Shown: positions 1 through 37,508 of the stretch, one piece after another | Layout of the letters: every line of letters starts with the position of its first letter | How positions within the stretch are numbered: position 1 is the stretch's first letter | From: Nevskia sp. | Lineage (GTDB): Bacteria; Pseudomonadota; Gammaproteobacteria; Nevskiales; Nevskiaceae | Reading direction: 5' to 3' | Assembly: GCA_031291075.1 (NCBI GenBank) | Contig: JARLJS010000099.1 | Coordinates: forward strand, 1-37,508 | DNA length: 37,508 nt | The notes under the pieces: model-generated | Seen by the model: the letters and a program-made list of their open reading frames with translations, nothing else | Databases searched by the model: none | What the model was told of the DNA's origin: nothing | Program-made: the position numbers and the translations under genes

Positions 1-257
1 TCGAGCAGGCTGAACTGGGGCGCCGGCAGGCTGCTGACCTGTGGCACCAGTTGCCTGGCGGCCAGGTAGGCCTGGCGGGCCTGTTCGAGCTGGGGGTTGC
101 CGTGCTTGAGCGCTTCCACCAGTTGCGGCAGGGTCTGGGGGGCGCTGTCGGCCGGCGCTGCGGGGGCGGCCCACACCACACCGCAGGCACAGGCCAGCGC
201 CGCGCCGAACAGGGCGCGCGTCAAAGCCTGGCGAAGCGGCACGGCGGCGAAGTTCAT
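1..257 (-). CDS. TolC-family outer membrane efflux protein (N-terminus only)
   Basis: Only the first 85 codons are in the window; the gene runs off the left edge. The ATG at 257-255 opens a protein with a basic start, a hydrophobic stretch and an Ala-rich cleavage-like site around residues 25-32 (VVWAAPAAPA). That is a plausible Sec signal peptide. The mature part begins with TLPQLVEALKHGNPQL and EQARQAYLAA, which fits the first repeat of outer membrane factors (OEP/TolC family), where L..al..NP.l..ar is typical. These proteins form the outer-membrane channel of tripartite efflux or metal-export pumps. It is divergent from the two-component pair at 371-2439, so that pair may control it. Family call moderate; substrate unknown. 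Confidence 0.6.
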   Translation of the reverse strand, partial: MNFAAVPLRQALTRALFGAALACACGVVWAAPAAPADSAPQTLPQLVEALKHGNPQLEQARQAYLAARQLVPQVSSLPAPQFSLL

Positions 258-298
258 GCGGGGGGCTTACTGAACGGCGGAGCGGCAGCCTACGCAAG

Positions 299-333
299 CC
301 AGCTTTCATCGAGCTTACAGCGGGTTAAGCTGG
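299..333. promoter_or_regulatory. Palindromic operator candidate between efflux gene and two-component pair
   Basis: AGCTTA at 312-317 and TAAGCT at 326-331 form a perfect inverted repeat with an 8-base spacer. A second pair, CCAGCTT (299-305) and AAGCTGG (327-333), partly shares the right arm. The sites lie in the 113-bp divergent intergenic space, 38 bases before the regulator start. OmpR-class regulators often bind near their own promoter and that of a divergent target. The role is inferred from position only. Confidence 0.35.
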
Positions 334-370
334 TGGCCCGCCTTTCAGCCGACACACCGATCCTGCCGAC

Positions 371-1048
371 ATGCGCCTGCTGCTGATCGAGGACGACACC
401 CAGATCGCCGCCAGTCTCGCCCGTGCCCTGCGCCACGCCGGCGACGCCGTGGACGTGTGCGGCAACGCCCGCGACGCCGAGGAGGCGCTGCGTGCGATCG
501 ACTACGCGCTGGTGATCCTCGACCTGGGCCTGCCCGACCAGGACGGGGGCACGCTGCTGCGCAGCCTGCGCACGCGCGACGACCACACGCCGGTGCTGGT
601 GCTTACCGCGCGCGACGAGCTGGACGAACGGGTGCGCCTGCTCGACCTGGGCGCGGACGACTACCTGGTGAAGCCGTTCGAGCTCGCCGAGCTGCAGGCG
701 CGTATCCGCGCCATCACGCGGCGCGCCATCGCCCGCTCCGGCGGCGACATCGGCGCCGGCCGCCTGCGCCTGGACCTGGCCCAGCGCTGCGCCTATTGCG
801 GCGATGCCCCGCTCGACCTGTCGCCGCGCGAGCTGAAGCTGCTGGAGCTGCTGTTGTTGCGACGCGACCGGGTGGTGAGCAAGACGCAGATCCAGGAGCA
901 GCTCTGCGACTGGGGCCAGGAGCTCACCGATGGGGCGGTCGAGCTTTACATCCACCGCCTGCGCCGCAAGCTGGACGCGAGCGGCGTCGAAGTCCGCACG
1001 GTGCGCGGCTTCGGCTATCTGCTGCAACTGGCGGCGGAGGCCTCGTGA
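371..1048 (+). CDS. OmpR-family response regulator (TctD/QseB-like)
   Basis: This is a 225-residue DNA-binding response regulator. The receiver domain (about residues 1-115) has the acidic pair D8/D9, phosphoacceptor D51 in VILDLGLPD, T79 and K101 (LVKPFE). The C-terminal winged helix (about 125-220) has the family pattern LSPRELKLLELL, then YIHRLRRKLD and VRTVRGFGYLL. Phosphorylation by the kinase encoded next should switch its DNA binding. Its stop codon overlaps the GTG start of the kinase (GTGA at 1045-1048), so the two are translationally coupled. It is divergent from the TolC-family gene and may regulate it. The TctD-like label rests on the TctE-like partner and overall resemblance; the inducing signal cannot be read from the sequence. 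Confidence 0.93.
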   Translation: MRLLLIEDDTQIAASLARALRHAGDAVDVCGNARDAEEALRAIDYALVILDLGLPDQDGGTLLRSLRTRDDHTPVLVLTARDELDERVRLLDLGADDYLVKPFELAELQARIRAITRRAIARSGGDIGAGRLRLDLAQRCAYCGDAPLDLSPRELKLLELLLLRRDRVVSKTQIQEQLCDWGQELTDGAVELYIHRLRRKLDASGVEVRTVRGFGYLLQLAAEAS

Positions 1049-2439
1049 GCGGCTCCCCCAGCCTGCGCCGCCGCCTGCTGCAGCGCCTGCTGGCGCCGCT
1101 GCTGCTGCTGTTCGTGCTGGGCGGATGGGGCGGCTATGCCCTGGCCCTGCACTACGCCAACTCGGTCTACGACGGCTGGCTCTACGACTCGGCCAATTCG
1201 CTGGCATTGCTGGTGGAGCGTACCGACCGCGGCGTGATCCTCGACCTGCCGCAGGCGGCGGAGCGGCTGTTCGACTGGGACGTGGCCGACACCACCTACT
1301 ACCGGGTGGCGGGCTCGCGCAGCGGCCTCATCGCCGGGCGCAGCCGCTTTCCGGACATTACCGCCGCGCCCTCGCGCTACCAGCGCGCGCTGCTCGGCGA
1401 CGGCATCATCGACGGCCACCAGGTGCGGGTGGCGACGCTCGAGCTGCCCGCCGCCGATCTGGGTGAAGACGTGTCGGTGCAGGTGGCGGAAACGACCAAC
1501 AAGCGCAACACGCTGGCGCGGCAGATCCTGCTGGGGGCGCTGCTGCCGCAGATCGTACTGATCGGCGCGGCGGCGCTGACGCTGTGGTTCGGCATCCGCG
1601 GTGGCCTGGCCCCGCTGGGAGAGCTGGCTGGACACCTGCAACGGCAGGACCACCTGCGTCGACAGCCGCTGGCCGGCGACGACGTGCCGGCCGAGGTACG
1701 GCCGCTGACGCGGGCCCTCGACGACCTGCTGCGGCGGCTCGACGCGGCGCTGGCGGCACAGCAACGCTTCGTCGCCGACGCCGCGCACCAGCTGCGGACC
1801 CCACTGACCGCGCTCAAGCTCAACATCGAACAGGCACTGCAGGAAGCGCGCATGGAGGATGTGCTGCCGGCCCTGCAGGAAAGCGCGCGCGCGGTGGCGC
1901 GGATGACGCGCCTGGTCAACCAGCTCCTGCTGCTGGCGCGCACCGACCCGGAAGCCGCTGCCGCCACCCCGTTCGAGCCGTTCGACCTGGCGGCGCTGAC
2001 GAGCGAATGCGGCGCCGGCTGGGTGCCGCGGGCGCTGCGCAAGCAGGTCGAGATCGAGCTGACGGTGCCGCCCGCGCCCGTGGTGCTGCGGGGCAGCCGC
2101 GTGCTGCTCGCGGAAATGTTGGACAACCTGCTGGACAACGCCGTCAAGTATCACCCCGGCGGTGGACGCATCGCGCTCAGCCTCGACGCCAGCGGGCGTA
2201 TCCGCGTGGCGGACGACGGGCCGGGGATTCCACCGGCGCGCCGCGACGAAGCCTTGCAACGCTTCCGCCGGGTTGACCGCAGCGGCAGCGACGGCAGCGG
2301 GCTGGGGCTGGCGATCGTGCAGGAGATCGTGAAACTGCACGGCGGCGCGGTGCGCCTCGCCGAAGGCCTGGAGGGGCGCGGCCTAGGCGTGCAGGTGGAT
2401 CTGCCGGCCGAGCCCGCGCAGCAAACGCAGGGAACCTAG
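1045..2439 (+). CDS. TctE-like membrane sensor histidine kinase
   Basis: The protein has 464 residues from the GTG at 1045, which overlaps the regulator's stop codon; the reading frame continues upstream but that part is a shadow of the regulator gene. Layout: an inner-membrane segment near residues 10-32, an extracytoplasmic sensor region of about 120 residues, a second membrane segment near 150-175 (LLGALLPQIVLIGAAALTLW), then HisKA with H248 in HQLRTPLTAL. The ATPase domain has an N box (DNLLDNAVKYH), G1 (DDGPGI) and G2 (GSGLGLAIV). The short TctE/QseC-type sensor without PAS matches kinases that respond to small molecules or ions at the membrane. It should autophosphorylate and pass phosphate to D51 of the upstream regulator. 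Ligand unknown. Confidence 0.92.
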   Translation: MSGSPSLRRRLLQRLLAPLLLLFVLGGWGGYALALHYANSVYDGWLYDSANSLALLVERTDRGVILDLPQAAERLFDWDVADTTYYRVAGSRSGLIAGRSRFPDITAAPSRYQRALLGDGIIDGHQVRVATLELPAADLGEDVSVQVAETTNKRNTLARQILLGALLPQIVLIGAAALTLWFGIRGGLAPLGELAGHLQRQDHLRRQPLAGDDVPAEVRPLTRALDDLLRRLDAALAAQQRFVADAAHQLRTPLTALKLNIEQALQEARMEDVLPALQESARAVARMTRLVNQLLLLARTDPEAAAATPFEPFDLAALTSECGAGWVPRALRKQVEIELTVPPAPVVLRGSRVLLAEMLDNLLDNAVKYHPGGGRIALSLDASGRIRVADDGPGIPPARRDEALQRFRRVDRSGSDGSGLGLAIVQEIVKLHGGAVRLAEGLEGRGLGVQVDLPAEPAQQTQGT

Positions 2440-3401
2440 GCCGGCTGTGCCAGACGCGCGTCGATGAAGGCGCGCCACAGCTCGTCCGGCTGCCACACCG
2501 CCAGCAGGTCGCGCTCCGCCACCTCGCGCGGCACGCCCTGGCGCAGCACGCGGTAAAGGAACACGAAGGCGGAGACGCGCTTGTTGGCGGCGCAGTGCAC
2601 GAACACGCGGCGGCCGGCCTCGGCCTCCATCAGCTCGCAGAAACGGGCGAAGTCCTGCGCCGTCGGCGCCTCCCACGCCACCGGGATCTGGTGGTAGACC
2701 AGGCCCAGTTCCTGCGCCAGCGCGGCTTCGTCCGGCAGCGCCCACTTGGAATCGGACGGCAGCAGGTTGATCACCGTCTGGTAGCCGCTGGCCCGCACCG
2801 CCCGGAGCTGGCCGGCGGTCGGCTGGCCGGCGGTGGCCAGGCGCGGATCGATCTCGCGGAAAGCGTGGATGGCCTTGAGCGCATCGTTCTCGAACGCCAG
2901 CGGGGTGAGGCCGCGGCGCAGCATCCAGTCGCGCAGTGCGAGGCCGGTGGCGGCCGGCCAGGGCCGCAGCTTCTCCGGCGGCAGCTTCTTGTACTCCGCC
3001 AGCTCGTCGCCGAGCCGGACCTCGCCTTCCGCCACCACGTGGTAGGCGATGATGATCTGGTTCATGCGCTCGAACGGGTAATGGCCGACGAATTCCGCCA
3101 CGCGGCCCTGCAGGCCCAACTCCTCGTCCACCTCGCGCAGCACGCCGGAAGCCGGGTCGGGATCGTCCTTTTCGAGGAAGCCGGTGATCAGCGCGAACAT
3201 CTTCGGCGGCCACAGCCTGTTGCGTGCCAGGATCACCTCCCCCTCGTGTTCGACGATGGCGGCCACCACCGGCACCGGGTTGTCCCAGTGGACGAAGCCG
3301 CAGGCCGGGTCCGGGCAGCGCAGGCGCTGCGGTCCACCATCGACCGCTGCCAGCTCCAGCGGGGTGGCGCAACGCGGACAGAATCTGAAGCTCTGGCTCA
3401 T
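2436..3401 (-). CDS. Zinc ribbon-Nudix hydrolase fused to tyrosine-phosphatase-like domain
   Basis: The 321-residue protein has three parts. C8, C11, C29 and C34 form a zinc ribbon like that of NudC-type enzymes. A Nudix domain follows, with its box at residues 74-97 (G74, R89-E90, E93-E94, G96). The box has one residue more than GX5EX7REUXEEXGU and Asp near the first Glu position. The C-terminal third (about 175-321) resembles the DUF442/dual-specificity-phosphatase-like group: the start is IDPRLATAGQPTAGQL and the P-loop-like HCAANKR has C270 and R275 (CX4R instead of CX5R). Nudix enzymes cleave nucleoside diphosphate linkages; the partner domain may act on a phosphate monoester. Substrate unknown. 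It ends 4 bases inside the kinase stop region on the other strand. The fusion reading frame is clean with no sign of a frameshift. Confidence 0.85.
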   Translation of the reverse strand: MSQSFRFCPRCATPLELAAVDGGPQRLRCPDPACGFVHWDNPVPVVAAIVEHEGEVILARNRLWPPKMFALITGFLEKDDPDPASGVLREVDEELGLQGRVAEFVGHYPFERMNQIIIAYHVVAEGEVRLGDELAEYKKLPPEKLRPWPAATGLALRDWMLRRGLTPLAFENDALKAIHAFREIDPRLATAGQPTAGQLRAVRASGYQTVINLLPSDSKWALPDEAALAQELGLVYHQIPVAWEAPTAQDFARFCELMEAEAGRRVFVHCAANKRVSAFVFLYRVLRQGVPREVAERDLLAVWQPDELWRAFIDARLAQPA

Positions 3402-3540
3402 TCCTGGTTCCGTTTGACGGTTCTGCGAAGACGGCGGCGGCGACCGCGCGTGATGCCCAGAGTAGCAGGATCAACCGCCTGCAAAGTGCAGCAAAACCGT
3501 GCGCTGGCGGGATTGCCGGACATATGACTCCGGTATCGGT

Positions 3541-3573
3541 TTGACTATAGTATGTCCGTTAAGAAACGTTAAA
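3541..3573 (+). promoter_or_regulatory. Possible promoter with GTTAA direct repeat
   Basis: TTGACT at 3541-3546 looks like a -35 box, and two half sites GTTAAG (3558-3563) and GTTAAA (3568-3573) lie 10 bases apart. Such tandem repeats about one helical turn apart resemble sites of OmpR-class regulators of the PmrA/QseB type. No good -10 at 17 bases could be found, so a strong sigma70 promoter is not supported. It lies in the 252-bp divergent gap between the Nudix fusion and the GNAT gene, which otherwise shows nothing recognisable. Confidence 0.25.
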
Positions 3574-3653
3574 CTCCCAGGGTCGTACCATGCATAGGCG
3601 AGGTGTGATCTACCATGGAAGTCGGGGAGTACGCCCGGACCTAGGGCCTGAGC

Positions 3654-4289
3654 ATGTCACGGAGACCAGCAGCCCACAAAAGCGCCGGGGAAGGCACGGC
3701 AGCCTTCACGGTGCAAAACGCACGGTTGGCCGACGTGTCGTTCCTCACGCAGCAGGTGCTGCTCGGCGTGAAGCTGGCCGTTTTCGGCTCGCAGCTGGCT
3801 CATCCATTCCACCTGCTGCAGCTGGTGAGGCAGTGTTGCTTCGGCATCCTGGGCAACTACCCGGTGCTGCGTTGGTTCAGCGGTGGCCGGCGCTTCCTGG
3901 TGGCGAAGGACGGCGAGGCCACGGTGGGGGCGATGCTGGTCCGCTGGGGCCGTGGCGCGGAGAAGTATCGCGTCCTGATCGAATACCTGGTGGTCGAGGC
4001 AGGCCGGCGGCGGGGCGGGGCGGGATCGGGGCTGGTGCGGCATCTGATCGCGCTGCGGAGCAGGCCGGAGGCGATCCTGGCCGCCTGCTCGCCCAACGCC
4101 AAGGGCATGATGACGATGCTGGGCCGCCTGGGTTTCAAGCGCAAGCGCCGGGCGGAAGCCACCACCGACCTGGTGGCGCCGTTCCTGTTCGAGCTGAGGC
4201 TCGAAGCATCCCGCACCCGCGATGCCGCGGCGTCGGCGCGCAAACCGGGCGGGGCCAAGCCACCGGCTTCGCCGGCTTCCGCGGCCTGA
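3654..4289 (+). CDS. GNAT-family N-acetyltransferase
   Basis: The 211-residue protein has the GNAT layout in its second half: a strand with IEYLVVEAG near residues 100-110, the acyl-CoA pyrophosphate loop RRRGGAGSGLVRHLI (about 113-127), then CSPNAKGMMTMLGRLGFKR (about 145-162), in which Asn and the GF turn are usual. The first 50 residues are not GNAT-like, and the last 35 are Ala/Pro/Lys-rich and probably disordered. Such enzymes move an acetyl group from acetyl-CoA to an amine; the acceptor cannot be predicted. The ATG lacks a strong Shine-Dalgarno, so the start is uncertain. The downstream lipoprotein gene starts 37 bases after the stop, so the two may be cotranscribed. Confidence 0.72.
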   Translation: MSRRPAAHKSAGEGTAAFTVQNARLADVSFLTQQVLLGVKLAVFGSQLAHPFHLLQLVRQCCFGILGNYPVLRWFSGGRRFLVAKDGEATVGAMLVRWGRGAEKYRVLIEYLVVEAGRRRGGAGSGLVRHLIALRSRPEAILAACSPNAKGMMTMLGRLGFKRKRRAEATTDLVAPFLFELRLEASRTRDAAASARKPGGAKPPASPASAA

Positions 4290-4326
4290 CCTCGGCACGG
4301 GCACTCCACCCCGGACTCCTGCGCAT

Positions 4327-5166
4327 ATGGTGGCCGCGGCACGCGCTGTGCTGACGTCGCGACGGCATGCCGCCCGCGTTCGGGCGGTGCTCGCGGCGTC
4401 GGCCCTGGGGCTGTGCTCCTGCTCGTTCCTGCCGGTGCTGCAGCCTGCCAACGACCGCCCCTTCGACTTCGCGCAGGACACCCTGGCCTTCGACAACAAG
4501 ACCGTGTGGAATTATCGCGACGGCGTGCACGCGGCCGGCGCCGGGTCCGGGTCGAGGGAGGAAGCCGAGCACGAGTACACGCTGCATTGCTTTGCGATGA
4601 GCCGTTCCGCCCGGCAGTTCTTCCAGTTCGCCCGCTTCGACCCCGACCTCCCCAGGCTCGACGATCGCGGCTACCACCAGCTGGTGCGCAAGGTGATCGC
4701 GCACGATCCCAGCGAAACCTCGCCCCGGGTGGAGCGGACGGTGATCCCGGGGTATCCCAACCTGCGCAGCTTCAGCGCCGCCAAGGAGGCCTTGCTCAAG
4801 GAAGAACTGGGCGGTTCCGCCGAGAGCTTCCTGCAGCGCGGCAACTGGCGCATGGTGTTTCCGTTCAGCCCCGCCACCGAGGAGGAGATCGCGGAGAGCC
4901 TGCTGGCGGAAGTGCGCCGGCAGCGTCCGCCGGTGGTGCACCTGGAAACCTTCCCCGACATGACCATCAATCATGCGGTGCTGCTGTACAGCGTTTCGGA
5001 AACCGGGGACGCGATCCGCTACCGCGTCTACGATCCCAACGATTCGACCAGGCCTGCCACCCTGAGCTTCGACCGCGCCCGCAAGAGCTTCGTGTTTCCA
5101 CCCAACGCCTACTTTGCCGGCGGCGAAGTGGACGTCTACGAGGTCTACCGCTCGTCGGTGTACTGA
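4327..5166 (+). CDS. Putative lipoprotein with papain-like (C39-like) peptidase fold
   Basis: No close family is recognised. The ATG at 4327 gives 279 residues; the frame is open from 4222 but the upstream part is Arg/Pro-rich and unlike a protein start. The N-terminus has several Arg, a hydrophobic run (VRAVLAASALGL) and CSC, a plausible though not ideal lipobox (LCSC). The rest looks like a papain-type cysteine peptidase: LHCFAMSRSARQFFQF supplies the Cys helix. NHAVLLYSVSE supplies the His strand, and YRVYDPNDS the usual Asp/Asn turn near the C-terminus. This Cys...His...DPN order is seen in C39-like bacterial proteins. Enzyme activity is an inference. It would be anchored in the inner or outer membrane facing the periplasm. 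Confidence 0.6.
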   Translation: MVAAARAVLTSRRHAARVRAVLAASALGLCSCSFLPVLQPANDRPFDFAQDTLAFDNKTVWNYRDGVHAAGAGSGSREEAEHEYTLHCFAMSRSARQFFQFARFDPDLPRLDDRGYHQLVRKVIAHDPSETSPRVERTVIPGYPNLRSFSAAKEALLKEELGGSAESFLQRGNWRMVFPFSPATEEEIAESLLAEVRRQRPPVVHLETFPDMTINHAVLLYSVSETGDAIRYRVYDPNDSTRPATLSFDRARKSFVFPPNAYFAGGEVDVYEVYRSSVY

Positions 5167-5263
5167 ACCTGGAAACGGTGCCGACTGCTCCGAACGCGGG
5201 AGGCTGCCGCGCCGCCGGGCTGGGATGATGGACAAGCCCCTTGCCGCCGATCCGGAGAACAGC

Positions 5264-6178
5264 ATGCCGCAACCGTGGACGCTCGCCGATATGCCGCCGC
5301 TGCGGGACAAGCTGGCGCTGGTCACCGGCGCCAACCGCGGCCTGGGCCTGGAGATCAGTGCCGGGCTGGCGCGCGCCGGCGCCGCCGTGGTGATGGCCTG
5401 CCGCGACCCGCAACGGGGTCAGGCCGCGGCGGCGGAGCTGCGCCGGCGGGTGCCCGAAGCGCGGCCGGAGGTGATGGCGCTGGACCTGGCCGACCTGTCC
5501 TCCATCCGTCGTTTTGCGCGGGACTTCCGCAGCCGCTACGCCCGCCTCGACATCCTGTGCAACAACGCCAGCGCCATCATGGTGCCGCTGCGCCGCACGC
5601 AGGATGGCTTCGAGACGCACATCGGCACCAATCACCTCGGCCATTTCGCGTTGACGGGGCTGCTGCTCGACCGCCTGCAGGCGGCGCCGGCGGCGCGGGT
5701 GGTGAGCACCTCCAGCATGGCGCATCGCCTGACCAAGGGCCTGGACCTGGACGACCTGCACTTCGAGCGCCGGCCGTACAAGGAAATGGACGCCTATGGC
5801 CAGAGCAAGCTGGCGACCCTGTCGTACAGCTTCGAGCTCGACCGGCGGCTGCGCAAAGCCGGTTCGGGCATCGTCTCGGCGGCCGCGCACCCCGGCTGGT
5901 CGGACACCAACCCGGACCAGGGCAGTCTGCTGATGCGCCTCACCGGCAGGCTGCTGGCGCAGCCGCCGGCGATGGGCGCGCTGCCGGCCTTGTACGCGGC
6001 CACCGCGCCGGAAGTCCGTGGCGGCGACTACCTGGGGCCCGCCGGCTTCAAGGAGTTGCGCGGCTATCCGGCGAAGGTCGGCTGCAGCGAGCAGGCCGCC
6101 GACGCGGCGCTGGCCGAACGGCTGTGGCAGCGTTCCGAATCCCTCACCGGCGTGAGCTACCTGGATTCAATGACCTGA
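5264..6178 (+). CDS. Short-chain dehydrogenase/reductase
   Basis: A 304-residue NAD(P)-dependent oxidoreductase. The Rossmann glycine motif TGANRGLG lies near residues 22-29. CNNAS is the NNAG-like motif, STSSM carries the catalytic Ser, and YGQSK (YxxxK) the catalytic Tyr and Lys. An Arg follows the second strand (ACRDPQ), which often goes with NADP preference. The long C-terminal half resembles retinol dehydrogenase/protochlorophyllide reductase-like SDRs; substrate unknown. I chose the ATG at 5264 because GGAG at 5254-5257 is well spaced and the domain starts soon after. In-frame ATGs at 5225 and 5228 have no comparable site. The gap from the lipoprotein gene is 97 bases. Confidence 0.88.
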   Translation: MPQPWTLADMPPLRDKLALVTGANRGLGLEISAGLARAGAAVVMACRDPQRGQAAAAELRRRVPEARPEVMALDLADLSSIRRFARDFRSRYARLDILCNNASAIMVPLRRTQDGFETHIGTNHLGHFALTGLLLDRLQAAPAARVVSTSSMAHRLTKGLDLDDLHFERRPYKEMDAYGQSKLATLSYSFELDRRLRKAGSGIVSAAAHPGWSDTNPDQGSLLMRLTGRLLAQPPAMGALPALYAATAPEVRGGDYLGPAGFKELRGYPAKVGCSEQAADAALAERLWQRSESLTGVSYLDSMT

Positions 6179-6241
6179 GGGGTAGCTGACGCGACCCGGG
6201 CATTCACCCGATAATGAGACATCGCCTGCAAGGAGCCTCGC

Positions 6242-9200
6242 TTGCCGGTCTGCCCAAGCTGCAATGCCTCCAATCCGCCGGAGGCCAAGTTCTGCAACCA
6301 GTGCGGCCGCCGCCTGGATGGCGACGCCGCCGGCACCACCGCCCCGCGCGTCTACACGCCGCGGCATCTGGTGGAGCGGGTGCTCAGAAACCGCAGCGCG
6401 CTGGTCGGCGAGCGCAAGCGGGTGACGGTGCTGTTCGTCGACATCAAGGGCTCGACCCGGCTGGCGGAGCAGGCCGGGGCCGAAGCCTGGCACCTGGTCC
6501 TGGATCACTACTTCGGTTTGCTCAGCGGCGCGGTGCACCGCTACGAAGGCACCGTCAACCAGTACACCGGTGACGGCATCATGGCGTTGTTCGGCGCGCC
6601 GGTGGCGCACGAGGACCATGCCTTGCGCGCCTGCTTCGCCGCGCTGGAGATGCAACGCGAAGTGCGGCGCTACGCCGACGAGCTGCGCCTGTCCAGCGGG
6701 CTCAACCTGTCGATCCGCGTCGGCCTCAACACCGGCGAGGTGATCGTCGGCGCCATCGGCGACGACCTGCGCATGGACTACACGGCGCAGGGGCTGACCG
6801 TGAACCTCGCCGCGCGCATGGAACACATCTGCGAGCCGGGCCGCATCTACGCCACCCGCAACACCGCGGTCCTGGCCGAAGGCTACTTCCGCCTGCGCGA
6901 CCTCGGCGAGATGGCGGTGGCCGGCATGGATACGCCGCTGCGCGTGTACGAGGTGGAGGGCGAAGGTGCCGTCAAGACCCGCCTGGAGCGCGGGCTGCAG
7001 CGCGGCGTGACGCCGTTCGTGGGCCGCGACGCCGAGCGCGAGCAGCTGCGCGCGGCGCTGCAGGAAGCGCGCGCGGGCCGCGGCCAGATCCTGGCGGTGG
7101 TCGGCGAGGCCGGCATCGGCAAGAGCCGGCTATGCCACGAGTTCGCGCAAGAATGCGAGCGCACCGACATCGCGGCACACCGCGCCACCGGCGTGCCGTA
7201 CGCATCGGCCTTGCCGTTCTATCCGGTGCAAATGCTGACGCGCCGACGTCTCGGTTTGCCGGACGAAGGCAGGACCACGGAGTTGAAGCGGCTCGCCGCG
7301 GGAGCGTTGTTGCTGTTCGATCCGGCGGCGGTGGCGCTGCTGCCGCGCCTGCTCGAATTCCTCGGCGCCGCCGACGCCCCCGGCGGTGCCGGCGGCGCGG
7401 ACCGGCGCCAGCTGTTCGGGCTGCTCGCCCGGCTGCTGCCGCGCGCCGATGCGCCTCAGGTGCTGCTGGTGGAGGACCTGCATTTCGCCGACGCCGGCAG
7501 CGAAGCCTTTCTGAAGCTGCTGGCGCAGCAGGTCGCCGGGACCCAGACCCTGCTGCTGTTCAACTTCCGGCCCGACTACGCCGCGGCCTGGCTCGACGGC
7601 ATTCCCCATCGGCGCCTGCACATCGGCGCCCTCGACCACGGCCAGATCGAAACCGTGGCGCGCGAGTTGCTGGGGACGGACCCGGCGCTGGAGGAGCTGG
7701 CGCAGGAGCTCGGCCGGCGCGCTGCCGGCAACCCGTTCTACGTGGAGGAAGCGGTGCAGGCACTGGCCGAAACCGGCCACCTGGAGGGTGCCACCGGTGA
7801 TTACCGGCTGGCGCGGGAGGTGGCGCGCTGGCCCATCCCGGATACGGTGCATGCACTGGTGGCGGCGCGCATCGACCGGCTCGACGAAGCGAACAAGACC
7901 TTGTTGCAGGCCGCCGCGATCATCGGCCTGGAATTCCCGCTCACCACCCTGGCACGCCTAGCCGAGCGCTCCCCGGCGCAGTGCGCGGAGAGCCTGGCCG
8001 TGTTGCAGCGGAGCGGCTTCGTGCAACCCAAGGCCGATGCGGTGGGCGTCTATGCGTTCTCCCATCCGCTGAGCCAGGACGTGGTCTATCACACCCAGCT
8101 CGAAACCCAGCGCAGCGCGGCGCACCGGCGCCTGGCCGGCTTGCTCGAGGAGGAGCACCCGGGGGACGCGCCGCCGGACGAGGTGTCCGTCGCGATCGCG
8201 CACCACTGGCGCCGTGCCGGCGAGTGGCTCCGCGCCACCGAGTGGAACCTGCGTGCCGCGCGCTGGTCGGCCAACCACGGCGCCAACGCCACCCTGGCGC
8301 AGTTCCGGCAGGCGCAGAAGAACCTGGCGCGGGTGCCACCGAGCGCCGCCACCGACCGCCTGCGCATCCAGGCGCTGGCCGGCGTGGTGCGGATGGCGCA
8401 GTTCACCGACGTCTCCACCGATGAGGTGCAGCGCACCTACGGCGAGGCACGTGCGCTGGCGGAGGCCAACCGCGACACCGCGGCGCTGGCCGAGCTGCTG
8501 ATTTCCTACGCGGCCGAGCAGCTGCACCAGGGCGATGCCGAAGCGGCGGTGGCGGTCGGCGCCGAGGCGGTGAAGCTGGCCGTGGACAGCGGCGCGCGCG
8601 ATCTGATCAACCGTTTCCGCCTGCAGCTGCTGGTGGTGCACAGCACCGCCGGCTATCCGCGCGAAGGGGTGGAGCTGATCAGCGTGGCCGGCGGCAGCGG
8701 CTGGCTGACCGAACCGATCGGCCCGGATAACTTCATGTCGCGCGCCTTCAACGGCCTGATGCTGTGCTGGCTGGGCCGCCTCGACGAGGCCAATACACAG
8801 GTGCGCGCCGCGCTGGCCTACGCCGAGCAGATCAACCAGGCCAGCAGCTGGATGCACACCAACTGGATCGACCTGGCCTCCTTCAGCGGCGACTACGGCG
8901 GCGTGCTCCAGCACGGGCAGCTCGCCCTGCAGCGGGCCGAGTCCTGGGGCAGTTCCTATTTCCGCGCCATCGCTCTGCGCGGCCTGGGTCTGGCGCATGT
9001 GCTGCAGGGCGACGCCGCCACTGCGGTGAACGTGCTGGAACAGGCCCTGCCGCTGGTCGCGCGCGGCGCCAACGGCTACCAGTTCCACGCCCAGACGCTG
9101 GCCACGCTGGCGCGGGCCTACGTGCGCGCCGGCGCCTTCGAGCGCGCCAGCGAGGCGGCCGCCGCCGCCATCGCCAGCGCCCAGACATCGCACTCCAGGG

Positions 9201-9466
9201 TGTGGGAGATCAACTGCTGGCTGGCCTATTTCGAACTGCCCGAACAGGGGCCCTGGAACGGCCGCATGGCGGAAGGCATCGCGCGGGTCGCCGAGCTGAT
9301 CGAAGCCACCGGCGCCGAGGGCACCCGGCCCTGGTGGTGGCTGGCGCAGGCGCGTTGCGCCACCGATCCGGCCGAGCGCGCCGCGCTCCGCGGGCGCGCC
9401 CTGGACGCCTTCGCCCGCATCGGCGCCCAGGGCCACGTGCGCCGGCTGTCGGCGCAGGCGGCATGA
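6242..9466 (+). CDS. Zinc ribbon-class III nucleotide cyclase-AAA ATPase-TPR signalling protein
   Basis: The 1074-residue protein starts at TTG (6242), chosen for the AAGGAG at 6230-6235 six bases upstream. Domains: a zinc ribbon (C4, C7, C18, C21); a class III adenylate/guanylate cyclase domain (about 55-235) with metal-binding D67 (FVDIKGST) and D111 (YTGDG), and VNLAARME. The ATPase has Walker A GEAGIGKS (288-295) and Walker B VLLVEDLHFAD (about 410-420), MalT/STAND-like. From about 640 to the end are Ala/Leu-rich TPR-like helices. The residue that usually selects adenine (Lys four before the second Asp) is Gln107, and the residue three before the Gly of QGLTVN is Thr, so ATP or GTP choice is open. 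No membrane segment is seen; likely a cytoplasmic sensor coupling a ligand to cyclic nucleotide. Alternatively the cyclase domain is regulatory only. Confidence 0.88.
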   Translation: MPVCPSCNASNPPEAKFCNQCGRRLDGDAAGTTAPRVYTPRHLVERVLRNRSALVGERKRVTVLFVDIKGSTRLAEQAGAEAWHLVLDHYFGLLSGAVHRYEGTVNQYTGDGIMALFGAPVAHEDHALRACFAALEMQREVRRYADELRLSSGLNLSIRVGLNTGEVIVGAIGDDLRMDYTAQGLTVNLAARMEHICEPGRIYATRNTAVLAEGYFRLRDLGEMAVAGMDTPLRVYEVEGEGAVKTRLERGLQRGVTPFVGRDAEREQLRAALQEARAGRGQILAVVGEAGIGKSRLCHEFAQECERTDIAAHRATGVPYASALPFYPVQMLTRRRLGLPDEGRTTELKRLAAGALLLFDPAAVALLPRLLEFLGAADAPGGAGGADRRQLFGLLARLLPRADAPQVLLVEDLHFADAGSEAFLKLLAQQVAGTQTLLLFNFRPDYAAAWLDGIPHRRLHIGALDHGQIETVARELLGTDPALEELAQELGRRAAGNPFYVEEAVQALAETGHLEGATGDYRLAREVARWPIPDTVHALVAARIDRLDEANKTLLQAAAIIGLEFPLTTLARLAERSPAQCAESLAVLQRSGFVQPKADAVGVYAFSHPLSQDVVYHTQLETQRSAAHRRLAGLLEEEHPGDAPPDEVSVAIAHHWRRAGEWLRATEWNLRAARWSANHGANATLAQFRQAQKNLARVPPSAATDRLRIQALAGVVRMAQFTDVSTDEVQRTYGEARALAEANRDTAALAELLISYAAEQLHQGDAEAAVAVGAEAVKLAVDSGARDLINRFRLQLLVVHSTAGYPREGVELISVAGGSGWLTEPIGPDNFMSRAFNGLMLCWLGRLDEANTQVRAALAYAEQINQASSWMHTNWIDLASFSGDYGGVLQHGQLALQRAESWGSSYFRAIALRGLGLAHVLQGDAATAVNVLEQALPLVARGANGYQFHAQTLATLARAYVRAGAFERASEAAAAAIASAQTSHSRVWEINCWLAYFELPEQGPWNGRMAEGIARVAELIEATGAEGTRPWWWLAQARCATDPAERAALRGRALDAFARIGAQGHVRRLSAQAA

Positions 9467-9481
9467 AGCCCCGGGAAGGAA

Positions 9482-9571
9482 CTACGGGATCGCCAGACCC
9501 ATCGATACCAGCGGCGGCAGCAGGAACATCAACGCCACGAACAGCGCGAACCACAGGCTTTGCTGAAGCAT
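9482..9571 (-). CDS. 29-residue single-pass membrane peptide
   Basis: ATG at 9571-9569 reading MLQQSLWFALFVALMFLLPP and ending GLAIP, stop at 9484-9482. Almost the whole peptide is one hydrophobic segment with a double proline. A GGGAGG Shine-Dalgarno lies 8 bases upstream on the minus strand, which is rare for a random reading frame. It is convergent with the cyclase gene (stop at 9466, 15 bases away) and divergent from the two-component pair at 9759. I recognise no family; it could modulate a membrane protein or kinase. A longer in-frame extension up to 9826 exists but lacks any protein-like features. Confidence 0.5.
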   Translation of the reverse strand: MLQQSLWFALFVALMFLLPPLVSMGLAIP

Positions 9572-9758
9572 GACCGGACCCTCCCGGTGAATGCGGAAAC
9601 GGCGTTTCCGACCGCAAGCAGTCTCCGCCGCCGGCGTTCCCCCGCATTGACGCCCCCATGCAAGGCGCAAGGAACAGTGTGCAGATTCGGTGCAGGGCGG
9701 TTTTGCGGCGCCGGCGGCTGCTAATCTGAAGGCGTACTTACGGCAAACGACGAGCGCG

Positions 9759-10448
9759 ATGGACAAGATTCTGGTGGTGGACGACGACCCGCACATCCGC
9801 GAAGTGGTGTGCTTCGCCCTGGGCAAGGCCGGCTATGCCACGGTCAGCGCGGAGAACGGCAAGCAGGCGCTGGACTGCTTCGGCCGCGAGCGCCCGGCCC
9901 TGGTGGTGCTCGACATCCTGATGCCGGAGATGGACGGCACCGAGGTCTGCCGCCGCCTGCGCGCCGCTCCCGCCAGCGCGCACGTGCCGATCCTGTTCGT
10001 ATCGAGCAAGGACGACGAGGTGGACCGCATCGTCGGCCTGGAGCTCGGCGGCGACGATTACGTGGCCAAGCCGTTCTCGCCGCGCGAGCTGGTGGCGCGG
10101 GTGAAGGCGATCCTGCGCCGCGCGGCGCAGGCGCCGGCCGCCACCCAGCAGGTGCTCTGTCACGGCCGGCTGCGGCTCGACCTGGACCGCTACGAGGCCT
10201 GGTGGGACGAGCGCCAGGTGGTGCTGACGCTGACCGAGTTCGGCATCCTGCGCACGCTGATGGAACGGCCGGGCAAGGTGTGCAGCCGCGACCACCTGAT
10301 GAATACCGCCTACGAGCTGCACAAGATCGTCAGCGACCGCACCATCGACAGCCACGTGCGGCGCGTGCGCGCCAAGTTCGCCGCCTTCGGCGCCGACCCG
10401 GTGGAGACGCTGCACGGCGTGGGCTACCGGCTCGGTCCCTGCGCCTGA
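9759..10448 (+). CDS. OmpR-family response regulator
   Basis: A 229-residue winged-helix response regulator. The receiver has acidic residues D8-D10, phosphoacceptor D52 (VVLDILMPEMDG), Ser in FVSSKDD and the conserved Lys in VAKPFSPREL. The effector domain ends with SDRTIDSHVRRVRAKF and VETLHGVGYRLG, as in OmpR/PhoB. I used the ATG at 9759 since the receiver begins right there; the open frame from 9690 is intergenic. The stop at 10446-10448 overlaps a possible CTG start of the next gene, so the kinase is probably its coupled partner. The family resembles CreB/ChvI-type regulators, but targets cannot be named. Confidence 0.92.
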   Translation: MDKILVVDDDPHIREVVCFALGKAGYATVSAENGKQALDCFGRERPALVVLDILMPEMDGTEVCRRLRAAPASAHVPILFVSSKDDEVDRIVGLELGGDDYVAKPFSPRELVARVKAILRRAAQAPAATQQVLCHGRLRLDLDRYEAWWDERQVVLTLTEFGILRTLMERPGKVCSRDHLMNTAYELHKIVSDRTIDSHVRRVRAKFAAFGADPVETLHGVGYRLGPCA

Positions 10449-10459
10449 ACGCGCCCGCC

Positions 10460-12124
10460 TTGGCTGCCGGCATCGCGGCGCAGAGCGGGACCGGCGGGCA
10501 CTTCCGCCTGCGCCTGCGTACCATCCTGCTGCTCATCAACTTGGTGGTGCTGGTGCTGCCGCTGGGCGGCATCTTCGCCCTGCGCATCTACGAGAGCGCG
10601 CTGATCCGCCAGACCGAGTCCGAGCTGATCGCGCAGGGCGCGGTGATCGCCTCGGCCTATCAGATCACCTACGCCAGCCTCACCCAGAGGCACGAGCCGC
10701 ACGGGCGCAGCGATGCGCTGCCGGACTACGGCAACCCGCTGCGGTATCACGCGCTGCCCGCGCCAGGCGGTGGGCCGCCGGAACACCGCCGCGCGCAGCT
10801 CGACCTGGCCGACGCCCGGATCGACGCACCGGTGCCGGATGCGCTGCCTGGCGGCGGGCCGGCCGATCCGCTGGCGCAGAACATCGGCCGCGAACTGACG
10901 CCGATGCTGCGCGGCGCCCAGACCTACACCCTGGCCGGCATCCGGGTGGTGGACTTCCGCGGCATCGTGGTCGCCACCACCAGCGAAGACCTCGGCGGTG
11001 CGCTCACTAACCGCGAGGAGGTGATGCGCGCCCTGGCCGGCGAGCCGGTGAGCCTGCTGCGCTGGCGCGGCAGCGACACGCCGACCATGCTGGAATCGCT
11101 CAGCCGCGGCTCCCACGTGCAGGTGGTGGTGGCGCAGCCGATCGTTCACGACGGCCACGTGCTCGGCGCGGTCCTGCTGGTGCGCACGCCGGCCAACATC
11201 AAGCAGGCGCTGCTGGGCAAGCGCAGCGCACTGCTGCGCGGCGCCCTGCTGCTGCTCACCGCGGTGCTGCTGCTGTCGCTGCTCACTTCGCTCACCATCA
11301 GCCGGCCGGTGCAGGCCCTGATCGAGCAGGCGCGGCGCGCGGCGCGCGGCGAACGCGGGGCGGTGACGCCGCTGCGGCGCGCCGGCACGCGCGAGATCCA
11401 CGAGCTGTCGGAGACCATTGCCGCGATGGCGGCGACGCTGGAGAGCCGGGCCGCCTATATCCGCGACTTCGCTGCCCACGTCTCGCACGAGTTCAAGACG
11501 CCGCTGACCTCGATGCAGGGCGCGGTGGAGCTGCTGCGCGAGCACGGCGCCGGCATGTCCGAAACCGAGCGCGAGCGTTTCCTCGGCATGGTGGCCGCCG
11601 ACGCCTCCCGGCTGGAACGGCTGGTGCGCCGCCTGCTGGAGCTGGCCCGCGCCGACGTGCTGCAGCCGCGACAGGAGGTGGCGACGGTGGCCGCGGTGGT
11701 CGACGCGGTGGCGCAACGCCAGCGCGAGCTGGGGCTGGCCATCAGCGTCGACAACCAGGCCGGCGCCGCGCGGGTGCCGGTCGCCGCCGACATCCTCGAC
11801 TCCATCCTCGGCACCCTCTGCGACAACGCGCGCCAGCACGCCGGCCCGCAACCGCAGGTGAGCATCCGCTGCCGCACCGAGCCGGCGGCGAAGCAACTCG
11901 TAATTGAATTCGGCGACAACGGCTCCGGCATCTCGCCCGGCAACGCCGCCAAGGTGTTCGAGCCGTTCTTCACCACCGCGCGCGAGCGCGGCGGCACCGG
12001 CCTGGGCCTGTCGATCACGCGCTCGCTGCTGGCCGCTTACGGCGGCGGCATCGAACTGCTGCCGGCGGAGCGCGGCGCGCTGTTCCGCATCACGCTGCCG
12101 CTGGTGCTGGAGCCGACGCTGTGA
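10460..12124 (+). CDS. Membrane sensor histidine kinase
   Basis: A 554-residue kinase if begun at TTG 10460. A CTG at 10445 overlapping the regulator's stop is the other plausible start, and there is no ATG before the first membrane segment. Domains: membrane segment (TILLLINLVVLVLPLGGIFA), a periplasmic region of about 220 residues with VVDFRGIVVATTSEDLGG, a second membrane segment near 260-285, HAMP, HisKA with H343 in VSHEFKTPLTS, and an ATPase with GDNGSGISP and GGTGLGLSI. The periplasmic part resembles the ChvG/CreC kind of sensor. It should phosphorylate the upstream regulator at D52. The stimulus is unknown. A 27-bp inverted repeat lies 20 bases after its stop. Confidence 0.9.
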   Translation: MAAGIAAQSGTGGHFRLRLRTILLLINLVVLVLPLGGIFALRIYESALIRQTESELIAQGAVIASAYQITYASLTQRHEPHGRSDALPDYGNPLRYHALPAPGGGPPEHRRAQLDLADARIDAPVPDALPGGGPADPLAQNIGRELTPMLRGAQTYTLAGIRVVDFRGIVVATTSEDLGGALTNREEVMRALAGEPVSLLRWRGSDTPTMLESLSRGSHVQVVVAQPIVHDGHVLGAVLLVRTPANIKQALLGKRSALLRGALLLLTAVLLLSLLTSLTISRPVQALIEQARRAARGERGAVTPLRRAGTREIHELSETIAAMAATLESRAAYIRDFAAHVSHEFKTPLTSMQGAVELLREHGAGMSETERERFLGMVAADASRLERLVRRLLELARADVLQPRQEVATVAAVVDAVAQRQRELGLAISVDNQAGAARVPVAADILDSILGTLCDNARQHAGPQPQVSIRCRTEPAAKQLVIEFGDNGSGISPGNAAKVFEPFFTTARERGGTGLGLSITRSLLAAYGGGIELLPAERGALFRITLPLVLEPTL

Positions 12125-12144
12125 GCAGGCTCGACATCAATGGC

Positions 12145-12224
12145 GTCATACCGGCGAAAGCCGGTATCCAGGAATCTGAACGGTAGCGCTGTACGTTCTG
12201 GATACCGGCTTTCGCCGGTATGAC
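12145..12224. repeat. 27-bp perfect inverted repeat (REP-pair type)
   Basis: The arm at 12145-12171 is the exact reverse complement of 12198-12224, with a 26-base spacer. Each arm is itself a hairpin: ACCGGC-GAAA-GCCGGT on the left and ACCGGC-TTTC-GCCGGT on the right. Repeats of the type GTCAT.CCGGCGAAAGCCGG are widespread in intergenic DNA of proteobacteria. It lies after the kinase gene and could act as a transcript-end structure; there is no T-tract. The following bases 12225-12370 hold no gene or clear signal that I can support. Confidence 0.85.
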
Positions 12225-12370
12225 AGTGGCTTCCGAATTGCGAAGCGGAATCAAAGACCCGTTGTTTTTCCCACGGACCCGGCGTAGGGTTTGCGGCGAC
12301 ATCAGATCTGCCTGACCTTATGCACCTTCCTCTCGACCTTCGAATACGGAGCGCCCCGGCTGCAGTCCAC

Positions 12371-12482
12371 GCCCGGGTAGCTCAGAGGTAGAGCAGCGGC
12401 CTTATAAGCCGATCCTCACGCACCGTGAGGCTTCCGCCAGATAAGCGGCAGGTCGCGGGTTCGAGTCCCGCTCCGGGCACCA
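12371..12482 (+). tRNA. tRNA-Ile(UAU)-like gene with a 37-nt insertion
   Basis: All arms are canonical: acceptor GCCCGGG/TCCGGGC (one G-U pair), U8, D arm GCTC-AGAGGTA-GAGC with G18G19, T arm GCGGG-TTCGAGT-CCCGC, discriminator A and encoded CCA. The anticodon arm GCGGC-CTTATAA-GCCG gives anticodon UAU, reading AUA (Ile). After GCCG come 37 extra bases (12412-12448), then C12449, which pairs with G27, and the normal variable loop AGGTC. Removing 12412-12448 gives a perfect 75-nt tRNA. The insert has two hairpins: CCTCAC/GTGAGG (12414-12430) and CCGC-CAGATAA-GCGG (12434-12448). IleRS identity features present are A73, C4-G69, U12-A23, A37 and A38; C29-G41 is reversed. It may be a tRNA with a giant variable region, a tRNA needing excision, or a decayed gene. 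Confidence 0.75.
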
Positions 12483-12495
12483 GATTGCGCGATGC

Positions 12496-12915
12496 TCAGT
12501 CCTTCTCCCGCAACTGCCCCACGATCTCCGCCACCAGCCCGTCGCGGTCCTCGGCGATGCGCCGCGCCAGCTTGGGCGTCATGCGTGTCTGCGGGTCGTA
12601 CTTGCCGCTCCAGCGTGCCAGCTCCAGCATCGCGGGGACCAGGTCGGCGGCCTTGCGGGTCGGCGCGTAGAGCACGCTGCGGCGGTTGTCGGGGTCGGGC
12701 TGGCGCGTCACCATGCCGGCCGCCTCCAGGCGGCGCAGCCGCTGGGTCAGGATGTTGGAGGCGATCTTCTCGTCGGAAGCCAGGAAGTCGCCGAAGCGGC
12801 GTTTGTTCTGGAACAGCAGGTCGCGCAGCACCAGCAGGGTCCACTTGTCGCCGAGGTAGTCCAGCGCGTAGCTGATGGAGCAGCTGGAGCGCCGCGGAGG
12901 CAGCTTTTCTTTCAC
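12496..12915 (-). CDS. HxlR-family transcriptional regulator
   Basis: The 139-residue protein has a winged helix-turn-helix of the HxlR type: CSISYALDYLGDKWTLLVLRDLL near residues 12-35 with the family's single Cys and GDKW. The recognition region is KIASNILTQRLRRLEAAGMVTR and the wing RRSVLYAPTRKAADLVP. Members bind as dimers and sense redox or small electrophiles, sometimes through the N-terminal Cys (C12 here). It is divergent from the DUF1993 gene, with repeated ACTTGCA sites between the two, so that gene is the likely target and its own promoter may be autoregulated. It is convergent with the tRNA-like gene (13 bases). Confidence 0.9.
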   Translation of the reverse strand: MKEKLPPRRSSCSISYALDYLGDKWTLLVLRDLLFQNKRRFGDFLASDEKIASNILTQRLRRLEAAGMVTRQPDPDNRRSVLYAPTRKAADLVPAMLELARWSGKYDPQTRMTPKLARRIAEDRDGLVAEIVGQLREKD

Positions 12916-12935
12916 CAGGCAAGCCTATCCGGGTG

Positions 12936-12983
12936 ACTTGCAAATCGCAAACGAAGGGCTACAATCACTTGCAGTTTGCAAGT
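12936..12983. promoter_or_regulatory. Probable HxlR operators and DUF1993 promoter
   Basis: ACTTGCA-GTT-TGCAAGT (12967-12983) is a perfect palindrome. A further ACTTGCA half site lies at 12936-12942, 31 bases (about three turns) away. TACAAT (12960-12965) is a good -10 box; CTTGCA (12937-12942) lies 17 bases upstream as a weak -35 inside the half site. Binding would therefore cover both promoter elements. The regulator identity is inferred from the divergent HxlR gene. Confidence 0.6.
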
Positions 12984-13014
12984 AAAAGTAGTGCCAACCC
13001 ACCGGAGGATCACC

Positions 13015-13521
13015 ATGAGCATCTCGATGTATCAGGCATCCGTGCCCGTTTTCATCCGCTACCTCGGCAACCTACGCGCCATCCTGGAGAAAGCGGCCGC
13101 TTCCGCCGAGAGCAGGAAGATCGACCCGGCCGTACTGGTCAACAGCCGCCTCTACCCGGACATGCTGCCGTTGTCGCGGCAGATCCAGCTTGCCTCCGAC
13201 ATGGCCAAGAGCTGCCCGGCGCGGCTGTCCGGCAGCGAGCCGGCCAAGTTCGAGGACACCGAGTCGACCCTGCGGCAGCTGGTGGAACGGATCGACAAGA
13301 CGGTGGCCCTGCTCAAGACCTTCAACAAGGAGCAGATCGACGGCTCGGAAGAGCGCACGATCTCGCTCAACACCGCGCGCGGCCCGATGAACCTGCCCGG
13401 CCTGCCCTACCTGACCCAGTTCCTGCTGCCGAACTTCCTGTTCCACGTCACCACCGCCTACGGCATCCTCCGCCACAATGGCGTGGATCTGGGCAAGATG
13501 GACTACCTGGGCGCGACCTGA
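13015..13521 (+). CDS. DUF1993 family protein
   Basis: A 168-residue protein starting at ATG 13015, chosen for the GGAGG at 13004-13008 and because DUF1993 proteins begin with a motif like MSISMYQASVPVF. The conserved end NFLFHVTTAYGILRHNGVDLGKMDYLG is the family's signature. The fold is a four-helix bundle of the DinB-like kind with His in the FHVTTAY motif; the biochemical role is not established. The HxlR regulator on the other strand and the operators in between suggest that it is induced by a signal the regulator senses. The gene stands alone, convergent with the oxygenase gene 10 bases away. Confidence 0.88.
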   Translation: MSISMYQASVPVFIRYLGNLRAILEKAAASAESRKIDPAVLVNSRLYPDMLPLSRQIQLASDMAKSCPARLSGSEPAKFEDTESTLRQLVERIDKTVALLKTFNKEQIDGSEERTISLNTARGPMNLPGLPYLTQFLLPNFLFHVTTAYGILRHNGVDLGKMDYLGAT

Positions 13522-13531
13522 AGCGGGAAGC

Positions 13532-14269
13532 TCAGCGGGCATCGTGGAAGATGATGCCCAGCGCGTGCCGGCGGCCGGAGCGGATGCGGCTGACGCCGTG
13601 GCGCAGGTTCACGCGGTAGCTGCCGCGGGCACCCCGCACCGGCCGCCGGTGCACGGCGAAGGCAACGGCGTCACCGAGCCCCAGCGGCACCACCTCGACG
13701 CGCGACTGCATGCGGGGCCGCTGCTCGGTGAGGACGAATTCGCCGCCGCTGAAATCGCGGCCGGGCTGCGACAGCAGCAGCGCCACCTGCAGCGGGAACA
13801 CCTGCTCACCGTACAGGTCCTGGTGCAGGCAGTTGTAGTCGCCGGGGCCGTACTGCAGCAGCAACGGCGTGGGCCGGCACTGGGCGGCGGCGTGGCAGCG
13901 TGCCAGCCAGGCGTCGTGTTGCGGCGGGTAGCGTTGCTCGATGCCGAGCGCGGCGTTCCAGCGATTGGCGACGGGCGCGAGGCGGGGGTATAGAGCGCTG
14001 CGCAGCTCCGCCACCGGCGGCGGCAACGGATAGTCGAAGTAGCGGTACTCACCGCTGCCGAAGCCATGCCGGCTCATCACCACCCGGCTGCGGAACAGCG
14101 CGTCGTGGGCATAGAGGGCGGCGAGTCGCGCGCATTGGTCGGCATGCAGCAGCTGCGGCAGCACCGCGCAGCCGCGCGCATCCAGCTGCTGCGCCGCCTC
14201 TTCCCAGTCGAAAACCGCGACGCGCTCGGCGATACCCCGCGCCGCCTCCGTTTCGAGCACGGTACTCAC
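13532..14269 (-). CDS. 2-oxoglutarate/Fe(II)-dependent oxygenase
   Basis: The 245-residue protein is read from the GTG at 14269, which overlaps the stop of the methyltransferase gene (GTGA); a second GTG at 14260 is also possible. The jelly-roll core shows LLQYGPGDYNCLHQD (Fe ligands His and Asp in HQD), FPLQVALLLSQPGRDFSGG and DAVAFAVH. The distal region RHGVSRIRSGRRHALGIIF supplies a His and Arg for Fe and 2-oxoglutarate. It looks like the prolyl-hydroxylase-type subgroup more than AlkB. Its place directly after an O6-alkylguanine methyltransferase and an Ada-type zinc domain suggests alkylation repair or alkylation-response modification. Substrate unproven. Confidence 0.82.
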   Translation of the reverse strand: MSTVLETEAARGIAERVAVFDWEEAAQQLDARGCAVLPQLLHADQCARLAALYAHDALFRSRVVMSRHGFGSGEYRYFDYPLPPPVAELRSALYPRLAPVANRWNAALGIEQRYPPQHDAWLARCHAAAQCRPTPLLLQYGPGDYNCLHQDLYGEQVFPLQVALLLSQPGRDFSGGEFVLTEQRPRMQSRVEVVPLGLGDAVAFAVHRRPVRGARGSYRVNLRHGVSRIRSGRRHALGIIFHDAR

Positions 14270-14766
14270 GCGCTCGCCTCGCGCTGCAGCAGGGCCCGCT
14301 TCCGTGCCGTGCCCCAGCGGTAACCCGACAGCGCTCCGTCCTTCTTCAACACGCGATGGCAGGGCACCAGCACCGCCAGAGTATTGGCCGCGCAGGCCGC
14401 ACCGACTTCGCGCGCAAGACGCGGCGAGCCCAGGCGAGCGGCGATCTCGCCGTAACTCGCAGTGTGTCCACGCGGAATATCCCGCAATGCGCGCCATACG
14501 CGCAGCTCGAACTCGGTGCCACGCGGGTCCAGCGGCAGTTCGCAGGCACGCTGCGGATCTTCGATCAGGTTCACCACCGCCTCGACCATCGGCTCCAGAC
14601 CGGTATGGTCCGCGATGATCGCGATCCCGGGAAAACGGTCGCGCAGCGCCTGCAATACCGGCTCCACCACGCCGAACTCGACCGCGACCAGCCCCTCGGC
14701 AGACGCGACTACCACGATGTCGCCGAGGCTGCTGTGGCCGCGGGCATAACGCATGATTTCCCGCAT
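14266..14766 (-). CDS. ogt: Methylated-DNA--protein-cysteine methyltransferase (Ada C-domain type)
   Basis: The 166-residue protein removes alkyl groups from O6-alkylguanine in DNA in a single-use reaction. The active-site motif PCHRV is present with the accepting Cys near residue 138. The DNA-binding helix-turn-helix appears as GHTASYGEIAARLGSPRLAREVGAACAAN, with the Arg finger. The N-terminal part (YARGHSSLGDIVVVAS) matches the stand-alone C-terminal half of Ada. An internal ATG four codons on (MRYARGHSSLG) is an alternative start. The symbol is a functional one; the closest relatives may be named Ada. Upstream on the same strand is the zinc-domain gene (47-base gap), downstream the overlapping oxygenase. 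Confidence 0.9.
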   Translation of the reverse strand: MREIMRYARGHSSLGDIVVVASAEGLVAVEFGVVEPVLQALRDRFPGIAIIADHTGLEPMVEAVVNLIEDPQRACELPLDPRGTEFELRVWRALRDIPRGHTASYGEIAARLGSPRLAREVGAACAANTLAVLVPCHRVLKKDGALSGYRWGTARKRALLQREASA

Positions 14767-14813
14767 GTCCGTCTCCGTTCATTCGCAGCGATGGCTGCGA
14801 CCGTGCGGACAGG

Positions 14814-15131
14814 TTAGTCGCGGCGCTTACCCGCGGCTTCCGGAATTTTGCGCGGCATAGTCTTGCTGCCGCTTGCTTTCCAGCGCGCATATATTTCAGC
14901 CATACATACTGCGCAGGGCCGATAGCCGGCCGCCTGCGCGGTCTGCTCATCGAGGAAGAACACCCGGTGCGCCGCGTAGCCACCGCGCGCCAGCGCCCTC
15001 AGCGCCGACGGGCAATCGAGACTGCCATAGACCCGGCTGCGGCGGTGGCCGCCCAAGGTCCCGGGAACACTGCTCGCATACGGCTCGCCATCCGCGCCAA
15101 TGAGAGTCCAGCGTTTCCTGGCCACGTGCAT
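14814..15131 (-). CDS. Stand-alone Ada-type zinc-binding domain protein
   Basis: The 105-residue protein is read from ATG 15131, giving a compact domain start (MHVARKRWTLIGADGEPYAS); the frame is open further upstream but reaches into the lipoprotein gene. RVYGSLDCPSALRAL, HRVFFLDEQTAQAAGYRPCAVC and IYARWK match the Ada metal-binding domain, where Zn-bound Cys can accept a methyl group from phosphotriesters. Only three Cys are visible in the domain (in DCPS and PCAVC), against four in E. coli Ada. Either one ligand is replaced or its function differs. There is no AraC-type DNA-binding part, so it cannot be a full Ada regulator. It is followed by the methyltransferase gene. Confidence 0.8.
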   Translation of the reverse strand: MHVARKRWTLIGADGEPYASSVPGTLGGHRRSRVYGSLDCPSALRALARGGYAAHRVFFLDEQTAQAAGYRPCAVCMAEIYARWKASGSKTMPRKIPEAAGKRRD

Positions 15132-15144
15132 CCCCGCCGCGAAG

Positions 15145-16005
15145 CTATTCGACCTTCTCCGCGGCCAGCACCTCGCAGTCTTCGGCGTAGTCGAGCAACC
15201 GGTCATGCAGGTGCTGGCGTTGCTGCGGCTGCAACAGCGCGGACAGCTCGGTCAGCATCCGCAGCAGGCGTTCGCGCTCGGCGGCTTCCTGCGACTGCCG
15301 TTCGCCGCCGCTGGCGATGACGTCGAAGTAGTCGCTCAGGCGCTGCTGGAAGCCCGGCTGGACGCGCGTGGCGAGCACCTGGGCGTAGCGGTCCAGGTCC
15401 GCATATTGTTCCTGGGTCTGCTGCGACAGCCCCGCCTGCACCTCGGCCGCCCAGCGCAGCAGAAGCTGGTGCTGCTCCGGTGTGAAACGGCCGGTCCAAT
15501 AGCGGAGGTAGGGCTCGGTTTCCCGTTCCAGTCCCTCACCCGGTCCTTCGGCCGCCTGCTTCCTGCGCTTGCGCTCTATCCTGGCGACCTCCTTGCGCAT
15601 GCGCTCGAGCATGTCGGAGACCTGGGCGTCGTCGAGGCTGGCCAGGACCCGCGCGGTGCCGGGCAGGGCCTGCCGCGACACGGCCTGGCGGTAGGCCTCC
15701 GCGTGGGCAAGATAGAGGTCGATGCGCTCACGGCTGAGCGGACCGTTGAGGGCTTCGTCCGCGAACCGGCGCAGCTCGGCCGCGTACAACGGCAACTGGG
15801 TGCCGCGATGCCAGCGCCATACCGGCTGGATCTCGTCCTCCAGCAGCAGCCGCTGCGCCGGGGTGAAGTCGATGTAGTCCGACACGCCCCAGCGGATCAA
15901 AGAATCGAGATGGTCGTAGGCGAGGCGCGCGGCGCTACAGCCGGCCAGTAGCAGCAACATCCCGCAGCAGAGCGAGCAAAGCAGCTTCAACATTCGGCTC
16001 GGCAT
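15145..16005 (-). CDS. DUF6279-family lipoprotein
   Basis: A 286-residue protein with a clear lipoprotein signal: basic start, hydrophobic core LLCSLCCGMLLL and lipobox LLAGC, with the acylated Cys near residue 23. The mature protein is helical and charged, with YDHLDSLIRWGVSDYIDFTPAQRLLLEDEI and repeated Arg/Glu/Gln-rich stretches characteristic of the DUF6279 family. Function is unknown; it would sit in the inner or outer membrane facing the periplasm. Starts at M1 or M5 are both possible. It is the first gene of the apparent minus-strand cluster leading to the Ada domain, 13 bases before it. An indication of operon membership is only the spacing. Confidence 0.82.
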   Translation of the reverse strand: MPSRMLKLLCSLCCGMLLLLAGCSAARLAYDHLDSLIRWGVSDYIDFTPAQRLLLEDEIQPVWRWHRGTQLPLYAAELRRFADEALNGPLSRERIDLYLAHAEAYRQAVSRQALPGTARVLASLDDAQVSDMLERMRKEVARIERKRRKQAAEGPGEGLERETEPYLRYWTGRFTPEQHQLLLRWAAEVQAGLSQQTQEQYADLDRYAQVLATRVQPGFQQRLSDYFDVIASGGERQSQEAAERERLLRMLTELSALLQPQQRQHLHDRLLDYAEDCEVLAAEKVE

Positions 16006-16060
16006 GGCTCTATGTAACCGGAGTCACCCCGGCGCGATGCCGTCGCGCCGGGGCAAGGAC

Positions 16061-18163
16061 TCAGTTCTTGCGCGCCGCCTCGATCTCCCCGGCGATGCGT
16101 TCGGCGGAGTAGACCTGGCGCAGGGCCTCGACGATGGCGCCGCTGTGCACCGCCACCGTGCGGTTGACGCGCTCGTCGAACCAGAAGGCGCCGCCGAGGG
16201 ATTCGATGTTGCCGTCGAACACCAGGCCGACGATCTCGGCCTTGCGGTTGATCGTCGGGCTGCCGGAGTTGCCGCCGATGATGTCGTTGGTGGTGACGAA
16301 GTCGAAGCGCTGGGCGCTGTTGAGGCGGTCCTTGGCCTTCACCCAGGACTCCGGCAGCTTGAACGGGTCGAAGCCGGTGGCACGTTCGAAGGCGCCGGCG
16401 ATGTCGGTGAAGGGCGGCACCGGCTGGCCTTTTTCGTCCCAGCCCTTCACCACGCCGTCGGACAGGCGCAGGGTGAAAGTCGCATCGGGATAGACGCTGG
16501 TGCCGTACTTGTCGAAGCGCGCCTGCGCCAGCAGCTCGGCGTTCTTTTTCTCCACCGCCTCGACCTCGTACTCGTAGCGCTTGCGCAGGGCGCGCGCTTC
16601 CGGATCGGTCTGCTTGGCGAGCAGGATGAACGGATCGTCGGAGGCGTCGATCGCCGCTTGGCCGCCCTCCCACAACGCCTTGCGCACCGCCGGGTCACCG
16701 AGCTTGGTACCGGACACCAGGCGTGCGGCCATGTCTTCCGGGGACTCCTTGCGCAGGACCTGCCGCACGAAGGGGTCGTCGGCACCCAGCCATTCGCGCA
16801 GCTTGGTCAGCGACCAGCCCAGGCGCACGGTCTCGAATTCGGGGTAGACCGGCGCGTTCGACAGCAGGTCCTGGGTCAGCGTCGGCAGCGCCGACTCGGT
16901 GAACTCGCGCAGGCGCTCGGCGTTGGGCTTGCCGCGCTCGGCGGCGCCGCGCACCAGGCTGCGCGCGAAATAGTAATAGTCGGACTGGAAGCCGCGCCGG
17001 CCTTCGATGAATTTCCAGCGCGTCTCGATGTCGCGGTAGACGCCCTGGGCCTGGGCGATCTCGTCCCAGGCCTTGCCGTACTTGGCCTTGCGCGCCGGGT
17101 TGGCGTTGACGTAGGCGCGCAGCTCAGCCTCTTCCTTGCGCTTGACGTCGAATACCTTGGGATCGAGCAGTGCCTGCAGCTCGCCCTTGAGGGCCTTGAT
17201 GCCGTTCTCCAGGTAGAAGCGCTCGGACTCGCTGGTGCGCGCCGGCTCGCTGCCTTCCTCGGCGAAGCGGTTGAGCAACCCGCGCGCCTCCGAGCCGTAC
17301 AGCAGGCGCGACACCAGGTCCACGTCGCGCAGCCGCTCAAGCTGGGCCACGGTGAGCTGGCGCTGGGTGGCGCCGGGATGGCCGAGCACCATGGTCAGCT
17401 CGCCCGCCTCGGCGCCGTTGGCGGAGAACGGGAAGTAGTCCGCCACCTGCGCCGGCTTGCCGTCCTCGTAGGCGCGCAGCAGGCCGATGTCGAGGTCGTA
17501 GCGGGGGAAGTTGAAGTTGTCCGGATCGCCGCCGAAGAAGGCGATCGACTCCTCCGGCGCGAATACCAGGCGCACGTCCTGGAAGCGATGATACTTGTAG
17601 AGGTCATACACGCCGCCGTGGTAGAGCTCCACCACGTCGCAGCGGGTGTGTTCCTTGTCGTCGCCTACGCACTCGGCTTCGATCTTCGACTGTTCGCCCT
17701 TCTGCGCCTTGCTGAACTCCGCTCCCTGCAGGCCGGCGGTCGCCTTCTTGACCCGCGCGGTGACATCGCTGATGCGGTCCAGCCGGTTCAGCTCGATGGT
17801 CGGGCACTGCACCTCGTCCTTCAGCTCGGTCGCGTAGAAGCCGGCCGCGACATAGTCCTTCTTCGCGGTGGAAATCTGTTGCACACACTCGCGCACACAG
17901 TGGTGATTGGTCATCACCAGGCCCTGCGGCGTGACGAACGAGCCCGAGCAGCCGCCGGCGATGCGCACCGCCGAACGCTGCGCATGCTGGACCCAGGCGG
18001 CATCCGGGGCGAAACCGTATTCCGCCTGCAGGTGCTTGAGCGGCAGCCGGTCCAGCGTCCACATGCCCTCGGCCGCGCTGGCCGCAAGCGGGGCCAGCAG
18101 GGCGGTCACGACGGCGAGACCCGCACGGGACCGGCGGCGCCTGTCTGCTGCAATGGATTTCAT
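16061..18163 (-). CDS. S46-family dipeptidyl-peptidase (DPP7-like)
   Basis: The 700-residue protein is read from ATG 18163, preceded by AAGGAC; the frame extends far upstream but crosses the Rieske gene. A signal peptide (RAGLAVVTALLAPLAASA) precedes EGMWTLDRLPLKHLQAEYG. The trypsin-like triad features are GGCSGSFVTPQGLVMTNHHC (His) and the Ser motif DIIGGNSGSP near the C-terminus, with Asp between (FPRYDLDI region). The pocket residue lies in GLVFDGN: Gly at this place is the DPP7 state (hydrophobic P1), while DPP11 has Arg. S46 enzymes release N-terminal dipeptides in the periplasm and suit growth on peptides. Divergent from the Rieske gene; its leader holds a 19-bp inverted repeat. Confidence 0.93.
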   Translation of the reverse strand: MKSIAADRRRRSRAGLAVVTALLAPLAASAAEGMWTLDRLPLKHLQAEYGFAPDAAWVQHAQRSAVRIAGGCSGSFVTPQGLVMTNHHCVRECVQQISTAKKDYVAAGFYATELKDEVQCPTIELNRLDRISDVTARVKKATAGLQGAEFSKAQKGEQSKIEAECVGDDKEHTRCDVVELYHGGVYDLYKYHRFQDVRLVFAPEESIAFFGGDPDNFNFPRYDLDIGLLRAYEDGKPAQVADYFPFSANGAEAGELTMVLGHPGATQRQLTVAQLERLRDVDLVSRLLYGSEARGLLNRFAEEGSEPARTSESERFYLENGIKALKGELQALLDPKVFDVKRKEEAELRAYVNANPARKAKYGKAWDEIAQAQGVYRDIETRWKFIEGRRGFQSDYYYFARSLVRGAAERGKPNAERLREFTESALPTLTQDLLSNAPVYPEFETVRLGWSLTKLREWLGADDPFVRQVLRKESPEDMAARLVSGTKLGDPAVRKALWEGGQAAIDASDDPFILLAKQTDPEARALRKRYEYEVEAVEKKNAELLAQARFDKYGTSVYPDATFTLRLSDGVVKGWDEKGQPVPPFTDIAGAFERATGFDPFKLPESWVKAKDRLNSAQRFDFVTTNDIIGGNSGSPTINRKAEIVGLVFDGNIESLGGAFWFDERVNRTVAVHSGAIVEALRQVYSAERIAGEIEAARKN

Positions 18164-18176
18164 GCGATGTCCTTGA

Positions 18177-18249
18177 TTGTTATTGATCCGGCCACAATCC
18201 ACTTGAACTGATACGGGCGCGCTGGCAGGCGTGGCCGGATCAATAACAA
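18177..18249. repeat. 19-bp perfect inverted repeat before the S46 gene
   Basis: The arm 18177-18195 is the exact reverse complement of 18231-18249, with a 35-base spacer. It ends just before the ribosome binding site of the S46 gene, so if transcribed it would form a stable hairpin in the leader. The left arm also contains part of a competing pair, GATTGT (18175-18180) and ACAATC (18194-18199). A very short MITE-like element is an alternative reading; no flanking duplication was clear. Confidence 0.75.
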
Positions 18250-18269
18250 AAAAACTGTGCCCTGTGGTC

Positions 18270-18355
18270 ATTGAGGCGGCCTGCGGGCAGTCCGGGGGGC
18301 AAAAAACTGCCCAACCACCACTGCCCTCCTTCAAGTTCATTCTGGCCGCCTCAAT
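18270..18355. repeat. Nested inverted repeats before the Rieske gene
   Basis: ATTGAGGCGGCC (18270-18281) pairs perfectly with GGCCGCCTCAAT (18344-18355). Inside it, GGGCAGT (18285-18291) pairs with ACTGCCC (18306-18312). The rest of the 345-bp gap (18356-18508) shows no further gene or clear promoter. The function could be regulatory or a dispersed repeat. Confidence 0.65.
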
Positions 18356-18508
18356 ATAAAGCCCGGCGGGCGGGCGATGCCGGCAGTATAGGACGGCCCA
18401 AAGCCGCCCGGCACGCCTCGTGCTAGCATCGAGTGGCGGCCGACGCAACGGCGTAACGGCGGCTCCCTCGGCGCATGCCATGGGCAAATTACTACGAGGG
18501 ACCCCACA

Positions 18509-19591
18509 ATGTCTTCCGTCCATACGCTGCATCGGCTCGACCCCGGGGCCGGCGCGCGCGACCTGCGCCGCACCGGTTTGCATCCGGACCACTGGTATCC
18601 GCTGGCGCGCTCGCGCGACCTCAAGCCCGGCAAGACGCTGGGCGTGAGCTTCGGCGGCGAACCCATCGTGCTGGTGCGGCCGGAGCAGGGCGAGGTGTTC
18701 GCCCTGGAGGACCGCTGCGCCCACCGCCAGGTGCCACTGCACCTGGGCGTAGTGAAGGGCGAGCGGCTGCTGTGCGGTTATCACTGCTGGGCCTACAACC
18801 GCGCCGGCGAATGCGTCAACGTGCCGTACCTGGACGAAGGGCATACGCAGCCCAACGGCGTGCGCGGCTATCCCTGCCGCGAGGCTTACGGTTTCGTCTT
18901 CGTGTTCACCGGCCAGCCGTCGCTGGCCGCCTCGGTGCCGTTCCCGGACCTGCCCTTCTACTCGAACCCGCAGTACAAGTCGCGCCTGCTGGACCGCAAG
19001 ATCGGCTGTCATTATTCCTTCATGCACGAAAACCTGATGGACATGAACCATCAGTACCTGCACCGCAGCCTGATGGGCAGCATCCGCGCCACGCTGCTCG
19101 ACGTGCGCGAAGGCGATGACTGGCTGGAGGTGGACTACACCTTCGCCCGCGCCGCCGGCAAGCAACCGCTGGGCGAACGCTTCATGATCGGCCGCGGCCA
19201 GAACGAGGAGGCCAAGGGCCAGGACCTGATGACCATCCGCACCGGCTATCCCTACCAGACGCTCAAGTTCTGGACCGGCGGCGACACCGAGCCGGCGCTG
19301 GACCTGTGGAACATCTACGTGCCCACCGACCGCGAGCAGCGCAGCAACCAGACCTACGGCCTGATCATGATCCGCCGGCCGGGCATCCCCGGCCTGATCC
19401 ACTTGCTGTGGCCGTTCATCTTCTGGTTCACCGAGGGCATTTTCAGCCAGGACCGCAAGATCGTCGAAGCCGAGCAGCGCGCCTATGACCAGCAGGGCGC
19501 CGACCTCAACCAGGAAGTGTTTCCCGCGATCCGGCGCCTGAAGGCGTTGCTGGCGCGGCGCGGCGTGCCGCTGGGGGATTGCCCGGTCTGA
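18509..19591 (+). CDS. Rieske [2Fe-2S] aromatic-ring-type oxygenase
   Basis: A 360-residue oxygenase alpha-subunit-like protein. The Rieske domain (about residues 25-125) has CAH (CXH) and CGYH (CXXH) with 17 residues between for the 2Fe-2S cluster. The catalytic domain has the mononuclear iron motif ENLMDMNHQYLHRS, a Glu/Asp-rich bridge and two His. Such proteins hydroxylate or demethylate substrates with electrons from a separate reductase; none is encoded nearby. There is no signal peptide, and a hydrophobic run near residues 295-310 (HLLWPFIFWFTE) could bind membrane or lipid substrate. A weak GAGGG site precedes ATG 18509. Substrate cannot be inferred. It is divergent from the S46 peptidase. 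Confidence 0.88.
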   Translation: MSSVHTLHRLDPGAGARDLRRTGLHPDHWYPLARSRDLKPGKTLGVSFGGEPIVLVRPEQGEVFALEDRCAHRQVPLHLGVVKGERLLCGYHCWAYNRAGECVNVPYLDEGHTQPNGVRGYPCREAYGFVFVFTGQPSLAASVPFPDLPFYSNPQYKSRLLDRKIGCHYSFMHENLMDMNHQYLHRSLMGSIRATLLDVREGDDWLEVDYTFARAAGKQPLGERFMIGRGQNEEAKGQDLMTIRTGYPYQTLKFWTGGDTEPALDLWNIYVPTDREQRSNQTYGLIMIRRPGIPGLIHLLWPFIFWFTEGIFSQDRKIVEAEQRAYDQQGADLNQEVFPAIRRLKALLARRGVPLGDCPV

Positions 19592-19609
19592 ACGCGGTGC
19601 CGGCGCCGC

Positions 19610-20974
19610 TCACTTGCCGAGGCAGAAGGTGGAGAAGATCCGCCCCAGCAGGTCCTCGGTGGTGAAGCGTCCGGTGATTTCGTCCAGTGCGCGCTGGGCC
19701 TGACGCAGCTCCTCGGCGACCAGTTCAGGCGAGGCGCTCTTGCTGCAGTGGGCGCGCGCCAGGCGCAGCGAGGCCTGGGCGCGGTGCAGGGCGTCCAGGT
19801 GGCGCGCCCGCGCGGTGTAGATGCCTTCCGGCGCCGCGGTGAGTCCGGCGGCGCGCTTGATCTCGGCGGTGAGCAGGGGAAAACCCTCGCCGGTGGCTGC
19901 GGACAGCCGCAGGCTGGTGCGGCCACGCTCGTCGGTGTGCCGCAGCGCCGGCCGGCCGCTGAGGTCGCACTTGTTGAACAGCAGCAAGATCTCGCGGTCG
20001 GCCGGCAGCTTCGCCAGCAGTGCGTCGTCGTCCGCGGTGAGGCCGCTGCCATCGTCCGCCAGGTACAGGATCAGCTCGGCCTTTTCCAGCGCCGACCAGG
20101 CGCGGCGCACGCCCTCCTGTTCCACCGGGTCGGGCGTTTCGCGCAGGCCGGCGGTGTCGACGACGGTCAACGGCAGACCATCCACGCTGATGTGCTCGCG
20201 CAGCAGGTCGCGGGTGGTGCCGGCGTGCGGCGAGACGATGGCAGCCTCGACGCCGGCCAGGCGGTTGAGCAGGGTGGACTTGCCCACGTTGGGCCGGCCG
20301 GCGATGGCCACGATCATCCCTTCCCGCAGGCGCCGTCCCTGGGTGGCTTCGCCGATCAGGTCGGCGGTGATCTCGACCAGTGCGACGATGCGTTCGTGCA
20401 GCGTCTCCGACGTGATCCAGGGCACATCCTCGGCGAAGTCCAGCGCCGCTTCCAGGTCCGCGCGTAGGGCGATCAACTCGTCCAGCAGCGCCAGCACCCG
20501 GCGTGAGAATTCGCCCTGCAGCGACAACAGGGCGGCACGGGCGGCGCCGCTGCTGGAAGCCTCGATCAGGTCGGCCACGGCTTCCGCCTGGGCCAGGTCC
20601 ATGCGGCCGTTGAGGAAGGCGCGCTCGGAAAACTCCCCCGGGCGTGCCGGCCGGGCGCCGGCGGCGAAGGTGGCCTGCAGCAGCAGGTTCAACACCGCCG
20701 GGCCGCCGTGAGCCTGCAGTTCGACCACATCCTCGCCGGTGTAGGACTGCGGCCCCGCGAAATGCAGCAGCAGGCCCTGGTCGATGCGGGCACCGGCCGC
20801 ATCGCGGAAGCTGCGCAGCACCGCCATCCGCGGCGCCGGGAGCTTGCCGGCGATACGTTCCCCCACCTGCCGCGCCGCCGGCCCCGAGATGCGCACCACG
20901 CCCACCGCCCCGCGCCCGGGCGGCGTGGCGATGGCGGCGATGGTATCGGTCCTGGCGGCGGTCGTATCGCTCAT
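19610..20974 (-). CDS. mnmE: tRNA uridine-5-carboxymethylaminomethyl modification GTPase MnmE
   Basis: The 454-residue protein is read from ATG 20974 (MSDTTAARTDTIAAIATPPG), the usual MnmE start, not the ATG at 20998. The N-terminal tetrahydrofolate-binding domain has GRGAVGVVRISGP. The G domain shows G1 GRPNVGKS, the G2 region AGTTRD, G3 DTAGLR and G4 NKCD. The C-terminal end is CLGK, carrying the conserved Cys of CIGK. With MnmG it makes the 5-substituted U34 in tRNAs reading NNA/NNG. MnmG is not in the window. The gene is followed by the Rieske gene on the other strand and preceded by yidC. Confidence 0.97.
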   Translation of the reverse strand: MSDTTAARTDTIAAIATPPGRGAVGVVRISGPAARQVGERIAGKLPAPRMAVLRSFRDAAGARIDQGLLLHFAGPQSYTGEDVVELQAHGGPAVLNLLLQATFAAGARPARPGEFSERAFLNGRMDLAQAEAVADLIEASSSGAARAALLSLQGEFSRRVLALLDELIALRADLEAALDFAEDVPWITSETLHERIVALVEITADLIGEATQGRRLREGMIVAIAGRPNVGKSTLLNRLAGVEAAIVSPHAGTTRDLLREHISVDGLPLTVVDTAGLRETPDPVEQEGVRRAWSALEKAELILYLADDGSGLTADDDALLAKLPADREILLLFNKCDLSGRPALRHTDERGRTSLRLSAATGEGFPLLTAEIKRAAGLTAAPEGIYTARARHLDALHRAQASLRLARAHCSKSASPELVAEELRQAQRALDEITGRFTTEDLLGRIFSTFCLGK

Positions 20975-21001
20975 GGGGGCAGTGTAGCCCCACCGCACCG
21001 A

Positions 21002-21034
21002 ACGCGCGGTTGTTGCGTCGCAACAGCCGCGCGT
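21002..21034. terminator. Hairpin between yidC and mnmE
   Basis: ACGCGCGG (21002-21009) and CCGCGCGT (21027-21034) enclose TGTTGC (21011-21016) and GCAACA (21020-21025), a 15-bp stem with one U-G pair and a GTC loop. It starts 10 bases after yidC's stop on the minus strand. There is no T-tract, so it may be a partial terminator or an RNA-stability element. Confidence 0.45.
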
Positions 21035-21044
21035 ATTCTGGGTA

Positions 21045-22724
21045 TCAGGCCTTCTTTTCGCGGCCGAGGCCTTCCTTCTCCAGGCGCCGCGCGATGATCC
21101 ATTGCTGGCCGATGTTGACCAGGTTGCTGATCAACCAGTACAGCACCAGGCCCACCGGGAAGAACAGGAACAGGCCGGTCAGGAAGATCGGCATGATGTT
21201 CATCATCTTCTGCTGGGTCGGGTCCATGGTGGCGGACTGGCCGGACATGCGCTGCTGTATCCACATGGTGGCGCCGTACAGCACCGGCAGGATGTAGTAG
21301 TGGTCGGGCCCGGACAGGTCCTGCATCCATAGCATGAAGGGGGCCTGGCGCAGCTCCACGCTCTGCGCCAGCACCCAGTACAAGGCGAAGAACACGGGCA
21401 TCTGCACCAGCAGCGGCCAGCAGCCGGCGAGCGGGTTGAAGCCTTCCTTCTTGTACAGCTCCATCATCGCCTTGTTGAGGCGCTCGCGGTCGTCGCCGAA
21501 GCGCTCGCGCAGCTCCTGGATGCGCGGGCCGAACTTGCGCATCTTGGCGGCGGAGCGGTACTGCGCCTCGGACAGCTTGAAGAACGCCGCCTTGACGGTG
21601 AGGGTCAGCAGGATGATGGACCAGCCCCAGTTGCCGGTGAGCTTGTGGTAGTGCGACAGCACCCAGAACAACGGCTTCGCCACCGGGGTGAGGATGCCGT
21701 AGTCCTCCACCAGGTCGAAGCGCGGCGCCACCGCGTCCACCGTACCCTGTTCCAGCGGTCCGATGTAGAGCTTGGTATCGAACGCGTGCTCGGCCCCCGC
21801 GGCGACCGGCACCAGGTCGCCGGTGTACTGCGCCTGGTACAGGCCGCTGCCGGGCAGGTGCTTGCCGGTGAAGTCGGCGCCCTGGTCCTGCGGCGGGATG
21901 ATCGCGGTGGCGAAATAGTGCTGCAGCATCGCCATCCAGCCGCCGGTCTGCTTCGACTCGTAAGTCTCGTCGTCCAGCTTCTTGAAGGCTTTTTTCTTGT
22001 AGGCGTAGCTGCTGCTGCCCGGCTTGTCCTGCTGGTACACGCCGATGCCGTAGAAGGTGCCGGCGGTGCGCATGAAGGAAGGGCCGGCTTCCGGCGGCGG
22101 CGGCGTGCGCTGGTAGCGAGCATAGGCCGCCGCCTGCAGCTCGTGGCCGGTGTGGTTGAGCAGGGTCTGGCTCAGGCCGATCTCGTAGCTGCCGCGCTTG
22201 AAATGGAACACCTTGCGCACGGTGTAGCCGTCGGCATCGGTGTATTCCAACGGCACGTCGACGCTGTCGGCGCCGTCCGCCAGCTTGTACTGGTCCTGCG
22301 GCGCGGTGAACAGGGACTGGCTGCTGGTGAGCGGCTTCTCGCTGCCGGCGACACCGCTCTGCAGGACATAAAGCTGGCTGCCGCGGTCGTCAAGCAGGGC
22401 CAGCTTCTGCTCCGGATGCTGCTTGTCGGCGGCATAGTTGTTGAGCTCCACGCGGCGCAACTCGCCTCCCGCCAGGCCGATCTCCACCTCCATGCGGTCG
22501 GTCTGTACATGCACGCGGCGCTGGGCGTCGGCACCGGCGGCGGGAGTGCTGTCGGTGCTCGCCGTCGCAGCCATCGCGGCATTGCCGTTTACCGCGGTGG
22601 CGGCCGCGGCGGCTGTAGCGGCGGCGACCTGCTGCGGTTTGACGTAGTCGTTCTGCCACCCCTGGTAGAGCAGGAACAGGACCACGCCGAGCAGCGCGAC
22701 CAGGATCATGCGGCGGTTTTCCAT
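21045..22724 (-). CDS. yidC: Membrane protein insertase YidC
   Basis: The 559-residue protein has an N-terminal membrane anchor (MILVALLGVVLFLLYQGW), a large periplasmic beta domain (about 60-340) and then the C-terminal Oxa1-like core of five membrane segments, for instance WGWSIILLTLTVKAAFF and GCWPLLVQMPVFFALYWVLAQSVELRQ. The cytoplasmic tail ends RRLEKEGLGREKKA. It inserts and folds inner-membrane proteins alone or with SecYEG. Length and order match gammaproteobacterial YidC. Upstream on the same strand are yidD, rnpA and rpmH, the usual order; the gap to yidD is 49 bases. Confidence 0.98.
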   Translation of the reverse strand: MENRRMILVALLGVVLFLLYQGWQNDYVKPQQVAAATAAAAATAVNGNAAMAATASTDSTPAAGADAQRRVHVQTDRMEVEIGLAGGELRRVELNNYAADKQHPEQKLALLDDRGSQLYVLQSGVAGSEKPLTSSQSLFTAPQDQYKLADGADSVDVPLEYTDADGYTVRKVFHFKRGSYEIGLSQTLLNHTGHELQAAAYARYQRTPPPPEAGPSFMRTAGTFYGIGVYQQDKPGSSSYAYKKKAFKKLDDETYESKQTGGWMAMLQHYFATAIIPPQDQGADFTGKHLPGSGLYQAQYTGDLVPVAAGAEHAFDTKLYIGPLEQGTVDAVAPRFDLVEDYGILTPVAKPLFWVLSHYHKLTGNWGWSIILLTLTVKAAFFKLSEAQYRSAAKMRKFGPRIQELRERFGDDRERLNKAMMELYKKEGFNPLAGCWPLLVQMPVFFALYWVLAQSVELRQAPFMLWMQDLSGPDHYYILPVLYGATMWIQQRMSGQSATMDPTQQKMMNIMPIFLTGLFLFFPVGLVLYWLISNLVNIGQQWIIARRLEKEGLGREKKA

Positions 22725-22773
22725 GTGCGATTCGACTCTTGGAATCCGTGGGAGATTTTGTACGGGAATCTAG

Positions 22774-22986
22774 CTAGTCCGGAACCGGGTCTTCGCCGCC
22801 CGGATGGAGCGGATGACAGCGGCTCACACGGCGCAACGCCAGCCAGCCACCCTTGAAGAGACCGTGACGCTGCAGCGCCTCGATGGCGTACTGCGAACAG
22901 CTGGGATGAAACCGGCAGCGCGGGCCGAGCAGTGGGCTCAGCAGCTTTTGGTAGATGCGGATGAGTCCGACGAGTAGCCAGCGCAT
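22774..22986 (-). CDS. yidD: Membrane protein insertion efficiency factor YidD
   Basis: A 70-residue peripheral inner-membrane protein with the amphipathic start [21 protein letters not shown] and the three-Cys core [21 protein letters not shown], followed by [13 protein letters not shown]. It aids YidC-dependent insertion. Its first 49 bases overlap the 3' end of rnpA on the same strand, so translation is likely coupled. Length is slightly shorter than the E. coli protein. Confidence 0.95.
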
Positions 22987-23429
22987 CGATCGATCACCTT
23001 GAGCCAGATTTCGGCGAGCACGGCACGCAAGCGCGCGGCATCCATCGCATCCAGGCCTGCCGTGCCGTAGAACACCAGGTCAACCGCGGGCAGGCGCGAC
23101 TGGTTCTGTCGGAACTCTTCGCGGATCAGCCGCTTGACGCGGTTGCGATCCACCGCTCGCGGCGCCGCCTTACGGGCGATGGCCAGACCAACCCGCGGCA
23201 GACCTACGTCGTTTGGTTTGCAGACCACCGCCAGTGGCGCCCGCGTGATTCTGAACCCCTTGGCGAACGCCTGCTTGAATTCGGCAGGCCGGCGGATGCG
23301 GGAGTGCCGCTGCAGGCGCGCACCGCTGTCTGCACCCGCCGCGATCTTGCCCCCGGGGGTGACGGCGAGGTTACGGGATGAGACGGGCGCGCCCCTTGGC
23401 GCGACGGCGTGCCAGCACCAAGCGGCCAC
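22938..23429 (-). CDS. rnpA: Ribonuclease P protein component
   Basis: The protein part of RNase P, which matures the 5' end of tRNA. The core has [47 protein letters not shown] (the RNA-binding RNR motif) and LVFYG, with the end running to SSASTKSC. Translation from the only in-frame ATG/GTG/TTG ahead of the core, GTG at 23429, gives 163 residues and overlaps rpmH by 59 bases. The next possibility is a CTG ahead of QRHSRI, giving a typical RnpA of about 125 residues. The true start is therefore uncertain. The gene also overlaps yidD by 49 bases. See the overlap finding. Confidence 0.9.
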
Positions 23430-23505
23430 CCTTGGTGGCCATGCGGGCGCGAAAACCGTGGGTGCGCTTGCGCCGCAGGTTGTGCGGCTGGAACGTACGT
23501 TTCAT
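23371..23505 (-). CDS. rpmH: 50S ribosomal protein L34
   Basis: The 44-residue protein begins [18 protein letters not shown] and ends [10 protein letters not shown]. It is a very basic ribosomal protein of the large subunit, recognisable over its whole length. It is the first gene of the rpmH-rnpA-yidD-yidC-mnmE order and is divergent from dnaA. A putative promoter lies about 33-62 bases upstream on the minus strand. Confidence 0.98.
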
Positions 23506-23537
23506 GACTGCGTGCTCGGGCTGGGCAAAAGAGGTGC

Positions 23538-23567
23538 AGTTTAACTTTTCAGCGCAGGCGCAGGCAA
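23538..23567 (-). promoter_or_regulatory. Candidate rpmH promoter
   Basis: On the minus strand, TTGCCT (23562-23567) as -35 and TAAACT (23538-23543) as -10 are 18 bases apart, each matching sigma70 consensus at four of six positions. It lies 33 bases before the rpmH ATG. Confidence 0.5.
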
Positions 23568-23619
23568 GGGATACCGGGCAAGAACAATTGGCGACAGAAA
23601 GCCATAGGTTGAAACACCC

Positions 23620-23628
23620 TGTGGATAA
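23620..23628 (-). promoter_or_regulatory. DnaA box upstream of dnaA
   Basis: TTATCCACA on the minus strand (read as TGTGGATAA on plus) is the exact strong-box consensus, 62 bases ahead of the dnaA start. It is a plausible autoregulatory or origin site. A short inverted repeat, ACTCGTC (23648-23654) and GACGAGT (23668-23674), sits between it and the ATG. Confidence 0.85.
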
Positions 23629-23690
23629 GTCGCCTGCCAGGGGCTAGACTCGTCGTCCAAAAACACGGACGAGTTTATCGAGGCGCACGC

Positions 23691-25031
23691 ATGTTGAGAG
23701 AAGACCTATGGGAGAAGTGCGTCGAGCGCCTTGAGGCAGAACTCCCCGGCAAAGACGTCGGCACCTGGATCCGGCCGCTGCGCGCGGTGGTCTCGCCCGA
23801 CCAGATCACGCTGCTGGCCCCGAACCGGGTCGTGATGGAGCGCGTGCGGCAGGATTATCTCGGCAAGATCCAGCGGGCGGTATCCAGCCTCGCCGCCTAC
23901 GACTTGACCGTCAACATCGCCGTCGGCAGCGCCGCCGACGTGCGTCCGGCCGCCACGGCGACAGCAGCCACCGGAGCGGTGGCGCCCGAAGCCGAGGATT
24001 ACTCGCCCTACATCAAGGGCAAGCTCGACCCGCGTTACACCCTGCAATCCTTCATCGAAGGTAAATCCAACTCGCAGGCCCGGGCCGCCGGCCTGCACGT
24101 CGCCAGCAGCCCCGGCAACGTGTACAACCCGCTGCTGATCTACGGCGAATCGGGCCTGGGCAAAACCCACCTGATGCACGGCATCGGCAACGCCATCTCG
24201 GCAGGGCGGGACAATGCGCGCATTGTCTACGTCGGCGCCGAGCAGTGGTTCAACCAGATGGTGTCGGCGATCCGTTTCGGCCGCCAGTCCGAGTTCAAGA
24301 ACTTCTACCGCTCGGTCGACGCGCTGCTGATCGACGACATCCACTTCCTCGCCGGCAAGGAGCACTCGCAGGAGGAGTTCTTCCACACCTTCAATGCGCT
24401 GATCGACGGCCGCAAGCAGATCGTGCTGACCTGCGACCGCTATCCGCGCGAGCTGGACGCGCTCGACGACCGGCTCAAGTCGCGTTTCACCTGGGGCTTG
24501 TCGGTGCCGATCGAGCCGCCGGAACTGGAGACCCGTGTCGCCATCCTGCTGAGCAAGGCCGACACGCTGGGCATCCGGCTGCCGGACGAGGTGGCGGCAC
24601 TGGTGGCACAGCGCATCCGTTCCAACGTGCGCGAGCTGGAAGGTGCCTTGCACCGGCTCAACGCCTCGGCCCGGCTTACCGGAACACCGATCACCACGGA
24701 GTTCGCGCGGAGCTGCCTGAAGGACATGTTCGCCTCCTACGACCGCGCGGTGACACTGGACAACATCAAGCGCACGGTGGCGGCGTACTACAACATCCGC
24801 CTCGCCGACCTCAGCTCGGTGCGGCGCACCCGCACGCTGGCGCGTCCGCGCCAGGTCGCCATGTCGCTGGCGAAGGAGCTGACTCAGCACAGCTACCCCG
24901 AGATCGGCGCCGCCTTCGGCAAGGACCATACGACGGTGTTGCACGCCTGCCGCAAGGTGGTGGAGCTGAAGGACGAGGACGAGCGGCTGCGCGAAGACTA
25001 CGAGAACCTGCTGCGGGCCCTGACCAATTGA
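23691..25031 (+). CDS. dnaA: Chromosomal replication initiator DnaA
   Basis: The 446-residue initiator has domain I from MLREDLWEKCVERLEAELPG, a short linker to about residue 100 and AAA+ domain III with Walker A GESGLGKTH and Walker B LLIDDIHFL. Sensor features follow (RELEGAL). Domain IV carries the DNA-binding signature LAKELTQHSYPEIGAAFGKDHTTVLHACRKV. It binds DnaA boxes and opens the origin. ATG 23691 is followed at once by the domain I core. Boxes lie on both sides of the gene. Confidence 0.99.
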   Translation: MLREDLWEKCVERLEAELPGKDVGTWIRPLRAVVSPDQITLLAPNRVVMERVRQDYLGKIQRAVSSLAAYDLTVNIAVGSAADVRPAATATAATGAVAPEAEDYSPYIKGKLDPRYTLQSFIEGKSNSQARAAGLHVASSPGNVYNPLLIYGESGLGKTHLMHGIGNAISAGRDNARIVYVGAEQWFNQMVSAIRFGRQSEFKNFYRSVDALLIDDIHFLAGKEHSQEEFFHTFNALIDGRKQIVLTCDRYPRELDALDDRLKSRFTWGLSVPIEPPELETRVAILLSKADTLGIRLPDEVAALVAQRIRSNVRELEGALHRLNASARLTGTPITTEFARSCLKDMFASYDRAVTLDNIKRTVAAYYNIRLADLSSVRRTRTLARPRQVAMSLAKELTQHSYPEIGAAFGKDHTTVLHACRKVVELKDEDERLREDYENLLRALTN

Positions 25032-25074
25032 GCGGACACATCGCGAAATCCTGGGTACGGATGGCTGAATTGCC

Positions 25075-25275
25075 TGTGTATAATCGGCCGGACAAGACCT
25101 GAATAATTATTTGTGCACAGCTTGCTCCAAGCAAAGCAGTCGCCGCACAGTATGGCCGTTCATCCGGCTGGGACAAGGTAAGGCATTGAAGAAAAATAAG
25201 AATCCTGTTTTGTCCACAGCTGGGAAGCGGCACTACTACTACTGTTGTTTTTAAATATTCAACAAGACATATTTG
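25075..25275. other. Candidate oriC: DnaA boxes, DnaA-trios and AT-rich unwinding element
   Basis: The dnaA-dnaN gap holds an exact TTATNCACA box on the minus strand (25075-25083) and plus-strand near-boxes TTGTGCACA (25111-25119) and TTGTCCACA (25210-25218). After the last come a GC-rich spacer (25219-25232), CTA-CTA-CTA-CTG (25233-25244) and AT-rich DNA (about 25245-25275). CTA triplets on this strand are 3'-GAT-5' on the other, the DnaA-trio motif known to load DnaA on single strands. A TATAAT at 25079-25084 overlaps the first box and may serve dnaN. The origin call is inference. Confidence 0.7.
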
Positions 25276-25305
25276 TAACCAACCGACCCATCACGTTCCG
25301 GCTCC

Positions 25306-26406
25306 ATGAATATTCAAATCCCGAGAGGCGAGCTGCTTTCCGCACTTCAATCGGTGATCGGGGTGGTGGAGCGAAGACAGTCCCTGCCGATCCTGAGCAA
25401 CATCCTGCTGGTGGCCCAGGAAGACGAACTGGTGCTGACCGCCACCGATCTTGAGTTGCAGGTCGAGCGGCGGGTGCAGGTACAGAACCTCACACCAGGA
25501 CGCACCACGGCGCCGGCGCGCAAGCTGCATGACATCTGCCGCGGCCTGCCGGAAGGAGCGACCATCGGGCTCGAGCTGAACCAGAACCGGCTCCAGCTGA
25601 AGTCCGGACGCAGCCGTTTCACCCTGTCCACGCTGGATCCGGGTGAATTCCCGTCGCTCAACGGCGGCGCTGCCGACATCACGCTGACGGTGACCGGCAA
25701 GGAATTGAAGGAGCTGCTGCAGCGGACCCAGTTCGCGATGGCGCAGCAGGACGTGCGTTACTACCTGAACGGCCTGCTGCTGGAACTGCGCGCGAACCGC
25801 GTGCGCACCGTGGCAACCGATGGCCATCGCCTGGCCATGGCCGAGCTGCGGCGCGACACCGGGGTGAAGAAGGACGCCCAGGTGATCCTGCCGCGCAAGA
25901 CCGTGCTGGAGCTGCAGCGCCTGCTCGAGGCGGACGACGCCGAGGTGCGCATCAACCTCAGCTCCAACCAGGTGCAGGTGGATCTTGACGGCCTCAAGCT
26001 GACCTCCAAGCTGATCGAAGGCCGCTTCCCGGACTACGAGCGTGTGATTCCGGAAGGGTCGGACAAGACCGTCCACGGTGAACGGGCGCGGGTGCGTGCC
26101 GCGCTGTCGCGGGCGGCGATCCTGTCCAACGAGAAATTCCGCGGCGTGCGCTTGCAGCTTTCCAACGGCACCTTGCGCATCCAGACGCAGAACCCGGAGC
26201 AGGAAGAGGCGGAGGAGGAAGTCGAGGTGCAGTACAGCGGCCAACCGCTGGAAATCGGCTTCAACGTCGGCTATCTCCTGGACGCCCTGGACGCGATCGA
26301 GGGCAACGAGTTCATCATGGAGCTGCGTAGTTCCGACGCCAGCGGACTGGTCTACGACGCCGCCAATAACGCCAACAAGTACGTCGTGATGCCGATGCGG
26401 CTATGA
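25306..26406 (+). CDS. dnaN: DNA polymerase III beta sliding clamp
   Basis: The 366-residue clamp is made of three similar domains and starts MNIQIPRGELLSALQSVIGVVERRQSLPILSN, typical of DnaN. YYLNGLLLELRANRVRTVATDGHRLAMAE and the closing NANKYVVMPMRL are family features, the last forming part of the polymerase-binding cleft. It forms a ring on DNA and holds polymerases. Position after dnaA is standard. Its stop is followed by the repeat at 26408-26567, then recF. Confidence 0.99.
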   Translation: MNIQIPRGELLSALQSVIGVVERRQSLPILSNILLVAQEDELVLTATDLELQVERRVQVQNLTPGRTTAPARKLHDICRGLPEGATIGLELNQNRLQLKSGRSRFTLSTLDPGEFPSLNGGAADITLTVTGKELKELLQRTQFAMAQQDVRYYLNGLLLELRANRVRTVATDGHRLAMAELRRDTGVKKDAQVILPRKTVLELQRLLEADDAEVRINLSSNQVQVDLDGLKLTSKLIEGRFPDYERVIPEGSDKTVHGERARVRAALSRAAILSNEKFRGVRLQLSNGTLRIQTQNPEQEEAEEEVEVQYSGQPLEIGFNVGYLLDALDAIEGNEFIMELRSSDASGLVYDAANNANKYVVMPMRL

Positions 26407-26407
26407 G

Positions 26408-26567
26408 GCCGGGACCTGGGACCCGGGACCCGGGACCCGGGTACAGCAAAGATTCGGCTTTTTGCGCACCATCATCAATTACAGCCGGCCGATTATCAGA
26501 ACAAAAGGCGTGTAGAGCGATTCCGCGCTTGTTCCGGGCTCCTGGGCCCCGGGTCCCAAGTCCCGGC
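26408..26567. repeat. 20-bp inverted repeat and GGGACCC repeats between dnaN and recF
   Basis: Arms 26408-26427 and 26548-26567 are complementary at 19 of 20 positions. The left side is part of tandem GGGACCC units (26411-26441). The 120 bases between hold an AT-richer stretch without a gene I recognise. Such units occur as dispersed intergenic repeats in related bacteria (from memory). The right arm stops 5 bases before the recF ATG. Confidence 0.7.
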
Positions 26568-26572
26568 TTCTA

Positions 26573-27667
26573 ATGCTGATCTCGCAACTGCAGGCCCGGG
26601 ATTTCCGCCTCTTCTCCGCGTTGCGTCTTGAAGCGCATCCCCAGTTCAATTTCATCACCGGCGATAACGGCGTGGGCAAAACCTCGTTGCTCGAGGCGGT
26701 CCACGTATTGGGTCGGGCGGCAAGCTGGCGGGTGCCGGCGGCGCAACTGGCCCGCGACGGAACGGTGGCCTGGCGCGTGACGGGGCAGGTCGAGGAGGAA
26801 GCCGGCGTTCCGGCGCAGACTGTTCGCATCACCTGGCAGGATCGCGAAACCGGGATCGATTGGGGAGGACAGCCGCTTGGCCTGTCGGAGTTGGTGCGCA
26901 AAATTCCATTGCAGATCCTAGATCCCGGCATGCATAAGCTGCTGGAGGAGGGGCCAGGAATCCGTCGCCGGGTGCTGGATTGGGGTGTGTTCCACGTGGA
27001 ACATTCCTTCCTGGAGACCTGGAGACGGGCCCGGCGGGCCCTGCGCCAACGCAATGTGGTGCTGCGGGAGGGCGGCAACCCACGCCTGCTGGCACCATGG
27101 AACCATGAGCTGGCGGAAGCCGGCGAGCTGCTGACGGCGAAGCGGTTGGCGCATGTAGCCGAACTGGAGAAGAGGACACGACGCCTGCTGGAGCAACTGC
27201 TGCCCGGCGAGCAGTGGGAGTTGCGGTACAGCCGCGGCTGGGACGCGGACCGCAGCTATCTGGAAGTTCTGGAAAGCAGTGCCGAGCGCGACCGCCGGCT
27301 AGGGCTGACCGCGGCCGGGCCGCAGCGGGCGGAGCTGGGTTTCTACGGCGGCTCGGCTGATCGTGGTACGACGGCGGTCAAGGGGCGCATCAGCCGGGGC
27401 CAGCAGAAGCTCCTGATTGCGGCCTTCACTCTGGCGCAGTGTGCGATCGTGGCGGAGCGCAGCGGGGGAATGCCGATCCTGCTGGTGGACGACTTTTCGG
27501 CCGAGCTTTCCGCCGGGTTCCAGGGCCGCCTGATGCAGGCCGTGGAAGCCTATCCGGGGCAGAAGTTCATCACCGCCCTGGAGCCGTTAGCACTGATGAA
27601 AAAGGTACCCTCCGCCCATATGTTCCACGTGGAACATGGCGCCCTGCACAAGGTCGAGCGCTGGTAA
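26573..27667 (+). CDS. recF: DNA replication and repair protein RecF
   Basis: The 364-residue SMC-like ATPase has Walker A GDNGVGKTS near residues 28-36, the signature region KGRISRGQQKLLIAAFTLAQ and Walker B ILLVDDFSAEL. RecF helps load RecA at gaps, with RecO and RecR. No Shine-Dalgarno is visible ahead of ATG 26573 because the repeat arm occupies the place, so expression may depend on a weak or coupled start. It is followed by gyrB after 24 bases. Confidence 0.97.
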   Translation: MLISQLQARDFRLFSALRLEAHPQFNFITGDNGVGKTSLLEAVHVLGRAASWRVPAAQLARDGTVAWRVTGQVEEEAGVPAQTVRITWQDRETGIDWGGQPLGLSELVRKIPLQILDPGMHKLLEEGPGIRRRVLDWGVFHVEHSFLETWRRARRALRQRNVVLREGGNPRLLAPWNHELAEAGELLTAKRLAHVAELEKRTRRLLEQLLPGEQWELRYSRGWDADRSYLEVLESSAERDRRLGLTAAGPQRAELGFYGGSADRGTTAVKGRISRGQQKLLIAAFTLAQCAIVAERSGGMPILLVDDFSAELSAGFQGRLMQAVEAYPGQKFITALEPLALMKKVPSAHMFHVEHGALHKVERW

Positions 27668-30111
<2,444 letters not shown>

Positions 30112-30270
30112 TGATTTAATTAAGCTTTTTAGAGGTGGTCCAAGTCGAGCCGGTGCGCGGCCCCGGCCCGGTAACGGCTGCCCCGATGCCAAGCCCGTGA
30201 AATTGTTCTAAATTCCGGTAAAGACAACCAACTTTAAAGAGTCGCCGAAGACTCACGGGGAGGGGCCGGC

Positions 30271-31017
30271 ATGAAGATCCTTGCGATCTACAACCTCAAG
30301 GGCGGGGTCGGCAAAACCGCGGCCGCCGTCAACCTGGCCTACCTTGCCTCCCTTGCCGGACAGCGGACGCTGTTGTGGGATCTCGACCCGCAAGGAGCCG
30401 CCAGCTGGTACCTGCAGACCGGCAATGCCGGCGACACCCCCGACAAGTCCCTGTGGAAGAACGGCAGCGATGTCGCAGGCCTGATCCAGAGCACCGCCTA
30501 CGACAAGCTGCAGCTGCTGCCGTCCGACCTGCACAGCCGTCACCTCGACGTGTGGCTGCGCAAGGAGGACGGACACGAAGTATTGCGGGAGAAGCTCAAG
30601 CCGGTGGCGACGCAGTTCGACCTGGTGGTGCTCGACTGTCCGCCCAGCCTGTCGCACCTCGCCGACAGCGTGTTCACCGCCGCCGACCTGGTGCTGGTGC
30701 CGACGGTACCGACGCACCTGTCGCTGCGCGCGCTGAAGAGCCTGATCGACTACCTCAAGGAACAGGGCTACACGCGCAGCCTGCTCAAGCCGTTCTACTC
30801 GATGGCCGACCGCCGCCGGCTGTTGCACCGCATGCTGATCGAGCAGCCGCCGAAGATGATGAAGGACATTTGCGCCACGGTGATCCCGTATTCGTCCGCG
30901 GTGGAACGCATGGGCGAGCATCGCGCGCCGCTGGAGACCTACGAGGCATACAGCTACGCGGCGGAGGCTTATCGCGAGTTGTGGAAGGAAGTGAATGCGG
31001 TGCTGAAGAGGCGCTGA
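30271..31017 (+). CDS. ParA-family ATPase, no ParB partner in the window
   Basis: The 248-residue ATPase has the deviant Walker A motif KGGVGKT (residues 10-16) with the signature Lys, DLDPQGAASWYL (Walker A' region) and VVLDCPPSLSHLADSV (Walker B). The rest is the Rossmann-like ParA fold. A strong GGGGAGGGG lies just before the ATG. ParA proteins position chromosomes, plasmids or protein clusters by cycling on nucleoid DNA. No ParB gene or parS site is apparent nearby, and chromosomal parAB is usually elsewhere, so it may be an orphan positioning ATPase. Its cargo is unknown. The gene ends 62 bases before an inverted repeat. Confidence 0.88.
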   Translation: MKILAIYNLKGGVGKTAAAVNLAYLASLAGQRTLLWDLDPQGAASWYLQTGNAGDTPDKSLWKNGSDVAGLIQSTAYDKLQLLPSDLHSRHLDVWLRKEDGHEVLREKLKPVATQFDLVVLDCPPSLSHLADSVFTAADLVLVPTVPTHLSLRALKSLIDYLKEQGYTRSLLKPFYSMADRRRLLHRMLIEQPPKMMKDICATVIPYSSAVERMGEHRAPLETYEAYSYAAEAYRELWKEVNAVLKRR

Positions 31018-31078
31018 AGAAAATGTGATCGTGCCGGCGAAGTACGAGCAGCCTCGCGCTTGCCTGACACCATCGGCG

Positions 31079-31170
31079 TACCCGGATTTCGCTTCGCTTC
31101 ATCCGGGCTACTATCTCGGCGATCCTTGGTCAGCACAGTAGCCCGGATGGAACGCAGTGGAATCCGGGTA
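31079..31170. repeat. 34-bp imperfect inverted repeat between parA and purK
   Basis: Arms 31079-31112 and 31137-31170 are inverted copies with a few mismatches and a 24-base spacer. Each arm is itself self-complementary around ACCCGGAT and ATCCGGGT type ends. The element is of the CCGGAT..ATCCGGG dispersed kind. It lies between convergent genes and may end transcripts on both sides. Confidence 0.75.
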
Positions 31171-31209
31171 AGTCGAGGTGAAGCGAACGCCCGGGCAGGA
31201 TCACCGCTC

Positions 31210-32298
31210 TCAGCACTCCTCGACCAGCAATACCTGCAACGCGGCCAGCCGGCGCTCGAGCGTCGCCGCGTCCGGCGCCGTCACGGTGGCATGCCCGATC
31301 TTGCGCTGCGGCTTCGGCTCCTTGCCGTACAGGTGGACGTGCACGCCCTCCAGCGCGGCAACGGACTCCAGCGCCGGCGCCTGGCCGATGAAGTTCACCA
31401 TCACCGATTCACCGCGCAGGGCGGTGCTTCCCAGCGGCAGGCCGGCGATGGCGCGCAGGTGGTTCTCGAACTGCGAGCACTCGGCGCCCTCGATGCTCCA
31501 GTGGCCGGAGTTATGCACCCGCGGCGCGATCTCGTTGGCGAGCAGGCCGCCGCCGTGGACGAAGAACTCGAAGGCCAGCACGCCGACGTAGTCGAGGCGC
31601 TGCAGCACGCGGCGGGCGTAGTCCTCGCCCAGCGCCTGCAGCGGGTCGGCGGCGCGCGGGCGGGCCGTGCGCAGGATGCCGCTGCGGTGCACGTTCTCCA
31701 CCAGCGGGTAGAACCGCACCGCGCCGTCGCGGGCGCGCACCGCGAGGCAGGACACCTCGCGCTCGAACGGCACGAAGGCTTCCAGGATCAGCGGCTGGTT
31801 GCCGAGCTGCGCCCAGGCGGCGTCGAAGTCGGCAACGCTGCGCAGCACATACTGCCCCTTGCCGTCGTAGCCCATGCGCCGGGTTTTGAGCACGGCCGGC
31901 AGGCCGGTGCGCGCGGCGGCGGTCTCCAGGCCGGCGCGCGAATCCACCGCCGCGAACCTGGGCACCGGAATGCCCAGGTCGACGAACAACTGCTTTTCGC
32001 CGAGACGGTCCTGGCCCGCGGTCAGCGCCTGCGGCCCGGGCAGCAGCGGCACGCGCGCGGCCACCAGCTCGGCGGTGCGCTGCGGCACGTTCTCGAACTC
32101 ATAAGTGGCGAGGTCGATACCGCCGCAGAATTCCTGCAGGGCCGCTTCGTCGAGATAGCCCGCGTGCAGATGTTCGCCCAGCGGCGCGGCGCAGGCCTCG
32201 GTCGCCGGGTCGAGGAAGGTGAATTCGAAGCCCAGCGGATAACCGGCCAGAGCCAGCATACGGCCGAGCTGGCCGGCGCCGAGGATGCCGATTTTCAT
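31210..32298 (-). CDS. purK: N5-carboxyaminoimidazole ribonucleotide synthase
   Basis: The 362-residue ATP-grasp enzyme starts MKIGILGAGQLGRMLALAGYPLG, the PurK signature. The ATP-grasp core has KTRRMGYDGKGQYV and EAFVPFEREVSCLAVRARDG, and the active-site loop EIAPRVHNSGHWSIEGAECSQFENHLRA. It makes N5-CAIR from AIR, bicarbonate and ATP in purine synthesis. purE precedes it on the same strand, 9 bases upstream, so the pair is an operon. Confidence 0.97.
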   Translation of the reverse strand: MKIGILGAGQLGRMLALAGYPLGFEFTFLDPATEACAAPLGEHLHAGYLDEAALQEFCGGIDLATYEFENVPQRTAELVAARVPLLPGPQALTAGQDRLGEKQLFVDLGIPVPRFAAVDSRAGLETAAARTGLPAVLKTRRMGYDGKGQYVLRSVADFDAAWAQLGNQPLILEAFVPFEREVSCLAVRARDGAVRFYPLVENVHRSGILRTARPRAADPLQALGEDYARRVLQRLDYVGVLAFEFFVHGGGLLANEIAPRVHNSGHWSIEGAECSQFENHLRAIAGLPLGSTALRGESVMVNFIGQAPALESVAALEGVHVHLYGKEPKPQRKIGHATVTAPDAATLERRLAALQVLLVEEC

Positions 32299-32307
32299 GG
32301 CCGAAGG

Positions 32308-32820
32308 TTAGGCGCCGGCGGGATCGGGGTTTTGCAGCACTTGCGCAGTCTGCATGGCGCGGAAGTGGTCGAGCCGCGCGGCGAGGTCGGCGTCGTTCAA
32401 AGCGAGGATCGCGCAGGCGAGCAGCGCGGCATTGGTGGCGCCGGCCGTGCCGATGGCAAGCGTGCCGACCGGGATGCCGGAAGGCATCTGCACGATCGAC
32501 AGCAGCGAGTCCATACCGTTGAGCGCCTTGGACTGCACCGGCACGCCCAGCACCGGCAGGCGCGTCTTGGCGGCGGTCATGCCGGGCAGATGGGCGCTGC
32601 CGCCGGCGCCGGCGATGATCACCTGGATGCCGCGCCCGGCTGCCGCGCCGGCGTACTCGAACAGCAGGTCGGGCGTGCGGTGGGCGGAGACCACGCGGGT
32701 TTCATAGGCGACGCCCAGGCTTTCGAGCGCGCGCGCGGCATGGGACATCGTCTCCCAGTCGGAACGGGAACCCATGATGATGCCGACCAGGGGCTTGGAC
32801 GGCGTTTGATTTTGCTGCAC
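32308..32820 (-). CDS. purE: N5-carboxyaminoimidazole ribonucleotide mutase
   Basis: The 170-residue enzyme converts N5-CAIR to CAIR. It has the PurE class I features [30 protein letters not shown] and [15 protein letters not shown]. The adjacent purK and 9-base gap support the two-step route used by most bacteria. It follows the SIMPL gene on the same strand after 83 bases. Confidence 0.97.
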
Positions 32821-32903
32821 TTTCTATCCCGATGCGGGAGGAAAGTCGCCGATTATCCCACAACTTCGCTGCAAAAGCAGTGCAGCGCCACGGCAACAAC
32901 CGC

Positions 32904-33662
32904 TTACGGCGGCACCAGGTCGAATTCCGCGGTGAGCGTCGCGGTGTAGCGGATCTGCCCGGCGGAAAAACCCATCTCCTCGTTGCCGCTTGGCTCCGGA
33001 GCTGCCGCGGCCATCAGCACCCGCGGCCGCGGACCCGGCGGCGGCAGCGCCTCGGCATTGGCGTTGATGGTGTGCACCGCGCCCAGCTTCACATCCAGCG
33101 TCTCGGCCAGGATGCGCGCCTTGGCCTGCGCGTCCTGCGCGGCCTTGGCCAGCGCCTGCCGGCGCAGCTCGTCGGCCTTCGACGATTCCAGCTGCGGGTC
33201 GGAGACGTTGTTGATGCCGGCGCCGGTGGCGCGTTGCAGGAAGTCGCCGATGCGGTCGAGGTCGCGCACCACGATCTCGATGCTGCGGGTCACGTGGTAG
33301 CCGAGGAACTTGCGTCCTTCCTTGCCGGAGTAGTCGTATTCGGCGCGGATGTTGAGGCCGGCGGTGGAGATGTCCTCGTCCTTCGCGCCCAGCGCACGCG
33401 CCTGCGCCAGGTACTCGCGTACCACGCGGTTGACGTCGGCCTGTGCTGTCTTCAGCTCCGGCCTGGTTTCCTCCACCGCCATCGACAGGCGCGCGCGGTC
33501 CGGCGCGGCGCTGACCTCGCCCTGGCCGCCCACTGTCACCGTGCGGCGCTCGGGCGGATGCGGGAACGGCATCGGTCCCGGCGGCACCGCGGTTTCCCTG
33601 GCTTGCGCCGACGCCGCGCAGAGCAGGAACAGGGCAGCGGCGGATCTGAGCGGCGCGTTCAT
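32904..33662 (-). CDS. SIMPL-domain (DUF541) periplasmic protein
   Basis: The 252-residue protein is read from ATG 33662. Residues 1-22 (MNAPLRSAAALFLLCAASAQA) look like a signal peptide. The mature part has TVTVGGQGEVSAAPDRARLSMAVEETRPE and the helical region ADELRRQALAKAAQDAQAKARILAE. These are typical of the SIMPL/DUF541 family, of which some members are periplasmic stress proteins (such as YggE). Function unknown. It is divergent from sufT and precedes purE. Confidence 0.87.
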   Translation of the reverse strand: MNAPLRSAAALFLLCAASAQARETAVPPGPMPFPHPPERRTVTVGGQGEVSAAPDRARLSMAVEETRPELKTAQADVNRVVREYLAQARALGAKDEDISTAGLNIRAEYDYSGKEGRKFLGYHVTRSIEIVVRDLDRIGDFLQRATGAGINNVSDPQLESSKADELRRQALAKAAQDAQAKARILAETLDVKLGAVHTINANAEALPPPGPRPRVLMAAAAPEPSGNEEMGFSAGQIRYTATLTAEFDLVPP

Positions 33663-33751
33663 GGGCGAAGTCCGGGTCGCGAAGGAGCGCACATCCTGCA
33701 ACGAAACCGGCAGCGCAACAACCGTGGGCCGCATCGCGGCCGCGCATGGTT

Positions 33752-33771
33752 TATACTGGACCAGATTGGTC
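33752..33771 (+). promoter_or_regulatory. Candidate sufT promoter with Rrf2/IscR-like palindrome
   Basis: TATACT (33752-33757) is a -10-like box. Right after it, GACCA-GAT-TGGTC (33759-33771) is a perfect palindrome. Its 13-base core and the ATAC ahead of it resemble IscR-type sites (GACT-N5-AGTC), with C/G at the fourth position. No good -35 was found. Repression by an iron-sulfur regulator of the Rrf2 kind is an inference. Confidence 0.4.
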
Positions 33772-33797
33772 TTTGATGAATCCTTTCCAAGCCTGTC

Positions 33798-34340
33798 ATG
33801 TCTTACGAAACCGTCATTCTCACGCGCGACGTCATCGGCGTGCTCATCCCTGCCGGCACCAAGGTCGAATTGCCCGAAGGCGCCGAAGCCAGCGTTACCC
33901 AGGCGCTCGGCGGCAGCTACACCGTGCAGGTACAGGGGCATCTGTTCCGCATCGAGGGCAAGGACGCCGACGCCCTGGGCAAGACTCCGCAAGGCGTGCC
34001 GCAGCTCGCCGCGGACGCGGGCGAAGCCGAGATCGAAAAGGCGGTATGGCAGCAGATGAAGACCTGCTACGATCCGGAAATACCGATCGACATCGTCGAG
34101 CTGGGCCTGATCTACGAATGCCGGTTGGAACCCGCCGGGGACGGCGGCTGGCGTGTACGCGTGGTGATGACGCTGACGGCGCCGGGCTGCGGTATGGGCG
34201 ACGTGCTGGTCTCCGACGTGAAGAGCAAGGTGCTGCAGGTGCCGGGCGTGCGCGAAGCCGAGGTGGAGCTGGTGTTCGATCCGCCCTGGACGCGCGAGAT
34301 GATGAGCGAGGCGGCACAGCTGCAGGCGGGATTCATCTAA
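33798..34340 (+). CDS. sufT: Iron-sulfur assembly protein SufT
   Basis: The 180-residue protein has an N-terminal SufT-specific part (MSYETVILTRDVIGVLIPAG) and a DUF59/MIP18 domain with CYDPEIPIDIVELGLIYE and VVMTLTAPGCGMGDVL, the conserved Asp-Pro-Glu and Cys. MIP18 proteins help build and deliver Fe-S clusters. Typically sufT is in a suf operon; here it stands alone near apaG, so its regulation may differ. The other suf genes are not in the window. Confidence 0.9.
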   Translation: MSYETVILTRDVIGVLIPAGTKVELPEGAEASVTQALGGSYTVQVQGHLFRIEGKDADALGKTPQGVPQLAADAGEAEIEKAVWQQMKTCYDPEIPIDIVELGLIYECRLEPAGDGGWRVRVVMTLTAPGCGMGDVLVSDVKSKVLQVPGVREAEVELVFDPPWTREMMSEAAQLQAGFI

Positions 34341-34385
34341 CGCAGGGGCGACAGGCAGAAATCGACAGAACGCAAGGGTTGGCAC

Positions 34386-34769
34386 ATGAGCAACACCTCC
34401 ACCCGTGGCGTGCGCATCGTGGTCGAGCCGAGGTTCGTGCCGGACCAGTCCGACCTGGCCAGCCATTCCTATCTGTTCGCCTATCACGTCACCATCCGCA
34501 ACGAGAGCGACGAGACGGTGCAGCTGCGCTCGCGCCACTGGATCATCACCAATGGCGAAGGCAAGGTCGAGGAAGTGCGCGGTCCCGGCGTGGTCGGCTA
34601 CCAGCCCCTGCTCAAGCCCGGCGAGCAGTTCCAGTACACCAGCGGCTGCCCGCTCAACACGCCGGTGGGTACCATGCACGGCAGTTTCCAGATGGTGACC
34701 GAGGACGGCGAGGCCTTCGACGCCCTGATCGACCCGTTCCGCCTGGCGGTGCCGCACGCGCTCAACTGA
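34386..34769 (+). CDS. apaG: ApaG protein
   Basis: The 127-residue immunoglobulin-like beta protein has the ApaG pattern: YLFAYHVTIRNES, QLRSRHWIITNGEGKVEEVRGPGVVGYQP and the closing GCPLNTPVGTMHGSFQM. E. coli mutants in this gene (corD) affect cobalt resistance and Mg efflux; the biochemical role is not settled. The start is 45 bases after sufT, so the two may be cotranscribed. In many genomes it lies beside ksgA and apaH instead, which are absent here. Confidence 0.95.
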   Translation: MSNTSTRGVRIVVEPRFVPDQSDLASHSYLFAYHVTIRNESDETVQLRSRHWIITNGEGKVEEVRGPGVVGYQPLLKPGEQFQYTSGCPLNTPVGTMHGSFQMVTEDGEAFDALIDPFRLAVPHALN

Positions 34770-34878
34770 ATCGCGCACGCCCCGTCGCCCCGGAACCGCC
34801 GCGCGGCGCCCGCAGGGGTCGGCAGACGCCGCCGCTGCTGTTAGCCTACTATCCCGGACTCGGCAAGGAGCACATCGG

Positions 34879-35727
34879 ATGCGGGCTACGCAACGCGGAT
34901 CCTGGAGCATGCTTCGCCTGGCGGCGCTCCCGTTGCTGTTCGCCCTGGCCGCCACGGCGCAGGCGCAGACTCCCAATCCGCTGGGCGAGTGGCAGTACTC
35001 CGCCGGCGTGGTACTGCGCCAGCGCTTCGACCCGCACCCGCCGCACTGGGAGGAGTTGATCGGCTTCGGCGGCGAGATGCTGCCGCGCTTCGAGGGTTCG
35101 GACAACTACTACTTCGAGCCCGGCCCTACCATCGACATCCGCTACCGCAACATCGCCTTCTTCTCCACCGGCGAAGGCCTGGGCGTGAACCTGCTGCGCA
35201 ACGTGAACTACCGCGCCGGCGTCGCCATCACCTACGACCTCGGCCGAACCGAAGGCACCTATTACCGGCTGCACGGCCGTGGTGACCTGTCGCCCTCCCC
35301 CGCGGTCAAGCTGTTTGGTGAGTACGTGATCTTCCCGGTCATCGTGCGCGGCGACGTGCGCTACAACGTTGGCGGGGTCGGCGGCTGGATCGGCGACATC
35401 AGCACCTACCTCCCGGTGGCGGGCTCGGAAAAGTACTTCGTGTTCGTCGGCGGTACCGTGACCAGTGCCGACAGCACCTACCTGCGCCACGACTTCGGCG
35501 TCGACCAGAACCAGTCGCTGCACACCGGCCTGCCGGTGTACACCTCGGGCGGCGGCGTGAAGTCGGCCGGCGTCGGCGTCAACGCCACCTGGATCTTCAA
35601 CGAGCACTGGTTCCTGGACGGCGTGGCGGCCGCCACCGAGCTGCTGGGTCCCGCGGCGAGCAGTCCCTACGTCGACGAGAAGTGGCAGTACGCTTTCAGC
35701 ATCAGCCTGGCTTACGACTTTCGCTGA
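34879..35727 (+). CDS. MipA/OmpV-family outer membrane protein
   Basis: The 282-residue protein starts at ATG 34879 with AAGGAG at 34865-34870; an internal ATG (34909) would start right at the signal peptide (MLRLAALPLLFALAATAQA). The rest is beta-barrel-like, with alternating hydrophobic residues and aromatic girdles. FGGEMLPRFEGSDNYYFEPGPTIDIRYRN fits the MipA/OmpV family, in which the first strands hold EGSD. The C-terminus is YDFR, not a classical aromatic last residue. MipA scaffolds peptidoglycan enzymes in E. coli, but many relatives have unknown roles. Its 3' end overlaps the next gene on the other strand by 26 bases. Confidence 0.86.
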   Translation: MRATQRGSWSMLRLAALPLLFALAATAQAQTPNPLGEWQYSAGVVLRQRFDPHPPHWEELIGFGGEMLPRFEGSDNYYFEPGPTIDIRYRNIAFFSTGEGLGVNLLRNVNYRAGVAITYDLGRTEGTYYRLHGRGDLSPSPAVKLFGEYVIFPVIVRGDVRYNVGGVGGWIGDISTYLPVAGSEKYFVFVGGTVTSADSTYLRHDFGVDQNQSLHTGLPVYTSGGGVKSAGVGVNATWIFNEHWFLDGVAAATELLGPAASSPYVDEKWQYAFSISLAYDFR

Positions 35728-37072
35728 CCGCCGCAGCCACGATTGAGCCCGCCGGTCGGGCACGATGCCGGCGCCAGGCGGTGCGGTACTCGTCCCACAG
35801 GTAGCGCAGGAAAGCGCCGAACACGCCGCGCTGCAGCGCTGGCGGCAAGCCATCGCCGCGGCGCGCAATCTGCTGGTAGTACCAGCCCTGCTGCCCGAGC
35901 AGGTTGACCAGCTTGAGCAGGAACACACTGCTGCCCGGCCCGAACGTGCCGGAGCCCAGTTGCAGGCTGTGTTCGTAGGCCGGCACCGGCGCATCGTCGC
36001 CGGCCAGCAGGTGCTTCGGCACGTCGGGGTCCGTGCACAGCGGCCGCGCCAGCCCGATCACGTCGAGCGAGCCCCCGCGCAGGGCCTCCTCCATGCCGGC
36101 GCGCGTGCGGAATCCGCCGGTGACCATCAGCGGCATCCGCGCCACCTTGCGGATCGCTTCCGCATAAACCAGGAAATACGCCTCACGCCGCCGCGTGCTG
36201 TCGCCCGACACCGCGGCCTGCGGCGCGTCCACTGCCGTCTGCGCATCGCCGGTGTAGCCGAGCAGGCGCGGCTGCTCATAGGTGCCGCCGGAAATCTCCA
36301 GCAGGTCGATGCCGGTGTCGTTGAGCCATTGCACCACCTGCAGGCATTCCTCGTGGCTGAAACCGCCCTTCTGGAAATCGGCTGAATTGAGCTTCAGCCC
36401 CACCGGAAAGTCCGCGCCCACCGCCGCGCGGGTAGCCTTGATCGTCTCCAGCAGAAAACGCGCGCGGTTCTCCAGGCCGCCGCCCCAGGCGTCCTTGCGG
36501 TGGTTAGTGACCGGCGACAGGAACGAGCTGAGCAGGTAACCGTGGGCGCCGTGGATCTGCACCCCGGTGAAGCCCGCCTCGCGCGCCGTGCGCGCCACCC
36601 GCGCGTAGCGCTGGATGAAATCAAGGATCTCCTCCTCGGCCAGCGCGCGCGGCCTGCGGTAGTTCGCCATCAGCTTCAACTGCACCGACGACGGCGCCAG
36701 CGGCTGCGCGGTGACGTACCAGGGCGACTGCCGTCCGGCGTGGCTGATCTGCATCCACAGGTGGTTGCCGGCAACTGTCCCCGCCTTGGCCCAGGCGCGC
36801 AGCCGCGACATCGACTCCGCGTCCGGCGGCGCCGGGTCGATCGCCACGTTGCCGGGCCGCTCCAGCACGCGGCGGTCGATCATCACGTTGCCGGTGATGA
36901 GCAGGCCGGCGCCGCCCTCGGACCAGTCGCGGTAGAGGCGTTGGTGGCGTTCGGTGGCGCGCAGCAGCGGGTCGGCGATGCCTTCGGTCATCGCGGCTTT
37001 GGCGATGCGGTTGGGGAGGGTGGCGCCGCAGGGGAGGCTTAATGGTTGGGCTAGCGGGGTTAGGGTTGTCAT
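35702..37072 (-). CDS. Old Yellow Enzyme family NADH:flavin oxidoreductase
   Basis: The 456-residue protein is read from ATG 37072; the frame upstream to 37168 is Pro-rich and not family-like. The FMN-binding TIM barrel has LPNRIAKAAMTEG, WMQISHAGRQSPWYV and the active-site strand HGAHGYLLSSFLSPVTNHRKDAWGGGLENRARF. The phosphate site is VTGGFRTRAGMEEAL and GLARPLC. It lacks the Cys cluster of 2,4-dienoyl-CoA reductase. It is about 80 residues longer than classical family members; the extra C-terminal part has a hydrophobic helix (FLLKLVNLLGQQGWYYQ). Such enzymes reduce activated alkenes with NAD(P)H; substrate unknown. Confidence 0.9.
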   Translation of the reverse strand: MTTLTPLAQPLSLPCGATLPNRIAKAAMTEGIADPLLRATERHQRLYRDWSEGGAGLLITGNVMIDRRVLERPGNVAIDPAPPDAESMSRLRAWAKAGTVAGNHLWMQISHAGRQSPWYVTAQPLAPSSVQLKLMANYRRPRALAEEEILDFIQRYARVARTAREAGFTGVQIHGAHGYLLSSFLSPVTNHRKDAWGGGLENRARFLLETIKATRAAVGADFPVGLKLNSADFQKGGFSHEECLQVVQWLNDTGIDLLEISGGTYEQPRLLGYTGDAQTAVDAPQAAVSGDSTRRREAYFLVYAEAIRKVARMPLMVTGGFRTRAGMEEALRGGSLDVIGLARPLCTDPDVPKHLLAGDDAPVPAYEHSLQLGSGTFGPGSSVFLLKLVNLLGQQGWYYQQIARRGDGLPPALQRGVFGAFLRYLWDEYRTAWRRHRARPAGSIVAAAVSESRKPG

Positions 37073-37269
37073 TGTTGGCGGTTCCCGGGGGTGGTGCGGG
37101 CGGTGGTACACGCTAGCGGGAGATTGAGTGACGGGGAAGGCGGGGGGCGTCAGTTGTAGGGTGGGCACGTTCTGCGTGGTGCAAGGCCACTCGCTGAGAC
37201 TTCACTGCATGCGCTTGCGCGCGTGTAGTGCTTTCCCGATATGAAGACGCGTATTCCGCCCTGAGGGCG

Positions 37270-37470
37270 GGTTCCTTTTCTTGTATCGACAAGAAAAGGA
37301 ACCAAAAGAAACGACCCCAACGGCTGCGCCGATCAATCGCAAAGGCAAGAAGCGCGATTGATCGGTTCCCTGCGCTTCTCGCCCGCGGCGGGTTCCGCAC
37401 ACAGGCCATCCATGGCCTGCGTGCGGAAGCTTCGGCATCCTGCCTCGCCCCGCGCGAACACACGCGCGGG
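37270..37470. repeat. Run of four hairpins in non-coding DNA
   Basis: The stretch 37073-37508 shows no gene I can support. It holds four stem-loops: GGTTCCTTTTCTTGT with ATCG loop (37270-37303); CCGATCAATCGC/GCGATTGATCGG (37329-37365). The third is TTCCGCAC..ATGGCCTG..GTGCGGAA (37393-37428) with one mismatch, and the fourth CCCGCGCG/CGCGCGGG (37449-37470). Similar repeated blocks are common between genes in Xanthomonas-like genomes (from memory). A minus-strand reading frame at 37113-37508 crosses it but looks like a phantom. Confidence 0.75.
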
Positions 37471-37508
37471 CCCCTATCGCCGCGGGCTGCGATGCTCGGC
37501 GCAGCCAA

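Follow-up and report, generated by a model that had tools for sequence, protein, structure and literature searches.

At positions 12371-12482 of the plus strand, the window, as we call the whole 37,508-nucleotide stretch of Nevskia sp. DNA analysed here, was found by direct reading to contain a complete tRNA gene with an encoded CCA end, flanked by a histidine kinase gene and a gene for an HxlR-type regulator. A preliminary description of this DNA had interpreted the gene as a tRNA-Ile(UAU) with a 37-base structured insertion at 12412-12448, which was confirmed by the letters themselves, by the predicted fold, and by a match to the Rfam tRNA family RF00005 at 12371-12479 (model positions 1-71, 59.2 bits against a cut-off of 29, E = 1.7e-10), in which the extra stretch appears as an insert. 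The predicted fold consists of a cloverleaf with two extra hairpins, bearing out the earlier division of the insert, and none of 200 shuffled sequences was equally stable (-51.1 kcal/mol, z = -2.84). RF00005 was the sole family over its cut-off in the Rfam scan of the window, and ARAGORN reported no tRNA there. The parts of the gene are listed in Table 1.

Table 1. Parts of the two-armed tRNA gene and their positions in the window
Feature	Position	Strand	Basis and remarks
Acceptor stem, 5′ strand	12371-12377	+	Pairs with 12472-12478
D arm (GCUC/GAGC)	12380-12394	+	RF00005 match, predicted fold
First anticodon arm, AC1	12396-12412	+	Stem 12397-12400/12408-12411, loop 12401-12407 CUUAUAA
AC1 anticodon UAU	12403-12405	+	Proper U33; UAU kept in 11/11 bacterial copies
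Spacer hairpin H1 (CCUCACG-CAC-CGUGAGG)	12414-12430	+	Predicted fold, comparison of relatives
Second anticodon-like arm, AC2	12434-12448	+	Stem CCGC/GCGG, 7-nt loop 12438-12444 CAGAUAA
AC2 GAU	12440-12442	+	Positions 34-36; A replaces U33; GAU in 11/11 bacterial copies
Nucleotide 43-equivalent C and class I-type variable loop AGGUC (44-48)	12449-12454	+	Position 48 varies together with 15
T arm	12455-12471	+	RF00005 match, predicted fold
Acceptor stem 3′ strand, discriminator A73 (12479), encoded CCA	12472-12482	+	Sequence, RF00005 match

By reading of the sequence, removal of either of two alternative 37-nt blocks, 12412-12448 or 12397-12433, would leave a normal cloverleaf. With 12397-12433 left out, the remaining arm would be CCGC-CAGATAA-GCGG, standing on the same G27-C43 pair. 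Thus, AC1 is normal toward the D arm, and AC2 is normal toward the variable loop and the T arm; in the complete window gene, the AC1 pair 27-43 is G.A. The second hairpin had already been likened, correctly, to an anticodon arm that carries GAU and lacks U33. Judging from its sequence, the window gene is a tRNA-Ile with two anticodon arms that spring from one place under the D arm.

The UAU anticodon is accompanied by U33, A37, and A73, which agrees with the sequence of a tRNA-Ile(UAU), or Ile3. From the E. coli isoleucine identity set, A73, C4-G69, and U12-A23 are present, where the identity pair 12-23 is U-A, whereas a review prints it as U12-G23. The minor determinant C29-G41 of E. coli is replaced by G29-C41. 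With UAU in the first loop, GAU at positions 34-36 of a 7-nt second loop, and 9-10 nt between this loop and the T stem, the gene shows the combination by which two-armed tRNAs were recognized throughout this study.

Searches of related genomes indicated that the gene has a limited distribution in bacteria. When the 112 nt were searched against 61 genomes, matches over the full length turned up in G030, G010, G016, and G018, with a weaker one in G025, besides the window's own genome. A covariance model was built from four of these relatives with the window left out, and it reached at least 60 bits in 11 of the 58 family genomes, the window itself scoring 110 bits. All 58 also gave rows of at most 54 bits, and those listed were mostly of ordinary tRNA length, apart from two of 166 and 170 nt. 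A search of the order (85 genomes, the family included) returned the same 11 carriers. In a class sample of 369 genomes, where the best 10 candidates per genome were considered and copies may be missed, only the window's own genome and G391 matched, and the 60-bit match of the latter (L135) was dropped as a tRNA-Leu(UAA). A UAU-tRNA pattern run on 398 Pseudomonadota genomes, with a gap too short for the window's own gene, gave two matches, neither of them called a tRNA. On the reverse strand at 1470-1640 of L012 (G027), we observed CTTATAA, GCCAGATCAGCGCCAGGTCGCGGGTTCGAGTCC, and an ACCA end but could discern no clear 5′ half; this may be a copy that has decayed or changed strongly.

In all 11 bacterial copies, UAU, GAU, and A73 were kept, and the second loop was separated from the T stem by 9 or 10 nt. 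This loop had A33 in nine copies and U33 in two (G010 and G016, with the loop CUGAUAA), and A37 in seven. The 15-48 pair was G-C in three copies and A-U in six, with irregular D loops in G025 and G080. H1 was variable among the relatives and short or missing in some. A count of pairs in four sequences found two that had changed on both sides, which is weak with so few sequences, as 356 of 500 shuffles reached the same number.

The neighborhood of the gene was also compared. Searched against plasmids (E 1e-8) and INPHARED phages (E 1e-6), the window tRNA had no match, so that a plasmid or known-phage origin of this copy is unsupported. The three best-matching relatives (G007, G001, and G003) have the kinase gene, and the stretches fetched from them contained neither an ARAGORN tRNA nor a CTTATA loop; likewise, no tRNA and no CTTATA loop was present around the HxlR-region match on another contig of G007. 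Comparison of the 11 bacterial loci revealed no ORF of at least 100 aa common to all of them. In 5 of the 10 relatives examined, the two-armed tRNA adjoins phage-type metallophosphatase genes on the same strand. At L594, L595, L596, L597, and L598 (G030, G018, G025, G080, and G061), calcineurin-like phosphoesterase genes of two clusters lie on the strand of the tRNA and no more than about 2 kb from it, and where tested they match phrog_246 (NinI-like) and phrog_1649. The phosphoesterase and the two-armed tRNA perhaps form a phage-derived cassette. At L033/L601 (G035), the two-armed tRNA closely follows a tRNA-like sequence and has more tRNA-like sequence behind it, resembling phage tRNA clusters. 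Weak matches to PDC-S10, a candidate defence model, were found in 3 of 10 neighbor proteins tested, and near the G010 copy there is a gene that matches RES and HEPN/RES.

Within the window, a simple hexamer scan gave no convincing promoter site; a CGAATA or CATA box about 30-60 nt upstream recurs in several copies, which proves nothing. Positions 12145-12224 are occupied by a palindromic repeat whose arms, 27 nt each and perfectly complementary, enclose a 26-nt center; among the matches listed, it has many counterparts in the genus, on either strand of the genomes. Pfam identified mnmE (19610-20998), yidC (21045-22724), and dnaN (25306-26406), a set often located near the replication origin. 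The best matches of MnmE come mostly from gammaproteobacteria, which points to that class and no further.

The isoleucyl-tRNA synthetase (IleRS) and the lysidine route were also surveyed. Taniguchi et al. are said to have traced, in 2013, the difference between IleRS enzymes to Trp905 versus Arg. Residue 905 of the E. coli enzyme is Trp and directly follows Cys904. The motif C-x-R-C-W was present in all 16 family genomes examined (11 carriers and 5 non-carriers), the IleRS of the window's own genome having CGRCW, so the residue fails to separate carriers from non-carriers. According to one review, unmodified UAU tRNA is charged by the Mycoplasma mobile IleRS, which "is not the case in E. coli" (PMC4810244).

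TilS matches were obtained in 58 of 58 family genomes, 56 of them over the cut-off. Lists of tRNAs were made for G000, G030, and G071, with longer class II matches partly covered in the latter two. The complete genome G030 contains, besides Met and fMet tRNAs, what we take to be an Ile2(CAU)-like tRNA from its likeness to E. coli sequences, and the window's own draft genome has two CAU tRNAs among 47 tRNA matches, both Met-like. A CAU-tRNA pattern that proved too strict gave no match in 11 genomes. TilS in the family and the tRNA of G030 imply that AUA already has a reader, and AUA accounts for 1 of 5476 codons in ten long ORFs of the window. Given the patchy distribution, the absence beside the kinase gene in the three best relatives, the existing AUA reader, and the rarity of AUA, the bacterial gene looks acquired and accessory or dispensable, and it possibly came from phages.

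The two-armed design recurs in bacterial viruses. A pattern covering both loops matched 10 IMG/VR contigs, 9 of which ARAGORN called tRNA-Ile(UAU), each with other tRNAs nearby; the tenth match (L139) was not called a tRNA. A second scan specified CUUAUAA, a long gap, and a T arm, leaving the variable region otherwise unconstrained. Among the matches listed, it yielded 119 stretches, comprising 82 tRNA-Ile(UAU), 33 without a tRNA call, and 4 other tRNAs by ARAGORN. The 82 Ile(UAU) stretches were used and the other 37 set aside, giving 71 distinct sequences with a long variable region and 52 representatives less than 90% alike; the following counts refer to these listed matches. The second loop naturally had 7 nt in 30 of the 52, with GAU at 34-36 in 28, and 5 nt in 13, with a central GAU in 12. 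When the inner pair of the 5-nt loops was opened, 43 of the 52 had a 7-nt loop, with GAU at 34-36 in 40. Altogether, GAU lay inside the second loop of 45 representatives, and the other seven (L153, L155, L171, L180, L198, L208, and L221) had a second hairpin without it. In several phage Ile(UAU) calls with a long variable region (L153, L180, L199, L200, L221, and L244), a GAAA-type hairpin takes the place of GAU, and in two others (L198 and L208), the second 7-nt loop is CTAACAA or CTAGCAA.

For a test of the stem, the loop was placed by the GAU motif alone, which was possible in 46 of the 52 representatives from the matches listed, and the counts on the second loop that follow share this basis. 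The four flanking positions of AC2 paired in 43, 44, 42, and 38 of the 46, with several pair types at each. Complete pairing at all four was seen in 36 of the 46, but in no more than 3 when one strand was slid by 1-3 positions, and 167 of 184 stem cells were paired, compared with a mean of 106 and a maximum of 123 in 2000 shuffles. The second loop and the T stem lay 9 nt apart in 28 and 10 nt apart in 15; in an ordinary class I tRNA, the numbering places 10 nt between anticodon loop and T stem. U33 was present in 4 of the 46 second loops and A37 in 10. Pairing of 33 with 37 was rejected as a general feature, being A-U in only 23 of 46, and a kissing contact between the two loops was considered and found not to be general, because position 37 varies. 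The preliminary description had proposed looking for covariation in the hairpins of the insert, and the AC2 stem indeed covaries across diverse phage copies. Two of the signs named there as speaking against the gene, a lack of conservation or an ordinary gene in its place in neighbors, did not appear: both arms persist in 11/11 bacterial copies as well as covarying in phages, and no ordinary gene was seen at this place in G007, G001, or G003. Chance or a decayed gene is ruled out by the 11 of 58 family genomes together with the phage set.

A third scan fixed the second loop as CAGATTAG (A33, U37), left the first arm free, and gave 120 stretches among the matches listed. Of the 86 newly found loci in this list, 78 were called tRNA-Ile(UAU) and 82 had TTATA at most 35 nt upstream. 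As a control, GAU was found in 5 of 354 class II variable arms from the same stretches, 216 of which had 4-nt loops. Among 159 viral stretches with a two-armed tRNA, 47 carried a separate ordinary tRNA-Ile(GAU) and 6 also had a UAU tRNA shorter than 80 nt. A parallel scan for a short variable loop found ordinary UAU tRNAs without a second arm in 102 of 120 phage stretches. The 102 of 120 and the 6 of 159 indicate that the second arm is not needed everywhere. Of 48 two-armed phage tRNAs, 12 had a mismatch at the AC1 pair 31-39, compared with none of 74 ordinary UAU ones. Positions 15-48 were G-C or A-U in 17 of 48 (shuffle mean 10.5), a count that odd D arms make unreliable.

Named phages also carry the design. 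It is annotated as tRNA-Ile in Sinorhizobium phage Phosso and Acinetobacter phage vB_AbaS_qsb1, while in Synechococcus phages S-SRM01 and S-SKS1 (L625 and L626), ARAGORN calls Ile(UAU) where the public records have no tRNA. The second loop of S-SKS1 is CCCGAUUAG, with GAU retained. Two further two-armed query sequences matched no named phage, and two ordinary-UAU phage tRNA queries for named hosts matched mostly other tRNAs.

The gene was compared with known systems that it resembles in part. A UAU tRNA-Ile for AUA is described as tRNA-Ile3(UAU) of Bifidobacterium, Mycoplasma, and Neorickettsia and as the UAU tRNAs of lactic acid bacteria (PMC8450103, PMC9976931). The window gene shares UAU, isoleucine, and AUA with the tRNA-Ile3(UAU) of those bacteria. 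As far as is known, the variable loops of such tRNAs are ordinary and their charging depends on an IleRS able to take UAU, whereas the window gene has a second arm with GAU and a Trp905-type IleRS, and 42 nt from position 43 to the T stem instead of an ordinary class I loop. The lysidine-modified tRNA-Ile2(CAU), the product of TilS, solves the same problem of making an AUA anticodon acceptable to IleRS; its solution is a base modification, whereas the window gene would instead use an additional arm with an anticodon.

Class II tRNAs (Ser, Leu, Tyr, and Sec) and allo-tRNAs likewise have a long variable region with a hairpin, and in the case of SerRS, this arm serves as a charging element (PMC7609411). 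In contrast to these, the two-armed tRNA has an anticodon-sized loop with a cognate anticodon, isoleucine features, and A73, and 5-6 nt between the arm and the T stem in 41 of the 52 phage representatives from the matches listed. The window gene has the long arm of class II but neither an anticodon for Ser, Leu, Tyr, or Sec nor a short loop (it has UAU, a 7-nt loop, and C + AGGUC). Group I intron tRNAs of bacteria and the tRNA introns of archaea and eukaryotes also have extra sequence next to the anticodon arm; in the window, by contrast, the insert is 37 nt long (hundreds in group I introns), no intron family exceeded its cut-off, and a conserved anticodon loop lies inside. By every sequence test made, the window gene is a tRNA that is neither an ordinary Ile3(UAU) nor a usual class II tRNA, with no sign of an intron. 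No description of a two-armed tRNA was found in searches of open-access literature or in passages of PMC7609411, PMC8450103, PMC7029224, PMC10688831, PMC8007984, and PMC11938285; one may exist among subscription papers and preprints.

On the reading that we favor, with a probability of roughly 55%, AC1 would decode AUA and AC2 would be a charging handle offering GAU to a Trp905-type IleRS. With its proper U33, which a decoding loop needs, AC1 would read AUA on the ribosome. AC2 would offer an IleRS with Trp at E. coli position 905 the GAU bases that it needs and that UAU lacks, and the loss of U33 would keep AC2 from decoding. Charging would thereby be separated from decoding, such that AUA could be read without lysidine, and in phages, AUA decoding might be supplied independently of the host TilS. 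The consistent company of GAU arms and UAU tRNAs (82 of 86 loci among the matches listed) argues for the handle. Against it, A37 is usually absent from the AC2 loop even though t6A37 counts as a strong determinant for the bacterial enzyme (PMC9976931), and the window gene lacks the minor determinant C29-G41. The chances are about even that the two-armed tRNAs, a natural class recurring in phages, divide the work of an adaptor by showing UAU to the ribosome and GAU to the synthetase, which would permit lysidine-independent decoding of AUA. To our knowledge, this would be the first tRNA with differing charging and decoding anticodons.

Other explanations fit parts of these data. AC2 could be a handle for a factor other than IleRS, such as an enzyme modifying U34 in the UAU loop or a guard against AUG misreading, since UAU tRNAs reportedly are thought, following Taniguchi and colleagues in 2013, to need help of the latter kind. 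Such a factor would suit a loop in which GAU is kept while 33 and 37 are unlike those of a normal isoleucine loop and not all known IleRS determinants are matched. However, GAU is the isoleucine anticodon and sits in an anticodon-sized loop, and no ORF of at least 100 aa is common to the 11 bacterial loci compared; we regard this possibility as rather unlikely. That either arm docks under the D arm, UAU reading AUA and GAU reading AUU/AUC, appears improbable. Both arms have the geometry of an anticodon arm, and CUGAUAA in G010 and G016 is a proper GAU loop with U33, but U33 is absent from 42 of 46 phage second loops among the matches listed and from 9 of 11 bacterial ones. Because 47 of the 159 viral stretches have a separate tRNA-Ile(GAU) as well, GAU is unlikely to be there for AUU/AUC, and this together with the usual loss of U33 indicates that AC2 is probably no decoder.

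The suggestion in the preliminary description that the gene might be a decoy, with AC2 as bait for anticodon nucleases or toxins attacking the host tRNA-Ile, still stands as a very improbable alternative. Phage tRNAs often answer host defenses that cut tRNAs, and the RES and HEPN/RES gene near the G010 copy and the weak PDC-S10 matches would be in keeping with bait, but no gene is common to all loci, and a decoy offers no reason for the tie of GAU arms to UAU tRNAs in 82/86 listed loci. Of the three readings offered earlier, a giant variable region came nearest, since the extra arm belongs to the gene and is conserved. A purely structural arm of class II type, its GAU kept by common descent, would agree with the long variable region, as in tRNA-Ser/Leu/Tyr, and with the 7 of 52 phage representatives in the matches listed whose second hairpin lacks GAU; yet GAU is still kept in bodies less than 90% alike with strongly covarying stems, and it is as scarce in true class II arms as their 4-nt loops are common (5/354 and 216/354), which leaves this explanation with little credibility. 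An unknown processing step, the remaining earlier suggestion, found no support. If some unknown activity spliced or trimmed the tRNA, the loss of either 37-nt block would give a good cloverleaf, but in the window no family besides the tRNA exceeded its cut-off, all 11 bacterial copies preserve both arms, with GAU of the second loop kept while H1 is short or missing in some, and conservation of a cognate anticodon is not what one expects of an intron. We give a spliced precursor the least credence, close to none.

At present, such genes fall into an annotation gap, ARAGORN being silent on the window gene and two cyanophage records leaving theirs unannotated. With the charging-handle reading, the charging of UAU tRNAs in cells with an E. 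coli-type IleRS becomes directly testable. If this reading is true, a single molecule can carry a doubled anticodon with the two functions split, which would bear on codon reassignment and on how phages supply their own tRNAs.
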